From: Akkermansiaceae bacterium
Lineage (GTDB): Bacteria > Verrucomicrobiota > Verrucomicrobiia > Verrucomicrobiales > Akkermansiaceae
DNA: 64,000 nucleotides
Direction of reading: 5' to 3'
Assembly: GCA_029866215.1 (NCBI GenBank)
Contig: JARWZU010000011.1
Location: forward strand, 62,001 to 126,000
Numbering within the stretch: the first letter of the stretch is position 1; the number at the start of each line of letters is the position of its first letter. The notes beneath the pieces were generated by a model. The model was not told the origin of the DNA. It saw nothing but the letters and a program-made list of their open reading frames with translations, and ran no database searches. This document shows, piece after piece, positions 1 to 64,000 of this stretch. The translations under genes and the position numbers were made by a program.

Positions 1-1
1 C

Positions 2-1135
2 AAGTTGGTTCCCTTGTTTGCATTCATCGCTGTGTTTTGGTCGCTTTACGATCAAACGGGTTCTTCCTGGGTATTTCAGGCGGAGCAAATGAACCTAAAT
101 TTCATGGGAATTCATTGGCTCGAGTCGCAGATCCAAGCGGTCAACCCGATCCTGATCCTCCTGTTCATTCCGTTGTTCACCTTCATCATTTATCCGTGGA
201 TGAATCGAATGTTCCAACTGACGCCGCTGCGCAAGATCGGCATCGGATTGGCCCTGATCGCTGCGTCGTTTGCTCTCACCACGTTGATCCAGTCTTGGAT
301 CGACGCCGGACAGCGGCCGTCGATTGGTTGGCAAATGCTCGCGTATGTGATCATCACTGCGTCTGAAATCATGGTGTCGATTGTTGGGCTTGAATTCGCC
401 TATACTCAGTCACCTAAGGCGATGAAGTCATGGATCATGGCTTTGTTTTGGCTCGCCGTGTGGGGGGGGAATCAATTCACCGCGCAGGTGAATCACGTGA
501 TCGATATTCCCTCGGCTGGGACGAGGCAGTTCGAGCAGGCGAAGGCGCAGCTTCCTGCGGATTGGCAGGCATCGCCACGCACCATCACCCTGCCTGGGTA
601 CGATGGAGTGACCGGTACGGCCGACGATCTCGTCGCACGCTGCCACCAAGGACGCCTTGAATCGTTAGAAATCCCGGGACGCGCTCAGTTTCTCGCTGCG
701 GCGAGCCGGATTGAAGCGGTTTCCAAAGATGCCTTTCCATCAGATGAAGCGGGAGCCAAAACCATCGGCGATGCCAAAGACCCATGGGGCAATCCTTTGG
801 TTTACCACCTTATCGATTCGTCACATGCGCGGATTTCCAGTGCGGGGCCAGATCGGAAAAACAAAACCGAGTGGGACATTGGTGTCATCCTTGAAAAAAT
901 TGACAGCGGAGTAGCAACGGAAACCAACACGTGGTTAGGTCGGCGGAAGGCAGCATTGGGGATTCATGACAAGCCTGCCGAAGCCGGGTTTGCGCTCACC
1001 GAATTTTCCGGCGGGCAAAGTAAGCTCGAGGGGGCCGCCTACTTTCGGTTTTTCACCGTGCTGATCCTCGCGACGACGCTGCTTTTCATTCCGTTCGCGA
1101 TGCTCTATCGTCCGCGCACCTATCTCCACGACTGA
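2..1135 (+). CDS. POT/PTR-family peptide MFS transporter, 5'-truncated by window edge, with GspG-like insertion
   Basis: Frame is open from the window edge; hydrophobic TM segments; 'FWSLYDQTGSSWVFQAEQMN' and 'ASEIMVSIVGLEFAYTQSPKAMKSWIMALFWLAVWGGN' are typical of POT transporters. Confidence 0.85.
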   Translation, partial: KLVPLFAFIAVFWSLYDQTGSSWVFQAEQMNLNFMGIHWLESQIQAVNPILILLFIPLFTFIIYPWMNRMFQLTPLRKIGIGLALIAASFALTTLIQSWIDAGQRPSIGWQMLAYVIITASEIMVSIVGLEFAYTQSPKAMKSWIMALFWLAVWGGNQFTAQVNHVIDIPSAGTRQFEQAKAQLPADWQASPRTITLPGYDGVTGTADDLVARCHQGRLESLEIPGRAQFLAAASRIEAVSKDAFPSDEAGAKTIGDAKDPWGNPLVYHLIDSSHARISSAGPDRKNKTEWDIGVILEKIDSGVATETNTWLGRRKAALGIHDKPAEAGFALTEFSGGQSKLEGAAYFRFFTVLILATTLLFIPFAMLYRPRTYLHD

Positions 1136-1210
1136 GGCGGGGTGGCTTGCGATGAAATCGGAGTCCATAGTTCTTGCGTGTTCGGTGACCGCTGTGGCTA
1201 AATAGGCGAT

Positions 1211-2023
1211 GTGAAGGTCTATCTCGATTTGATGCGCGATGTCTTGGAGCACGGCGAGGAACGCCCAGACCGGACGGGAACGGGAACGGTTTCGGTTTTC
1301 GGAAGACAGGCTCGTTATGATTTGCGGCAAGGATTCCCATGCGTAACAACGAAAAAGTTGCACCTTCGGTCGATCATTCATGAGTTGTTGTGGTTTCTAA
1401 AAGGGGAGACCAACACCCGCTACTTGAAAGAGCATGGCGTGAGCATTTGGGATGAGTGGGCGGACGCCGATGGCGAGCTAGGGCCGGTTTATGGCAAGCA
1501 ATGGCGGGCATGGGAAACGCCTGAGGGGCGGACGGTGGACCAAATCCGCTTATTGATTGATGGCTTGCTCGGAAACCCAGGATCGCGGCGTCACTTGGTT
1601 TCCGCGTGGAATGTCGGTCAAATTCACCAGATGGCCTTGCCTCCTTGTCACTTGCTCTTCCAATTTTACGTCCATGAACCGACCGATGGCGGGCGACGTG
1701 GGCTTTCCTGTCAGCTGTATCAGCGCAGTGCGGATTTATTCTTGGGTGTGCCCTTCAACATTGCGTCGTATGCCTTGCTGACCCAAATGGTTGCCCACGT
1801 TTGCGGGTACGAGGCTCGAGATTTCGTCCACACGTTTGGGGATTTGCACCTTTATTCGAACCATTTGGAGCAGGCGGAGCTCCAGCTCACGCGCGAGCCG
1901 CGGCGCTTGCCGAAGCTGTGGCTGAACCCGGATGTTCGGGACATCGACGCATTCACCTTTGAGGACATTCGCCTTGAAGACTATGACCCTCATCCGCACA
2001 TCAAGGCCCCCGTAGCCATTTGA
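1211..2023 (+). CDS. thyA: Thymidylate synthase
   Basis: '[31 protein letters not shown]...[13 protein letters not shown]...[26 protein letters not shown]' ThyA signature; GTG start. Confidence 0.97.
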
Positions 2024-2027
2024 CCCC

Positions 2028-2396
2028 ATGTTTGATTACGAGCAACGAGAGGAGAAACTCATTTCTAGGGCCGCCTTCCTGCGTCGGTTGGGGCATTCGC
2101 TTTTTGTCGGTGGATGGCTGATTGGGCTATCGCTGGGCGGGGGGATGCTCGGTTACCGGTGTTTTGAGCGGCTTCCATGGACGGATTCTTTTCTCAATGC
2201 CTCGATGATTTTGGGCGGGATGGGGCCAGTTGACCCGATGAAGTCGGAGGCGGGTAAAATGTTTGCTGGGTTTTATGCGCTTTATTCTGGCCTTGCGTTC
2301 TTGGTCCTTGCTGGATTGTTGTTCGCTCCGGTGGCACATCGGGTACTGCACAGCTTTCATTACGGCCCAGATGGGGAAGAGGAGGAGGATTCGTGA
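2028..2396 (+). CDS. Hypothetical small membrane protein between thyA and folA
   Basis: 122-aa ORF with two hydrophobic segments, tightly spaced between thyA and folA. Confidence 0.75.
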   Translation: MFDYEQREEKLISRAAFLRRLGHSLFVGGWLIGLSLGGGMLGYRCFERLPWTDSFLNASMILGGMGPVDPMKSEAGKMFAGFYALYSGLAFLVLAGLLFAPVAHRVLHSFHYGPDGEEEEDS

Positions 2397-2860
2397 GTTT
2401 GAATCTTACGGCGGTGGTTGCCATGACGCCCGAGCGGGTCATCGGGCGTGCTGGCGGGTTGCCATGGCATTTGCCGGAGGATCTGGCATTTTTTAAGCGG
2501 ACCACCTCTGGTCATCCCATCGTGATGGGCCGGAAAACCTACGAATCGATCGGCCGCCCGCTTCCAAAGCGGCGAAACATCGTGCTGACACGCGACACGG
2601 CTTGGTCGGCGGACGGAGTCGAGGTGATTTCGAGGCCTGAGGACCTCTCGAGTTTGCCCGGACTGGAAGGGCGGGTTTTCATCATTGGTGGTGCGGAGAT
2701 CTATGCCGCATTCATGCCAGCGTTGGATGATTTACTGGTGAGCCATGTTTTTGAAGCCTACGAGGGCGATACCCATTTTCCTGAGTTTCTAGTGGATTTT
2801 CCGCAGTCTGAGCGGATCGAGACCCATGAAACTTTTGAGGTGATCAGGCACTTCCGTTGA
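2393..2860 (+). CDS. folA: Dihydrofolate reductase
   Basis: 'VVAMTPERVIGRAGGLPWHLPEDLAFFKRTTSGHPIVMGRKTYESIGRPLPKRRNIVLTR' DHFR signature. Confidence 0.96.
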   Translation: MSLNLTAVVAMTPERVIGRAGGLPWHLPEDLAFFKRTTSGHPIVMGRKTYESIGRPLPKRRNIVLTRDTAWSADGVEVISRPEDLSSLPGLEGRVFIIGGAEIYAAFMPALDDLLVSHVFEAYEGDTHFPEFLVDFPQSERIETHETFEVIRHFR

Positions 2861-2975
2861 GCCTAGAAGGGGTCAAAACGCGCAGGGAAGGGGTCGGGGT
2901 GGCTTGCCAGTTTCGGCTTGCAACCTTAATTTTCATGGAATAACGTCCAAACGAACAGCTTCTGACGAAAGAAAG

Positions 2976-3002
2976 GAGTGGGTCTAGTACCCACTCTTTT
3001 TT
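2976..3002 (+). terminator. Intrinsic terminator/attenuator-like hairpin before nusA
   Basis: GAGTGGGT(2976-2983)-CTAGT-ACCCACTC(2989-2996), perfect 8-bp stem followed by TTTTTT (2997-3002). Confidence 0.8.
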
Positions 3003-3040
3003 GTCTCCAGATGTCACACGCATTCTTTGCAGACACTACC

Positions 3041-4327
3041 ATGACTAACGACATCGTCGCCCTCATTGATTATTACGAAAAGGAAAAAGGCATCGACCGT
3101 GATAAGGTCGTCGCCGCGTTGGAATTTGCCTTTATTTCGGCCTATCGTAAAATGGTTCCCGGCGCTGATGCCATCGAGACGCTTCGTGCGGAAGTGAATA
3201 CCAAGAAGGGTGAAACCCGCGTTTTCGCCGCGCTCACCGTGGTAGCTGACGAAGATTACTCGGACCGATTTAATGAAGTACCGCTGGCTACGGCTTCAAA
3301 GAAAAATCCTGCGGCGCAAGCTGGCGACATTCAGGAATTCAATGTGACTCCAAAGGATTTTGGGCGTATTGCCGTTCAGACTGCCAAACAGACGATGATG
3401 CAGCGCCTCCGCCAAGCGGAGAAGGAAATGATTTATGAGGAATTCAAGGATCGTGCCGGGGATGTTGTCTCTGGAACCGTCCGCCGCTTCGAGCGGAATG
3501 ATGTGATGATCGACCTCGGGAAATTTGAGGGCATCATGCCGAACCGCGAGCGAGTGCAAGGTGAGGACTACAACATCGGCGACCGCATCCGTGCGTATGT
3601 GCTCGCTGTTGAAAATGAAGGCCGTGGCCCTGAAATCATCCTTTCGCGTAGCCACCCAAATTTTGTTCGCCGCTTGTTTGAAGCGGAAGTGAACGAGATC
3701 TCAGATCGCACCGTTGAAATCCGTGGCATCGCTCGAGAAGCCGGATTTCGCACAAAGGTGGCAGTTTGGAGCAGCGATCCAAAGGTTGATCCTGTCGGTG
3801 CTTGCGTTGGCATGCGGGGGGCTCGCGTCAAAAACATCGTCCGTGAGCTGAACAACGAGAAGGTCGACATCATCCGCTGGAGTGAGGACCCCAAAGAATT
3901 TGTCCGTGAGGCCTTGAAGCCGGCGGAACTCCGCTCCATCACGGTTGATGAGGTCGCACGCGCTGTTCACGTGACGGTCGATGAGGCAGACTTGAGCAAA
4001 GCGATCGGCCGCAAGGGCCAAAACGCCCGTCTTTCGTCCCGCTTGATGGGTTGGGACGTTCAAGTCCGTCGCGACGAGTCCAAAGAGGAACAATTCAAAG
4101 AAAAAATCGGTGGTGCTGCCCACACGCTTGGCGAGCAACTCGGAATCACCGACGAATTGGCAAACAAGCTGACTCTTGCCGGTGGTTTCAATCCAGAATT
4201 GGTCATCGATATGCCTGCGGATTACATCGCGGCTGCCCTAGAGATTACCGAAGAGGCCGCAGAAGCGATTCTTGTGCGCGCTCATGGGATCGTCAGTGGC
4301 GCCGATGTCGCCAGCCATGCCGATTGA
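3041..4327 (+). CDS. nusA: Transcription termination/antitermination factor NusA
   Basis: N-terminal, S1 and KH regions recognisable ('GDVVSGTVRRFERNDVMIDLGKFEGIMP', 'GACVGMRGARVKNIVRELNNEKVDIIRW'). The ORF-track start at 2978 lies inside the hairpin; ATG at 3011 or 3041 is more plausible. Confidence 0.95.
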   Translation: MTNDIVALIDYYEKEKGIDRDKVVAALEFAFISAYRKMVPGADAIETLRAEVNTKKGETRVFAALTVVADEDYSDRFNEVPLATASKKNPAAQAGDIQEFNVTPKDFGRIAVQTAKQTMMQRLRQAEKEMIYEEFKDRAGDVVSGTVRRFERNDVMIDLGKFEGIMPNRERVQGEDYNIGDRIRAYVLAVENEGRGPEIILSRSHPNFVRRLFEAEVNEISDRTVEIRGIAREAGFRTKVAVWSSDPKVDPVGACVGMRGARVKNIVRELNNEKVDIIRWSEDPKEFVREALKPAELRSITVDEVARAVHVTVDEADLSKAIGRKGQNARLSSRLMGWDVQVRRDESKEEQFKEKIGGAAHTLGEQLGITDELANKLTLAGGFNPELVIDMPADYIAAALEITEEAAEAILVRAHGIVSGADVASHAD

Positions 4328-4393
4328 TTTTTTTAACCATTTTTTACCGTTCACCACTCTTTTAAATTTCTACCGAACTCTGCAACAAGCCGG

Positions 4394-6532
4394 ATGCCCG
4401 AAAATAGCGACAGCTCTCCCAATAAAAACAAGGTTCTCGATCTTCTCGACGGAGCCAAAAAACCTTCGCGCCGTGAGCGTCAGCGCAAGGAGGCAGAAGT
4501 CATCCCGCCGGCCCCGAGTGTCTTGGATGCCCAAAAGGCCAATGCCCTCGATCTTTTTGCCGAGGATAAAAAACCAAAAGTACGAAAATCCGTGCGCACG
4601 GGCAAAGCGGTCCTCGGAACGATTTCCAAAATTCTCGACCCTGAAATTCCTGCTCCCGTACCGGAGCCGAAGGTTGCTGAGGAACCCGCCGTGGTCCCGG
4701 TAATCGCGAATAAAGCAGAAATTATTGACTCTGATCTTGCTTCGGATGACCCCAAGTTGATCGTCATCAAGCCGCCGATCCTGATTCCTGATCTGGCCGC
4801 CCGCCTCGGACTCAAGCCATTCAATATCATGGCCGATCTCATCAAGATCGGCGTGTTTCCGGCTCCCAATCAACCGCTCGAACCTGAAATCGCCGCAAAG
4901 GTCTGTGAGATTCACGGATTTGTGTTCGAGCGGGAGAAGCGCGATAAAGAAAAAGGCTTCCACAAGGTCGAGGAAGTCATCAAAGAGCCAGAATTGGTGA
5001 TTGAAGAGCCAGAGGATCTTCTGAAGTACCGTCCGCCGATCATCACGATCATGGGACACGTCGACCATGGCAAAACCTCGATCCTCGATTTCCTTCGCAA
5101 GACGAAGATCACAGCCGGCGAGGCAGGTGGCATCACTCAGCACATCGGTGCCTATCAGGTCATTCACAACGAGCAGGAAATCACCTTCCTCGACACACCA
5201 GGCCATGCGATTTTCTCGGACATGCGCGCCCGCGGTGCCGACATCACCGACATCGTGGTGCTCGTGGTCGCCGCCAATGATGGCATCATGCCGCAGACGA
5301 TCGAGGCGATCAAGCATGCGAAAAAGGCCCGGAAAACGATCATCGTGGCGATCAACAAGTGCGACCTTCCCTCTGCGAATGTGGACCGTGTGAAATCGCA
5401 GCTCGCAGAGCAAGGATTGCAAACCACCGACTTTGGTGGCGACACGGAGTTTGCCGAGGTTTCCGCACTGACGGGCGCGGGGATGGACGATCTTCTGGAT
5501 CTCATGGCCCTCCAAGCCGAAGTGCTTGAGCTGAAGGCAAATCCGAAAGCAACTGCTCGTGCTGCGGTCATCGAGGCCCGCGTGGTTCCCGGCCGTGGAA
5601 CGACTGCTACCGTCATCGTCGAGTCTGGCACGCTGAAGGTTGGCACGCCATTCATCTGCGGCCCCTACGCCGGCAAAGTCCGCTCGCTCATCAATGATCG
5701 CGGCGTGGCAATCAAATCCGCGCACCCAGGCATGCCGGTCGAAGTGATCGGTTTTGAAGAATTGCCGAACGTGGGTGATCATCTCACTGAGATGAAGTCA
5801 GAGCGCGAAGCGAAATCACTCGCGGGCGAGCGCCAAGAGGCCCAGCGCTTGGTCCGTCTCAAGCCACAGCATCGCAATCGCATGGAGGATCTTTACTCGA
5901 TGGTTCGTGATGGCGGCGGTAAGGCTCAACTCAAGTTGATCTTAAAATGCGACGTCCAAGGGTCGGTCGAGGCGATCAAGAAGGCGGTTCTCGCCATCGA
6001 ATCCGAGAAGGTCGATTGTTCGTTCATCACAGCAGCCGCTGGGCCGATCACGGAGTCAGACATTTCCTACGCAGCATCCACGGATGCGATCATCCTCGGA
6101 TTTAACGTCAAGGTAGAAGCCAAGGCCGTGAAGTCTGCGAAGGCGGCGAGCGTCGAGGTGAAGCTCTACTCCGTGGTTTATGAACTCATTGACCAAGTGC
6201 GTGAGGCGATGCTCGGCCTGTTGGAGCCTCTCACTCGCGAGTCGGTCATCGGCCATGCGGAAGTGCGCCAAGTGTTCAAATTGTCCCGCGGACGCGCCGC
6301 AGGTTCGTTCGTCACCGATGGTCGTATTCATCGCAAGGCCCACGCTCGTGTGGTTCGCGGTGGAATCCCTGTTTTCGATGGTCGCATGTCGACGCTCCGC
6401 CGCTTCCATGAGGAGGTCGAGGAGGTCCGCACCAACTTCGAATGCGGCATTCGCCTCGGTGAGTTCAATGAGTATCAGGAAGGTGACATCATCGAGTGCT
6501 ACAAGCTCGAGAAATACGCGCAGACCCTGTAA
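4394..6532 (+). CDS. infB: Translation initiation factor IF-2
   Basis: 'RPPIITIMGHVDHGKTSILDFLRKTKITAGEAGGITQHIGAYQV...DTPGHAIFSDMRARGADITDIVVLVVAANDGIMPQT'. Confidence 0.98.
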   Translation: MPENSDSSPNKNKVLDLLDGAKKPSRRERQRKEAEVIPPAPSVLDAQKANALDLFAEDKKPKVRKSVRTGKAVLGTISKILDPEIPAPVPEPKVAEEPAVVPVIANKAEIIDSDLASDDPKLIVIKPPILIPDLAARLGLKPFNIMADLIKIGVFPAPNQPLEPEIAAKVCEIHGFVFEREKRDKEKGFHKVEEVIKEPELVIEEPEDLLKYRPPIITIMGHVDHGKTSILDFLRKTKITAGEAGGITQHIGAYQVIHNEQEITFLDTPGHAIFSDMRARGADITDIVVLVVAANDGIMPQTIEAIKHAKKARKTIIVAINKCDLPSANVDRVKSQLAEQGLQTTDFGGDTEFAEVSALTGAGMDDLLDLMALQAEVLELKANPKATARAAVIEARVVPGRGTTATVIVESGTLKVGTPFICGPYAGKVRSLINDRGVAIKSAHPGMPVEVIGFEELPNVGDHLTEMKSEREAKSLAGERQEAQRLVRLKPQHRNRMEDLYSMVRDGGGKAQLKLILKCDVQGSVEAIKKAVLAIESEKVDCSFITAAAGPITESDISYAASTDAIILGFNVKVEAKAVKSAKAASVEVKLYSVVYELIDQVREAMLGLLEPLTRESVIGHAEVRQVFKLSRGRAAGSFVTDGRIHRKAHARVVRGGIPVFDGRMSTLRRFHEEVEEVRTNFECGIRLGEFNEYQEGDIIECYKLEKYAQTL

Positions 6533-6615
6533 GCTGGCCAACGCGCCCTTGATTATCATGGGCAGCTAGGCGATCGCCATTCATCTCATTTTTAGTTTCC
6601 AGAACTTACCGCACC

Positions 6616-6972
6616 ATGTCCCGCCGTCTTGATCGAGTCAACGAGCTCCTCCGCCGCGAGATCGGCAATGTCATTCAGAAAGACTATGAATGGCACAACC
6701 GACTGGTGACGGTCAGTGAGGTCGAGGTCACTCAGGACCTCAAGGAAGCCAAGGTCTGGGTCGGTGTGCTCGGCGGTGAAGCCGGCTCAGTGATCACGAA
6801 GCTCAATAAGGATCACGGCCAGATTCAGTCCAAGGTGATGAAGCGGGTGGTATTGAAATCGACGCCAGTTTTGCGCTTCAACCACGACGCCTCGTCGATC
6901 CGTGGAGTGGACATTGTCAATCTTCTTGAGGAGGTCGATAAACTGCCGAAAGCTCCCGAAGAACCCGTTTGA
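6616..6972 (+). CDS. rbfA: Ribosome-binding factor A
   Basis: 'MSRRLDRVNELLRREIGNVIQKDY...VTVSEVEVTQDLKEAKVWV' downstream of infB. Confidence 0.93.
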   Translation: MSRRLDRVNELLRREIGNVIQKDYEWHNRLVTVSEVEVTQDLKEAKVWVGVLGGEAGSVITKLNKDHGQIQSKVMKRVVLKSTPVLRFNHDASSIRGVDIVNLLEEVDKLPKAPEEPV

Positions 6973-7088
6973 GGGCTGGGACAACTCATTAAATTTCAGT
7001 TGGTTGTGGCGGTCGTTTTTTGTGGGGTGTGCGAGTTAGGTGAATTCCGCGCTCGCCAGCGCTCTAACTGGCACACTAGGTTTTAGCC

Positions 7089-9134
7089 ATGCCTCGCACG
7101 TTTCGCATGATTCTTTGGTTTGGCGTTTCCCTTCTTGGGATGGTCGCCGTTGCCATCGCCGCCATCCAGCGGGATGAACCGGTCAACGCGCTTTGGTTAG
7201 TGATCGCCGGGGTTTGCACGTTCGCCGTAGCCTATCGGTTTTATTCGGCATGGTTGATGGCGAAGGTTCTCACAGTGGATGATCTGCGTGCGCCCGCTGC
7301 GGTCACTTGCAGTGACGGAAAAGATTTTGTTCCGACGCCGAAGTGGGTGGTGTTTGGTCACCACTTTGCGGCCATCGCTGGGCCAGGACCACTGGTTGGG
7401 CCGGTGCTTGCTGCGCAGTTTGGCTACCTCCCGGGGATGCTTTGGATTTTGATTGGTGCGACGCTCGGTGGTGGCGTGCATGATGCAGTCATCCTCTTCG
7501 CCTCGATGCGGAGAAATGGAAAATCGCTAGGCCGGATGCTCAAGGAGGAGATGAATCCGGTCATTGGGATCATCGCGATGGTTAGTTTGCTGGCGATCAT
7601 GACGATTCTTCTAGCCGTCTTGGGGTTAGTGGTGGTGAAAGCGCTTGCGGAAAGTCCTTGGGGGCTGTTCACGATCGCGGCGACCATCCCACTGGCCTTC
7701 ATCATGGGGCTAATGATCAAGTCGGGAAAATTCAGCGTCTCGGCGGCGTCGGTCTTTGGGCTGATCGGGCTAACTGCAGCGGTCGTTGGAGGGAAGTATC
7801 TTACTCCTTTTTGGATATCGGTTTTTACCTTGAGTGCCACACAACTTGCATGGGCGGTCATGATTTATGGATTCGCTGCCAGTGTGTTGCCGGTCTGGAT
7901 GTTGTTGGCCCCACGTGACTACCTGAGCACGTTCATGAAGCTTGGCACGGTCGCGGTGCTTGGAGTGTTCATTGTGATTCTCGCGCCGCCGCTTCACATG
8001 CCAGCCATTACGCCCTTCGTGAAAGGTGGGGGATTTGTGGTACCTGGACCGGTGTTTCCTTTCGTGTGCATCACCATCGCGTGCGGCGCTGTCAGTGGTT
8101 TTCATTCGCTCATCGCCTCTGGTACCACGCCGAAATTGCTCACTCGGGAAAAGGACATCCGTTTGATCGGCTATGGCTCGATGGTGGTCGAAATGTTGGT
8201 CGCGCTGATGGCGATCATTGCGGCGTGTGCGCTCCAGCCGGGGGAGTACTTCGCAATCAATTCTCCGGTCGACCCTAACAATCCGGCTGCGGTGACCGCG
8301 CAGATCGCGAAGATCAATTCCTACGGTCCCGTTTATGCGGTCACAGAAGCGCACATGAGCCAACTGGCCAAAGACCTTGGCGAGCCGAACATGATTGGCA
8401 AGGTCGGTGGTGCACCGACGTTTGCGGTAGGCATGGCTCACATGTTTGCCAAGGTCATCCCCGGTAAGACGGCGCTCTCGTTGTGGTATCACTTCGCCAT
8501 CATGTTTGAGGCGCTTTTCATCCTTACCACGTTGGATGCCGGAACCCGTGTGGGGCGTTTCATCTTGCAGGATCTGCTAGGAAATCTATCGCCGCGACTC
8601 GGCAATACCCGCTCATGGTTGGGAAATGTCGTTGCGACCGGTTTGCTGGTTTCGGCTTGGGGATTTTTTCTCTATCAGGGTGCATTGGATCCCGCCGGAA
8701 TCGCGCAGAGCCTATGGCCAATCTTCGGGATCTCTAACCAGCTCCTCTCGGTCATCGCGTTTTGTTTGGGCACGGTTATTCTCATCAAGATGGGAAAGGC
8801 GCGTTACTGCTGGGTCACGGTGGTTCCGATGGTTTTCCTAACATGTGTCACGTTCACTGCAGGCTGGATGAAGATCTTCTCGGCGAAGGCGGCGGGGTTC
8901 TTGCCAGCCATCCAGCGGCTAGAGGCCAAGGCGGTCACGGGCTTGAGCGCTATCGAAAAAAACCAACTTTTCAATGCGCGCATCGATGTGGTAGTGACAA
9001 TGGTCTTTTTGTTTTTTGTCGGGTTGATCGTGGTGGGGACTGCGTATGAATGTTGGCTTCTTCTCACCAAGCGCAAGCCGAGCGTGCTGCGCGAGAGCGA
9101 GTACGTCGCGCAGGCCGACGTGGGTGAGGCTTGA
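7089..9134 (+). CDS. Carbon starvation protein CstA-family transporter
   Basis: 'VFGHHFAAIAGPGPLVGPVLAAQFGYLPGMLWILIGATLGGGVHDAVILFASMRRNGKSLG' CstA signature. Confidence 0.95.
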   Translation: MPRTFRMILWFGVSLLGMVAVAIAAIQRDEPVNALWLVIAGVCTFAVAYRFYSAWLMAKVLTVDDLRAPAAVTCSDGKDFVPTPKWVVFGHHFAAIAGPGPLVGPVLAAQFGYLPGMLWILIGATLGGGVHDAVILFASMRRNGKSLGRMLKEEMNPVIGIIAMVSLLAIMTILLAVLGLVVVKALAESPWGLFTIAATIPLAFIMGLMIKSGKFSVSAASVFGLIGLTAAVVGGKYLTPFWISVFTLSATQLAWAVMIYGFAASVLPVWMLLAPRDYLSTFMKLGTVAVLGVFIVILAPPLHMPAITPFVKGGGFVVPGPVFPFVCITIACGAVSGFHSLIASGTTPKLLTREKDIRLIGYGSMVVEMLVALMAIIAACALQPGEYFAINSPVDPNNPAAVTAQIAKINSYGPVYAVTEAHMSQLAKDLGEPNMIGKVGGAPTFAVGMAHMFAKVIPGKTALSLWYHFAIMFEALFILTTLDAGTRVGRFILQDLLGNLSPRLGNTRSWLGNVVATGLLVSAWGFFLYQGALDPAGIAQSLWPIFGISNQLLSVIAFCLGTVILIKMGKARYCWVTVVPMVFLTCVTFTAGWMKIFSAKAAGFLPAIQRLEAKAVTGLSAIEKNQLFNARIDVVVTMVFLFFVGLIVVGTAYECWLLLTKRKPSVLRESEYVAQADVGEA

Positions 9135-9243
9135 GGTTAGAATCGGTTCCTTGCGCTGATTTTTCGTCGATTCGTCGTTAGGCGCTACCATTCAGATGGT
9201 GAAGAGGACTTGCAGGGAACTCATTCGGAGGGTATCTCCAGAC

Positions 9244-9990
9244 ATGCCATTGATCCTCGGCGTCAACATCGACCACATTGCGACCCTTCGGCAGGCGCGC
9301 TACGCGCAGACTCCGGACTCGCCCAATGCTGAACCTTGTCCGGTGCTAGCGGGGCATGACGCCGTGGCTGGCAGCGCGGATTCGCTGACCATCCATGTCC
9401 GGGGCGATCGGCGACACATGCAGGATGCAGACGCCTTCCGCATTCGGGCCGAGGTCGGCGTTCCGTTGAATTTCGAAATGGGGGTGACCGACGAAATGGT
9501 TGGCATTGCCATTCGGCTGAAGCCGGATTTCGCCTGCCTTGTTCCAGAGGCTCGCATGGAAATCACCACCGAGGGTGGCTTGGACGTGGTGGCAAATTTT
9601 GAAAAAACGCGAGATGCGGTGGCGCGACTGCAAGAGGCTGGCATTCGGGTCAGCTTGTTCATTGATCCTGACCTTGCGCAGATCGAGGCTGCCAGCAAGG
9701 CCGGTGCCGAAATGATCGAGTTGCACACCGGCGAGTTTGCGAATGCCACTGGCGGCCGGCTGGTCGAAGAAATCGCGCGATTGGTTACCAGTGCCAAGGC
9801 TGGACACGGTGCTGGTTTGCAGGTGAATGCGGGCCATGGCATCAACTATTCGAACGTCGATTCCATCCTCACGGTGCCACATCTCACTGAACTCAACATC
9901 GGACACAGCATTGTGGCTCGTGCGACTCGAGTGGGATTGACCCAAGCAGTTAGAGAAATGAAGCAGCTCATGGAGCCCTACCGGTTTTAG
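9244..9990 (+). CDS. pdxJ: Pyridoxine 5'-phosphate synthase
   Basis: 'MPLILGVNIDHIATLRQARYAQTPDS...ADSLTIHVRGDRRHMQDAD'; start placed at ATG 9244. Confidence 0.96.
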   Translation: MPLILGVNIDHIATLRQARYAQTPDSPNAEPCPVLAGHDAVAGSADSLTIHVRGDRRHMQDADAFRIRAEVGVPLNFEMGVTDEMVGIAIRLKPDFACLVPEARMEITTEGGLDVVANFEKTRDAVARLQEAGIRVSLFIDPDLAQIEAASKAGAEMIELHTGEFANATGGRLVEEIARLVTSAKAGHGAGLQVNAGHGINYSNVDSILTVPHLTELNIGHSIVARATRVGLTQAVREMKQLMEPYRF

Positions 9991-9992
9991 CC

Positions 9993-10427
9993 ATGCAGAT
10001 TTTTGGAATTGGAATCGACGTGGTGGAAGTGGATCGGATCGCTTCGGCGATTGAGCGCCACGGAGATTCATTTCTCATGAAGCTATTCACAGACGGGGAG
10101 CGTGCGTATTGCGAGAGTCACCCGAAGCCTGCGGTTCATTACGCGGCTCGATTTGCGGCCAAAGAAGCGATTTCGAAAGCGCTGGGAACTGGTATCGGTG
10201 GACAAGCTGGGTGGTTAGATCTTGAAATCATCCGCACTGCCACGGGGGCGCCCAAGCTCCTGCTTCAAGGCAATGCCGCAGAGTTTGCTCGTCAAAATGG
10301 CATCATCGAGGTTCAGATCAGTCTCACCCACGCCCGTGATTATGCGGCCGCGAATGCGGTGGCCATCTGGGATGGTCTTGATGAACGAGCGACTATTCAA
10401 AAAGATGCGCCAAGCACTGAACTCTAA
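9993..10427 (+). CDS. acpS: Holo-[acyl-carrier-protein] synthase
   Basis: 'IFGIGIDVVEVDRIASAIERHGDSFLMKLFTDGERAYCE...HYAARFAAKEAISKALGTGI'. Confidence 0.95.
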   Translation: MQIFGIGIDVVEVDRIASAIERHGDSFLMKLFTDGERAYCESHPKPAVHYAARFAAKEAISKALGTGIGGQAGWLDLEIIRTATGAPKLLLQGNAAEFARQNGIIEVQISLTHARDYAAANAVAIWDGLDERATIQKDAPSTEL

Positions 10428-10433
10428 AATCTG

Positions 10434-11426
10434 ATGATGTCACACCCGCTCATTCGCCCACGCCGCAATCGACGCACTCCTGCGATCCGCTCGATGGTTC
10501 GCGAGACTTCGCTATCGCCCGCGGATTTTGTGCTACCGATGTTCTTTCACGAGGATCCAGTCGACACCCCGATCGCTTCGATGCCCGGAGTCACTCGCTG
10601 GTCGCTCGAGAGCTTGGTGCGAGAAGCCGGTGAGGCTCACGCTCTGGGGATTCCGGCAGTCGTGCTTTTCCCGAAAATCGATGAACCGCTCAAGACGTCG
10701 GGCGCGGAAGAATCATCCAATGATGAAGGTTTGGTTCCTCGGGCGATCCGCGCGCTCAAGGCGGCCCATCCAAGCTTGTGCGTCATCACCGATGTGGCGC
10801 TCGATCCGTACAATTCCGACGGCCATGATGGGATCGTCCAGCGTGATGGCGCGGGTGAAATCCAGGTCTTGAATGACGAAACCGTTGAGGTGCTTTGCCG
10901 ACAAGCGCTTTGCCATGCCCGTGCTGGCGCGGATGTGGTGGCTCCGTCGGACATGATGGACGGGCGTGTTGCGGCCATCCGTGAAGCGCTCGATGATGAA
11001 GGCTTCACGAATGTCTCGATCCTGTCGTACACGGCGAAATATGCATCTGCACTTTATGGTCCATTTCGTGGGGCATTAGATTCCGCGCCTAAAGAAGGAG
11101 ATAAAAAAACCTATCAGATGGATCCGGCCAATGCGCGTGAGGCCGTCCGTGAGTCTTTGTTGGATGAGGCGGAGGGTGCGGACATGCTGATGGTCAAGCC
11201 AGCGGGGCTTTACCTCGACATCATCGCGCGGGTCAGAGAATCCAGCGTATTGCCCGTTGCTGCCTATCAGGTCAGCGGTGAGTATCTGATGCTCAAGAGT
11301 GCTGCGGCGGGCGGTTGGCTGGACGAGCGGGCGATCGTTCTCGAGTCACTTCTTGCGATCAAACGCGCGGGTGCCGACATCATCCTGACCTACTATGCCA
11401 AGCAGGCTTGCGGGTGGCTCGCTTAG
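10434..11426 (+). CDS. hemB: Porphobilinogen synthase
   Basis: 'RPRRNRRTPAIRSMVRETSLSPADFVLPMFFHE...VITDVALDPYNSDGHDGIV...GADMLMVKPAGLYLDII'. Confidence 0.97.
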   Translation: MMSHPLIRPRRNRRTPAIRSMVRETSLSPADFVLPMFFHEDPVDTPIASMPGVTRWSLESLVREAGEAHALGIPAVVLFPKIDEPLKTSGAEESSNDEGLVPRAIRALKAAHPSLCVITDVALDPYNSDGHDGIVQRDGAGEIQVLNDETVEVLCRQALCHARAGADVVAPSDMMDGRVAAIREALDDEGFTNVSILSYTAKYASALYGPFRGALDSAPKEGDKKTYQMDPANAREAVRESLLDEAEGADMLMVKPAGLYLDIIARVRESSVLPVAAYQVSGEYLMLKSAAAGGWLDERAIVLESLLAIKRAGADIILTYYAKQACGWLA

Positions 11427-12577
11427 ATCACACGTGACCAGAGCACTTTGAGATAGCGCGATTCTGGGTAGTTCGAGAGCGTCGGGTGGTCTGGGCCCGC
11501 GCCCGTGCGATCGAAAGTCTGCAAGCGCTTGTTCCGGCGGTGCGCCGAAGTGATCACGATTTGTTCGAACTCCCCAGCGCTCAGCTGTCCGGAGCAGGAG
11601 CAGGTCACGAACAACCCCTCGGGTGCGACCAATTGCAGCGCAAGCTTGTTCAAATCCGCATATTTTGCCGTGCCGATTTCATCTTCACGACCGTGAATGA
11701 ATTTCGGTGGGTCGGCGATGACGAGATCCCAAGTCCGGCCATTTTCAATCATGGTGCGCGCCCAAGTGAAGGCGTCGGCGTGAGTGAATTTGACGCGCGC
11801 ATTGTTGAGATTCGCATTGCGCTTGGCCATGGCGATCGCGGTTTCGTCGAGGTCCACGCCGGTGACTTCTTCTGCCCCAGCGAGTGCAGCGGAAATGCCA
11901 AATCCGCCGGTGTAGCAGCAGAGGTCAAGCACGGTCCGACCATGGGCCAAGGCCCCAAATTTTTTCCGGCTGTCGCGCTGGTCACAGAAAAATCCGGTTT
12001 TGTGGCCAGCGCTGAAATCGACTTCGTATCGCACACCATGTTCGCGGATTTTCACGGATCGCACGTTGTCGGATTCGACTCCGCCGTGGCGGGGGATTCC
12101 CTCGATGCGCGCGAGGTCGGAATCCACGCTGACGACCACGCGGCTGGTGTCGAAGCACTCATGAAGGATCGGAAGCCATTGTTCTAACCTCTGCCATGCG
12201 GCGAGGTTGGTGATCTCCACCGAAAGCACGTCGGCGAACTTGTCCGCGACGATGCCCGGCATGAAATCGGCATCGCCATGAATTGCGCGGTAGCTGTCGG
12301 TTTCAGCGTCTAACCTCAGTGCCTCGCGGCGGAGTTTCGCGGCGCGGCGGATGGCATTTTCAAAAAATGATTCGTCCTCAAGCGTCTCAAGCGAGTGGCT
12401 CACGATCCGGAGAGGCATCCGAGACTTTGGATTCCAGAGCCCCCAGCCAAACGGCGTGCCTTCTTTGCCCAGCACGAGAACGAACGAGCCCGGCGTGGCG
12501 TCACGGGAAACCTCGCCGATCATCTTTGGCCAGATCGACGGATGGAATGTCTGATACTTGAGTTGAACAGTCGGCAC
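11423..12577 (-). CDS. Class I SAM-dependent rRNA methyltransferase (RlmI-like)
   Basis: 'DQRDSRKKFGALAHGRTVLDLCCYTGGFGISAALAGAEEVTGVDLDETAIAMAKRNANLN...WDLVIADPPKF'. Confidence 0.9.
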   Translation of the reverse strand: MPTVQLKYQTFHPSIWPKMIGEVSRDATPGSFVLVLGKEGTPFGWGLWNPKSRMPLRIVSHSLETLEDESFFENAIRRAAKLRREALRLDAETDSYRAIHGDADFMPGIVADKFADVLSVEITNLAAWQRLEQWLPILHECFDTSRVVVSVDSDLARIEGIPRHGGVESDNVRSVKIREHGVRYEVDFSAGHKTGFFCDQRDSRKKFGALAHGRTVLDLCCYTGGFGISAALAGAEEVTGVDLDETAIAMAKRNANLNNARVKFTHADAFTWARTMIENGRTWDLVIADPPKFIHGREDEIGTAKYADLNKLALQLVAPEGLFVTCSCSGQLSAGEFEQIVITSAHRRNKRLQTFDRTGAGPDHPTLSNYPESRYLKVLWSRVI

Positions 12578-12645
12578 AGCGGAAATACGAAGCAGCGCAG
12601 CGGGAATGTCGATCGCTTTTCGCGAAATCCCCGCCGCTTGGCGAA

Positions 12646-14364
12646 TCAGGGGCGCTCTTGTGGGCCGCGGTCGACGTCCATCCGGAAGGGGCGTCCCCGG
12701 AGGCGAGCCGTGCGGGTCTTGTCGATGACCTGTCCGACGAATTGCTCTGGCACGTCCACGAGTGAGTGTTTCGGGAACAAGGTGATACGACCGAGGCAGC
12801 CGTCTGGCAGGCCTGCTTCGCGGTAAAGCATACCGACGATTTCCTTGGCCATGACGCCGTGCGTTTTTCCGAGCGAGAGGAAAAGGCGTGTCATGCCACC
12901 CTCGGCGGGTTGGGAGGTTCCACGGGGTGGTCCGGGCCGCTCGGAGCGCTCTGGGCGGTCCTGGTAGTCTGGGCGTGGCCCGCGGTCGTCCCGAGGCGGG
13001 CGAGCATCGCGATTTTCTCGGCGGGCGGGACGTTCGGGTTCGCGATCTTCTTCGATCGCTGAGCCTTCGCGGCCGCTTGCTTCGCGGATCATGGTGACCA
13101 ATGCGCCTGCGATGTCGGTTGGTGTGTGGCCTTGTTCGAGGAGGCGGTCGATGCTGTCTTGGTAAGCATCAAATTTGCCAGACTCCAGTCGCTCTTTAAG
13201 ATCGTCGAAAATGAGGTCGGCGCGGCGTCCTTCCACTTGCTCGACCGATGGGATGCGCTCGCGGCGCACCACGCTGCGGGTGTAGCGCTCGATCGACTGC
13301 ATCCGGTAAATTTCACGGCCATACACGAAGCTCACGGCGCGTCCCGAGCGACCTGCACGACCGGTACGACCGATCCGGTGGACGTAATCCTCGGGGTCGG
13401 TCGGGAGGTCGTAGTTGAAAACGATGTCAATTTCATCGATGTCCAAGCCACGGGCGGCCACGTCGGTGGCGACAAGGATTTCCACCGCTCCGTCACGGAA
13501 CCGCTTGAGGACGCGTTCACGCATTTGCTGGGTGATGTCGCCGTGGAGGCGGTCTGCAGCGTAGCCCCGATTGACGAGGTCCTCGGTGCATTCATCGACC
13601 GACCGCTTGGTGTTGCAGAAAACGATGCCGAGGCGCGGCGGGTTCATGTCGAGGATGCGTGAGAGCACCTCAACCTTCGAGCGCTGGCGGACTTCGAAGT
13701 AGGATTGGTCGACGGTGGAAACCGTGCGGGCCTTTTGTTGGATCTCGATGATCTCGGGGCTGTTACCGAATTTCTGGATCAGACGTGAAACGCCGGGATT
13801 CATCGTGGCGGAGAAAAACAAGGTCTGGCGGCCGGCCGGCAGCGCGGCGAGGAGCTCGTCCATCTCGTCCTTGAAGCCCATGTCGAGCATGCGGTCCGCC
13901 TCGTCGAGGATGGCCATTTGGATTCGTGAGGGGTCGAAGCTGCCACGGCGAAGGTGGTCAAGCAAGCGGCCTGGGGTGCCGACGACCAACTGGGCGCCGG
14001 AGCGGAGGGCTCGGAGTTGGCGGTCGATGGGCGCGCCGCCGTAGACTGGGGTCGCGTGGAGGCCGGGCATTTTCGCACCGAGGCGGTGGACTTCCTCGCA
14101 TACTTGGACTGCCAACTCGCGGGTCGGGCAGAGGATGAGCACTTGGGGGTGGCCTTGGCGGACATCGAGCTTCGCCAATGCGGGGAGGGTGAACGCCGCC
14201 GTTTTTCCGGAGCCGGTCGCGGACAGGCCGACCAGATCCTTGCCTAATAGGGCTGGCGGAATGCTCATCGCCTGGATGGGAGATGGGCGCTCGTATCCGA
14301 GTGTTTCGATAGCGGCAAGCAGCGTGTCCGGCAGGCCAAGTTCTGAGAAAGGAGGCGTATCCAT
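12646..14364 (-). CDS. DEAD-box RNA helicase with C-terminal DbpA-type RNA-binding domain
   Basis: '[15 protein letters not shown]', 'PTRELAVQV', '[11 protein letters not shown]', 'SATM', '[13 protein letters not shown]'; start moved to ATG at 14364 ('[12 protein letters not shown]'). Confidence 0.95.
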
Positions 14365-14520
14365 GAAAAAATAAGGTGTCAAAATCCCGCGTGCTTCGTG
14401 CGATTGGCGCGCTGGGAGAGCACCCTTGCCCAGATTTTCGGCAGAAAACAAGCACGGATGCGAAACAATCGACGAATTTCTCAGGATTGCCATGTCGAGG
14501 CGGGTGTGCAGACTGCTTGA

Positions 14521-15423
14521 GTGGCCAGCTTTGAGGATCAAAAAAAGGTGATGAACCTCTCGCTCGGAGTTGCGGTCTTGCTACTTGCGGCCAAGGTCAC
14601 GGCGGCCGTGGTGACGAGTTCGTCGGCGGTGTATTCTGACGCCGCAGAGTCGGTAGTGCATCTGCTGGCGGTTGGATTTGCAGCATGGGCCTTGCGTTTG
14701 GCTCATAAACCGGCCGATGAGACGCACCATTTCGGCCACGACAAGGTGGCCTTTTTGTCCGCGGGCTTCGAGGGCGCGATGATCGCCGCGGCGGCGGTCT
14801 TGATCCTTTACGAGGCGGTTCGCCAATTCACCTACGGGGTCCAGATCGCGAATATTGGCTTCGGGGTCAAAATCACGGCAGCGGCGGCCCTGATCAATCT
14901 GGTACTTGGAATCATCTTAGTCCGGATCGGGAAAAAAAGCGGTTCGCCCCTGTTGCGGGCGAATGGGATGCATGTGCTGACCGATGTGTGGTCCAGTGTG
15001 GCGGTTTTGGTCGCGCTGGCGCTCATCCAATGGACGAATTGGGTGTGGTGGGACCCGATCGCGGCGGTCTTGGCGGCGTTGAACATCCTCCGAGTGGGTT
15101 TCCAATTGATCCGCCAGAGCCTCGGTGGTCTGCTCGACGAGAGCAACCCGGTGGTGGAACGCCAAATTTGCGAATTGCTCAACCGGCAGGTGGCTGAACG
15201 CGGGTTGTCCTACCACAACCTTCGCTGCCGCCACTCGGGGAGGACTCACTGGGTCGAGTTTCACCTCGTTTTCGATGATGACCTCAGCGTGGGCCAAGCA
15301 CACGAGGCGGCGACGCAAATCGAAGCGACTGTTGCGGATTTGCTCCGTCCCGATGGCCGGGTGATCTCTCACCTCGAGCCGAAATCGGCGGAGCATCACG
15401 AGGAGAGCTGGGAAGGTCGATGA
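14521..15423 (+). CDS. Cation diffusion facilitator family transporter
   Basis: '[52 protein letters not shown]' CDF signature. Confidence 0.92.
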
Positions 15424-15425
15424 AC

Positions 15426-15746
15426 TTAGCCTCCGATCTCGGTGCGTCCCGAAAGCTGGGCACCTTCTTCCATCGAGAAAACCTTGGACTTGATGTCGCC
15501 ATTGATCCGGGATTTGTCCTTCAACTCGCAGCGCTGTGAGGTGATCTTGCCCTCCACCTTGCCGTAGACTTTGACTTCACCGGCGGTGACGTCTCCCTTG
15601 ATCATCGCATTTTCGCCAATCGTCACCCGGCCCTTTTCCGAGGTGATTTCACCATCGATTTTTCCATCGATGATCATGTCGTTGGAAAAGCGGATGGAAC
15701 CGGTGATTTCGATTCCGCTGGAGAGCACATTTGTCTGGGTTGCCAT
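15426..15746 (-). CDS. Bactofilin (polymer-forming cytoskeletal protein)
   Basis: 'SGIEITGSIRFSNDMIIDGKIDGEITSEKGRVTIGENAMIKGDVTAGEVKVYGKVEGKI'; start at ATG 15746 'MATQTNV'. Confidence 0.92.
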   Translation of the reverse strand: MATQTNVLSSGIEITGSIRFSNDMIIDGKIDGEITSEKGRVTIGENAMIKGDVTAGEVKVYGKVEGKITSQRCELKDKSRINGDIKSKVFSMEEGAQLSGRTEIGG

Positions 15747-15868
15747 GGGGCACTTAAATGAACAAAGCCGGAGGAACTTGGCAATCGCAAAGATTGCCGC
15801 CGCCATCACGCCCGGGGGCGTTTGGGGTAAACTGGAAATTTGGAAAGCAGAAAGCCGAAATGGTGATT

Positions 15869-15910
15869 ACGGAGGGAAAAATGCATGTGACGGAGGGAAA
15901 AATGCATGTG
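15869..15910. repeat. Perfect 21-bp tandem duplication (2 copies)
   Basis: ACGGAGGGAAAAATGCATGTG at 15869-15889 and again at 15890-15910. Confidence 0.95.
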
Positions 15911-16008
15911 CGCTGGGGGGAAACGCCTTTGCGCTACCCGACGGCCTGGATCAACCGGGTGGTCGCGGTTTTTCGGGCATGATCGCTTGCAGATTCAAAA
16001 TCGACAAC

Positions 16009-18141
16009 TCACTGCGCGGCTGGCGGTGCCAATGGCAGGTCGGCGAGCCGCTTTCTGAATGCCTCCAGCTCAGTGATGCTCTGATCGGGACGCAAAGACC
16101 ATTTGATATCCCAGTTGTAGTCTCCACGGAACCAGTTTTCCCAATGGCCATGCATCGCGGTTTCACGGCGATCCAGAATCACCTGCATGGCGGACCTGGC
16201 GGATTCACAGGCGGTGTCGATGCCGGCTTTGTCACCACGCAATGCGGCGTCGATCATCCGACGAAGACCCATGGCGAAACGGTTCACCCCGCTGGATGTC
16301 TCGATGTGCAACAGTCTGCAGTCCTTGTAGAATTGCCGGCGTTGCTCAGGCACCAGACTGAGTGCGGCCACGGCGTCGGTCCTCAGTTTTTCCCACAAAG
16401 GTTCGTCACGTTTTAAATTTTCCTCACTGACCCTGAAACGCTCATCTTTTTTAAAGTTAAGCTCCGACAATACCTTTCTTAGCTCGTCATTATTTTTTTG
16501 TTTGGGAGCGTCCCACATGATTGGCCTGACGACTTCCATCACACTGGTGCAACGCATGTCGCTTTCCAGAGCAAAATAGCGATTGTATAGATTGAGGATC
16601 GTCCGTTCGCCAACACTTCCAGCCTTCACATCGAAATGATTGCGGATCCATTGTGCCATGAATACTTGGTCATAGCCCGGCGCCTGCCACGGCCGGTGAT
16701 CCCAAGCTATGTTAAACCCGGCGGCGATCGAGAGCGGCAGTTCCCGTACATCCCCCACGTTATACATCACATATTGCGAGCATTTCCTTCCATCAATTGC
16801 CTTCAGCATTTCTGTGCATATAACTGTTGGTGAGACCCACTCCACATGATGGTTATCGCAATAGGTCAAATGATAGTAGGTGCCGTGCCCGCCCTCACGC
16901 TCCAACTCCTTGCCGCTGGGCAAAGCCGGAAACGTCGCCCAAGAACCTGAATCGCCCCAAACCAAGATGCAGTGTTTGGGGAGCTTGAGTAACCCGGTCT
17001 TGTAAAGTTCAAAAGGTAGACCCCGCATGGTGAACGTGGTGACGATATCCTTCGCGGGAATGTATTTTTCAAGGAGTTTGCATTGGGCTTCCATGACCTC
17101 GTTCATCATAGCCGCCATGGCTTCTTTGGTTTTAGGCGCGCTCTTGTCCACTTCATCAATGTCACGGTCATCCATTCCGCGTAAACCGATCGGCCAGATA
17201 TTGTGTTTGAACTTGGCGTTGTAGGCGACCTTATCCTCCCAGAAGGCCAATAATGCCTGCTTGTTGGTCACCCACGACCATTCAGTTGGGAATCCATTTT
17301 TCTTGCAGAAGTCAGGGAAATTCATGGTCTGGACGAGCATTCCCTGAAGATGATTGCCGGTTAAAAAGAGCCCGCGTTCCTCCAGCAACATCCGTGAAGC
17401 GTCGTCGAGGTAGCCTTTATTGTATTCGTCCGGCAGCGAGACGAAGTTGGCCCTCGTGCGAGCGGCCGTCTCGAAGATCCGCGCCCAGATTTCCGGCTCG
17501 ATGTTCTTGGAACGGATGGGCCCCGGCTGGATCCAGTTGAGTAGGTACTTCTCATCATTGATAAAATAGCCACGGTACTTTACTGACGGGCCTGAGAAAT
17601 AGGAAGTCCCCTCCCAGAACACGCTGTCTCGCTTACTAGGAATGTAGTCGGTCCACAATTTCGTGGGATCGGTTCCCAGTGATTTCTCGCTGATTTCGTA
17701 CAGGCCATAGGCCACTGCTCGTGGGGAGCTTCCGACCACAACAAGCGCATCCGGTACTTGGCCATTGATGCCGGGGACGGCCTGGATGAGATAGGATTCC
17801 CACTTGCCGCGCACTTGGGAAAGGTCGAGCTTGCCGGCCTTCTCCAGTTTTTCGAGGATCGGCTCTTTATCCACGACCGCTGGCAGGATGAGCAGGCGGT
17901 GTTTGCCGCCCAAGGTAGGGGTTGTCTTCAATGTTTTTCCCGTAGCCTCTTGGAAGTCTTTTGAGAAATCCTTGCCGCCCCAATTGATGGCGGATTCGAC
18001 GTTTTGTGGAACATAGAGCACCGCAGCCTCAAGGCTCGGACCGGTGAGCTGTATTTTTTTAGGAGCCTCTCCGGCAATAGCACCTAACGTGACCACCGAC
18101 ATCAGTATCATAGTGGTGAGGAGTGTGATCGGGTCTTTCAT
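16009..18141 (-). CDS. Secreted GH115-like glycoside hydrolase (alpha-glucuronidase-type)
   Basis: N-terminal signal peptide; 'VVGSSPRAVAYGLYEISEKSLGTDPTKLWTDYIPSKRDSVFWE...SVKYRGYFINDEKYLLNWI...WPIGLRGMDDRDID' typical of GH115. Confidence 0.85.
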   Translation of the reverse strand: MKDPITLLTTMILMSVVTLGAIAGEAPKKIQLTGPSLEAAVLYVPQNVESAINWGGKDFSKDFQEATGKTLKTTPTLGGKHRLLILPAVVDKEPILEKLEKAGKLDLSQVRGKWESYLIQAVPGINGQVPDALVVVGSSPRAVAYGLYEISEKSLGTDPTKLWTDYIPSKRDSVFWEGTSYFSGPSVKYRGYFINDEKYLLNWIQPGPIRSKNIEPEIWARIFETAARTRANFVSLPDEYNKGYLDDASRMLLEERGLFLTGNHLQGMLVQTMNFPDFCKKNGFPTEWSWVTNKQALLAFWEDKVAYNAKFKHNIWPIGLRGMDDRDIDEVDKSAPKTKEAMAAMMNEVMEAQCKLLEKYIPAKDIVTTFTMRGLPFELYKTGLLKLPKHCILVWGDSGSWATFPALPSGKELEREGGHGTYYHLTYCDNHHVEWVSPTVICTEMLKAIDGRKCSQYVMYNVGDVRELPLSIAAGFNIAWDHRPWQAPGYDQVFMAQWIRNHFDVKAGSVGERTILNLYNRYFALESDMRCTSVMEVVRPIMWDAPKQKNNDELRKVLSELNFKKDERFRVSEENLKRDEPLWEKLRTDAVAALSLVPEQRRQFYKDCRLLHIETSSGVNRFAMGLRRMIDAALRGDKAGIDTACESARSAMQVILDRRETAMHGHWENWFRGDYNWDIKWSLRPDQSITELEAFRKRLADLPLAPPAAQ

Positions 18142-18305
18142 ATTCTATTTTTGATTCTTTAAATTTACTGCTCGTAGATTTCGATGCCCATGCAGGAGGG
18201 GAACGATTGCCTCTGATTATGGTCGCAGGCCGGTTTGCCGATCACGCGCACCGCTGGCGCTTGCGGAAAAGAACTGACGCCTCCGTTGGAGGTGGCCATG
18301 CTAGG

Positions 18306-20129
18306 CTATTTCGCACTGCTGAGGCGGGCTTGGGCGGCGGCGGCGGTCCAGGTCTTGATGAGTGCTTCGGTGACGGATTGGTCGTAGCGGTAGTTGAAAC
18401 GGCGATCTGGTGCGCTGTCGCCGTGGAGCGCGAACTCGGTGACGTCAGCTTCTTTTTGCTGATTGTCCGCCCACTTGAAATCGAAGCGGAGCAGAGGTGC
18501 CGTGCCGAAGTGTGCGCGTGGGATGCTGAGTTCGAGGTCGGTGCCTTTCACCGAGTGGCGAATGCGCGGCAGCTCGGTGGATTTCCCGTCCTTGATGAGA
18601 TGGAGGGAAAGGCCCGCGGCAGTCGGAGCGTTGAGGTTCGCGATCAAATCATAGCCGTTCCAGCCCGTTTTTGAGTTCAAGTCTGCGTCGATGTAGAGGC
18701 GCATCCAGCAAGGACCGGAGGCAGCGGTGATGGGCGCCGCGCAGGATACGTGGAAGGCGACGCTCTCTGCGCTGGAAGAAACGTGGGCACGAACGATGTC
18801 ATTCCGGCCCGTGGTGTCGGTGTATTTCAGGAGCTTGGTCCAGCCGTGGAAATTGCGGTGGAGGGTGTCGCCTTGGAAATCCCGGAACTCGGGTAGCACG
18901 CCATTCCAATCGCTGAATTCGCCGTCGATGGTGATCGGCTTGATGACCGGCACGGTGGGTGGACGCACCCCTTTGTAGCGCCGGATGTTGGCGACGAGTT
19001 GGTAGTAATAGTTGTCGCTATGGCCGTTCTTCATCGGTTCGATGTCGCGGCTGAATTCTTGGTTGTATTGATCGACAAAGTAGGTGTCGTCCTTGGCTAG
19101 CTTGGTGTAGGCCATTTGCTTGGGCTTGTGGGGTTTCCCCCAGGTTTGGCGCTGGGCGATCCATTCGTTCCAGCCGGTCACGAAGATGAAGGGTGGGTCG
19201 AGCTTCAAGGCATGCTGCCACTGGTCTGCGGCATAGATTCCTTCTGCTGTGCGAAGTTCCTCGACGGGGACAATGGGGGCATCTTTGCCGCCCGTGGCGC
19301 TGCGGCCTCTGCCGTCGAGCGGGTGGGGAGCGACGCAGACGGAGGTTTGCTCAGGCTTGCTCGGAGACTCGTGCCAGCCGGTTTTTTGAGGGGACCAGTC
19401 CACCCATGTCCATTTGTCACGGCCATCTCCAAACCATTTGTGAGAGCTGAATGCCCAGGTGTGGCGGATGGTGAAGAAATCCTTCATCGCGGGAGTGAGG
19501 GTCGTGGGGTCCGAGAGAAGTAGTGGCTTGCCGAGCCATTTGAACCAAAGCTCTGGATACTTATTCGCCGCATAGAGGTCGTTGTGGAGTTGGGGCACGG
19601 AGACCTCTGGCTTGGTGTTATGAATGCCTGCTACTTGAGGCACAGGCAGGCCTTGGCGGCGGCCTTGGTCCAGATTTTCACAAACGGCGAGCATTTCATC
19701 TGGATAGACACGGGTATTGGTCTGATCGAAAAAAAGTGCATCGATGCCCGCTGCGGTGAGCATGGAGCGGTGACGGGTGAGGACGAAGGGGTCCCTGATG
19801 TCGTAGTAGCCGAGTTCAGGCTCTCCCCAAAAGTGGAAGGAACCGGGCTTCCCCCATTTTGGAAAGAGTGGGTTCTTGGCGAGAATCTGGGTGATGTCTT
19901 GGACCGGAAGGTCTTGTTCGTTGTGCGCATCCCGGCTGACCCAGAGGAAATAGAACAAACCAACTTGGCGGTCCGCACGCGGTGGACCGACTTCGGCATA
20001 CGTGGGTAGCTTGCGGCCAAGCGCATCGGTGCCCACCCAGGTGTCGGCATACACATCACCAACGCCTGCGGAAGCGGCCAGTGAAGTTAGAAGAGAAATG
20101 ATTAGAATGCAGGAGGAATGGTGGAGCAT
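18306..20129 (-). CDS. Secreted GH99/GH71-like glycosidase with C-terminal CBM9-like domain
   Basis: 'VGLFYFLWVSRDAHNEQ...IRDPFVLTRHRSMLTAAGIDALFFDQTN...PPFIFVTGWNEWIAQR'; C-terminal 'KPITIDGEFSDWNGV' resembles CBM9 fold. Start at ATG 20129 'MLHHSSCILIISLL' (signal peptide). Confidence 0.7.
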   Translation of the reverse strand: MLHHSSCILIISLLTSLAASAGVGDVYADTWVGTDALGRKLPTYAEVGPPRADRQVGLFYFLWVSRDAHNEQDLPVQDITQILAKNPLFPKWGKPGSFHFWGEPELGYYDIRDPFVLTRHRSMLTAAGIDALFFDQTNTRVYPDEMLAVCENLDQGRRQGLPVPQVAGIHNTKPEVSVPQLHNDLYAANKYPELWFKWLGKPLLLSDPTTLTPAMKDFFTIRHTWAFSSHKWFGDGRDKWTWVDWSPQKTGWHESPSKPEQTSVCVAPHPLDGRGRSATGGKDAPIVPVEELRTAEGIYAADQWQHALKLDPPFIFVTGWNEWIAQRQTWGKPHKPKQMAYTKLAKDDTYFVDQYNQEFSRDIEPMKNGHSDNYYYQLVANIRRYKGVRPPTVPVIKPITIDGEFSDWNGVLPEFRDFQGDTLHRNFHGWTKLLKYTDTTGRNDIVRAHVSSSAESVAFHVSCAAPITAASGPCWMRLYIDADLNSKTGWNGYDLIANLNAPTAAGLSLHLIKDGKSTELPRIRHSVKGTDLELSIPRAHFGTAPLLRFDFKWADNQQKEADVTEFALHGDSAPDRRFNYRYDQSVTEALIKTWTAAAAQARLSSAK

Positions 20130-20456
20130 GACTCGTTCGATTGGGAGTTCAGTTCTTTTGGGTTTATCAGTTCGTGGGGCGAGGCGATTCGGTGGTGAGG
20201 CCCACGTCCACATGCTAGCCGTCCGTTATTTGGTGGCGGATTCTAGCAGCCAGCGCAACCGGGGGTAGCGAGGGCAAGATGTCATTAGGCGTGGCATAGT
20301 CGAGGAATTTTTTGGATGTGTGTTCAGCTTGTTTTGCACTTGGGCCACCTCCCGCAAATCGGGTACCGTTCCTTTTTAGAAAAAAGCTGACTCGTTGTAA
20401 ACCGGTGGCGACACGTCATGATTTTCACTTGACTGAACAAACTTATTGTTAGCCAT

Positions 20457-23400
20457 ATGACGCCGATATTTATGAAATACCTCCTGTCCCCCTTGATTCT
20501 TGGAACACTAGGAATCTTATGCGCCTTCGGTGATGTCCTCGAAACAGGATTTGTGACGATGCCAGCACAGACTCAGCCGTGGTGCTACTATTACTGGGTC
20601 AATGATAACATATCCAAAGAAGGCATCACCAAGGATCTGGAGGCCATGAAGCGCTTCGGGATCGGCGAGGCACTCATCGGAAACATTTTTCAAGAGGATC
20701 AGCCTGCTGGCCGCATCAAGGTGCTCAGTGAAGAATGGTGGTCACTCGTGGAGCACGCGATTCGCGAAGGCGGGCGCCTCGGCGTGAACATCGGCTTGTT
20801 CAACTGCCCTGGCTGGAGCCAATCCGGTGGCCCATGGATCAAGCCAGACCAGACGATGCGCTACTTGGTCTCGTCGGAAATCCGTGTGTCCGGCCCAAAG
20901 AAATTTTCCGAAAATTTAAACCCTCCGAACGCTCAATTCCAAGACGTGGCCGTCCTCGCCTACCCTGCGCCAGAAAATGATGCGGATACACTCGTTTCAA
21001 AGTCGGCCAAGCTCAGCATCAGCTCGGCCCAGCCTAACATTGAAGCGCTCACCGACGGTAAGCTCGACACCGCCTTCGTGCTCGGCGCTGGCCCTGCGCC
21101 GAAGATTGCTCCGGTGACCCTTTCCATCGACCTCGCCTCGCCCCTCACGGCGCGCAGCCTGCAACTTTTCCCGAGCACAACCTCTTTCTCTGCCGAGTGC
21201 GACCTGCAAGCTCAGGACGCAACAGGGAGTTTTGTCACCATTCGTAAGTTCAAATGCGACCGCTCGAACCCTACGCCCCACGTCGGTGCGATGACGCAGG
21301 GCCCTGTTACGGTCTCATTTTCTGCAGCGACCTCGAAGCATTTCCGCATCATCTTTTCCAAGTTCTCCGGCAGTTTACCCAAGTCCGAGTTGGCCGAGAT
21401 CAACCTCTCCGGGGCTGCTCGGCTTGAGTCCTTTGTCGAGAAGCAGCTTGGGAAAATGCACCCCACGCCCCTGCCCACCGCCACCTCTTACGTCTGGGAA
21501 ACTCAGTCCGAGCCAGAGTCCTCAAAACTCGTCGTCTCCGCCTCAGGCATTGTCAATCTCTCATCCAAGCTCGCGGCCGATGGCACCCTCACTTGGGACG
21601 TTCCTCCCGGTGACTGGATCATCCAGCGCAGCGGCATGACCCCGACCGGGATGAAAAACGCACCCGCTTCTCCTGAGGGCCAGGGCCTCGAAGTGGATAA
21701 GATGAACCGCCAGCTCGCCCAAAAGCACTTCGATGCCTTCGTCGGCGAACTCCTCAGACGGATGCCTGCCGCCGACCGCAAAGCCTTCACCCAAGTCGTC
21801 GGTGATAGCTATGAAATGGGATCGCAGAACTGGACCGACGGCCTTGCTGAAGTTTTTAAAGCCCAATTTCACTACGATCCAATCCCTTGGTTGCCCGTCC
21901 TCAGTGGTCGTCTCGTCGGCAGCGCCAGCCAGAGTGAGCGTTTCCTCTGGGACCTCCGCCGCCTTGTCGCAGACCGCATTTCCACCGAATACGTCGGCGG
22001 GCTCAAGGAGTCCGCGAACAGAAATGGCCTTGGCCTCTGGTTAGAAAATTACGGGCACTGGGGATTTCCGGGCGAGTTCCTGAAATATGGCGGCCAGTCC
22101 GATCGCATCGCGGGTGAGTTTTGGGTGACCGGCGACCTCGGCTCCATCGAGTGCCGTGCAGCCTCGTCCGCTGGAAATACCTATGGTAAGCCCTTCATTT
22201 CCGCCGAATCCTTCACCGGTGGCCCTCCCTTCCAAACCGCACCCGCCGACATGAAAGCGCGCGGCGACTGGTCGTTCTGTGAGGGCATCAATCACGTCGT
22301 GCTCCACGTTTACATCCAGCAGCCAGACGAAACCCGCCCCGGTATCAATGCACCTTGGGGCACCGAATTTAACCGCCACAATACTTGGTTTGAAAAAGGC
22401 AAAGCTTGGGCAGACTACGAGCGCCGCGCTTGCTGGATGCTGCAACAAGGCGTCCGTGCCACGGACATCGCCTACTTCATCGGCGAGGATGCTCCGAAGA
22501 TGACCGGCGAAAAAGTCCCGCCACTCCCCGCCGGCCGCGACTTCGACTACATCAATGCCGAAGTCATCGAGCGCGACCTAAGCGTGAAAAATGGCCTGCT
22601 CGTCCTCCCTCACGGCGTCAGCTACAAGGTGCTCGTCCTGCCGAACGTGAAGACCATGCGCCCTGCGGTGTTGGAAAAAATCCGCGACCTCGTCAAGGCC
22701 GGTGCCACCGTGCTCGGCAGTCCACCGAGCGAGTCGCCGAGCCTCCAAGATTTCCCTGACAGCGACCGCCAAGTCCGCGCCCTCGCCCAAGAAATGTGGG
22801 GTGATGCCGACGTGAAAACTTCCGGCGAGCGCAGCTTCGGCAAGGGCAAACTCATCTGGGGTAAATCCCTCGTGGAAATCTTCTCCACCGTCCACACCAT
22901 CCCAGATATCGAGTACCGTGGAGCCCCAGCCGATGCAAATTTCCTCTTCACTCATCGCACCACCCCAGAGGCGGAAATCTACTTCGTCACCAATCAGAAA
23001 GACCGCAGTGAGAACATCTCCGCCGCTTTCCGTATCAGTGGCCGCCAGCCAGAACTCTGGGACGCCGTGACCGGTGAACGCCGCGAACTCCCGGAATGGA
23101 GTGAGTCCACCGGACAAACGATCGTTCCCCTTGTCTTTGCAGCGAAGCAATCGTGGTTCGTCGTCTTCCGTAAGCCCGGCAGCCCAGTCGCCGGTGGTAA
23201 AAATTTCCCCGAGCTGAAGACCCTTAGCACCCTCAGCGGTGCCTGGGATGTCTCGTTCGACACGAAATGGGGTGGCCCCGAGAAGGTCAGTTTCTCCGAA
23301 CTCAGCGACTGGATCACCCGTCCCGAAGAGGGCATCAAATTCTACTCCGGCACCGCCACCTACCGGAAAACGTTTGAAATCACCGAAGAAACCCCGCTCT

Positions 23401-23696
23401 CGGCCGGGCTCCTTTTGGATCTTGGAAAAGTCCGCGATGTCGCGACCATCAAGCTGAACGGCAAGGAACTCGGAACCCTCTGGATCGCCCCTTATCGTGT
23501 CGATATTTCTAATGCCGCCAAACTCGGTAGCAACACCTTGGAAATCGAAGTCATCAATCCATGGAACAACCGCCTCGTCGGCGACAGCGAGCTCCCCGCG
23601 GAGAAACGACTCACCTCCATTTTCCTCAACACGATCAAACCGAAGTCCCCACTGCAATCTGCCGGGCTTTTGGGTCCGGTGACCTTGCAAAAATAA
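20457..23696 (+). CDS. GH106-like glycoside hydrolase (alpha-L-rhamnosidase type)
   Basis: Signal peptide; 'WVNDNISKEGITKDLEAMKRFGIGEALIG...LGVNIGLFNCPGWSQSGGPWIKPDQTMRYLV...SAESFTGGPPFQTAP'; C-terminal jelly-roll 'KLNGKELGTLWIAPYRVDISNAAKLGSNTLEIEVINPWNNRLVGD'. Confidence 0.85.
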   Translation: MTPIFMKYLLSPLILGTLGILCAFGDVLETGFVTMPAQTQPWCYYYWVNDNISKEGITKDLEAMKRFGIGEALIGNIFQEDQPAGRIKVLSEEWWSLVEHAIREGGRLGVNIGLFNCPGWSQSGGPWIKPDQTMRYLVSSEIRVSGPKKFSENLNPPNAQFQDVAVLAYPAPENDADTLVSKSAKLSISSAQPNIEALTDGKLDTAFVLGAGPAPKIAPVTLSIDLASPLTARSLQLFPSTTSFSAECDLQAQDATGSFVTIRKFKCDRSNPTPHVGAMTQGPVTVSFSAATSKHFRIIFSKFSGSLPKSELAEINLSGAARLESFVEKQLGKMHPTPLPTATSYVWETQSEPESSKLVVSASGIVNLSSKLAADGTLTWDVPPGDWIIQRSGMTPTGMKNAPASPEGQGLEVDKMNRQLAQKHFDAFVGELLRRMPAADRKAFTQVVGDSYEMGSQNWTDGLAEVFKAQFHYDPIPWLPVLSGRLVGSASQSERFLWDLRRLVADRISTEYVGGLKESANRNGLGLWLENYGHWGFPGEFLKYGGQSDRIAGEFWVTGDLGSIECRAASSAGNTYGKPFISAESFTGGPPFQTAPADMKARGDWSFCEGINHVVLHVYIQQPDETRPGINAPWGTEFNRHNTWFEKGKAWADYERRACWMLQQGVRATDIAYFIGEDAPKMTGEKVPPLPAGRDFDYINAEVIERDLSVKNGLLVLPHGVSYKVLVLPNVKTMRPAVLEKIRDLVKAGATVLGSPPSESPSLQDFPDSDRQVRALAQEMWGDADVKTSGERSFGKGKLIWGKSLVEIFSTVHTIPDIEYRGAPADANFLFTHRTTPEAEIYFVTNQKDRSENISAAFRISGRQPELWDAVTGERRELPEWSESTGQTIVPLVFAAKQSWFVVFRKPGSPVAGGKNFPELKTLSTLSGAWDVSFDTKWGGPEKVSFSELSDWITRPEEGIKFYSGTATYRKTFEITEETPLSAGLLLDLGKVRDVATIKLNGKELGTLWIAPYRVDISNAAKLGSNTLEIEVINPWNNRLVGDSELPAEKRLTSIFLNTIKPKSPLQSAGLLGPVTLQK

Positions 23697-23821
23697 GGGT
23701 GGTGTTGACTGTCATCCAGTCGATGGAAGCCTCGATGTAGGTGACCCAGAACCGGATTTCACAACTGGCTTGCCTGATCTTTGTTCAGCCGTTATTTCCT
23801 TCCTGCGCAGCTGGCAAATTC

Positions 23822-23893
23822 GCCCCCGTAGTTCAATGGATAGAACAAGGGTTTCCTAAACTCTAGATTCAAGTTCGATTCTTGACGGGGGCA
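23822..23893 (+). tRNA. tRNA-Arg (anticodon CCT)
   Basis: Cloverleaf drawn by eye: acceptor GCCCCCG/CGGGGGC, D-stem GTTC/GAAC, anticodon stem AGGGT/ACTCT around TTCCTAA, T-arm TCAAG-TTCGATT-CTTGA, discriminator A, no encoded CCA. Confidence 0.93.
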
Positions 23894-23977
23894 CATTTGT
23901 GAAACGATGGTCATGCTTTGCCAGCGCTTGACGCTGAGCTTGGAATCTTCGCTTGCCAATCTCTGTGGGTGAGAATC

Positions 23978-24481
23978 ATGCTCCCCGTCATGACTGAAGA
24001 AATCTCGTACTGGAAGGGAAGTTCATCGCAGTGGCTTAACCTTGGCCCGATCGTGACGGCCTCGGTGGTTTCTGTTGGGATCCTCATTGGCGGACTGTTT
24101 TTTCCGTTAGCGCTGGTCGCGTGGGTGCTGCCTGCTGGATACCTGATTTGGAAGTACCTGGTGGTTCGGTGCGGAGTTTTCGAGCTCACCAATGAGCGGA
24201 TTCGGATCACCTCGGGTGTGATCAATCAAAGTTGCGACGAGATTGAACTCTATCGCGTCAAGGACTCGCGGACCATTCGCCCATGGTGGATGCGTCTCAC
24301 TGGACTCGCTTCGATTGTGTTAGAAACCTCGGATCGCTCAACGCCCGTTTTGGTGATTCCGGCCATTCGCAACGGCATGGAAATCCGTGAATTGCTTCGC
24401 CAGCAGGTCGAGCTTCAGCGTGACCGCAAGCGCGTCCGCGAGATGGACTTCGATGAGCATGGTGGGGATTCCAGTCATTGA
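23978..24481 (+). CDS. Membrane protein with bacterial PH domain (YdbS/bPH2-like)
   Basis: 'LVVRCGVFELTNERIRITSGVINQSCDEIELYRVKDSRTIRPWWMRLTGLASIVLETSDRSTPVLVIPAIRNG'; start could be 23978 or 23990. Confidence 0.8.
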   Translation: MLPVMTEEISYWKGSSSQWLNLGPIVTASVVSVGILIGGLFFPLALVAWVLPAGYLIWKYLVVRCGVFELTNERIRITSGVINQSCDEIELYRVKDSRTIRPWWMRLTGLASIVLETSDRSTPVLVIPAIRNGMEIRELLRQQVELQRDRKRVREMDFDEHGGDSSH

Positions 24482-24547
24482 AGCTGAAATCCCGCAGTGC
24501 CCTCGGATTGTATGAGATCGAGGCGGGCGGAGCCTTGGTGTCGGCCG

Positions 24548-25888
24548 TTATTTTTTCGGCTCATCCTCAGCAGGTGGTACTGAGATCGGTGGCGTGACCG
24601 CCTCGATTGGCGGGGTGGTTGCCGTCACCGGTGGGCGGGCGATCATGCCACCCGGGAATTTCTGCACATTAGCGGCAGGCTTGGCGTCCGCTGATGGAGC
24701 GGGGGTGGCTTTGGTCAAAAGAGTGGCTCGTTCCTTGAGGAGAGCTTCGAGTGTGCTTTTGCTGACTTCGAAGGTGATGCCGGAGAATCCTTTTTCCTTG
24801 GTTAGCTTTTCGGCGAGTGTCTTCTGCTGCTCGGCAAAGGTCATGTCCTTCGACTTCGCGTCTTCAGGTTTTTCTCCCTCGTCTTTTTTGCGTTCCTTGG
24901 CCAACTCGGCGGTCACGTCCACGGTGAGAAGAAATTGCTCGCCTGCGGGTGGTTCACCAGTACTTTCCGATGGGGCAGACTCTGCCTTGTCGGTCTTTGC
25001 GGGGGTAATGTGGATCGTGTAGGTGAAGCCATCGAAGGTTTCAAGGGTTGCGGTGCGTTTGCCGATGGTGGCAGCGCGGGTGGCGACTTGGCTAACTGGC
25101 ACGACATCATCGAAACGTGCGTAGGAGAAAATGCTCTTCAGTGGATTGGTGGCCGTGGTGTCGAGAACTTCGGTCGGGGAAGCGCCGTCGAGCTTGAATT
25201 CAGCGGTATCGGCATCGCGGGTGAGTTTCCAAGCAGCATCAGACTTGTCCAAGGCGCTCACGGTGATGGATTTGATTTTCTCAGGGTTGATGAATGTCGA
25301 GTCCAGCCAGCGCTTTGGATCCGAGCTGATCGATGAAAACATCTCGTTTACTGCGTAGAATCCGGACTCATCCGCATGGTTGCGGACATAGCGACCGACC
25401 GCACCGCCACCACCCATGGGGGATGATTCGGCGCCGTTTTCGATATTTTTCCCGAGAGACACCTTGGCGATTTCCTTGTCGCTCGCGTCTTTGAAACTGG
25501 CGGTTAGGCCGCGGTCCGCAGGTTTGGAGGCGGCCTCATCCATGCCAAATCGAGGTGCAAACGATGGACCAGCTTCGAGTGCCAGCGTGACCTTCAGTTC
25601 GCCAAGCGTGCGGATGAAATCGTTGGCGAAGGTGTTGTTTGCTGGGTAACCATCACGCTGGGAGACTTTCCACTTGCCATCTTTTTTTGTCAGGGTGACT
25701 GAGTCGGTTGTGCCTCGGATATCGATCGAGGTCGTCTCGGTGGCAGGGAATGATTCAAAAAGTGTCTGGCCCCTGTTGCGTTTGATGGTGCTGCTGGTCG
25801 ACTGTTTTTGGCTGATTTTTAAGGTGGCAACTGCAGCACCGAGTACGATGGCAATGACCCAGAGGATGGTAACCTGGCGTTTGTTCAT
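24548..25888 (-). CDS. DUF4340 domain-containing protein of the Gld-type ABC locus
   Basis: 'TSIDIRGTTDSVTLTKKDGKWKVSQRDGYPANNTFANDFIRTLGELKV' typical of DUF4340; downstream of the gldG-like gene. Confidence 0.85.
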   Translation of the reverse strand: MNKRQVTILWVIAIVLGAAVATLKISQKQSTSSTIKRNRGQTLFESFPATETTSIDIRGTTDSVTLTKKDGKWKVSQRDGYPANNTFANDFIRTLGELKVTLALEAGPSFAPRFGMDEAASKPADRGLTASFKDASDKEIAKVSLGKNIENGAESSPMGGGGAVGRYVRNHADESGFYAVNEMFSSISSDPKRWLDSTFINPEKIKSITVSALDKSDAAWKLTRDADTAEFKLDGASPTEVLDTTATNPLKSIFSYARFDDVVPVSQVATRAATIGKRTATLETFDGFTYTIHITPAKTDKAESAPSESTGEPPAGEQFLLTVDVTAELAKERKKDEGEKPEDAKSKDMTFAEQQKTLAEKLTKEKGFSGITFEVSKSTLEALLKERATLLTKATPAPSADAKPAANVQKFPGGMIARPPVTATTPPIEAVTPPISVPPAEDEPKK

Positions 25889-25953
25889 GGTTGAAATGAA
25901 GTTTGGAGATTTTGAGAGAAAGGAGACGTTTGAATGCGATGCGGGGTGGTGCC

Positions 25954-27846
25954 TTATCTCGCGCGAGTTGCGCGGCGGCGTTTGATGAAGAGCGAGAGTC
26001 CGACGAGAATCACAAGCGCTGGCATGGCGGTGACGTTGAGCAGGGTGATTTGCGCGCCGAGCTTATCCTTCTGGCGGCGGAGTTCTTTTTCCTGGTCGCG
26101 AATGAGCTTGGCGTATTCCACCTGTTCGGCGCGGAGTTTTTTGATTTCTTCTTCTTGTGCCGGTGAGAGATAGAGCTCAGAGCCACTCGATTTTTGAGAT
26201 TGGAGTTGGCTGAGTTTTTGTTGGGCGTCCTTGCGCTTGTTTTCGAACTCCTCGATTTTCACACCAACCGTCTTGTTGAAATTCGCCTCCATTTCTTGGA
26301 TCACCGTGAATGGACGACGGATGGCGGAGCGTGAGCGCGAGCCGATCAAATACTTGGAGCCGGTGGCTTGATCGAGGAGGTTAAATAGCAAACTTGAATT
26401 CCCGTTAGACGGCGAGGCCATCTGTGTGCCACCGAAGTTTTGCACATTGTAGGCGAAGCGGTCATAGAATGCATCCACATCACCAATCAGGAATACATTG
26501 CCTGAGGCTGAGGCTTCCTTGAGGGATTCAGGTTTTGGCGCGTCTTTGTCTGTGGGGGACTTCGTGTCTTCAGTTGCGGCTTTGGGTTTGCCGTCAGGGA
26601 AGGCGGTTTTAAATTTGCCGGAGAGGTGAGTCACGAGATCGTAGGCGGTTCCATTCGATTTGAGGGTGCGTGCGAGCGCGGGATCGAGTTGAGCCGCACG
26701 CATCGCACTGACGAAACCGGCTTGGGTTGTCGAGCGGATGAGCGTGTCTGCGGTTACGCCAGCAGTGCCGGTCTTGGTGAAGGCACCGGGCAGGAAGAGG
26801 GTGACTGATTCTAAAGATTTGGTGATCACGTCATCCTTCATGGGCATTGCATTTTTCCCCAAGGTAAGAACTGCGAGTCCGAGACGGTCCCCGCCAAGTT
26901 TGGTCGCAAGGGTGGGGTCTGCTAGAACTTGGGTGGATTCAAAGGAAATCCCCCAGGCGGTGAGGAGCGTGGGAAGCGTAGAAGTGGTGGGGGTTCCCTG
27001 CTGGCCCATCATGGGATTCCCGCCGCCCGACATTTGTGCTGCCACTGAGTATGCGTCAAGGCAGGCGACAACGGTTCCGCCGCCGAGCACGTATTGGTCG
27101 ACTGCAAATTCGGCGGCTGGTGTGATGCCCGCAGGATGGAACATGAGAAGAACTTTGATTTCCTTTGGATCGATGGTGGTCGAGTCCATGGCCACGTCCA
27201 CCACATCGAATGACTGTTTGAGTTGTTGATAGATCACCCAGCCCGGGGTTGGTGGTTGGCCCGGCATCATGGCTGGGGCTCCCTTGAGGTCGAAGGCCGT
27301 CATCACACCGATCTTGGGCTTGGTCGGGGTCGTGACTTCGCCGATGGCTTTCGAAATGTGATATTCCAGCATCGTTTCCTCACGTGGATTGAGGAATGGA
27401 ATCACGCTGGTCTTATCGAGGCAGGAAATGGCGAGGCCAAAGTAGAGGTTCTGGTCGTCCATGCGCTGCCCGCTGATGCCGTCGAGGTTGGCGGAGTCCT
27501 CAGCATCGGTGTCGGGTTGGGGGTCGAGGTTTTCGATGCGGAGTTTTCCTTTGGAGAGTGAGGCGTACTCCTTGAGGATGTCATCGACTCGGCGCATGTG
27601 GAGTTTGAGCTCCTCTGGCATGTAGTCGGTGCTACGGGATGCATAGTAGCGAATCACGACAGGGGTATCGAGTTCCGTGAGGATCGAGCGGGTGCCGCTT
27701 GAAACGGTGTGGACCTTGTTTTCGGTGAAGTCCGTGCCGCGGTTGCCGAGTGGCGTCAGCGAGACAAGCCAATTTGAGAGGAGAGCGATCGTGACGAGCG
27801 CGGCAACACCGAGGGCTGCGCGGGTGACCGGATGGGTGGTTTTCAT
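25954..27846 (-). CDS. GldG-family ABC transporter auxiliary protein
   Basis: 'DFTENKVHTVSSGTRSILTELDTPVVIRYYASRSTDYMP...YNVQNFGGTQMASPSNGNSSLLFNLLDQATGSKYLIGSRSRS'. Confidence 0.9.
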   Translation of the reverse strand: MKTTHPVTRAALGVAALVTIALLSNWLVSLTPLGNRGTDFTENKVHTVSSGTRSILTELDTPVVIRYYASRSTDYMPEELKLHMRRVDDILKEYASLSKGKLRIENLDPQPDTDAEDSANLDGISGQRMDDQNLYFGLAISCLDKTSVIPFLNPREETMLEYHISKAIGEVTTPTKPKIGVMTAFDLKGAPAMMPGQPPTPGWVIYQQLKQSFDVVDVAMDSTTIDPKEIKVLLMFHPAGITPAAEFAVDQYVLGGGTVVACLDAYSVAAQMSGGGNPMMGQQGTPTTSTLPTLLTAWGISFESTQVLADPTLATKLGGDRLGLAVLTLGKNAMPMKDDVITKSLESVTLFLPGAFTKTGTAGVTADTLIRSTTQAGFVSAMRAAQLDPALARTLKSNGTAYDLVTHLSGKFKTAFPDGKPKAATEDTKSPTDKDAPKPESLKEASASGNVFLIGDVDAFYDRFAYNVQNFGGTQMASPSNGNSSLLFNLLDQATGSKYLIGSRSRSAIRRPFTVIQEMEANFNKTVGVKIEEFENKRKDAQQKLSQLQSQKSSGSELYLSPAQEEEIKKLRAEQVEYAKLIRDQEKELRRQKDKLGAQITLLNVTAMPALVILVGLSLFIKRRRATRAR

Positions 27847-27887
27847 GAGCGTTGAAATTTTGGATTAAATGGGATGGGGTGGTGTCC

Positions 27888-28619
27888 TCAGGCGCGCTTG
27901 GATGAAAGGATGGCATTGGTGCCGAGGAGGCAAACGGAGATAATCGAACCGAACCAGATGAAGTCCTTTAGCCGGAAGATTCCGCTGCTCAGTGAGCTGA
28001 AATGATCCCAGATTCCGAGAGCGACGACGCCTTCAAAAATGCTGGGTGGTAGGACTTTGGAGAGTTCGCGAGTGACGGGGTCATAGCCGCAAAGCAGGAC
28101 GAGCACACAGATCGAGACCGAGACGATGAGGCAGACGACTTGGTCGCGGGTGCAGGCGGAGACTAGCATCGTGATGGCGAGGAACGTGCAGCAAACGAGG
28201 AAACTACCGATGTAGCCGGAGAGGATCGCGCCATTGTCGGGGCTACCCAGATAATTCACCGTGCATACGATGGGGAAGGTAAGCACCAGTGCGATCAACC
28301 AGACGGTGGCGGCGGCGAGATATTTTCCGATGATCGCACTCCAAGTCGAGAGGGGGAAAGTCCCTAACAGCTCGATGGTCCCGGTGCGTTGTTCGTCTGC
28401 CCAGAGTTTCATGCCAACGGCTGGTGCGAGCAGCATGTAAACCCATGGGTGCCAGAAGATGAATGTCCATTCGAGTGATGAGTCACCCACTCGCATGAAT
28501 TCTCCGAAGGTGAACGTCAGTCCAAGCGAGAATAGGAGGAAGATGACGATGATCGCGTAGGCGGTTGGTTGCGAGAAATAGCTGGAGAGCTCGCGTTTGT
28601 AGATGGTGCAGGAAGACAT
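27888..28619 (-). CDS. ABC transporter permease (GldF-like)
   Basis: 'YKRELSSYFSQPTAYAIIVIFLLFSLGLTF...LLAPAVGMKLWADEQRTGTIELLGTFPLSTWSAIIGKYLAA'. Confidence 0.9.
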   Translation of the reverse strand: MSSCTIYKRELSSYFSQPTAYAIIVIFLLFSLGLTFTFGEFMRVGDSSLEWTFIFWHPWVYMLLAPAVGMKLWADEQRTGTIELLGTFPLSTWSAIIGKYLAAATVWLIALVLTFPIVCTVNYLGSPDNGAILSGYIGSFLVCCTFLAITMLVSACTRDQVVCLIVSVSICVLVLLCGYDPVTRELSKVLPPSIFEGVVALGIWDHFSSLSSGIFRLKDFIWFGSIISVCLLGTNAILSSKRA

Positions 28620-28651
28620 GGTGAAATCGTCTAGTTAGGTTTTTGGGTGGA

Positions 28652-29383
28652 TCAGGCGGCGGCTTCGGTGTCGCGTGAAGTGACCTTGCGGAACAAGTCG
28701 GTGAGTGAGCCCGTGCCCGATTGATCGAGCAGCTCGGCGGGCGTGCCATCGGCCACGATTTTTCCTCGGTCGACGATCACCGCGCGGCTGCAGGCGGCCT
28801 CGACCTCCTCGAGGATGTGGGTTGAAAACAGGATGGCCTTGGTTTGGCCGAGGCGTTTGATGAGTTGGCGGACTTCAAATTTCTGGTTCGGGTCCAAGCC
28901 GTCGGTGGGTTCGTCGAGAATCAGCACCTCTGGATCGTGCAGCAGTGCTTGGGCGAGGCAGGTCCGGTGGCGGTAGCCCTTCGAGAGCGTGTCGATCGAT
29001 TGCTGGGCCACGGTATTGAGGAAGCAGGTCTCGATGGCGCGTTCGACCGCGTCATTTTTTTCGCTGCCTTTGAGGCCACGGATCGATGCGCAAAATTTGA
29101 GGAATCCGATGACCGTCATGTCGTTGTAGAGCGGAGCGGACTCGGGGAGGTAGCCGATTTTGGTTTTGGCCTCGCGTGGGTTGTCGACGATCGAGATCCC
29201 GCAGACCTTGGCATCGCCGGAGGTGGGCGGGATGAAGCCGGTGATCATGCGCATGGTGGTGGATTTTCCGGCGCCATTGGGTCCGAGGAAACCAAGGACT
29301 TCGCCCTTTTTCACGGTGAACGAAAGATGGTCCACGGCGCGTTTGGTGCCGAATTGTTTGGTGAGGTGGTCGACTTCGATCAT
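28652..29383 (-). CDS. ABC transporter ATP-binding protein (GldA-like)
   Basis: Walker A 'GFLGPNGAGKSTTMRMITGF', signature 'LSKGYRHRTCLAQALLHDPEVLILDEPTDGLDPNQ'. Confidence 0.95.
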   Translation of the reverse strand: MIEVDHLTKQFGTKRAVDHLSFTVKKGEVLGFLGPNGAGKSTTMRMITGFIPPTSGDAKVCGISIVDNPREAKTKIGYLPESAPLYNDMTVIGFLKFCASIRGLKGSEKNDAVERAIETCFLNTVAQQSIDTLSKGYRHRTCLAQALLHDPEVLILDEPTDGLDPNQKFEVRQLIKRLGQTKAILFSTHILEEVEAACSRAVIVDRGKIVADGTPAELLDQSGTGSLTDLFRKVTSRDTEAAA

Positions 29384-29526
29384 GGGATAACAAGAGGTGG
29401 GATTAGAAATTCGTGCGTTGAGCGGTACCGAGCTGAAAGATTGTTTGGGAAAATGTCTAACTCAGAAATTTTTGGCGAGAAAGGTAATTCTGCTTAGTCA
29501 ATCGGCCTTGCATCGAGCGAGGCTGG

Positions 29527-30171
29527 GTGTTTGCATACAAATCCATGGCCGCCATTGATCTTCCTGAGCGCTGCGGCGTGATGCTTTTACCGGATTGCAC
29601 CTTGTTTCCGCACGGCGGTTTGCCGTTGTTCGTTTTCGAGCCACGCTACCGCAAGATGCTTGCCGAGGCGTTGGAGGGGGATTGTTTTTTTGGGGTGGGG
29701 CGGCTTTTAGGCGACGAGTCGGGAGATCCAGCAGACTATGTGGCGAAGGTGGGTACGGTAGGGCTGGTTCGGGCGTCCCGTGAGCAGGACGACGGCACGT
29801 CTCAGCTTCTGATCCACGGGGTGATGCGGGTTCGTTTCACCGAGTGGCACGACGATCGGGACTATCCATGTGCTTCCATTGAGCCCGTGATTTCTCTGTT
29901 TTCGCCTGAGTCGCAGGCGGAGGCGGCCATCAAGACCTTGCGGGGAGCGGTTGAGGATGCGATCCGGTCATTGCCTGAAGAGGTTCAGGCGGGGATCACT
30001 ACGTTGTTGGATCGCGCCGATGATGTGGGGTTGATGACCGATATGATTTCTCAGCAGTTCATTCATGAAGCGAATCTCAGGCAGCGGTTACTGGAAATGG
30101 ATTCGATTGGTGACCGGATTCCGCTCATTTGTGATTTTCTCGCGCGGGCGCAACTCGCCCTTGAGGATTGA
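29527..30171 (+). CDS. LON peptidase substrate-binding (N-terminal LON) domain protein
   Basis: 'LPDCTLFPHGGLPLFVFEPRYRKMLAEALEGDCFFGVGRL...VGTVGLVRASREQDDGTSQLLIHGVMRVRF'. Confidence 0.88.
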   Translation: MFAYKSMAAIDLPERCGVMLLPDCTLFPHGGLPLFVFEPRYRKMLAEALEGDCFFGVGRLLGDESGDPADYVAKVGTVGLVRASREQDDGTSQLLIHGVMRVRFTEWHDDRDYPCASIEPVISLFSPESQAEAAIKTLRGAVEDAIRSLPEEVQAGITTLLDRADDVGLMTDMISQQFIHEANLRQRLLEMDSIGDRIPLICDFLARAQLALED

Positions 30172-30265
30172 TGAGCGTTAATCTGGTGGGATTGAGCCAT
30201 AAATGAGCCCCTGCGATGAGATTCAGGATTGAGTCTGTCGCGTTATTCCGTGAAAATCTTCGTTG

Positions 30266-31516
30266 ATGAAAATTTTGGTCGTTGGCAAAGGCGGGCGTGA
30301 ACACGCTCTTGTGAGGGCATTGGCGGAATCGCCGAGTGCGCCCGAGTTGTTTTGTTTTCCAGGCAGCGATGCCATTTTTCGCTTGGCCAAGCCGGTTGAG
30401 GCTGACGGGCTTGAGTCGCTGGTCGCATGGATGAAGTCCAATGCGATTGACCTCTGCGTGGCGGGTGAAGAAAGCTATTTGGTAAAGGGCGAGGGACTGG
30501 CGAATCTTTGTGAAAAACAGGGAATTCCTTGCTGGGGACCACCCAAAGAGTCGGCGCAACTCGAGGCAAGCAAAGAATTTGCAAAGGAATTTTTGGTCCG
30601 CAATGCGATCCCGACGGCGCGTGCCACAGCGACGGATACGCTCGACGAGGCGTTGCGAGCGATTGACGGCGAGTTCCCGACAGTTCTCAAGTTTGACGGG
30701 CTTGCGGCGGGAAAGGGCGTGGCGGTTTGTCCGGATGAAGCGTCGGCCTTGGCGTTTCTGGATGAGGTGTTCACTCAGCGCCGTTTTGGGCCGGGGCGGG
30801 TGCTGGTCGAGCAGTGCCTTACGGGCCCTGAGGTTTCGGTGTTTGCCGCAATTGTGGACGACCAATACTTAATTTTCACTCCAGCGCGAGATTACAAGCG
30901 TGCAGCGGATGGCGACCTTGGGCCGAATACCGGCGGGATGGGCGCAGTGGCGAGCCGCCAACTTATTTCAGAGGAGGTGCTGGAGGTCATCGAGCGGGAA
31001 ATTGTTCGGCCCACGGTCAATGGGCTTCGGCAGGAAAATTTGCCCTACCGCGGATTTCTCTATTTCGGATTGATGCTCACCCCAACTGGGCCGCAGGTGA
31101 TCGAGTACAATTGTCGGTTTGGCGACCCAGAGTGTCAGGCGGTGATGCCGCTGGTTCGTGGAGATCTCGCGGGATTTTGTTTGGCCGGTGCCCAAGGCCA
31201 GCTTCGCAGCGATCTCATCGATTTTAGCGATGGGTGGAGTGTATGCGTCATTCTTGCCTCGGCGGGATACCCTGAGAGTTCCCGCAATGGCGACCGGATT
31301 TCTGGGCTTGATGCCATCACCGACGCTCGAGTGTACCACTCGGGAACGCGAATGGATGCAGCGGGAAATTGGGAGACCCAAGGTGGCCGCGTGCTTGCAG
31401 TCGTCGCCGGTGCCGAGACGCGGGAGGTGGCCGTTACGTTGGCTCATGCGGCGGCGGATTGTGTCGCATTCGATGGGTTGCAACGGCGGCGCGATATCGG
31501 TATTCTCAACTTCTAA
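30266..31516 (+). CDS. purD: Phosphoribosylamine-glycine ligase
   Basis: 'MKILVVGKGGREHALVRALAESP...VLKFDGLAAGKGVAVC...LGPNTGGMGAVASRQL...YNCRFGDPECQAVMP'. Confidence 0.93.
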   Translation: MKILVVGKGGREHALVRALAESPSAPELFCFPGSDAIFRLAKPVEADGLESLVAWMKSNAIDLCVAGEESYLVKGEGLANLCEKQGIPCWGPPKESAQLEASKEFAKEFLVRNAIPTARATATDTLDEALRAIDGEFPTVLKFDGLAAGKGVAVCPDEASALAFLDEVFTQRRFGPGRVLVEQCLTGPEVSVFAAIVDDQYLIFTPARDYKRAADGDLGPNTGGMGAVASRQLISEEVLEVIEREIVRPTVNGLRQENLPYRGFLYFGLMLTPTGPQVIEYNCRFGDPECQAVMPLVRGDLAGFCLAGAQGQLRSDLIDFSDGWSVCVILASAGYPESSRNGDRISGLDAITDARVYHSGTRMDAAGNWETQGGRVLAVVAGAETREVAVTLAHAAADCVAFDGLQRRRDIGILNF

Positions 31517-31528
31517 CGCACACCCCTC

Positions 31529-32062
31529 ATGGAAAGAACTTTTACTGCCGAAGACATTGCCGCTGGAGTCGAGCGCCTCGCTCAGGCGATCCGGGCAAAA
31601 CACATCGGCCAACCCATCGCATTGGTTGGCATTCGCAGCCGTGGCGATGAAGTCGCCGAGCGGGTACTGACGCTGCTTTCCGCTGAGGATCACTGGGACT
31701 TATCGTTCGGGGTGTTGGATATTTCCCTCTATCGCGACGACTTTGAGCACCTCCACGAAAACCCATCCCTGCAAGAGAGCGATATCCCGTTTTCGGTCGA
31801 TGGGGCGCACATTATTTTAGTCGATGACGTGCTTTTCACCGGGCGGACGATCCGGGCGGCCTTGGATGCACTTTCTGACTACGGGCGCCCAGCATCGGTG
31901 GAGCTTGCGGTGTTGATCGACCGAGGACACCGGGAAATGCCAATTCAGCCAAACTATGTTGGTATCCTTCTCGACACCTGCCGCCACGATCATGTATGGG
32001 TCTCTCTCGTAGGGAGCGACGGGGTGGATCAAATCCAGATTGTCGCAAAGGAAAATCCATGA
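31529..32062 (+). CDS. pyrR: Bifunctional pyr operon regulator / uracil phosphoribosyltransferase
   Basis: 'ALVGIRSRGDEVAERVL...LDISLYRDDFEHLHENPSLQESDIPFSVDGAHIILVDDVLFTGRTIRAALDALSDYGRPASVELAVLIDRGHREMPIQPNYVG'. Confidence 0.95.
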   Translation: MERTFTAEDIAAGVERLAQAIRAKHIGQPIALVGIRSRGDEVAERVLTLLSAEDHWDLSFGVLDISLYRDDFEHLHENPSLQESDIPFSVDGAHIILVDDVLFTGRTIRAALDALSDYGRPASVELAVLIDRGHREMPIQPNYVGILLDTCRHDHVWVSLVGSDGVDQIQIVAKENP

Positions 32063-32718
32063 GTCTCCTGCCGCAAAACAAGAAGTCTGCCGAGGAAATC
32101 GCTAAAATCCGCGAGGATCTTGGGATTTCTGGTCAATTTCTGGTTGAAAAGAGTTTGCATGCTGAGGGCATCGATTTGGCGAAGGAAGAAGTCCCTGCCG
32201 ATTCTAGCCCGCCGCCGATCGGGGTGACGCAGACTCCGGAATCAGCTGAGTTAGCAAGTGCGCCTGCAGCCACTCGTTCCCCCAAGGTGGTTCGTTCGCT
32301 GCGCAAGTCCGAGCAGGCTCCGCTGCCAGTGGAGCGTCCCTCCGTGCAGCCGGTGGAATCGATTCTCCCTGTTCTGAAACACTCCGATCGAGAGCTCCAA
32401 GAACTGCGGCGTCGGGAAGCTCTTGCGGCGATTGGGACTTCGGGCCAGGCGGTCCATCCTCTCCTTCGAAGCGCGCATCCATTGCTGATTCTGCCGGGAT
32501 ACTTGCTCGTGATGGCAGCACCGGTTTGCTACGAAGTTTATCAATTGAGAATGCGAGTGCCCCTAGCCTGCATTCTGCTTGCGATGGTTTTCTCATTGAT
32601 CATCTTCCTCCGGAAGCCGCAATCGCGGCACCACGCAGCGTTCATCGTTGTGATCGCCATCTTTGCCATCGCTTTTGGCGCTCTCCATTATTTTCCACAT
32701 CTACGGCATGGTACGTAA
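32059..32718 (+). CDS. Hypothetical protein with C-terminal TM segments, between pyrR and pyrB
   Basis: 'MSLLPQNKKSAEEIAKIREDLGISGQFLVEKS' plus two or three hydrophobic helices; start overlaps pyrR stop. Confidence 0.75.
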   Translation: MSLLPQNKKSAEEIAKIREDLGISGQFLVEKSLHAEGIDLAKEEVPADSSPPPIGVTQTPESAELASAPAATRSPKVVRSLRKSEQAPLPVERPSVQPVESILPVLKHSDRELQELRRREALAAIGTSGQAVHPLLRSAHPLLILPGYLLVMAAPVCYEVYQLRMRVPLACILLAMVFSLIIFLRKPQSRHHAAFIVVIAIFAIAFGALHYFPHLRHGT

Positions 32719-33640
32719 AGACTTACTCGACATCGCCTCGCTTGATCGCGGAGACATCGAACATCTCCTGGATCAATCGGTTCCCTTTAAGGAACTCTTC
32801 ACGCGGTCCGTGAAAAAAGTTCCAGCTCTCAAGGGCAAGTCAGTTCTCATGCTCTTTTACGAGCCAAGCACCCGCACCCACTCTTCGTTCGAAGTGGCCG
32901 CCAAGCGTCTTTCGGCCGATGTGACGAACTTCGATGTAGCTCATTCGTCGATCACCAAGGGTGAGTCTGTTAGGGAAACCGTTGAGACGCTTCAAGCCAT
33001 GCGGACTGACTACATCATCGTCCGCCATGGCCGCTCCGGGTTGCCGGGCATGATCGCTAGACAGACCCGAGCATCGGTCATCAATGCGGGAGATGGTGCA
33101 CATGCACATCCGACTCAGGCGTTGTTAGATGCTTTCACGATCAAGGAAAAATTCCCGGACCCGACAGGCAAGAAAGTCCTCATTGTCGGGGACATTCTCC
33201 ACTCGCGAGTCGCGCGCTCGACCAGCACCATTCTGAAAAAGCTCGGGATCGATGTGGCTTACCTCGGCCCAGGATCATTGGTTCCACGCATGGGTCCTGA
33301 AAATATCCGGCGCTTCACGGATTACCAAGAAGCCATGGCTTGGTCACCCGATGTCGTCTACCTGCTTCGGGTTCAGATGGAGCGCCAAGACGTCCAGTTT
33401 TTCCCAAGCATCCGTGAGTATCACAAGCTCTATGGAGTGACCGACGCCCGCCTTGATGAGATTCGCAAGCGCGGGTTGTACATCATGCATCCGGGACCTG
33501 TGAATCGTGGTGTTGAGTTGTGTGACGCCGTCATGGATTACGAACGTAGCCTCATCAACGACCAGGTTGAAAACGGAATCGCTGTCAGAATGGCGGTGCT
33601 CTATTGGTTGAAGCCAGGCGTGGCAGCGGGCAAGGAGTGA
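32708..33640 (+). CDS. pyrB: Aspartate carbamoyltransferase catalytic subunit
   Basis: 'KGKSVLMLFYEPSTRTHSSFEVAAKRLSADV...INAGDGAHAHPTQALLDAFTI...IMHPGPVNRGVEL'; start at ATG 32708. Confidence 0.97.
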   Translation: MVRKDLLDIASLDRGDIEHLLDQSVPFKELFTRSVKKVPALKGKSVLMLFYEPSTRTHSSFEVAAKRLSADVTNFDVAHSSITKGESVRETVETLQAMRTDYIIVRHGRSGLPGMIARQTRASVINAGDGAHAHPTQALLDAFTIKEKFPDPTGKKVLIVGDILHSRVARSTSTILKKLGIDVAYLGPGSLVPRMGPENIRRFTDYQEAMAWSPDVVYLLRVQMERQDVQFFPSIREYHKLYGVTDARLDEIRKRGLYIMHPGPVNRGVELCDAVMDYERSLINDQVENGIAVRMAVLYWLKPGVAAGKE

Positions 33641-34141
33641 CAGCTGTTCGGGCGTGGATCTCCAGTCGTCGGTGCAAGATCGTGATGCGGGCAGGCCCTC
33701 GTGGTTCTACAAGTTGGCGCCGGCTGGAATCCAACCTAGAATCCGCGACTGGGCTGCGGCTGGGGCGAGCGGATGGGTCAGGCGCGGGCACTGGTAGCGA
33801 AGGTTCGGCGAGATGATTCTCAACCTATTTCAGGTGGGACTCGTCGATGATCCATCGAAAGTGTGCTGGTGGAAGTGGGTTCCCAAAATCTTCAGATGAT
33901 CCGATGGACCCAGCTTACGTTGTGGCTGTCCCACGTGTAAGAGTTGCCGTTCCGCAAGTTGAGGTTGCCGTTGGCATCGGCGCAGGTGTCGCTGAGTCCG
34001 GTGCCTCCAGTCTCAGCGGTGCCGCAGCCGAGGAGACGACCGTTTGTGTCGTGGCAAATGATTTCCCGGCTCAAGCCGGAAATCCCCCTTAGCTGCAGGG
34101 TGGTCTTCAGCTTGTCCGGAAACTTGAATTGTCAGGGGAGC

Positions 34142-34184
34142 ACACGCGCCCTCGCGTGTCGGATGGGGCGCCCTCGCCGCATCC
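34142..34184. repeat. Two adjacent hairpins with identical CCCT loops (REP-like)
   Basis: ACACGCG-CCCT-CGCGTGT (34142-34159), then GGATGGGGCG-CCCT-CGCCGCATCC (34161-34184, one mismatch). Confidence 0.8.
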
Positions 34185-34294
34185 ATGGTGGTGCCGTCCT
34201 TGCGGGCCGAATTTACTGTCCGCGCGTCCTTGTGAGGGTCTCGGGTAGTTGGAAACGCTAGGCGAAAGCTCATCCTGCGGCCTGCCCCCCCTTG

Positions 34295-34588
34295 GGAAAT
34301 CCCAACGGGTGTCAGAATCTTCCCAGGAGCTGTCAGCCAATTCCCAGACGCTGTCAGCTCATTCCCAGACGCTGTCAGTCAATTCCCAGGCGCTGTCAGC
34401 TCATTCCCAGCCGCTGTCAGCTCATTCCCAGCCGCTGTCAGCTCATTCCCAGCCGCTGTCAGCTCATTCCCAGCCGCTGTCAGCCAATTCCCAGGCGCTG
34501 TCAGCCAATTCCCAGGCGCTGTCAGCCAATTCCCAAGCGCTGTCAGAGACTCCCTAAGTCCTGTAAGCCCCAGACCCGTCGCAGTCAG
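34295..34588. repeat. 21-bp tandem repeat array: about 14 units, 10 near-identical (34337-34546), degenerate at both ends
   Basis: Consensus YYMATTCCCAGNCGCTGTCAG; four identical copies CTCATTCCCAGCCGCTGTCAG (34400-34483) and two identical copies CCAATTCCCAGGCGCTGTCAG (34484-34525). Confidence 0.97.
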
Positions 34589-34697
34589 CCACTTCCGCCG
34601 GTTATCGCAAAGCCTGATCGGCCGACAACTGGGAGAATTGGAAAAAGTGATGGACTTCGCATGGACCGACCCCACCGACTACTGACCCCTCTACTCC

Positions 34698-35762
34698 TTA
34701 AGCGCCAGGTGCGTTGTAGGCGCTGATGATTCTTTCGACGAACTTGGCCTGAACTTTTTCGGTTGCTGACTCGATTGCCTTTTTCTCCGCAACAAAGTTG
34801 CTGAGATCGGTACCGACTCCATAGCCGCTGGTAGCTGCTAAAATCCGGCTGTCACTCACCCTGACGGCTGAGAATTCCACCCGCGCGCGGGCGGCGCTGA
34901 AGCTGCCGATCTGAGTCGCACGTTCCGAGGTTGCTACGCCGAGAATGATGACTTGGACCCCTTTTGCCCGCGCTTCGGCTAACAGATCCTCATGTTCCTT
35001 GCCTTCCAAATGCGCACCGAGTTTGACGGGAGCCTGTGAGGTCGCCAATACCGCGATGGCTGCCACCGGGGGAGCTGACTCAGACTGACTTGGACGAGAA
35101 AGGGCTACCATTTTGCAATCATTGGTTTGAAGAAATCCCTCCAGACTCTTTTCGGCTGCCGGATCAGCAGTGTTTGCGGATGTGGTGACGCTCACTTCAG
35201 GGATGCGGAACGCGAATACCGGGCGCTTTGCGTCTGCGGCCACATCCAACTTCTGCGCGGCTTCCACAGCCGCTTGCTCTTGGGCGGATCTCCCTTCGAG
35301 TTTTGCAATGGCGTCGTTCACCTGAGTCGCGAGCTGCTCGCCCGCTTTCATGGGATCTTCATTGTTAGGCACAATCAGCAACACAGGCTTGAGAAGCCCC
35401 GTCTCAACTTGGACCACCCGACATTGAATCGCCGTGCGTCCGCCTGCTTGTTTGGATTGACCGAAAACATAGTATTTCGCACCAACCAACTTACCCACCT
35501 TCGAGGCTTGATCTTGGGTCAACGCCGCAGCTCCCAGAGTCTGCTCGGCTAGCATATCGCTGAGTTTTTTACGATCCACAAGATCGTATTGAGCGTTTCC
35601 TGAAAGGTTGACTTCGAGGATTTCAAAAACAAACGCCTCGACCCCCTCTGCCTCCGCTGTGGCGATAGGAGGGGTGATGGCGATCGAGATGCCAGCATAG
35701 GCCGATAGAGTGCCAACAAACGAAGTGAGTAAAAATGTGGCGAGATGAGAGCGGATTTTCAT
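34698..35762 (-). CDS. Secreted CsgG/LpoB-like protein of unknown function
   Basis: Signal peptide 'MKIRSHLATFLLTSFVGTLSAYA'; 'YDLVDRKKLSDMLAEQTLGAAALTQDQASKVGKLVGAKYYVFGQS' is CsgG-like. Confidence 0.75.
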   Translation of the reverse strand: MKIRSHLATFLLTSFVGTLSAYAGISIAITPPIATAEAEGVEAFVFEILEVNLSGNAQYDLVDRKKLSDMLAEQTLGAAALTQDQASKVGKLVGAKYYVFGQSKQAGGRTAIQCRVVQVETGLLKPVLLIVPNNEDPMKAGEQLATQVNDAIAKLEGRSAQEQAAVEAAQKLDVAADAKRPVFAFRIPEVSVTTSANTADPAAEKSLEGFLQTNDCKMVALSRPSQSESAPPVAAIAVLATSQAPVKLGAHLEGKEHEDLLAEARAKGVQVIILGVATSERATQIGSFSAARARVEFSAVRVSDSRILAATSGYGVGTDLSNFVAEKKAIESATEKVQAKFVERIISAYNAPGA

Positions 35763-35776
35763 GGAGTCAAATTCAG

Positions 35777-38401
35777 TTAGGGATTGATGATGGTGGGTTT
35801 TGCTTCTGAAATCTGTTGGTTAAACTCAATGATTATCGCCAGATCCGTTCCTGCGGGTGGAGCGGTTTCCGCTTTGGCCCTGGCATTGATTTCAGGAATG
35901 GATTGCATGAGTGCGGAGGGTGAAACCTTTTCTAACATGGCACCGGTCGCAGGAGAAACCCCCAGATCAAGCGCCACAAGGTGAAGGTTACCGTTGGCAC
36001 TATACAAATCAGGAGGCGGAGGGAAAAACACTTCCTCCCATGAACCGGTTCCTTTGGTTTGGCTTCGAACCATCCTCGATACACCGGTCAGTTTAGCCGC
36101 AGCGATCGCAGTAATCAAAGGCAGCGGCCTCGCATCGGAGTCCTTGAACTTTCTAAAATAATGATCGGATAAAACGAGAATCGCCCCTCGGCTTAGGCAA
36201 TAGACATCGCCCGTATAGTCCTTCTTTTTCGATATCAATTTTGTCTGAGTGAGGAAAACGGTTCCGATCGCTGATCCATCAGGAAACGACACATGGGTTA
36301 ACAAATCCGCAAAAAAGTTCAATTCCAGTGCTTGTGACAATTTCTGATAGCCGCTGCATCCCGTCAAATCGACCCGCACCGAACGAACATGAACCGGGCA
36401 GCCCCAGAAAGCTGCGACATGGGCCGCAACTTCGCTGACATACTTGAGATCAACCGTCTGATCATGGATGAGGTCGATCCGGAATCCCTTCGGGAAAACC
36501 AAGAATTCGCGGGCGGCTGGCAGCGACACGATTGGACTGGCTCCCAGTTCGGAAATGATGGCTCTCATCTCCTTTTGCGTTTCCACGTCTTTTGCTTTCA
36601 CCGCAGCAATTAGCCCGCACTGGGCATCGGAGATTGCAAGTTCCTTCTGGCCCGCAGCAACTCTGGCACGGCTCATCGACTTCCTCACCCGTGGAGAACT
36701 GATCATCCAACTGTTCCCGGTAGCGACGACAGCCCCGACCACAGGGCCAGCCTCACCTCTTTCTATCGCAAGATCGAGAAACCGTGAAGTCGTCCGCTCG
36801 GTCTTGCAGGCGCTCTTCAGATTCAAACGCATGATCTCGAACTCGCGCTGTTTGTTTCCAAGAGCCCGATAGGCATCCAGCAGGATGGTGGTGCAAAGGC
36901 TGTTCCATTTTTTCCGATTCTCTAACAAATCCACACACTCCTGGTAGCGTCCGAGATTCATCAACGCGACGACCATCGTTTGATAATAGGGAGACTTGAG
37001 CGCGAGTTCCTGAATCGGTTGCCCGCCGCGGGTCAGAATCGACCATGCTTTTGTGGAATCTCCCAGACGGATCCAAAGCTCCGCGAGGAGTTGCAGGTCA
37101 TCATCGGCATTGGTTCGGGCAAGTTCGGTCATCGGCAGCTCAAACACCTGCCGCGCCTGCTGGAGAAGCAAGTCCAGTTGTCCTGATTTTTTCAAAGCCG
37201 AAATCTGGGAGATCCCCTGATCGTCTGGGTTGTATTCGAAAACCAGCGGATGGAGCGCCGCGGGAGTGGCATCCCGATAGAATGTTTTTGCCGCTTTCCT
37301 CATGATTGCCTCGTCGTCACTGGCCAGAGCTAGCGCCGCATCACCCAGGCGGATGGAGAGTTCCGCTTCGGTCGCAACAAGCTGCCGCAATCCGTTCCAA
37401 CCTTGTTTCAACCCAATCATGAAACCAGCCTCAGCATGACGGAGTCCGCGATCATCTGGAACAGGGCTCAATGAAGACTCTCCGGCCGTTTGAACTGCCT
37501 CGAAAAGAAGCTCACGAACCAGCGCGGCGGGAGGTGTATCTAGCAGACCGCCCGTCCATGAACGGCAGGCAAGCATTCGACCGGTGGCCACATCCACGGC
37601 AAAAAGGTCCGTGTCGATCCTATCCGGATTTTGAAAATGGATGAAAGGAATGAGAATCAGGTCTGCCTTCACCATGCGTCCGAGATGGGTGGCGCCATTC
37701 GAATCAAGGCCGTTGATGGAATTCATGGCTTTTTCTTCGAGAAGTTTGGACGACTCACTTCGCTCGACCAGAGTGGCTCCCACCTCTTCGCTTGCAACCA
37801 GACTTTCCAAAACCGCCCGGATGAGCGGGGAAACTTGGCCGAGATTCGGATTGGCCCCGCCAGTGTTGACCGGCTCCAGAAGCGAACAAACCACTGCTTT
37901 TTGGGTGCCTGACCTGCTAGGTGCCGCCTGATCGTTCGGGGAGAGGCCAGCAACGGCTGCGACATGCTTTGCAACTTCGCGGGGCAATTCATTCGCGATA
38001 CTCTTCGCATCCCGGATTGGGAACATGCGGGGCTCCGCAAGTGCCATCCCAGCGCTCACTCGGTTGACGTAAACACGCAGCTGTTTGTTAGGTTGATCCA
38101 AAACACAGAACACCAAAAAACCACTGGGCAGCACCCGAAGCATCGGAACAGACGGTTCACCTACAGCTCGCAGCTTTTGTTCGAAAACAACGACCGACAA
38201 ACCGGCCCGCGAGAGCACCTCAGAGTTCCACCCTTTTAGCAATTCCGCTTGCAGTCGCGCGTCAAACGCTGGCAGGGCCGCCCGCATCGGAGTCCCCCCA
38301 TCGAAATCGGAGAATGAGGGCAAAAAAGCAATTTTGGGCACCTCTTTGGCAACGCAATATCCGGCAAATACGATTGCAATGACCGAAATGATATTTAACA
38401 C
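35777..38401 (-). CDS. Large CsgG-like protein with helical-repeat middle region and uncharacterised C-terminal domain
   Basis: 'VPKIAFLPSFSDFDGGTPMRAAL...LVERSESSKLLEEKAMNSINGLDSNGATHLGRMVKADLILIP'. Start placed at GTG 38401 because the track ORF (to 38689) reads through an inverted repeat. Confidence 0.7.
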   Translation of the reverse strand: MLNIISVIAIVFAGYCVAKEVPKIAFLPSFSDFDGGTPMRAALPAFDARLQAELLKGWNSEVLSRAGLSVVVFEQKLRAVGEPSVPMLRVLPSGFLVFCVLDQPNKQLRVYVNRVSAGMALAEPRMFPIRDAKSIANELPREVAKHVAAVAGLSPNDQAAPSRSGTQKAVVCSLLEPVNTGGANPNLGQVSPLIRAVLESLVASEEVGATLVERSESSKLLEEKAMNSINGLDSNGATHLGRMVKADLILIPFIHFQNPDRIDTDLFAVDVATGRMLACRSWTGGLLDTPPAALVRELLFEAVQTAGESSLSPVPDDRGLRHAEAGFMIGLKQGWNGLRQLVATEAELSIRLGDAALALASDDEAIMRKAAKTFYRDATPAALHPLVFEYNPDDQGISQISALKKSGQLDLLLQQARQVFELPMTELARTNADDDLQLLAELWIRLGDSTKAWSILTRGGQPIQELALKSPYYQTMVVALMNLGRYQECVDLLENRKKWNSLCTTILLDAYRALGNKQREFEIMRLNLKSACKTERTTSRFLDLAIERGEAGPVVGAVVATGNSWMISSPRVRKSMSRARVAAGQKELAISDAQCGLIAAVKAKDVETQKEMRAIISELGASPIVSLPAAREFLVFPKGFRIDLIHDQTVDLKYVSEVAAHVAAFWGCPVHVRSVRVDLTGCSGYQKLSQALELNFFADLLTHVSFPDGSAIGTVFLTQTKLISKKKDYTGDVYCLSRGAILVLSDHYFRKFKDSDARPLPLITAIAAAKLTGVSRMVRSQTKGTGSWEEVFFPPPPDLYSANGNLHLVALDLGVSPATGAMLEKVSPSALMQSIPEINARAKAETAPPAGTDLAIIIEFNQQISEAKPTIINP

Positions 38402-38484
38402 CCCACCACCCTGAATCGCGAGATTTCGAGTGTCAAAGAGATATCCGGCCCCCGGCTGTGTATCGAACTCGATCCCCGCCCTGC

Positions 38485-38608
38485 CCGGTGGTGTCGCTGC
38501 GCTCAACCACCGGCTACAGGATGAAACGCCTCCGGCATCATGGGAGCCAATTTGATCCCAGCGGGATCCGAGCTTGTAGCCGGTGGTTGAGCGACGCGAC
38601 ACCACCGG
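38485..38608. repeat. Long imperfect inverted repeat (33-bp arms) resembling a REP/MITE-type element
   Basis: CCGGTGGTGTCGCTGCGCTCAACCACCGGCTAC (38485-38517) vs GTAGCCGGTGGTTGAGCGACGCGACACCACCGG (38576-38608); arms complementary except about 3 central bases; inner GATCCC-AGC-GGGATC hairpin (38554-38568). Confidence 0.9.
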
Positions 38609-38763
38609 AACTCGGAGAGAAAATCCGCCGCGTCTGCATTTACCCCGCAACCCTCTTCTCCGCCCTGAGGCTTTGAGGACGTCGGCCACGGGTGCCTCGT
38701 CGCTGCCAAGTAGGTGAAATTGCCGAAGTTGAAATTCAGCTCTCTCTCACCCAATGCTCTGAC

Positions 38764-41724
38764 TCATTTCCCGGCGGTGATGGGAACTTCGCAGAAGGTG
38801 AGAGCGGCGATGCCATTTTCACCGCGCAACAACGTGCGTTGGCTCCATGAATTCCCGTCGATGTACGTGATGTTCTGCGCAGCAGAAGCGGCCTTGAGCT
38901 TGAGGGTCACCGTGTTTCCATGGGATGCACCAGAGGCGATTTTATCCTTTTTGCCATCGAGGTAGAACTGGCTGGTGAGCGTGTTGTTCCATTTCACCGG
39001 TTGATCGAACTCTAGCATAATTTCGTCGCGGCGCGGACTGGTGAAGCGGCATGCTTTAAGATCGGGCGGAGTGATTGGATTGGGCGGCTTGATGCCATAT
39101 TGATACTGATCCACCAGTGGGCTGATCAAGCGAGCGAGATTCACATAGCCCTCCGGCGGGTAGTGGCAGCCTCCGGCCGGCTCGATCCCAAGGGTCGACA
39201 TGATGCTCATGTTAGAAAACAAGCGTGGGAGTTGTCGTTGCACCTCACGCAGGCGGTTGTCCGAGCCATTGATGCCCATCGCGCAGGATTTCGGCCAGAT
39301 TTGGAATAGATAGTAGTGCTGGATGTTCGGAAAGTCGTCCTTCCATGCGGCGGAGAGTTCGACGAAATATTTCTGATAGGTTTCCCATCCGAAGCCGCCG
39401 GCTGGTCCATCTGCGCCTTGGTCATTTTCACCTTGGTGCCAGAACAATCCGCGGATGCCATGGGTGAGCTTTGCTTGTTTCACCCGCCAGAGCAGACGGC
39501 CGTAGATGGTTTCGAGGTCTTCGGGATTTTCTGAGTTGCGCTGGTGGAGGTCGATGCGAGTCCCACCGACCGCGCCATTGATGATGCAGATCGGGATCTT
39601 CTGGGTTTCCAACAAATGTTTTGCGAGTTCAAATCCCCAGAATCCAATCGCGAGGAGATCGCCCTTGGTGCGGCGAATCGCATTGCCCCAACGGATGCTG
39701 CTAGGGTCACCACCCGTGCTGCCGAAGCTGCGGATCCATTCGTTGGTTTCAGGGAACTCGCCTTTGCCCCAGTCGGTTGATAGCGCATTGGATTGCCCGT
39801 CGATCACATAGGCGTCGCCACAAACCAGGTTGTTCACCTTGCGGATGATGGTTTCGCGATTACCGAATTTAGTGCCAAACTCCACTTGGTAATGGATGAG
39901 CCCCGGCTTGAGTTTAACGGTGAATGCGTAGGACTTATTCGCCCCGACTTTGATGCTCTGGCCTTGGTAGGGTTTGCCATCGGCATATACTTTGATGAAG
40001 ACCGAATCCGCGGGTTCCGTTAGAACTCCGTTGTAGATGAGGGTGCCTTCATTCTTGTCGTCGCGAGCATAGAATTGGTTGTCCTCAGGCTGTTCATCTT
40101 TCTCGGGTGTGCGTGCGATCCATGGGTCGGACTTGGGCTCGGTGACTTGGAGCGTGACGGTTTTGGTGACAGGCTGCCCGCCATTGGATAGAGTCGCCGT
40201 GACCGTGGCATTTCCGCTGTTTTGGGCACGGGTGAGGATGAGATTTCCGTTAGCCTCTTCCTTGGTGATTGCGATGCCAGACACACTCCATTCGGTTTTG
40301 AGTGTGTTGCCTCCGTCGGATGGGAGTTTTGCGAGATTGGTGATCTGCGGGACGATTTCGATCGAGGTGCGGCCGTTCCATTCGGTAGGCGCTTTGAGGG
40401 TGAACTCCGGATCGGCGATGTTTTCGCGGATTCGAACAGGGATCTCCTTCGTCTTCGCGCCACTCGGAAAGACGGCCTTTAGGCAGAGCGTCGCGGTCTG
40501 GTCGCCAGTGACGCGGCCCGCATCGATTGTGCAGGAGAATTGGTCGGTGGCGATCGTTGTTTCTGTGCCGTTGGATTTGAGAATCCAGTACAGTTTGATG
40601 GCGCCGCCAGCCCTTGCAGTGATGGTGGTACTTGCGCCTTCTAATAGATCAATTTTCGGTTGGGATACCTCAAAATCATTGCCACGTTGAACGATCGGGC
40701 CGACGAGAGTTTGCTGAGGTTTTTGGTTCTCATACTGCAGCTTGATCCAATCGGGCGAGCGCACGACATTCGAAATACGTACTTCATCGATGTCGCCGAT
40801 GAATTTGTAGTTGTCATACCAACCGCCGATCCAGAGGGCTGAGGTTTTTGGAATGTTTAGCTCAGGGTGGGTTGCGCCTTCGAGTTTTCCATTGATGTAA
40901 ACGCGCGAGTCCTTGTTTTGGTAGGTGTGCACCACATGGTACCATTGTTTGACTTGCAGCGAAGTGCCGGCCTCCACATCGGCAAAGTAGCATTGGATGG
41001 CGATTCGTGGCGGACTGAGGAAATTCATCATCACCTTGCCGGGGCGTTGTTCCTTGCCCCATGCGACGATGGTCGTGTTAGGCTTTTCTGCTTGGAACCA
41101 TGCTTCAGTGGTCATCGGTCCAGTGCCGGACGGATACTGGGTGATGTTTTCTCCAGCAGAGATTCCTTGGTTCCCGGCAAAGTGGCGTGCCTTTCCGACC
41201 ATGCCAGTAATGGTCGTGGTGCCCTCGTCTTTCGAATTCACCGTGCCCACCTCATCCTTCACGGGGGCGCTCATGTGCCAGACGCTGAGGTAGGAGTTGG
41301 ATTTGTTGAAGACGGCCGCTCCATTGGATTCGCTCGATGCGTTAGGCTTACCCCAGTGCATCTTGATTTCCTGGCGGTCATTGCCTCTGACCGATGGAAT
41401 GCGAATCCAGATGCTGGCTTTGCCTGCTGAAGAGTCCCATTCCTCGATTTGATAGGCCAAGGGTTTGCCGTCTTTTCCCGAAAATCGAAGGTCTTCGCCG
41501 TGGGGTTTCGCCTGGCTGAAATCGAATCCTTCGCGGTTGATGCGCAGAAGAGCGGGGAAATCGTGTTCAGAGGTCGATGGCGGCAGATTGGCACCGTCCG
41601 GGGTGGTCAGGATCCAGATGGAACCCGAGTGTTGCCAGCCTGCGAATTGCGCGGATACAGACTGCAAAAGGCCCGCGGCCAAGATGGCAGCGCGGAGCAG
41701 GTCCTTTGATGGGTGGGTTTTCAT
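38764..41724 (-). CDS. Secreted multidomain protein: DUF2341-like + LamG-like + SASA (sialate O-acetylesterase-type) esterase
   Basis: Signal peptide 'MKTHPSKDLLRAAILAAGLLQSVSA'; 'ITQYPSGTGPMTTEAWFQAEKPNTTIVAWG' LamG-like; 'VIDGQSNALSTDWG...INGAVGGTRIDLHQRN...GIRGLFWHQGENDQGADG' SGNH/SASA. Confidence 0.85.
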   Translation of the reverse strand: MKTHPSKDLLRAAILAAGLLQSVSAQFAGWQHSGSIWILTTPDGANLPPSTSEHDFPALLRINREGFDFSQAKPHGEDLRFSGKDGKPLAYQIEEWDSSAGKASIWIRIPSVRGNDRQEIKMHWGKPNASSESNGAAVFNKSNSYLSVWHMSAPVKDEVGTVNSKDEGTTTITGMVGKARHFAGNQGISAGENITQYPSGTGPMTTEAWFQAEKPNTTIVAWGKEQRPGKVMMNFLSPPRIAIQCYFADVEAGTSLQVKQWYHVVHTYQNKDSRVYINGKLEGATHPELNIPKTSALWIGGWYDNYKFIGDIDEVRISNVVRSPDWIKLQYENQKPQQTLVGPIVQRGNDFEVSQPKIDLLEGASTTITARAGGAIKLYWILKSNGTETTIATDQFSCTIDAGRVTGDQTATLCLKAVFPSGAKTKEIPVRIRENIADPEFTLKAPTEWNGRTSIEIVPQITNLAKLPSDGGNTLKTEWSVSGIAITKEEANGNLILTRAQNSGNATVTATLSNGGQPVTKTVTLQVTEPKSDPWIARTPEKDEQPEDNQFYARDDKNEGTLIYNGVLTEPADSVFIKVYADGKPYQGQSIKVGANKSYAFTVKLKPGLIHYQVEFGTKFGNRETIIRKVNNLVCGDAYVIDGQSNALSTDWGKGEFPETNEWIRSFGSTGGDPSSIRWGNAIRRTKGDLLAIGFWGFELAKHLLETQKIPICIINGAVGGTRIDLHQRNSENPEDLETIYGRLLWRVKQAKLTHGIRGLFWHQGENDQGADGPAGGFGWETYQKYFVELSAAWKDDFPNIQHYYLFQIWPKSCAMGINGSDNRLREVQRQLPRLFSNMSIMSTLGIEPAGGCHYPPEGYVNLARLISPLVDQYQYGIKPPNPITPPDLKACRFTSPRRDEIMLEFDQPVKWNNTLTSQFYLDGKKDKIASGASHGNTVTLKLKAASAAQNITYIDGNSWSQRTLLRGENGIAALTFCEVPITAGK

Positions 41725-41875
41725 GGTCAAATTCAGTGACTGACGCGACAAGTACAGTGGCATGGAGGCCCGTATTTCACTAGAAATCAAGGCCGGGGTC
41801 GATCAATCTGCTGGATTGACGGATCGGGTTGCATTCTTTTTCCTTGGGGCAGTTCAAAAACCTTAGATCGCCACG

Positions 41876-43261
41876 ATGATGATTTTATTTTTTTCCCGCC
41901 GTTTTGGGTTGTTTGCAGTTTTGGCATTTTGGGGGATGGTGGCGCCCTTGTTCGGGGGGACGATGTTATTGCCAGTGCTCGACACACCCCTTGCGGATCG
42001 CAGTGGTTTAGCGGGTTCTCCGCTGGTCGTCGATGTCGCGGCGGCGTTTAAGATGGAGCCAATCGATGATCAGATCGTGCGCTTCACATCGTGGTTTGAT
42101 TCTGGAGGTGTGCCACTTTCGCTCGACATGGCGATCTTCAGCAATCGAACGCCGATCACGCGGCAGAATTTTCTCAAGTACGTCAGCGATGGTGATTTTT
42201 TGAATTCGTTCATTCATCGCAGCGTGCCGGGATTTGTGATCCAAGGTGGTGGATTCCGTCTTACCAGTGATGGCATCGAACCCGTCCCAACGGATCCTAC
42301 GATTGCCAATGAATTTGGGATTTCTAACACACTTGGCACCATCTCGATGGCCAAGTTGGGATCAAATCCGAATAGTGCGACGAGCCAGTGGTTTGTGAGC
42401 TTGGGGGGAAATTCGGATATCCTAGATCCACAGAATGGGGGCTTCACGGTGTTTGGGCGCCTGACGAAGGCCACTCTTCCTGTTGCTCAGCTTTTTGGAA
42501 ACCCTCAGGTTTTTCCGACATGGTCGTTCGATTCTCCTTTTGGTGAATTACCTCTTTTTTATGGATATGACTCTCAAACGGACAATCCTCTCAATAATGT
42601 GATCTTGTTCAATAGCGTTGCTCTTGCGCCCCTGCCAGCGGGGCAAGCTGGGAGCATATCGACCTTGAACTATTCGGTTATATCGAACAGCGATTCTGCC
42701 ATTGCAGCGACCAGCATGCAGTCGGATGGTCATCTGCTCATCACTCCCTTCGCGGGGAAAACGGGGACGATTTCCATCACCGTGCGGGCGACGGATAGCG
42801 TTGGGAATACGGTGGACGACACCTTCAGCGTTAACCTGAGCGACACGTATTCGACTTGGGCATCCCGAAATTCGTTTGTGGGTGGTCAAAGTGGGATGAC
42901 TCAAAATCCAGAAGGTGACGTCTGGAATAACTTACAAGAGTTTGCATTTCTTGGCGATCCGGCGACTTCTAACTCTTCAGCAAACATGGTGTTCCAAGGG
43001 GTGACTGGAGTTACACAGAAATCCCTAACAATCACGTTCCCTGTTAGGAAATTCACTCAAGGTCTAAGCTATGGCGTTGAGGCGAGTGATGCGCTGGCAG
43101 GGACATGGACAGAGATTTGGAAGACCGCCGATGGGTTTGCGAGTTCTCAAGTGGTTTCTGCGCTGGATCAGGCCGACCGGACGATTCTTACGGTGAAAGA
43201 TCTCGGTTTCATGAGTGGCCAAGCCAAGCGATTCATGCGCGTCAAAGTCACGCAGAACTAG
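41876..43261 (+). CDS. Secreted cyclophilin-type peptidyl-prolyl isomerase with Ig/cadherin-like C-terminal extension
   Basis: 'TRQNFLKYVSDGDFLNSFIHRSVPGFVIQGGGF...NEFGISNTLGTISMAKLGSNPNSATSQWFVSLGGN...GGFTVFGRL'. Confidence 0.88.
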   Translation: MMILFFSRRFGLFAVLAFWGMVAPLFGGTMLLPVLDTPLADRSGLAGSPLVVDVAAAFKMEPIDDQIVRFTSWFDSGGVPLSLDMAIFSNRTPITRQNFLKYVSDGDFLNSFIHRSVPGFVIQGGGFRLTSDGIEPVPTDPTIANEFGISNTLGTISMAKLGSNPNSATSQWFVSLGGNSDILDPQNGGFTVFGRLTKATLPVAQLFGNPQVFPTWSFDSPFGELPLFYGYDSQTDNPLNNVILFNSVALAPLPAGQAGSISTLNYSVISNSDSAIAATSMQSDGHLLITPFAGKTGTISITVRATDSVGNTVDDTFSVNLSDTYSTWASRNSFVGGQSGMTQNPEGDVWNNLQEFAFLGDPATSNSSANMVFQGVTGVTQKSLTITFPVRKFTQGLSYGVEASDALAGTWTEIWKTADGFASSQVVSALDQADRTILTVKDLGFMSGQAKRFMRVKVTQN

Positions 43262-43412
43262 GTGCGTGTTCGGAATCTGCTTTTGATTATGCGGGTCAAG
43301 CTAGTGGATTCAGACATGGCATGAATTTCTAGAATTGAGGGAGTGAATGTGACCGATCAAGTGCTAAGTGCAGCATGATTTGTACGTTAGCTACCATCTC
43401 CAGAATGACATC

Positions 43413-45377
43413 CTAGCGTGTCAGGTCGCGCGGTAATGCCGATCGATTTTTCTTTTTTCTGAAGTCTTCGTTGGGGTCTTGTGAAGTGGCGGGAGTTGTT
43501 GTTGTCTCTGCGGGTGGAGTGGTCACTGCAGGGCGTACTCTTTGCGCTTGGGGTGCAACCGCTTTTGGCTGCTTTTGCTGAACCTGTGTCGGTGGTGTTG
43601 GTTGTGTTTGGCGGAATGGTGTTTGCCGGACAGCGGGTAGTTTTTTCATCTCTGGGCGTGTCGGCGAGTCCTTTGCGGCTTCCGGGGCAATGCTGGGTGC
43701 TTTTTGGCGAGAGGGGACTTTCGGCGTCGCCTTGGTCTCAGTTGTGGTGGTAGCTTGCGGTGGCTGTTTTTCTGCAGGTGCTTCAGTCCGACTTGGAATC
43801 GAGGTCGCTTGGCGCTTGGTTTCAGTTGGAACGATGTCCTGAGTCACTGCCGGTTGCCTTGTTTTAGGCGTAGCATCCGCCTTGCGGTTGCCGCGGGCAG
43901 GGCTTTTGCTGGGAATGATTGCTGGCTCGGTTGGGGTTGTGGGAGGAACTCGTATTTCAGAGGTCGAAGGCTGCAGCGGTGTCCCGTCTACACCCGATGA
44001 GGTGGTTCTCGGTGGTTCAGGGTTACTCGGTTCCAACCTCGCAGGTGGAGCCCCACTTTTGCCGGGTCGGGCAGACTGCTTCACTGCAATTGGTGAACGT
44101 GCGATCTTGAGGCGGGAAGGCTCGGCGGCGATTTTTGCAGCAGCACCTGCAACCGGTGCTACCTGAGTTTCAAGTTGCTGACGCTCCGTGGTGATTTTTT
44201 GGATATCCTTGGTTTGCGACGCGAGGCGTGCGCGGTCTTTTGGGCCTACGGGTTGGAAACTTTGGTCGCCTGTACCCCCGTTGGTCACATACTGGTTGAG
44301 TGGTACGGCGAGATTGGAGTTGGTGCTGATTCCGGCGCTCGTAGCTGGAAGTGCTGCTTGAGCAGCATAAGTGCGAGGTGGTCGAGCAGCAGAATGATCG
44401 CGGAGGTTTTCAAAATTGCGAAGGCGTGATGCCTCCCAATTCGGATCACTGCGGTTTTGCCAGCGCCTGTAGGCATAGATTGGATCATACCCCCGGTTAG
44501 TTGAGCGATAGGAAACGGAAGAGAAGTAGCCGCGGTTGCGATATTCAGGCCCGTAGTAGTCCCCGAAATAATAGTGGTCGTAGCTGGGTCTGAGAAAAAG
44601 GTGCTCTGCAAAAAGAGCGAGACTGATCACCGTGGTCGGGGAGTAATGAAAACTGGGTTGCAAGTAGGAGTCGCGCTCGAAATGCACCGGTGCAAAGATC
44701 ATGCCGCGGCGAGCCACAGCGTAATCCCAGTAACCGTCGACATACACATAGCCATGGGGTGTCCAGCGGTAATAGGATGGCGTCCAGCTCCAACTTTCTC
44801 GAACCGTTGCCCAATATCCCGCCCTCCATGCATAGCGGCCATTGCGCCAGATCCAAGTGCCAGGAATCCAGGTTTGATTATTGGAGGGAGATTGGATGTT
44901 TGGCCCAGCTTCTACGCTGCGAGGAGGCTCTGGGAGATAGGCGACTTCTTTGGCCGCTTCGTTTTCCCAGTAGCCTGAACTCCACTGATAACGGCCGCCC
45001 ACCTCCGCCCAATAGCCTGGAAACCATTGCCGCCCCGGTGGCAGGTTACGCCAAATTCCGCTGACCCATAAAAAGTCATTCCGATCCTCATCCCAAGCCC
45101 AGTAGCCTGGAATCCATGCGACGTTTTCCCCTTTCAGGCGTTGCTCAGGCGGCACCTCATTAATTGTGCTTGGGGGTTGTGCGTTTACGATGACTCCGGG
45201 TTTTGGATCGAAGGATACAATTCCAGCGAAGGCCTCGTGAACTGGCCCCCTCGTCATGATTTCAGTGCCTGAAGTGCTATCGTTCTGTTGGGCTAACAGA
45301 AGTTCTGTCTGCGCCGGAAGCCATGCTAGCAAAAGAAAGGTAAAGCGCATTAGAAGTTTGTGTTGTTTTGAATTCAT
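43413..45377 (-). CDS. Secreted WXXGXW (YXWGXW)-repeat protein with Pro/Thr-rich tail
   Basis: Repeats 'WIPGYWAWDEDRNDFLWVSGIWRNLPPGRQWFPGYWAEVGGRYQWSSGYW...WIPGTWIWRNGRYAWRAGYW'. Confidence 0.88.
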   Translation of the reverse strand: MNSKQHKLLMRFTFLLLAWLPAQTELLLAQQNDSTSGTEIMTRGPVHEAFAGIVSFDPKPGVIVNAQPPSTINEVPPEQRLKGENVAWIPGYWAWDEDRNDFLWVSGIWRNLPPGRQWFPGYWAEVGGRYQWSSGYWENEAAKEVAYLPEPPRSVEAGPNIQSPSNNQTWIPGTWIWRNGRYAWRAGYWATVRESWSWTPSYYRWTPHGYVYVDGYWDYAVARRGMIFAPVHFERDSYLQPSFHYSPTTVISLALFAEHLFLRPSYDHYYFGDYYGPEYRNRGYFSSVSYRSTNRGYDPIYAYRRWQNRSDPNWEASRLRNFENLRDHSAARPPRTYAAQAALPATSAGISTNSNLAVPLNQYVTNGGTGDQSFQPVGPKDRARLASQTKDIQKITTERQQLETQVAPVAGAAAKIAAEPSRLKIARSPIAVKQSARPGKSGAPPARLEPSNPEPPRTTSSGVDGTPLQPSTSEIRVPPTTPTEPAIIPSKSPARGNRKADATPKTRQPAVTQDIVPTETKRQATSIPSRTEAPAEKQPPQATTTTETKATPKVPSRQKAPSIAPEAAKDSPTRPEMKKLPAVRQTPFRQTQPTPPTQVQQKQPKAVAPQAQRVRPAVTTPPAETTTTPATSQDPNEDFRKKKNRSALPRDLTR

Positions 45378-45653
45378 GAACTCTGGTATTTAAAGGTTTA
45401 AAAAATAGAGTATCTGTCGTAAAAATGTTAATAGCATGATAAGATCTTAAATAAAAGTATTAAACATTCTATCTAATTATGGAAATTGCAAATAAGAAAA
45501 TAAATGTATTAAATACTCAAAAGTTAAACAATTCAAAAACCGAAAATGATTTCGCAAAGTGCTTGAAATTTTTTTTAAATCAGTGGCACTATAAATATAT
45601 TCCATGATGATTTTTCATGGGATTAGTTGATTTCAAATAAAAACAAAAATCAT

Positions 45654-45785
45654 ATGTTATATGCCCTTGCAATTATTCTTGTTGTCCTATGGCTGGCAGG
45701 CCTTGTGACCAGCACTACCATGGGGGGATTTATCCACATTTTGTTGGTGATTGCCATTATTGTGGTGCTCGTCAGGATCATTTAG
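45654..45785 (+). CDS. 43-aa lmo0937-like membrane protein, absent from the supplied ORF track
   Basis: Read manually: MLYALAIILVVLWLAGLVTSTTMGGFIHILLVIAIIVVLVRII*. Confidence 0.8.
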   Translation: MLYALAIILVVLWLAGLVTSTTMGGFIHILLVIAIIVVLVRII

Positions 45786-45814
45786 GGGAGACGGATTCTT
45801 TGAAAAAGTTTTTT

Positions 45815-46030
45815 ATGGAAACTAAAGCTATTATTTCGATTTTATTGATCATCTTTGGTGTGGTAGTGCTGGCCTATTCAGGCATTACCTACACCACACC
45901 AAGAGAGACCGTGAGTTTTCTTGGACTCCTCATTGAAACGAGGGAAGCGCACTACATCCCCCCAATCGCAGGGGTCGTCTCTTTGCTCGTTGGAATCGTT
46001 CTGCTATTGGTAAAGCCAAGAGCGATCTAA
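45815..46030 (+). CDS. Small DUF3185-like membrane protein
   Basis: 'METKAIISILLIIFGVVVLAYSGITYTTPRETVSFLGLLIETREAHYIPPIAGVVSLLVGIVLLLVKPRAI'; two TM helices. Confidence 0.75.
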   Translation: METKAIISILLIIFGVVVLAYSGITYTTPRETVSFLGLLIETREAHYIPPIAGVVSLLVGIVLLLVKPRAI

Positions 46031-46098
46031 AGGCTGAGAAATGAAAGACCTTCTGGGGCAATTAGTATTTGAAGATCGAGAGACCAGTTAGAGTAGGG

Positions 46099-46181
46099 TG
46101 CCGCCGGCCGGACTCGAACCGGCACGACCGTGAGATCAACAGATTTTAAGTCTGTGGTGTCTACCATTCCACCACGGCGGC
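46099..46181 (-). tRNA. tRNA-Leu (anticodon TAA)
   Basis: Reverse complement GCCGCCGTGGTGGAATGGTAGACACCACAGACTTAAAATCTGTTGATCTCACGGTCGTGCCGGTTCGAGTCCGGCCGGCGGCA; acceptor GCCGCCG/CGGCGGC, loop CTTAAAA, long variable arm. Confidence 0.95.
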
Positions 46182-46365
46182 AATCAGGAAGATTCAATGA
46201 TTTCCAGTATGATCCGGTAGGCATTGATCCTGTGAAGGTGCGACAGGTTATCTTTGTGACCGTTCGGATGACAAGGTGATTCGGTCAAGGGCTCGCGCGA
46301 TTCTCATGTGCAGGGATTAAAATAAAAGCATGCATCGGGTTGGCTTTTGGGTCTATCCTGTGGGC

Positions 46366-46881
46366 ATGACTTGGAATGATCGATTTTTGGCTCTTTTTGA
46401 CCGTTGTGCCGCCGCATACAAGGGTGGGGATCATGATTTCGAGAATTATTACCGCGCCGAGGATTTTGAACTTTTTGCTGAGGTCGGCTATCAGCCGAGG
46501 GAGTTTTTCGACTTCGTCGAGGATTTTTGCGGTGAGGGTACCCCGTCGATTTCGACCGCGCTGTTGATTGCTGCGGTACGGCGTGATTATTTTTTGGTGG
46601 TTCAAAAAGGGGTGGTCAGTGACAAGATTTTGACCCGCGATGAGGTGCCGAGCTTCGGTGAGGAGCTTAATGGAATGACGTATTTGCCGCGTCTCATTGC
46701 CAAGGGGCGCGCGAAGCTCCGTGGTGAGCTTCATCCCGACCTGATGTTCGGCTGTGGGGGGGATCGCAATTTTCTTCAAAAACATGGGGATCTGCATCCG
46801 GCGGATTTCCTTCGTCGGCTTTGGGCCGCGGGCGAAGATGACCAGAAAATCGCCGCTTGGATCGCGGGTCAGCCGTCGTAG
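46366..46881 (+). CDS. DUF5069-like protein
   Basis: 'MTWNDRFLALFDRCAAAYKGGDHDFENYYRAEDFELFAEVGYQPREFFDFVEDFCGEGTPS'; start 46330 or 46366. Confidence 0.75.
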   Translation: MTWNDRFLALFDRCAAAYKGGDHDFENYYRAEDFELFAEVGYQPREFFDFVEDFCGEGTPSISTALLIAAVRRDYFLVVQKGVVSDKILTRDEVPSFGEELNGMTYLPRLIAKGRAKLRGELHPDLMFGCGGDRNFLQKHGDLHPADFLRRLWAAGEDDQKIAAWIAGQPS

Positions 46882-46979
46882 TTTTTCATTTTCATTCATT
46901 TTGAGGGAGTGATCTCGCTTGAACTCAAACTACGGGCTTGCTTCCACGGGGCTCGCAGCCTATCCCCAACGCACCAACC

Positions 46980-47543
46980 ATGGCTAGCACACCCATCATT
47001 AACCTCCGCAAAGGACACGCCGTTCGTCATAACAACGAAGTGTGCCTCGTCATTGAGCACGAATTGAAGACCCCTCCACGGATGGCGTCTTATGTCCAAA
47101 TGTCGATCCGCAGCGTGGCGACCAAGAAAGTCTTCAACCTGCGCATGACCTCCAACGACAGCGTCGAGGGTGTGGTCCTGGAGCGGACGCCACACGAATA
47201 TTCCTACAAGGATAGCAGCGGATACCATTTCTTGGATCCGAGTACCTACGAAGATGCGGTGGTTTATGAAGATCTCATCGAAGGGGTGAAGAATTACCTC
47301 ATCGAAGGGCAGATTTACAATTTGATGATTGCTGACGGCATCGTGGTCGCGGTGGATTTACCTCTCTCGATGGTGATGAAGGTCGCGGAGTCGTCCGAGG
47401 GCGTCAAAGGTGACTCGGCCAACAATGTTTACAAGCCAGCTGTGATGGAAACCGGATTGATCGTTCAAGTGCCGTTGTTCATCAATGTCGGTGAGAGAAT
47501 CAACATCAAGACCGAGGACAATTCCTACACGGGTCGCGCTTGA
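46980..47543 (+). CDS. efp: Elongation factor P
   Basis: 'INLRKGHAVRHNNEVCLVIEHELKTPPRMASYVQMSIRSVATKKVFNLRMTSNDSVEGVVLERTPHEYSYKDSSGYHFLDPSTYED'. Confidence 0.93.
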   Translation: MASTPIINLRKGHAVRHNNEVCLVIEHELKTPPRMASYVQMSIRSVATKKVFNLRMTSNDSVEGVVLERTPHEYSYKDSSGYHFLDPSTYEDAVVYEDLIEGVKNYLIEGQIYNLMIADGIVVAVDLPLSMVMKVAESSEGVKGDSANNVYKPAVMETGLIVQVPLFINVGERINIKTEDNSYTGRA

Positions 47544-47574
47544 GTCGTTGATTCCATCATTCGATTTTTGTTTC

Positions 47575-47608
47575 AGCGAGCGCTCCATTTGGGGCGTTCG
47601 CTTTTTTT
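47575..47608 (+). terminator. Intrinsic terminator after efp
   Basis: AGCGAGCGCTCC-ATTT-GGGGCGTTCGCT (12-bp stem, two G-U pairs) followed by a T tract. Confidence 0.88.
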
Positions 47609-47705
47609 AGGGGTGGAAGCATTGTGAACATCATTGCGTCAATCCTTCATAAAAATTGATTTCCGCTTGATCTAAAGGAATCCATTTGGAACAAGCGGTG
47701 TCGTT

Positions 47706-48647
47706 ATGAAACCTAATTTATGGTTCACCGCCATTTCGCTGCTGCTTGCGGCGCCATCCGGCTTTGCGAAATCCGAGTTAGAGGCGCTGCGTGCGCTTTG
47801 TTCCGAGCAGGAGCGTCAGATTCGCCAATTGGCCGAAGAGAACGGAAAGTTGCGTGCGGGCGTGCAAGAGTCCGCCAAGCCTGAGCAAGAGGCTGCAGCG
47901 AAGCCAGTTGCGGTTGAGGCGGTGCCCACTTCGACGGTGGCTCCAGCGGATGCAGGCCAGACTTACGTGGTTCAAGCGGGCGACAGTTTCGCAAAGATTG
48001 CTCGTAGGACGGGTTCCACGGCTCAGAAGATCGCGGACGCCAGTGGGTTGGAAATCGACTCGATTCTCCACCTTGGGCAGAAGTTGACCATTCCTGCAGC
48101 TACTCCGCCGGGGGCGACTCCGGCAAAGGAAGTGGCTTTGGAAGCGCCAGGAAAGTCGCACACCGTGCAAGCGGGTGAGACGTTCACGAGTATTGCGAAG
48201 AAGCATGGGGTCAGTTCTGCTGCTCTCATGGCCGCCAACCCAACGGTCCAAGCCACATCGATCCGGCTCGGCCAGCTGATCCGTCTCCCAGAGTCGCCTG
48301 CGGAGGTCGGCCAGAGTGGGAATGATTCAAACGTGCCGTCTGAGACGGTTCCCGTGCTTCAGGCTCCGGAGGCTCCGGCGCCCCAAGTTCAGGCGAGCGA
48401 ACCACCGCCCTTGGCACCAGCGCCGCCCGTGGCTCAGGGTGCAGAAGAGCTCAAGCCAGCGTCTGCGTCTGCGGTTACCAGGAAGAAGTATCAGGCCGTA
48501 GTGGTCGAACGCGACATGACCTTTGGGGAGTTTGCGACCCTGCATCAAACCAGCACTGAGAGGCTGAATGAGCTCAATGGGCTGGATCTTTCTAGCACGA
48601 CGATTTTGGCGAAGGGATCAGAGATTTACCTGAGTCCCAAACCTTGA
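47706..48647 (+). CDS. Secreted LysM-domain protein
   Basis: Signal peptide; LysM motifs 'TYVVQAGDSFAKIARRTGSTAQKIADASGL' and 'SHTVQAGETFTSIAKKHGVSSAALMAANP', plus a degenerate third. Confidence 0.88.
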   Translation: MKPNLWFTAISLLLAAPSGFAKSELEALRALCSEQERQIRQLAEENGKLRAGVQESAKPEQEAAAKPVAVEAVPTSTVAPADAGQTYVVQAGDSFAKIARRTGSTAQKIADASGLEIDSILHLGQKLTIPAATPPGATPAKEVALEAPGKSHTVQAGETFTSIAKKHGVSSAALMAANPTVQATSIRLGQLIRLPESPAEVGQSGNDSNVPSETVPVLQAPEAPAPQVQASEPPPLAPAPPVAQGAEELKPASASAVTRKKYQAVVVERDMTFGEFATLHQTSTERLNELNGLDLSSTTILAKGSEIYLSPKP

Positions 48648-48692
48648 TTTTAGGGGTGGGAGGTAAACTCCTTTGATGCATCGGTAACACAA

Positions 48693-48722
48693 AAAACCCG
48701 ATTCGTTGCCGAATCGGGTTTT
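48693..48722. terminator. Bidirectional intrinsic terminator between convergent LysM gene and rplI
   Basis: AAAACCCGATTCG-TTGC-CGAATCGGGTTTT, perfect 13-bp stem with A-tract and T-tract flanks. Confidence 0.9.
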
Positions 48723-48748
48723 AGAAAGGTTGGAAGTTGGGGGCTGGA

Positions 48749-49219
48749 TTAGCCTTCCTCTTCTTCGGTACCGGCATCCACCGAGATCGTCAGGGTCGCA
48801 ACCACCTCGGGATGGAGGCGGATTTGCACTTCAGATTTGCCAGACTTTTTAACGGGCTTCTCAAGCTCAATGGCGTGGCGGTCGATCACGATACCGGCGG
48901 ATTCGAGCTCCTTGTGGATGTCGATGCTGGTGACAGATCCGAATGCTTTGCCGCCTTGACCGGTTGAGAGTATGAATTTCGGCTTCAGCTTGGTGATTTT
49001 TGCGGCGATTTCTTGGAGGCCGATGAGTTCCTCGGCTTCGCGAGCTGCACGGCGCCCTTTGAGGGCTTCGACATGGCGGAGATTCGCACGGCTTGCTTCG
49101 AAAGCTTTACCTTGTGGGATCAGGAAATTCCGAGCGTATCCGGCGCGGACTTTAACAACATCTGCTTCGGCACCAAGGCCTGCGATTTTTTCTTTGAGAA
49201 TAACTTGTGCGTTGGCCAT
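48749..49219 (-). CDS. rplI: 50S ribosomal protein L9
   Basis: 'MANAQVILKEKIAGLGAEADVVKVRAGYARNFLIPQGKAFEAS'. Confidence 0.96.
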   Translation of the reverse strand: MANAQVILKEKIAGLGAEADVVKVRAGYARNFLIPQGKAFEASRANLRHVEALKGRRAAREAEELIGLQEIAAKITKLKPKFILSTGQGGKAFGSVTSIDIHKELESAGIVIDRHAIELEKPVKKSGKSEVQIRLHPEVVATLTISVDAGTEEEEG

Positions 49220-49353
49220 TTGAGTCAGAGATAAAAGTTCGTTTGGGGGGGTGGATTTAGGCTGCGTTTAGGGATGAGTCAAGAAGAATGAACACATAAT
49301 CGGCATCTGTGTCGAAAAATCGTCCCGCAACCGTCAATTTGGGGTGGTTTCGG

Positions 49354-50253
49354 CTAATTCTGGAGTTCGCCGAGGGATTTCTTTTGGTAGCCTTCATCGC
49401 GCAATTTCCTGAGGTATTCGAGGCTACGTTGTTGCGCCAGCAGATTGGGTTGGCTCGTTGGTGTTGGGTCTTGGCCGTATTTTTTCCAGGGGCCGTAGGG
49501 GACCTGGCTCGCTTCGACAAAGCGCCAGTGGACGCGTTTTCCTGAGCCTAGGCTGAGGTAATCGCGGATGGAGGGTGAGATGTCGATGCCGGCCGCGCCG
49601 TTCTGGGTGTTTTTGGGCGGCTTGTTGCCGAAGACGAACTCCCAGTCATCGGTCACCCAAGGGCCACAATCTTCCCACTGCGCATAGCAACTGCGACTTC
49701 CGTTGTAAATCTGGACCCAGCGACCTTTGCAGACGGATTTCCCTGGCTTTGGCTGCGTCCGTGCAAACCACGGGATGACTTTGGAAGCTTCCGGTTTGTG
49801 GGTGTGGGAATCGGCGATGTCGTTGTACGGCAGGGCGACGTAAAATGGGTTGAGCTTTGGAATAAATCCTTTCGGGCGGAAGTCGCCAGTGGAATGGTTG
49901 GCGATACGATTTGAAGGGCTTGGATCGTCCACCCCGCCAAAGTTGCTGGTCCATTTTTGGTCCCAAGACGACATGTGGTTGGTCACTGGGTTGCGTTTAC
50001 AGGGGTCTTCTCCGACCCAAAATACCGTGCAGGTGACACGAATTTTCCATGGGTAACGGATCGGTGATGCGGGGACTTGGGTCGCAGCGGAGGAGGATCT
50101 CGATCGATCACCGGTGGACACGACCACTCGGGGCGCGTTAGATCTGCTGGTGGTCTGCAGATCCGCCATGGCAGGCCCTGCGCACAGGACGAGCATGAGA
50201 ATGGACAAAAGTGGGTTTTTCAGCAGAAATGACATGACACGAGAAACGGCCAA
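49354..50253 (-). CDS. Secreted conserved hypothetical, possible RlpA/double-psi beta-barrel-like fold
   Basis: Signal peptide; 'NPFYVALPYNDI...CKGRWVQIYNGSRSCYAQWEDCGPWVTDDWEFVFG...GAAGIDISPSIRDYL' resembles DPBB layout (inference). Confidence 0.65.
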   Translation of the reverse strand: MAVSRVMSFLLKNPLLSILMLVLCAGPAMADLQTTSRSNAPRVVVSTGDRSRSSSAATQVPASPIRYPWKIRVTCTVFWVGEDPCKRNPVTNHMSSWDQKWTSNFGGVDDPSPSNRIANHSTGDFRPKGFIPKLNPFYVALPYNDIADSHTHKPEASKVIPWFARTQPKPGKSVCKGRWVQIYNGSRSCYAQWEDCGPWVTDDWEFVFGNKPPKNTQNGAAGIDISPSIRDYLSLGSGKRVHWRFVEASQVPYGPWKKYGQDPTPTSQPNLLAQQRSLEYLRKLRDEGYQKKSLGELQN

Positions 50254-50365
50254 GGTGGCGGCGAAGTAATCGGAGATTTAGAGTGAACGAAAATTCACCA
50301 TCGGCAAGCGAAAGATCGGTTGACAATCAGGGTTGCGGCGAGCGGGTGAATCGCTATCACAAGTC

Positions 50366-51187
50366 ATGGCAAATGAGATTCCTGTGGCATTGACGATCGC
50401 TGGTTCGGATTGTTCGGCGGGTGCAGGAATTCAGGCCGATTTAAAAACCTTCCAGCACTTTCGCGTTTATGGCCTGACGGCGGTGACGTGTGTCGTTTCA
50501 GAGACGGCCAACATCGTGAGAGCGATCCACCCAGTGCCGGTTGGGATCATGAGTGACCAGGTGTTGCTCATGCTTGAAAGTTTTCCGGTTGCGGCGGTCA
50601 AGATGGGGATGCTGCATTCGGCTGAGCACGTCGAGGCGGTGGCGGCGATTTTTCGGAGCCATCCGCAGGTGCAGTTGGTGGTGGATCCCGTGATGATTGC
50701 ATCGAGTGGTGCGGCCTTGGTGCGAGATGATGCGGTGGCAGCGTACCGCGAATCACTGCTGCCGCTGGCCACGGTGATCACGCCGAACTTGCCGGAGGCG
50801 GAGGTTCTGCTCGGGCAGTCGATTGGCGACGAGCAAGCCATGGAAGTGGCGGTGCGGCGATTGGAGGAAATGTTTGGCGTCGCGGTTTTGTTGAAGGGCG
50901 GGCACTTGGGTGGGGGCGAGTGTGTTGATTTGCTGCTAGATCATGGGGTGCTGCACCGGTTTTCGGCATCACGAATCGTTGGAGCCGCTGGGCATGGGAC
51001 GGGTTGCACGCTTTCTGCGGCGGTGGCTGCATTGCTTGCGCTGGGGAGGTCAGTTCCGCAGGCGGTCGGCCTCGCCAAGGATTATCTCGGGGAGACCTTG
51101 CTTCACTCGCTTGAATTTGAATCGGGCACCGGTTGCGTCGTTCACGCGTTGAATCAAGGGACGACCTTGGTGAAAAACGGGGCGTGA
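50366..51187 (+). CDS. thiD: Hydroxymethylpyrimidine/phosphomethylpyrimidine kinase
   Basis: 'ALTIAGSDCSAGAGIQADLKTFQHFRVYGLTAVTCVVSETA...VVDPVMIASSGAALV...GTGCTLSAAVAALLALG'. Confidence 0.93.
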   Translation: MANEIPVALTIAGSDCSAGAGIQADLKTFQHFRVYGLTAVTCVVSETANIVRAIHPVPVGIMSDQVLLMLESFPVAAVKMGMLHSAEHVEAVAAIFRSHPQVQLVVDPVMIASSGAALVRDDAVAAYRESLLPLATVITPNLPEAEVLLGQSIGDEQAMEVAVRRLEEMFGVAVLLKGGHLGGGECVDLLLDHGVLHRFSASRIVGAAGHGTGCTLSAAVAALLALGRSVPQAVGLAKDYLGETLLHSLEFESGTGCVVHALNQGTTLVKNGA

Positions 51188-51224
51188 CATTGAGCTGGGA
51201 TTTCGTAGCCTTCCAGTCTAGTTT

Positions 51225-52166
51225 ATGGAGCATTTCCACTCAACAAAATCTTCGCTGCATGGCATCGGTTGCAAGGTCTCTCAACCGTTGGAAGATGGGA
51301 GGGTAGTGAATTCAGGCGCCCATTCGATATTCTCGCGCCGTGGCTTTTTGTTGCTCACCGCAGGGCTTGCCAGCTGCACCGCTGCTCCTCCATTGCAAGA
51401 GGTTGCCCTGAAATCAGGGGCAGTACCGAAGGTCGGCTCTGGAGATCGCTCTGTGGCACCTCGCGGACCCGTTCCTCGCAATCCTGATATGGCGCTGAGG
51501 TCTGATTTCGATGCCGGCTCGGGTTCGTCATTCTCAAGGGTTTTGGTTTCAGGGAATTACATCGCCATGACCTTTGACGATGGGCCGCATCCTCAACACA
51601 CACCGCGTCTGTTAGAAATTCTACGCAAGCGGAACATCAAGGCGACATTTTATCTGGTGGGGCGCAGTGTAGATCTCTATCCGCAAGTGGCCCGAAACAC
51701 TCTAGCGGAAGGGCATGAGATCGGTAATCACAGCTACACGCACCGGCTGCTGAGTAAGCTGAGCGACCGGGAAATCCTAGCAGATTTAGCCCGTTGCCGC
51801 GGCTCGATTCAGCGCGCGACGGGTATCATCCCGCGCACGATGCGTCCTCCCTATGGAGGATTGAATGTGCGCCAACGCCAGCTCGTGTGCCAAGAAATGG
51901 GCTACCCTTCCATTTTTTGGTCGGTCGATCCACTCGACTGGAAGCGCCCCGGCGCAAAGGTTGTCACATCAAGGATTCTTCGCGACACCACGAAGGGAGG
52001 CATTATTCTGGCTCATGACATTCATTCGCAAACGGTGGATGCCATGCCTGCCACTCTCGATGGCTTGCTTCGCGCGGGATTTAAATTTGTGACGGTCTCA
52101 CAGTTGATCGCCATGAAGGTCTCTGCACCGGTTCCTCAAGTGGCGGCGGCGACCGCCTCCCTTTGA
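51225..52166 (+). CDS. Polysaccharide deacetylase (NodB-type)
   Basis: 'YIAMTFDDGPHPQHTPRLLEILRKRNIKATFYLVGRSVDLYPQVARNTLAEGHEIGNHSYTHRLLSKLS...RPPYGG'. Confidence 0.93.
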   Translation: MEHFHSTKSSLHGIGCKVSQPLEDGRVVNSGAHSIFSRRGFLLLTAGLASCTAAPPLQEVALKSGAVPKVGSGDRSVAPRGPVPRNPDMALRSDFDAGSGSSFSRVLVSGNYIAMTFDDGPHPQHTPRLLEILRKRNIKATFYLVGRSVDLYPQVARNTLAEGHEIGNHSYTHRLLSKLSDREILADLARCRGSIQRATGIIPRTMRPPYGGLNVRQRQLVCQEMGYPSIFWSVDPLDWKRPGAKVVTSRILRDTTKGGIILAHDIHSQTVDAMPATLDGLLRAGFKFVTVSQLIAMKVSAPVPQVAAATASL

Positions 52167-52182
52167 CTCAATCATTGACCTT

Positions 52183-53910
52183 GTGAACCACTCCGAGTTC
52201 AGCGACCGCCACTTTGCGACGCGTGAACGACTCTCTGAAGTCATCCGCGGCATCGCGGCATTGTCGGAAGAAACGGAGACAGAGCTTGGGCATTTGCTCT
52301 CGGAGTCAGGGGAGCGAATCGATCTTGATTCGCCATGGCTGATGGTCGTGGCTGGGGAGCCAATTGCAGACACGCCTCGCTTCATTCATGGTCTGGTGGG
52401 CCAGGATTTGGGTCCCGGAAACGCCTCGCAGAAGTCGGCTCGCATTCGTTGGTACCGCCATGGACTTGAAACCCGCAACAATACCCGCTCGGCGAATTTC
52501 GAAATTTGCGAGCGGCCGATTGATTTCTTGCGCCGTTTCAGTCTGGTTGAGGTGCCGAGCGCGCAGGTGGGATCTCAAATCCAGCTGGACGCCACCACCC
52601 GCTTGTTACCCCGTGCAGATTTGATTTTCATGGTTTTTCCTGCATCGAATCCTTGGGGAGCGGCGACGTGGAATGCCATCGCAACGTTCCCGCCGGAAAC
52701 TCTTGAAAAGACGGTACTTGTCCTTCAGCAGTCGAATCCGTGCGAGTCATCGGATTTGAAGGTGATCACGGGTCATGTGGCGGATCTGGCGGTGAAGCGA
52801 ATCGGACGGGTTCTTCCGCTTTTTACCGTTTCTGGCAAGCTAGCGAGTGAGGCGAAACGAACCAGTCCGCCCGCGGTGGAGACCTACCAGGCTAGTGGCT
52901 ATTTCGAGTTGGAGCATTTCATTGGGCAGCGGATTCGCGAGTCAAAGGACCGGCAGCAGATGTTGAAAACTTGGTATGAACGCGCGGAATCTGCCATCCG
53001 TCTCATCGATGATCAGATCGAGTCGCAGAGTCGAGCGCTCAGCGACCACGGTCGTTTCCTCGACACGATCGAGCGTGAGATTGATGACATCCGCGAATAT
53101 TTCATTGCCCGCTTGCCCCTTCATCTCGTGGGAGTCGCGGAGGTTTTTCAGTTAGAAACCATTGGGATTGCCAAGGTTCTCCGCCGGCGATTGGCAGTGA
53201 TACCCTCCGTTTATCGGCTTTTTGCGGCGGACCGAACGGGTGTGTCGATCGAGTCGCTTTTTATCGAGCGTCTCCAAGCGGCGGTTGAGGTTGTCGCCGA
53301 GAACGACGGGGCCGAGGTGGTTCTTCACTGCAAGCGCCATCGACAAACGTTGGATGCAAGGGCGAGGGAAACGATGGGGATCGATCTCAAAAATGCCGAT
53401 CAACTGGATGAAGTTTTGGACACGAGTAAAATCCATTTTAAGCAGCATTTGTCAGGGGCCGCTCGACACGGGGTTCATGATTTGCGAGTTCGGCATGAGT
53501 TGGAAAAGCAGATCCGGCGGCGCAATTCGGAGCTGCAGTCGTTCGTGATCGCGGTGCTGATTTCTACGTCGGCAGGAGGAATCACCGGGGCCCTTGGGGT
53601 TGCGTGGCTGCCGTTCGCATGTTGTGGAATTGCGGGGCTTTTGGGGCTTGTTTGCATCGTCAAGGCGTACGGCACCCGACGGGCCATTGAACACGAGTTT
53701 CAAAGTCGCCTGCTGGATGCGTGTGACGAATTTGCGACCATGCTCCGCTCGGATTACAGCGAAGCGCTGCGGCGGGTTTGCCAAGATTACGCATCGTCGT
53801 TGTCAGAGGTTCGAGGCTACCTTTTTCGTGAAAAGCATGCGCTCGCACCGCGTCTCAAGCGGTGGAAAGAGTTGTTCCTCACGCTCAAGGCGGTGGAGCA
53901 GGATCTTTGA
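52183..53910 (+). CDS. Dynamin-like membrane protein with apparently degenerate GTPase motifs
   Basis: GTG start; 'WLMVVAGEPIADTPRFIHGLVG' at P-loop position lacks GKS/T; 'FSLVEVPS' at DTPG position; long helical region; hairpin TM 'SFVIAVLISTSAGGITGALGVAWLPFACCGIAGLLGLVCIV'. Confidence 0.6.
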   Translation: MNHSEFSDRHFATRERLSEVIRGIAALSEETETELGHLLSESGERIDLDSPWLMVVAGEPIADTPRFIHGLVGQDLGPGNASQKSARIRWYRHGLETRNNTRSANFEICERPIDFLRRFSLVEVPSAQVGSQIQLDATTRLLPRADLIFMVFPASNPWGAATWNAIATFPPETLEKTVLVLQQSNPCESSDLKVITGHVADLAVKRIGRVLPLFTVSGKLASEAKRTSPPAVETYQASGYFELEHFIGQRIRESKDRQQMLKTWYERAESAIRLIDDQIESQSRALSDHGRFLDTIEREIDDIREYFIARLPLHLVGVAEVFQLETIGIAKVLRRRLAVIPSVYRLFAADRTGVSIESLFIERLQAAVEVVAENDGAEVVLHCKRHRQTLDARARETMGIDLKNADQLDEVLDTSKIHFKQHLSGAARHGVHDLRVRHELEKQIRRRNSELQSFVIAVLISTSAGGITGALGVAWLPFACCGIAGLLGLVCIVKAYGTRRAIEHEFQSRLLDACDEFATMLRSDYSEALRRVCQDYASSLSEVRGYLFREKHALAPRLKRWKELFLTLKAVEQDL

Positions 53911-53960
53911 GCGAATCGAACCGCAAAATCGCTTCAAATGTAGACCCGCCAGTCACCAAC

Positions 53961-54470
53961 ATGCAACGGGAGGCTTCGCATGACGCAATGAGAGATCAGC
54001 GCTTTGTCGCAAAGCACCGCGGTGGGCCACTTGAGTTGGCGCATCACCAGTTGCTGGTGCTTTGGGCGGCGGATTGCGCGGAGCGGGTATTCTTGCGCTT
54101 CGAAGCGGCACAAGTAGATGATCGGCCTCGGCAAGCCATTGCGGTGGCGAGATTATGGGCGAGGGGAGAGGTTCGCACGGGAGCAGCACAAAAAGCATCG
54201 GTCGCCGCGCACGCTGCGGCCCGTAGTTTGAGCAATCCATTAGCGGTTGCCGTCGCACGGGCTGCGGGCCATGCGGCCGCCACCGCTCACATGGCGGATC
54301 ATTGCATCGGTGCTGCCAGCTACGCGCTCAAAGCCATTGAGGCCTCGCAAGGGGCGAGTGACGCCGAACTAGCGTGGCAGGACGCCCAAGTCCCAGAAAT
54401 ACTGCAGGCTTGGATCGTCCCAGCCATGCGCCGCGGGTTTCCTGCTCGATTTCGTGGGAAAAAGGAGTGA
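53961..54470 (+). CDS. Imm5-like putative immunity protein
   Basis: 'HHQLLVLWAADCAERVFLRFEAAQVDDRPRQAIAVARLWARGEVRTGAAQKASVAAHAAARSL...AVARAAGHAAATAHMADHCIGAASYALKAIEA'; start uncertain (53961 or 53988). Confidence 0.72.
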   Translation: MQREASHDAMRDQRFVAKHRGGPLELAHHQLLVLWAADCAERVFLRFEAAQVDDRPRQAIAVARLWARGEVRTGAAQKASVAAHAAARSLSNPLAVAVARAAGHAAATAHMADHCIGAASYALKAIEASQGASDAELAWQDAQVPEILQAWIVPAMRRGFPARFRGKKE

Positions 54471-54620
54471 TTTTATCGTTAAATCTGGTGAAAGAGCTCT
54501 TTGAACGGCTCAGCTCGGGTTTTTGATGTTATCTCGGCACGGAAGTTCGTGCAATCGGCAGCAATTTTGCAGGATTTGACAAAAATTCGTCATTTTTTGA
54601 AGAAAATTTGAAAATAGGAC

Positions 54621-54648
54621 TTGTCAGGTTCGATTCGGCTCCTAGAGT
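54621..54648 (+). promoter_or_regulatory. Candidate sigma70-type promoter for the rpsL block
   Basis: TTGTCA (54621-54626), 16-nt spacer, TAGAGT (54643-54648), then a C8 tract (54651-54658). Confidence 0.45.
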
Positions 54649-54806
54649 CGCCCCCCCCACAGCGAGGGCCGCTGACGATTTTATCGAAGCGGCTTAAATT
54701 ACAGGGAAAATTTATCGGGTGCAGCTCCGGAAAAAAGCTCTTACGAGGAATCCTCGTCGGCGCTCCGGTTTGCCCCCATGGGAAAATCAGAACCACGCAG
54801 GAAATC

Positions 54807-55214
54807 ATGCCGACAATCAATCAGCTCGTTCGCAAGGGACGCCTCACTCCGGCCGAAAAGTCGAAGTCACCCGCTCTCGTGAACTGCCCACAGCGCCGCG
54901 GAGTATGTCTTCAAGTCATGACTCGGACGCCCAAGAAGCCGAACTCGGCTCTCCGCAAAGTGGCCAAAGTGCGCCTCACCAACGGATTCGAGGTCATCGC
55001 CTACATTGGTGGTGAAGGACACAACCTCCAGGAACACTCGATCGTCCTCGTTCGCGGTGGACGGGTTAAGGACCTTCCAGGGGTACGGTACCACATCGTT
55101 CGTGGTTCACTCGACACCCTTGGTATCGATAAGCGCCGCCAAAGCCGCTCGAAGTACGGTGCAAAGCGTCCGAAACCCGGCGCCGCTGCCGCTCCTGCCA
55201 AAAAAGGCAAGTAA
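54807..55214 (+). CDS. rpsL: 30S ribosomal protein S12
   Basis: '[63 protein letters not shown]'; start corrected to 54807. Confidence 0.98.
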
Positions 55215-55250
55215 TTAACGGTCAACCATCCATCACAAACTCCAACCGCC

Positions 55251-55724
55251 ATGCCACGCCGCAAGCGCATTTTCACCAAGCCAGACCGTCGCGATCCTCG
55301 CTATGACAGTCCTCTCGTCGGTCACCTCATCACCAAGGTGATGGAGTCCGGCAAGCGTTCACTCGCTCAACGCATCGTTTATGCTGCGATTGACCGCGCC
55401 AACGAGGGTGTCGACACCATCGATCCACTCGAAGTCATTACCCGTGCCGTTGAAAATACCAAACCACGTGTGGAAGTGAAATCCCGCCGCGTGGGAGGTG
55501 CAACTTACCAGGTGCCGCTTGAAGTGGCGCCAGATCGCTCTGAGTCGCTTTCGATGCGTTGGCTTGTCAATTACGCCCGCAACCGCAAGGGGACTCCAAT
55601 GCACGTAGCCCTTGCCAATGAAATTAAGGACGCCGCCAACAACCAAGGCAGCGCCGTTCGCAAGCGTGACGACGTTCATAAGATGGCACAAGCCAACCGT
55701 GCCTTCGCCCATTTCCGTTTCTAA
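55251..55724 (+). CDS. rpsG: 30S ribosomal protein S7
   Basis: 'MPRRKRIFTKPDRRDPRYDSPLVGHLITKVMESGKRSLAQRIVYAA'. Confidence 0.98.
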   Translation: MPRRKRIFTKPDRRDPRYDSPLVGHLITKVMESGKRSLAQRIVYAAIDRANEGVDTIDPLEVITRAVENTKPRVEVKSRRVGGATYQVPLEVAPDRSESLSMRWLVNYARNRKGTPMHVALANEIKDAANNQGSAVRKRDDVHKMAQANRAFAHFRF

Positions 55725-55751
55725 TCGATCCTCGTACACGAGTTTTTCTCA

Positions 55752-57893
55752 GTGAATCCTAACAGTCCCAACCGCCAATACGTGCTCGACCGCACCCGAA
55801 ATATCGGGATCGCTGCGCACATTGATGCGGGTAAGACAACGCTCACCGAGCGGATTCTCTTCTACACTGGGATGATCCACAAAATCGGCGAAGTCCACGA
55901 TGGCGGCGCAACGACGGACTGGATGGAGCAAGAGCGCGAACGTGGAATTACGATCACTTCCGCTGCCGTCACGACTGAGTGGTGGCAACACGAGGAGCCT
56001 GGAATGACCAAGCTCTTTCCGAGCCAAAAAAATCGGATCAATATCATTGATACTCCAGGACACGTTGATTTCACCGCAGAAGTCGAGCGTTCCCTCAGAG
56101 TCCTCGACGGTGCAATTGTGGTTTTCTGCGGTGTTGCTGGTGTTCAGCCTCAGTCCGAGACCGTTTGGCGCCAAGCGACGAAGTACCGTGTACCTCGACT
56201 CGTGTTCGTCAACAAGATGGACCGTACCGGGGCAAACTTCGAGAATGTCTTTTCTGAGGTGAAGGAAAAGCTCGGTGCAAACGCCGTGAAAGTCCTCATT
56301 CCAATCGGTTCTGAAGATCAGTTGATCGGACAGATCGACGTGGTCAACCAGAAGGCTGTCTATTTTTCGGATGACGACAAGTTCGGTTCGACTTACACAG
56401 TCAAGGAGCTTGAAGGAGATCTCATCGATCTCTGCAAGCAGGCTCACGACGAGCTGGTGAATGCTGTTGCTGATGTCGACGAATTGGTTGGGGAAAAATT
56501 CCTCAACGAAGAAACCATCACGCTGGAGGAACTCAAACAGGGGATCCGCCGCGCAACGATCGCAAACCATCTGGTTCCAGTCGCGGGTGGTTCGGCCTTC
56601 AAAAACAAAGGTGTCCAGTACCTGCTCGATGCCGTCATCGACTATCTTCCAAGCCCGCTAGACATTCCTTCGGCGATCGGAATGGACCCCGACCATGAGG
56701 AAACTCAGATCGAAGTCGTCACCTCCGACAACGAGAAATTCGTCTCACTCGCATTCAAGCTTTGGGCGGACAAGTTCGTCGGCAAGTTGGTGTTCTTCCG
56801 CGTTTACTCCGGTGTCATTCGCAAAGGTGACACTGTTTACAACCCTCGCACTCGCCGTTCGGAGCGTGTTGGTCGCCTGATTCAGATTCAAGCAAACGAG
56901 CACAAAGACATCGATGCCTGCTACGCTGGCGACATTGCGGCAATGGTGGGGATTAAAAATGTCACCACCGGCGACACGCTCGCTGCGGAAAAGTACGACG
57001 TGGTCTTGGAGCCACCGACCTTCCCAGAACCGGTTATCTCGATGGCTGTCGAACCGAAGACCGTCGCTGACCAAGAGAAGTTGGGACTTGCCCTCGGCCG
57101 CTTGTCGGAAGAGGACCCGACCTTCATGGTGAAAACCGATGAAGAAACTGGCCAAGTCATCATTTCTGGTATGGGTGAGCTTCACCTAGAAATCATCATC
57201 GATCGCATCCGCCGCGAATTCAAGGTAGAGGCAAACACCGGTGCTCCTCAAATCGCTTACCGCGAAACCATCACGCAGTCTGCGGGTGGCGAGGGCAAGC
57301 TGATCAAGCAATCCGGTGGCCGTGGTCAATATGGCCACGTTGTTCTCTCGATCCAGCCGAATGACAAAGGAAAAGGCCTTACCATCGAAAATAAGGTGAT
57401 CGGTGGCGCGATTCCTAAGGAATACATCAACGCAGTTTACAAGGGGATCACGGAGTCCATGTCGAATGGCGTAATTGCGGGCTACCCTGTCATCGATGTG
57501 CTTGTCGAGATTCTCGATGGTTCCTACCACGACGTGGATTCGAACGAAAATGCATTTACGATGGCCGCCATTTTTGCAATGAAGGATGGCTTTAAGAAGG
57601 CAAACTCGATTCTTCTTGAGCCCATCATGGCCGTCGAAGTTTCAACGCCTGATGACTACCAAGGTGATGTGATGGGGGATCTCAGCCGCCGCAGGGGCCA
57701 GATTCAAAACACCGAGTCCAAGGGCAGACTCTCCATCGTCCACGCCAACGTTCCTCTCAAAGAAATGTTCGGCTACTCCACCGCCGTACGCACTCTCTCT
57801 TCGGGCCGCGCTTCTTATGCAATGACCCCATCGCATTTCGAGCAAGTCCCTAAAAACATCGTCGAAGAAATCGTCAGCGACCGCATGGGCTAA
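55752..57893 (+). CDS. fusA: Elongation factor G
   Basis: '[58 protein letters not shown]'. Confidence 0.98.
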
Positions 57894-57939
57894 TATGCCC
57901 TTTCACTAACTCACGCAAACCGCCAACTCAATCTCCACC

Positions 57940-58248
57940 ATGGAAAACCAGAAAATCCGAATCCGCCTGCGTGCCTTTGATCACCGTGCGATCGACCGTT
58001 CAGCTCAAGAAATCGTCGAAACCGCTAAGAGAACTGGAGCCCGCGTTGCCGGACCGATCCCGCTCCCAACTCGCATCGAAAAGTTCACCGTTAACCGCTC
58101 GGTTCACGTGAACAAAAAGTCGATGGAGCAGTTCGAAATCCGCACCCACAAGCGCCTTCTCGACATCGTCGATCCAACCGCACGCACCGTCGATGAGCTC
58201 AAAAAGCTCAATCTTCCTGCCGGTGTGGACATCACCATCCGCATCTGA
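57940..58248 (+). CDS. rpsJ: 30S ribosomal protein S10
   Basis: '[50 protein letters not shown]'. Confidence 0.98.
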
Positions 58249-58304
58249 GTTTTTTTGAATCAGATTTTCTACTCTCACTTTTCACTCTCAACTTCAATAC
58301 CGCC

Positions 58305-58940
58305 ATGTCACTCGGCCTCCTCGGCAAAAAAATCGGAATGACCCGCCTGTTCGACCAACAGGCAGGGATCATGATCCCTGTCACCGTCATCGACGTTTCC
58401 GGCAACACGGTTCTTCAGGTCAAGACCCCAGAAACCGATGGTTACACTGCAGTCCAAGTCGGCTATGGCGATCAGAAAGAACAACGTGTGAGCAAGCCAG
58501 CTCTCGGAATCTTCAAGAAAGCAGGATCAACTCCGAAGCGCTTCATCCAAGAGTTCCGTCTCGAGAATGGCACCGAAGCTCCAGCCGTGCATCCCGGCCT
58601 TGAAACTTTCACTGAAGGCCAGTGGGTTGACGTGATTGGTGAATCGAAGGGACGCGGTTTCCAAGGTGCCGTCAAGCGCCACGGCTTCGGCGGTCTCAAA
58701 ATGACCCACGGATCCATGATGCATCGCCGGACGGGTGCAATTGGTTGCCGCTCGACCCCAGGTCGGGTTTGGAAAAACCAAAAAATGCCAGGTCACATGG
58801 GTACAACCCGTGCCACCGTCCAAAATCTCAAAATTGTCGCCGTACGCGCTGAAGATGGTGTTATCCTCGTCTCTGGTGCAGTTCCCGGTTCAAACGGAAA
58901 CTATGTTACCGTCCGCCCCGCAAAGAAAAAGTCCGCCTAA
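58305..58940 (+). CDS. rplC: 50S ribosomal protein L3
   Basis: 'GLLGKKIGMTRLFDQQAGIMIPVTVIDVSGNTVLQVKT'. Confidence 0.98.
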   Translation: MSLGLLGKKIGMTRLFDQQAGIMIPVTVIDVSGNTVLQVKTPETDGYTAVQVGYGDQKEQRVSKPALGIFKKAGSTPKRFIQEFRLENGTEAPAVHPGLETFTEGQWVDVIGESKGRGFQGAVKRHGFGGLKMTHGSMMHRRTGAIGCRSTPGRVWKNQKMPGHMGTTRATVQNLKIVAVRAEDGVILVSGAVPGSNGNYVTVRPAKKKSA

Positions 58941-58977
58941 TCGGGTGGCATTCTGAAACATTTCACGATTCACAGTC

Positions 58978-59586
58978 ATGTCAGCTAAGACTTTCACCGC
59001 AGAAGACGCTCAAGCCGCCAACCTCGTGTTGGTAGGTGCTGAGAAAGGTCGCCAAGCCGTTCACGATCTCGTGATCGCCTACCGCGCCAACCGCCGCACC
59101 GGCTCCGCATGCACGAAAACCCGTGGCGAGGTTTCCGGTAACAACCGTAAGATATATAAGCAAAAAGGCACTGGCGGCGCACGCCACGGCGACAAACGCG
59201 CTCCGATCTTCGTCGGTGGTGGTGTTGTTTTCGGCCCACGCCCAAGAGATTATTCCAAGAAGGTGACCAAGACTGTCCGCAAGCTCGCGCTTCGTCGCAC
59301 CCTTGGTGACTTGGTTCGTGCTGAAAAAATCAAGTCCGTAGAGAGCTTTTCCGTGGCCGATGGAAAGACAAAGTCTTTCATTGCCGCCCTCGATGCGCTC
59401 GTCAACCCTGGCAAAATCCTGGTGGTTGCCAACCACTTCGACGATTCCACCTACTTAGCCGGCCGCAATGTCGCTTGGGTTCAGTTGGTGAATGCCTCCG
59501 ACGTTAACGTCGAACAACTCCTCCTCGCCAACAGTGTCATCCTCGTGGGTGATGCCGTTCAAACTCTTGCAGCTCGTACTGCCTGA
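58978..59586 (+). CDS. rplD: 50S ribosomal protein L4
   Basis: '[61 protein letters not shown]'. Confidence 0.97.
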
Positions 59587-59609
59587 ACCCCGGACCTAAT
59601 ACCGAGATT

Positions 59610-59894
59610 ATGAAAGACATTTACCAGGTCATTAAAAACGTCCGACTCTCCGAAAAAGCAACCTTGCTTCAAGAGACAAATAACGAGATCACTCTCGAAG
59701 TTGACCGCAAGGCCAACAAACTCGAGATCAAACAAGCCGTTGAACAGCTCTTCGGAAAAACTGTCTTGGCCGTCCGCACTGCCAACTATGACGGTAAACT
59801 CCGCCGCCAACGACGCGCCGATGCCGGTCGCACTAACCACTGGAAGAAAGCCATCGTTCGCCTCAAGGAAGGTGAATCTCTCGACCTCGTCTGA
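59610..59894 (+). CDS. rplW: 50S ribosomal protein L23
   Basis: 'VIKNVRLSEKATLLQETNNEITLEVDRKANKLEIKQAVEQLFGKTVLAVRT'. Confidence 0.96.
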   Translation: MKDIYQVIKNVRLSEKATLLQETNNEITLEVDRKANKLEIKQAVEQLFGKTVLAVRTANYDGKLRRQRRADAGRTNHWKKAIVRLKEGESLDLV

Positions 59895-59942
59895 GTGATC
59901 CATCCGTTGTTCCCAACGTAATAAACTAACGTTCAGATTGCC

Positions 59943-60788
59943 ATGCCCCTGAAAAATTTCAAGCCAATCACTCCATCTGCCCGCTACAAGAGTCTTCCGT
60001 CCTTCGACGAGATTACCAAGAGCAAGCCTGAGAAGAGTCTTCTCACTCCACTCAAGCGCAGTGGTGGTCGTAATAACACCGGCCGCATCACCTGCCGTCA
60101 CATCGGTGGTGGTCACAAGCGTCACTACCGTCTGATCGATTTCAAGCGCGGCAAGCACGATGCTCCTGCAACCGTCGTTGGTATCGAGTACGATCCAAAC
60201 CGCACCTGCCGCATCGCGCTCATCCAATATGCCGACGGACAAAAGTCTTACATCCTTGCACCGCTTGGTCTTGAGGTTGGGAGCACAGTCGTCGCTGGCG
60301 AGAATGTTGCACCGAAGACGGGAAATGCCATGCCTCTCAGCGCTGTTCCACTTGGTACTTCGATTCATAACATCGAGTTGATCCCAGGTAATGGCGGCAA
60401 GGTCGCACGTGCCGCGGGCCAGCTCGCCGTCCTTTCCAACCGCGATGGTGGTTGGGCGCTCGTGAAAATGCCTTCAGGTGAGATTCGCCGATTCAATGAT
60501 CGTTGTTTCTGTACGATCGGGCAGGTCGGAAATCGTGACCACATGAACGAAACCTCAGGCAAAGCCGGCCGCACTCGCTGGCAGGGTGTCCGCCCAACCG
60601 TCCGTGGTATGACGATGAACCCAGTCGATCACCCCAACGGCGGTGGTGAAGGTAAGTCGAAGTCCGGTGGTGGTCGTCAGCACCTCACGAGCCCATGGGG
60701 CCACGCGAAGGGTCAAAAGACCCGCAACAAGCGCAAGCCAACCAGTGTGTTCATTGTCGAGTCTCGCCACAAGGCGAAGAAGAAGTAA
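59943..60788 (+). CDS. rplB: 50S ribosomal protein L2
   Basis: '[32 protein letters not shown]...[25 protein letters not shown]'. Confidence 0.98.
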
Positions 60789-60822
60789 TCCCATTTCTTG
60801 AACCATTCAACTTACTGATTTC

Positions 60823-61095
60823 ATGCCACGCTCACTAAAAAAAGGCCCATTCGTCGACCAAAAGCTTCTTGCGAAGATCGATGCTGTTGCCGACGCCGGA
60901 TCCGACCGCAAGCCCATCAAAACATGGAGCCGCAAGTCGATGATCACTCCAGACTTCGTCAGCCACAACTTTGCAGTACACAACGGCAAGACGTTCGTGC
61001 CGGTGTACGTCACGGAAAATATGGTTGGCCATAAGCTTGGCGAATTCGCACCGACCCGGATTTTCCGGACTCACGGTGGTATCGGCAAGAAGTAA
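60823..61095 (+). CDS. rpsS: 30S ribosomal protein S19
   Basis: '[20 protein letters not shown]...[48 protein letters not shown]'. Confidence 0.98.
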
Positions 61096-61121
61096 ACCTT
61101 TTAGGCGTCATCCTCGTATCC

Positions 61122-61847
61122 ATGTCCTCGACATTCCATTTCAAAGCAGTTGCCACGGCCCTTGGGTTTATGGCCGTCGCGGAGATGTGTGTCGGAGAGG
61201 TGCCAACCGCTGCACAATACCAGGACCGGATTGTTGCGCTCGAGACCCAGAATCAAACACTGCAACGCAGCTTGGTTGAGGCAAATCGGGGCGAGAAGCA
61301 AGCTTCTGAGCAATTGGCTCAGGTCCGTGAGCGCCTTGAAGCTCTTGGGAAAAATCTTCTCGATGGTGGTGACGATCGGCTCATCCATGCTGCAGCTGAC
61401 CTGCAGTTGGCAAATGAGAAAGCTTCAAGTCTCGAGCACTCGGCGATGAACCTGACTTCGGCCATCACCGATTACCTGCATCAGGCAGTGGTTTCTGACC
61501 CCGCTGCAAGAATTCGTGTAGAAACTTCTCTCAGAGAGCTTGACGCTGTCCTTGGACTGCGTCAAAAGCCTCTCCCCGATGTTCACGCCGGCTCGCTCCA
61601 GCAAGCTCGGATTGTGAGTCTCGATCAGGAAAGCGGAATGATGGTTTTGAATCTTGGTGAAACCCAAGGTGCCAAAATTGGAATGACGTTCACTCTCACC
61701 CGTGGGCAGCAGCCTTACGGTAAAGCCATTCTCGCTGATGTCCGCAAGGGCGTCAGTGGTGCCTTTGTCGAAAACCTCGACAACGTCGCCGAATCCCCAC
61801 GCACAGGCGATCTCGCCAATCTCGAAACACAAGCATCCGCTCAGTAA
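61122..61847 (+). CDS. Secreted coiled-coil hypothetical protein inserted in the S10 operon
   Basis: 241-aa ORF, N-terminal signal-like segment, coiled coil 'ALETQNQTLQRSLVEANRGEKQASEQLAQVRERLEAL', C-terminal beta domain 'ARIVSLDQESGMMVLNLGETQGAKIGMTFTLTRGQQPYGKAILADVRKGVSGAFV'. Confidence 0.9.
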   Translation: MSSTFHFKAVATALGFMAVAEMCVGEVPTAAQYQDRIVALETQNQTLQRSLVEANRGEKQASEQLAQVRERLEALGKNLLDGGDDRLIHAAADLQLANEKASSLEHSAMNLTSAITDYLHQAVVSDPAARIRVETSLRELDAVLGLRQKPLPDVHAGSLQQARIVSLDQESGMMVLNLGETQGAKIGMTFTLTRGQQPYGKAILADVRKGVSGAFVENLDNVAESPRTGDLANLETQASAQ

Positions 61848-61865
61848 TTATCCACGCCCGACGAC

Positions 61866-62291
61866 ATGGAAGTCAAAAGTACCACTAAATTTGTTCGCCT
61901 CTCGCCTAAAAAGGCGCGTGACGTCGCCCGCGAAATTCAAGGACTCGCAGTCTCAAGCGCCCTTGATATTCTTACCTTCACTCCGAAGAAGGCTGCCCAA
62001 TTGATTGGCAAGACTTTGAAGACCGCCATCGCGGATGCGGAAAATAATTTTTCCCTCGATGCCTCGTCCCTTGTGATCAAGGAGGCCGTCATCGGCGCGG
62101 GCCCAACGCTTCGTCGCTTCAAGCCACGCGCCAAGGGTTCAGCAGGTCCAATCCTCAAGCGTACCAGCCATATTTCGATCACACTCGTCGGCTCTGCCCC
62201 CGAGAAGAAAAAGAAGGTGGCCCGCAAGGCTGCCGCGAAAGCTGTAGAAGAAACTCCAGTGGCTGCCACCGCCGTTGAAGAACAAGCCTGA
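61866..62291 (+). CDS. rplV: 50S ribosomal protein L22 with Ala/Lys/Val-rich C-terminal tail
   Basis: 'KFVRLSPKKARDVAREIQGLAVSSALDILTFTPKKAAQLIGKTLKTAIADAENN'. Confidence 0.96.
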   Translation: MEVKSTTKFVRLSPKKARDVAREIQGLAVSSALDILTFTPKKAAQLIGKTLKTAIADAENNFSLDASSLVIKEAVIGAGPTLRRFKPRAKGSAGPILKRTSHISITLVGSAPEKKKKVARKAAAKAVEETPVAATAVEEQA

Positions 62292-62324
62292 ATTCATCTC
62301 TCTTAATCTCATCCTTCACCGAAC

Positions 62325-63059
62325 ATGGGCCAAAAAGTAAATCCGATCGCATTCCGTCTCGCCGTCAACAAAGACTGGCGCTCAAAGTGGTATGCCAGTG
62401 GTAAAGACTATACCGACAAACTCCACGAGGATCTCGCGATCCGTGGCTACCTGAAAAATAAGCTGGTGAACGCCGGTTTGGCGCGAGTCGTCATCGAACG
62501 CGCCTGGAACAGTGTGCGTGTGACACTCCACACCTCACGTCCCGGGCTGATCATCGGTCGCCAAGGCAAGGAAATCGAGGTGATGACCAAAGATATTTCC
62601 GGCCTCTGCAAGGGTGCCCAAGTCAAAATCGACATCATCGAAATTCGCAAGCCTGAGCTCGACGCCCAACTGGTCGCTGAGCAAATTGCCGTTCAACTTG
62701 AGCGCCGTATTAGTTTCCGCCGTGCGATGAAGCGTGCACTCCAGACCGCCATGGAATTCGGTGCCGAAGGAATTCGTCTCCGTTGTGCTGGCCGTCTTGG
62801 TGGCGCTGACATCGCCCGTGCTGAAGGATATCGCGAAGGCAAGGTGCCTCTCCAGACTCTCCGTGTTCCTCTCGACTACGGTTTTGCCGAAGCTCGTACC
62901 TTGTATGGCATCATCGGCATCAAGTGCTGGGTCAACAAGAAGGAAGACGACGGCACAGGCAAGCAGCCTCAAGGTCGTAATGATCGGGGAGACCGCGGTG
63001 ATCGTGGTGGCCGCGGCGGTGACCGTGGAGGTGATCGCCGTCCAAACAATCGCAACTGA
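62325..63059 (+). CDS. rpsC: 30S ribosomal protein S3 with RGG-like C-terminal tail
   Basis: 'MGQKVNPIAFRLAVNKDWRSKWYA...RVTLHTSRPGLIIGRQGKEIEVM'; tail 'GRNDRGDRGDRGGRGGDRGGDRRPNNRN'. Confidence 0.97.
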   Translation: MGQKVNPIAFRLAVNKDWRSKWYASGKDYTDKLHEDLAIRGYLKNKLVNAGLARVVIERAWNSVRVTLHTSRPGLIIGRQGKEIEVMTKDISGLCKGAQVKIDIIEIRKPELDAQLVAEQIAVQLERRISFRRAMKRALQTAMEFGAEGIRLRCAGRLGGADIARAEGYREGKVPLQTLRVPLDYGFAEARTLYGIIGIKCWVNKKEDDGTGKQPQGRNDRGDRGDRGGRGGDRGGDRRPNNRN

Positions 63060-63110
63060 TTTATTCATTTCACATATTTTAAACCACACTTTTCCTAGGA
63101 GGACCGAGTT

Positions 63111-63530
63111 ATGCCTTTGATGCCCAAACGAACCAAGTTCCGCAAGAGCCACCGCGGAAGCCGCTCTGGCAATGCCCAGCGTGGAACCACTGTTGCCTTC
63201 GGAGATTTCGGCCTGCAAACCCTTGATCGCGGATGGATGACCAACCGCCAGATCGAAGCTTGCCGGATCGCAATCAACCGCTCACTGAAACGGAAAGGAA
63301 AAGTCTGGATCCGGATTTTCCCACACAAGTCGATCACCTCACGACCACCTGAAACCCGGATGGGTAAAGGTAAAGGTGCTGTCGAAGGCTGGGTGGCCGT
63401 GATTCGTCCGGGCAACGTCCTCTTCGAAATCGGAGGTGTTCCTGAGTCTGCAGCCAAAGAAGCGATGCGCCTCGCATCCTATAAGCTCGGCATTCGCACC
63501 CGCCTCGTCACCCGCAATCCTCACGCCTGA
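63111..63530 (+). CDS. rplP: 50S ribosomal protein L16
   Basis: '[57 protein letters not shown]'. Confidence 0.98.
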
Positions 63531-63565
63531 TCTTCCCGATCTTCTCAACCTCATTTTTTTGAACC

Positions 63566-63766
63566 ATGGCAAAATCCAAAGCCAAATCCGCCAACGAGTT
63601 GTCTCCTACAGAGCTTGAAGTTCGCCTTCGCGAGCTCAAGCAGGAAGCACTCAATCTCCGTCTCCAGCGCGCCACCGGCACCTTGGAAAATCCTGCACGC
63701 ATTCGCCAAGTGCGTCGCGAAACTGCGCAAGTTCTTACGGCTGTGACCGCTAAGAAGAGTGTTTGA
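63566..63766 (+). CDS. rpmC: 50S ribosomal protein L29
   Basis: 'NELSPTELEVRLRELKQEALNLRLQRATGTLENPARIRQVRRETAQVLT'. Confidence 0.95.
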   Translation: MAKSKAKSANELSPTELEVRLRELKQEALNLRLQRATGTLENPARIRQVRRETAQVLTAVTAKKSV

Positions 63767-63799
63767 TCCGAGACCCTAACGCAATAACCTACCGATACC

Positions 63800-64000
63800 A
63801 TGAGCGAGACTCCCCAGGAAACAAAGATCCACATCCGTAAAACCCGCGTTGGCGTGGTCATTTCCAATAAAATGGATAAAACCCTCGTTGTTGAACACAT
63901 TGCCCGTGTTCCGCATCCCAAATTCAATAAAATCGTCAAACGTTCCAAGAAATACTACGTGCACGACGAAACCAACCAGGGGCAAATCGGCGATCGCGTA
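63800..64000 (+). CDS. rpsQ: 30S ribosomal protein S17, 3'-truncated by window end
   Basis: Read manually: [67 protein letters not shown]. Confidence 0.95.

Follow-up and report, generated by a model that had tools for sequence, protein, structure and literature searches.

Bacterial dynamin-like proteins (DLPs) are mostly encoded as operon pairs, and the Campylobacter pair relies on heterotypic G-dimers to turn over GTP (PMC6104087). GTP-driven conformational change is regarded as central to how dynamins work, and bacterial DLPs are seen as G-dimerising, usually paired GTPases. Nostoc BDLP1, Campylobacter DLP1 and DLP2, mycobacterial IniA and LeoA share an N-terminal neck helix, a Ras-like G domain, a helical stalk and a hydrophobic hairpin. 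In Bacillus subtilis DynA, membrane tethering and lipid mixing are independent of GTP binding and hydrolysis, whereas phage protection in vivo depends on them (PMC8844932). Among eukaryotes, the GTP-binding sites of vertebrate IRGQ and quasi-IRG proteins are radically modified, with homology kept (PMC1297648), and CENP-M and the p190RhoGAP domains use a GTPase fold without activity as a scaffold (PMC10211241). No natural bacterial pseudo-GTPase DLP was described in the literature that we searched (subscription papers lay outside the search).

We analyzed a DLP gene in a 64,000-nucleotide stretch of an Akkermansiaceae contig (hereafter the window), the features of which are listed in Table 1. 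Unlike the bacterial DLPs named above, the window protein lacks G1–G4, is solitary rather than operon-paired and adjoins a polysaccharide deacetylase. Among its closest known counterparts are uncharacterised active Verrucomicrobiales DLPs (for example L035, L071 from Roseibacillus persicicus and L083). Synteny, length and an identity of up to 53% mark these as orthologues, but their motifs are GEVNAGKS or a close variant of it, DTPG and QQxD, which the window protein does not have. The IRGQ and quasi-IRG proteins are likewise members of the dynamin superfamily that have lost the site and persisted; however, they are eukaryotic, coexist with active paralogues and are not orthologous to the window protein. 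The CENP-M and p190RhoGAP pseudo-GTPases resemble it as inactive GTPase folds, but these are small-GTPase folds and not membrane-remodelling DLPs. The DynA K56A/K625A variant is a laboratory mutant that fails in phage protection in vivo (PMC8844932), whereas the loss in the window protein is natural and retained.

Table 1. Features of the DLP locus, in positions of the window; residue numbers refer to the DLP
Feature	Position	Strand	Remarks
RlpA-like ORF (named by eye)	49354..50253	-	
NodB-type polysaccharide deacetylase	51225..52166	+	Pfam PF01522, 116.9 bits; ends about 16 bp before DLP start
Putative pseudo-GTPase DLP (degenerate GTPase motifs)	52183..53910	+	GTG start, 575 aa
Degenerate G1/P-loop, residues 58-66, GEPIADTPR	52354..52380	+	family GEVNAGKST; G63D, K64T, S65P
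Degenerate G2/switch I, residues 82-87, SQKSAR	52426..52443	+	family LPETDR; T85 to S or P
Degenerate G3, residues 122-128, VEVPSAQ	52546..52566	+	family (V/I)DTPGTN
Retained P..NPWGAATW, residues 153-163	52639..52671	+	unchanged in all three species of the clade
Degenerate G4, residues 182-187, QQSNPC	52726..52743	+	family QQxDxR; D185N
Hydrophobic Gly-rich helical hairpin, residues ~455-500	53545..53682	+	BDLP-like paddle / membrane insertion, predicted
Imm5-like putative immunity protein	53862..54470		PF21805, 131 bits

By itself, the window protein matched no GTPase family in Pfam or NCBIfam (PF00350 was missed) and had no useful sequence match in the PDB; its matches to PUMA_CC, ThrE and IRSp53 were dismissed as coiled-coil or hydrophobic noise. 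We therefore relied on its relatives, which were searched for in 99 and then in 260 related genomes. Most of these genomes contained one relative, with identities of 89 and 83% in two sister species and at most 53% elsewhere, and the 50 loci from named genomes belonged mostly to Akkermansiaceae or other Verrucomicrobiales. Dynamin_N was matched by 47 of the 50 aligned family members, so that a profile search suggested with the original prediction was negative for the window protein, one of the three non-matching members, and positive for nearly all of its family. Orthologues with intact motifs scored 50–80 bits against a cut-off of 27, and an orthologue with 53% identity to the window protein also cleared this cut-off. 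A profile of the whole family compared with the PDB matched a Campylobacter DLP (E = 5e-17), Nostoc BDLP (E = 1e-9), IniA and yeast Fzo1. The Dynamin_N and PDB matches establish the family as a genuine branch of the bacterial dynamins that is as yet uncharacterised.

The AlphaFold2 model of the window protein, computed with the 50 family members as input (pLDDT 86), comprised a G domain, a long helical stalk and a hydrophobic hairpin, with helices at residues 436–470 and 476–538 and a hydropathy maximum of 2.25 at residue 475. In a Foldseek search against the PDB, BDLP (2j69) was the best match (E = 5e-14), followed by IniA, the Campylobacter DLP pair (including Cj-DLP1) and EHD/mitofusin structures, with a probability of 1.00 for BDLP, IniA and Cj-DLP; whole-chain TM-scores were only about 0.4, a low value that is expected when molecules are hinged. 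An active orthologue modelled from the same 50 sequences had an identical architecture and the same top matches. Because the predictor was fed active homologues, the alignment itself imposes part of the predicted G-domain fold, and the model is no independent proof of that fold. In the switch II block (residues 121–140), confidence was 68 and 58 for the window protein, compared with 90 and 87 for the active orthologue. The original prediction of a dynamin-like layout is thus borne out by the model, its structural matches and the Dynamin_N matches of the family. With Dynamin_N homology evident through the relatives, a predicted G domain with a neck and trunk and a predicted membrane-insertion hairpin, but no intact G1–G4, the window protein belongs to the dynamin superfamily by descent and predicted fold and, judged by its sequence, is not a GTPase.

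The GTP-binding motifs had been sought in three stretches of the window protein, beginning (to within one residue) at residues 55 (VVAGEPIADTPRFIHGLVG), 121 (LVEVPS) and 179 (VLQQSNPCE). Alignment with the orthologues paired these stretches with GEVNAGKST (G1), DTPGT (G3) and QQADQR (G4), and the predicted loss of the P-loop and G3 was confirmed. For G4 the prediction was right in that the Asp is gone, but NKxD was the wrong reference; the intact G4 of this family is QQxD, so that only the Asp is missing and the QQ is kept. The switch-I Thr (T85), which had been overlooked, is also gone. The replacements recur in the two sister species that form a clade with the window species: G1 is GEANADTPC in both sisters, and across the three species G2 is SQKSAR, SQKPAR or LPKSAR, G3 is EVPSAQ or DVPSAQ (family DTPGTN), and G4 is QQSNPC or QQSNPG. 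Within G3, D123E is confined to the window protein, and T124V and G126S are common to all three. Among near-invariant positions, 9 of 20 in the motifs were replaced in all three species, compared with 5 of 69 elsewhere (Fisher's exact test, P = 2.7e-4), and in a control pair of related active proteins 0 of 20 were replaced. The segment P..NPWGAATW is kept, with P153, N156–A160, T162 and W163 being invariant columns of the family alignment; from its position, it is the putative counterpart of the trans-stabilising loop of the dynamin G-dimer. Chance misalignment of the motifs was rejected, as the alignment covers the G domain, the flanking strands are intact and the neighbours are about 50% identical, and so was assembly error, as the same motifs and an open frame occur in three separately assembled genomes.

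The P-loop was intact in 182 of the 187 relatives that cover it (K or R being accepted at the lysine, and the set including a few more distant DLPs). The five exceptions fell into two clades, namely, the three species above and a pair of genomes (G007 and G031) in which the P-loop reads SEDSDTGSR or SEEAATRTR, G3 is lost and G4 has been deleted. The DLP tree called for two changes, although a single clade was not rejected (AU test, P = 0.30), and with the deacetylase tree the topology constrained to one clade scored higher (AU test, P = 0.81). Because neither tree could decide, we used a tree of EF-G and ribosomal protein L2, in which one clade of motif-less species was rejected (AU test, P = 3e-35). 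In this tree, the window clade lies beside G049, G035, G032 and G037, all with intact DLPs, and G007/G031 lie beside G201 and G199, in neither of which a DLP was found. The species tree suggests that, barring gene transfer, of which we saw no hint, the GTP site was lost twice. Since all three sister species share the loss and a second lineage apparently underwent it independently, the canonical motifs seen in the wider family do not refute it, even though the original prediction had offered such motifs in orthologues as a refutation. The second motif-less lineage (L107 and L108) has small genomes (1.8–2.1 Mb) and has lost further conserved residues, including part of NPWGAATW; it may therefore have progressed further than the window clade. 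A different pattern was observed at L129–L138, from a genus that is probably Akkermansia: a similar loss had been suspected in these distant orthologues, but their P-loop is intact and they vary mainly at G3 (DTGD, DTIG, NTRG) and G4 (THTD, THAE), which is possibly another route of GTPase change. Most of these loci had no deacetylase neighbour detectable at the threshold used.

We then considered whether the gene is a pseudogene or in early decay, the whole protein having become dispensable too recently for the frame to have been broken. Over the whole gene, the three clade species gave pairwise dN/dS values of 0.24, 0.21 and 0.21, and over the G domain values of 0.21–0.28; the second motif-less pair gave 0.20. 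These values of about 0.2 equal those of active pairs with similar dS (0.15–0.26) and of the neighbouring deacetylase (0.22 against the nearest sister). No in-frame stops were present at dS up to 0.44 in the window clade or 0.54 in the second lineage, whereas simulated neutral substitution produced about 6–10 in-frame stops per branch, with 0 of 1000 runs free of stops; neutral decay was ruled out on these grounds. The replacements are, moreover, concentrated at nucleotide-contacting positions rather than spread over the protein. Some observations do fit early decay. G199, a genome of the same genus that is 95% complete, keeps the deacetylase with no DLP adjoining it (L226), indicating that the DLP is dispensable in some relatives and can vanish altogether, and G201, also of this genus and closely related to the second motif-less lineage, has no detectable DLP, its deacetylase lying at a contig end. 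In addition, the stem branch leading to the three species is long, at 0.67 changes per site with the motif columns removed; together with the low dN/dS thereafter, this suggests a burst of change followed by renewed constraint. The length of the stem also leaves room for a shift in function beyond simple scaffolding. On balance, we consider early decay unlikely.

The combination of a predicted dynamin fold, family membership and nucleotide-contacting residues of G1–G4 lost under purifying selection lends good support to the reading of the window protein as a pseudo-GTPase, as the original prediction had proposed. The best explanation, which we regard as probable, is that it is a solitary pseudo-GTPase DLP that acts as a nucleotide-independent scaffold or tether of the inner membrane and derives from an active Verrucomicrobiales DLP. 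The starting point would have been an active, single-copy Verrucomicrobiales DLP encoded beside an exported polysaccharide deacetylase. Before the three sister species diverged, all nucleotide-contacting motifs would have been replaced in their ancestor, while the G-domain fold, stalk, hairpin and putative G-dimer loop persisted. As far as the residues tell, the present protein would no longer bind or hydrolyse GTP, although some pseudo-GTPases do bind nucleotide. The hairpin would keep it in the inner membrane, and the stalk and G domain would assemble without nucleotide into a constitutive oligomer, a scaffold or tether for organising the envelope at remodelling sites, perhaps where the deacetylase acts. 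This last step is modelled on DynA, in which neither GTP binding nor hydrolysis is needed for tethering membranes or mixing lipids (PMC8844932). We infer that the protein probably serves in cell-envelope maintenance.

Alternatively, the pocket may have been rebuilt so that it still binds a ligand, such as another nucleotide or a lipid head group, and still switches. The remodelled loops are alike among the three species, the window protein differing from its sisters at a few positions, and D185N in G4 alone would alter base preference, since an Asp-to-Asn change in G4 shifts base preference in Ras-type GTPases. However, all of K64, S65, G63, T85 and G126, the residues with which P-loop GTPases hold phosphates and magnesium, have been replaced, and the Pfam and NCBIfam searches recognised no alternative motif. 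A small chance at most is left for such a pocket.

The original prediction had also suggested an active partner, for which the genomes offered no candidate. A Dynamin_N search returned only weak matches in the window genome, namely, Der and HflX (named by reading the sequences), and only weak matches of the same kind in the other four motif-less genomes, whereas in G001, G013 and G034, three genomes whose DLP has intact motifs, the same search recovered that DLP. Searches with the LeoA family (NF041922), the window protein and the distant active orthologue L083 found no further DLP, and a hidden active paralogue was rejected because the profile and protein searches of the window genome gave Der and HflX only. 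The assembly of this genome is 97.4% complete in 88 contigs, which leaves the absence of a partner less than fully certain. No second DLP of a heterotypic pair was thus found in the operon or the genome, and most active relatives are single-copy and solitary too. That the protein is a regulatory subunit steering the G-dimerisation of an active DLP is therefore very doubtful: heterotypic pairing is common in bacteria and is needed for GTP turnover by the Campylobacter pair (PMC6104087), and quasi-IRGs have been proposed as regulators of IRG GTPases (PMC1297648), but another DLP was found in none of the five motif-less genomes, the family is single-copy and solitary even when active, and turnover by Cj-DLP1/2 requires both P-loops (PMC6104087).

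Returning to the reading as a GTP-independent scaffold, we found its strongest functional hint in the linkage to the deacetylase, which hints that modification of envelope polysaccharide or peptidoglycan is tied to an inner-membrane dynamin. The deacetylase has a Tat/lipoprotein-like N-terminus (SRRGFLLLTAGLASC; RRGFLLL...LASC) and intact metal motifs (TFDDG and HSYTH, H-x3-H); in NCBIfam, PdaB/PgdA/NodB were closest, below the cut-off. A deacetylase was upstream of the DLP in 154 of 190 loci, many of them incomplete, and in almost all sufficiently long loci one of the same family lay directly upstream, for active and motif-less DLPs alike. The pair (51225–53910 in the window; L033–L128, L238 and L239) extends across Verrucomicrobiales and to at least one other family of the class (two genomes). 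A literature search, with subscription papers outside its scope, found no paper linking DLPs to polysaccharide deacetylases. The pair thus offers a functional lead for an uncharacterised family, in which modification of wall or envelope polysaccharides would be coupled to a membrane remodeller.

A machine believed to be GTP-dependent seems to have been kept for a GTP-free job in a small group of Akkermansiaceae. More tentatively, on two or more independent occasions a GTP-driven membrane remodeller may have become a structural protein that needs no nucleotide, is the sole DLP of its organism and works with a co-encoded exported deacetylase in the envelope. If so, GTP hydrolysis would be separable in nature from a selected part of bacterial dynamin function. 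A solitary DLP under selection without a GTP site, together with active orthologues that are about 50% identical, offers a ready way to learn what the stalk and the membrane part can do alone, and a loss repeated twice would amount to a comparative experiment.

Two further neighbours were observed. In the three sister species of the window clade, an Imm5-like gene comes after the DLP; among the other loci examined, similarity revealed no such gene beside it. The RlpA-like ORF near the window DLP has counterparts beside the DLP in two genomes of another family (L238:629–1477 and L239:3236–4159), which hints at further cell-wall context.
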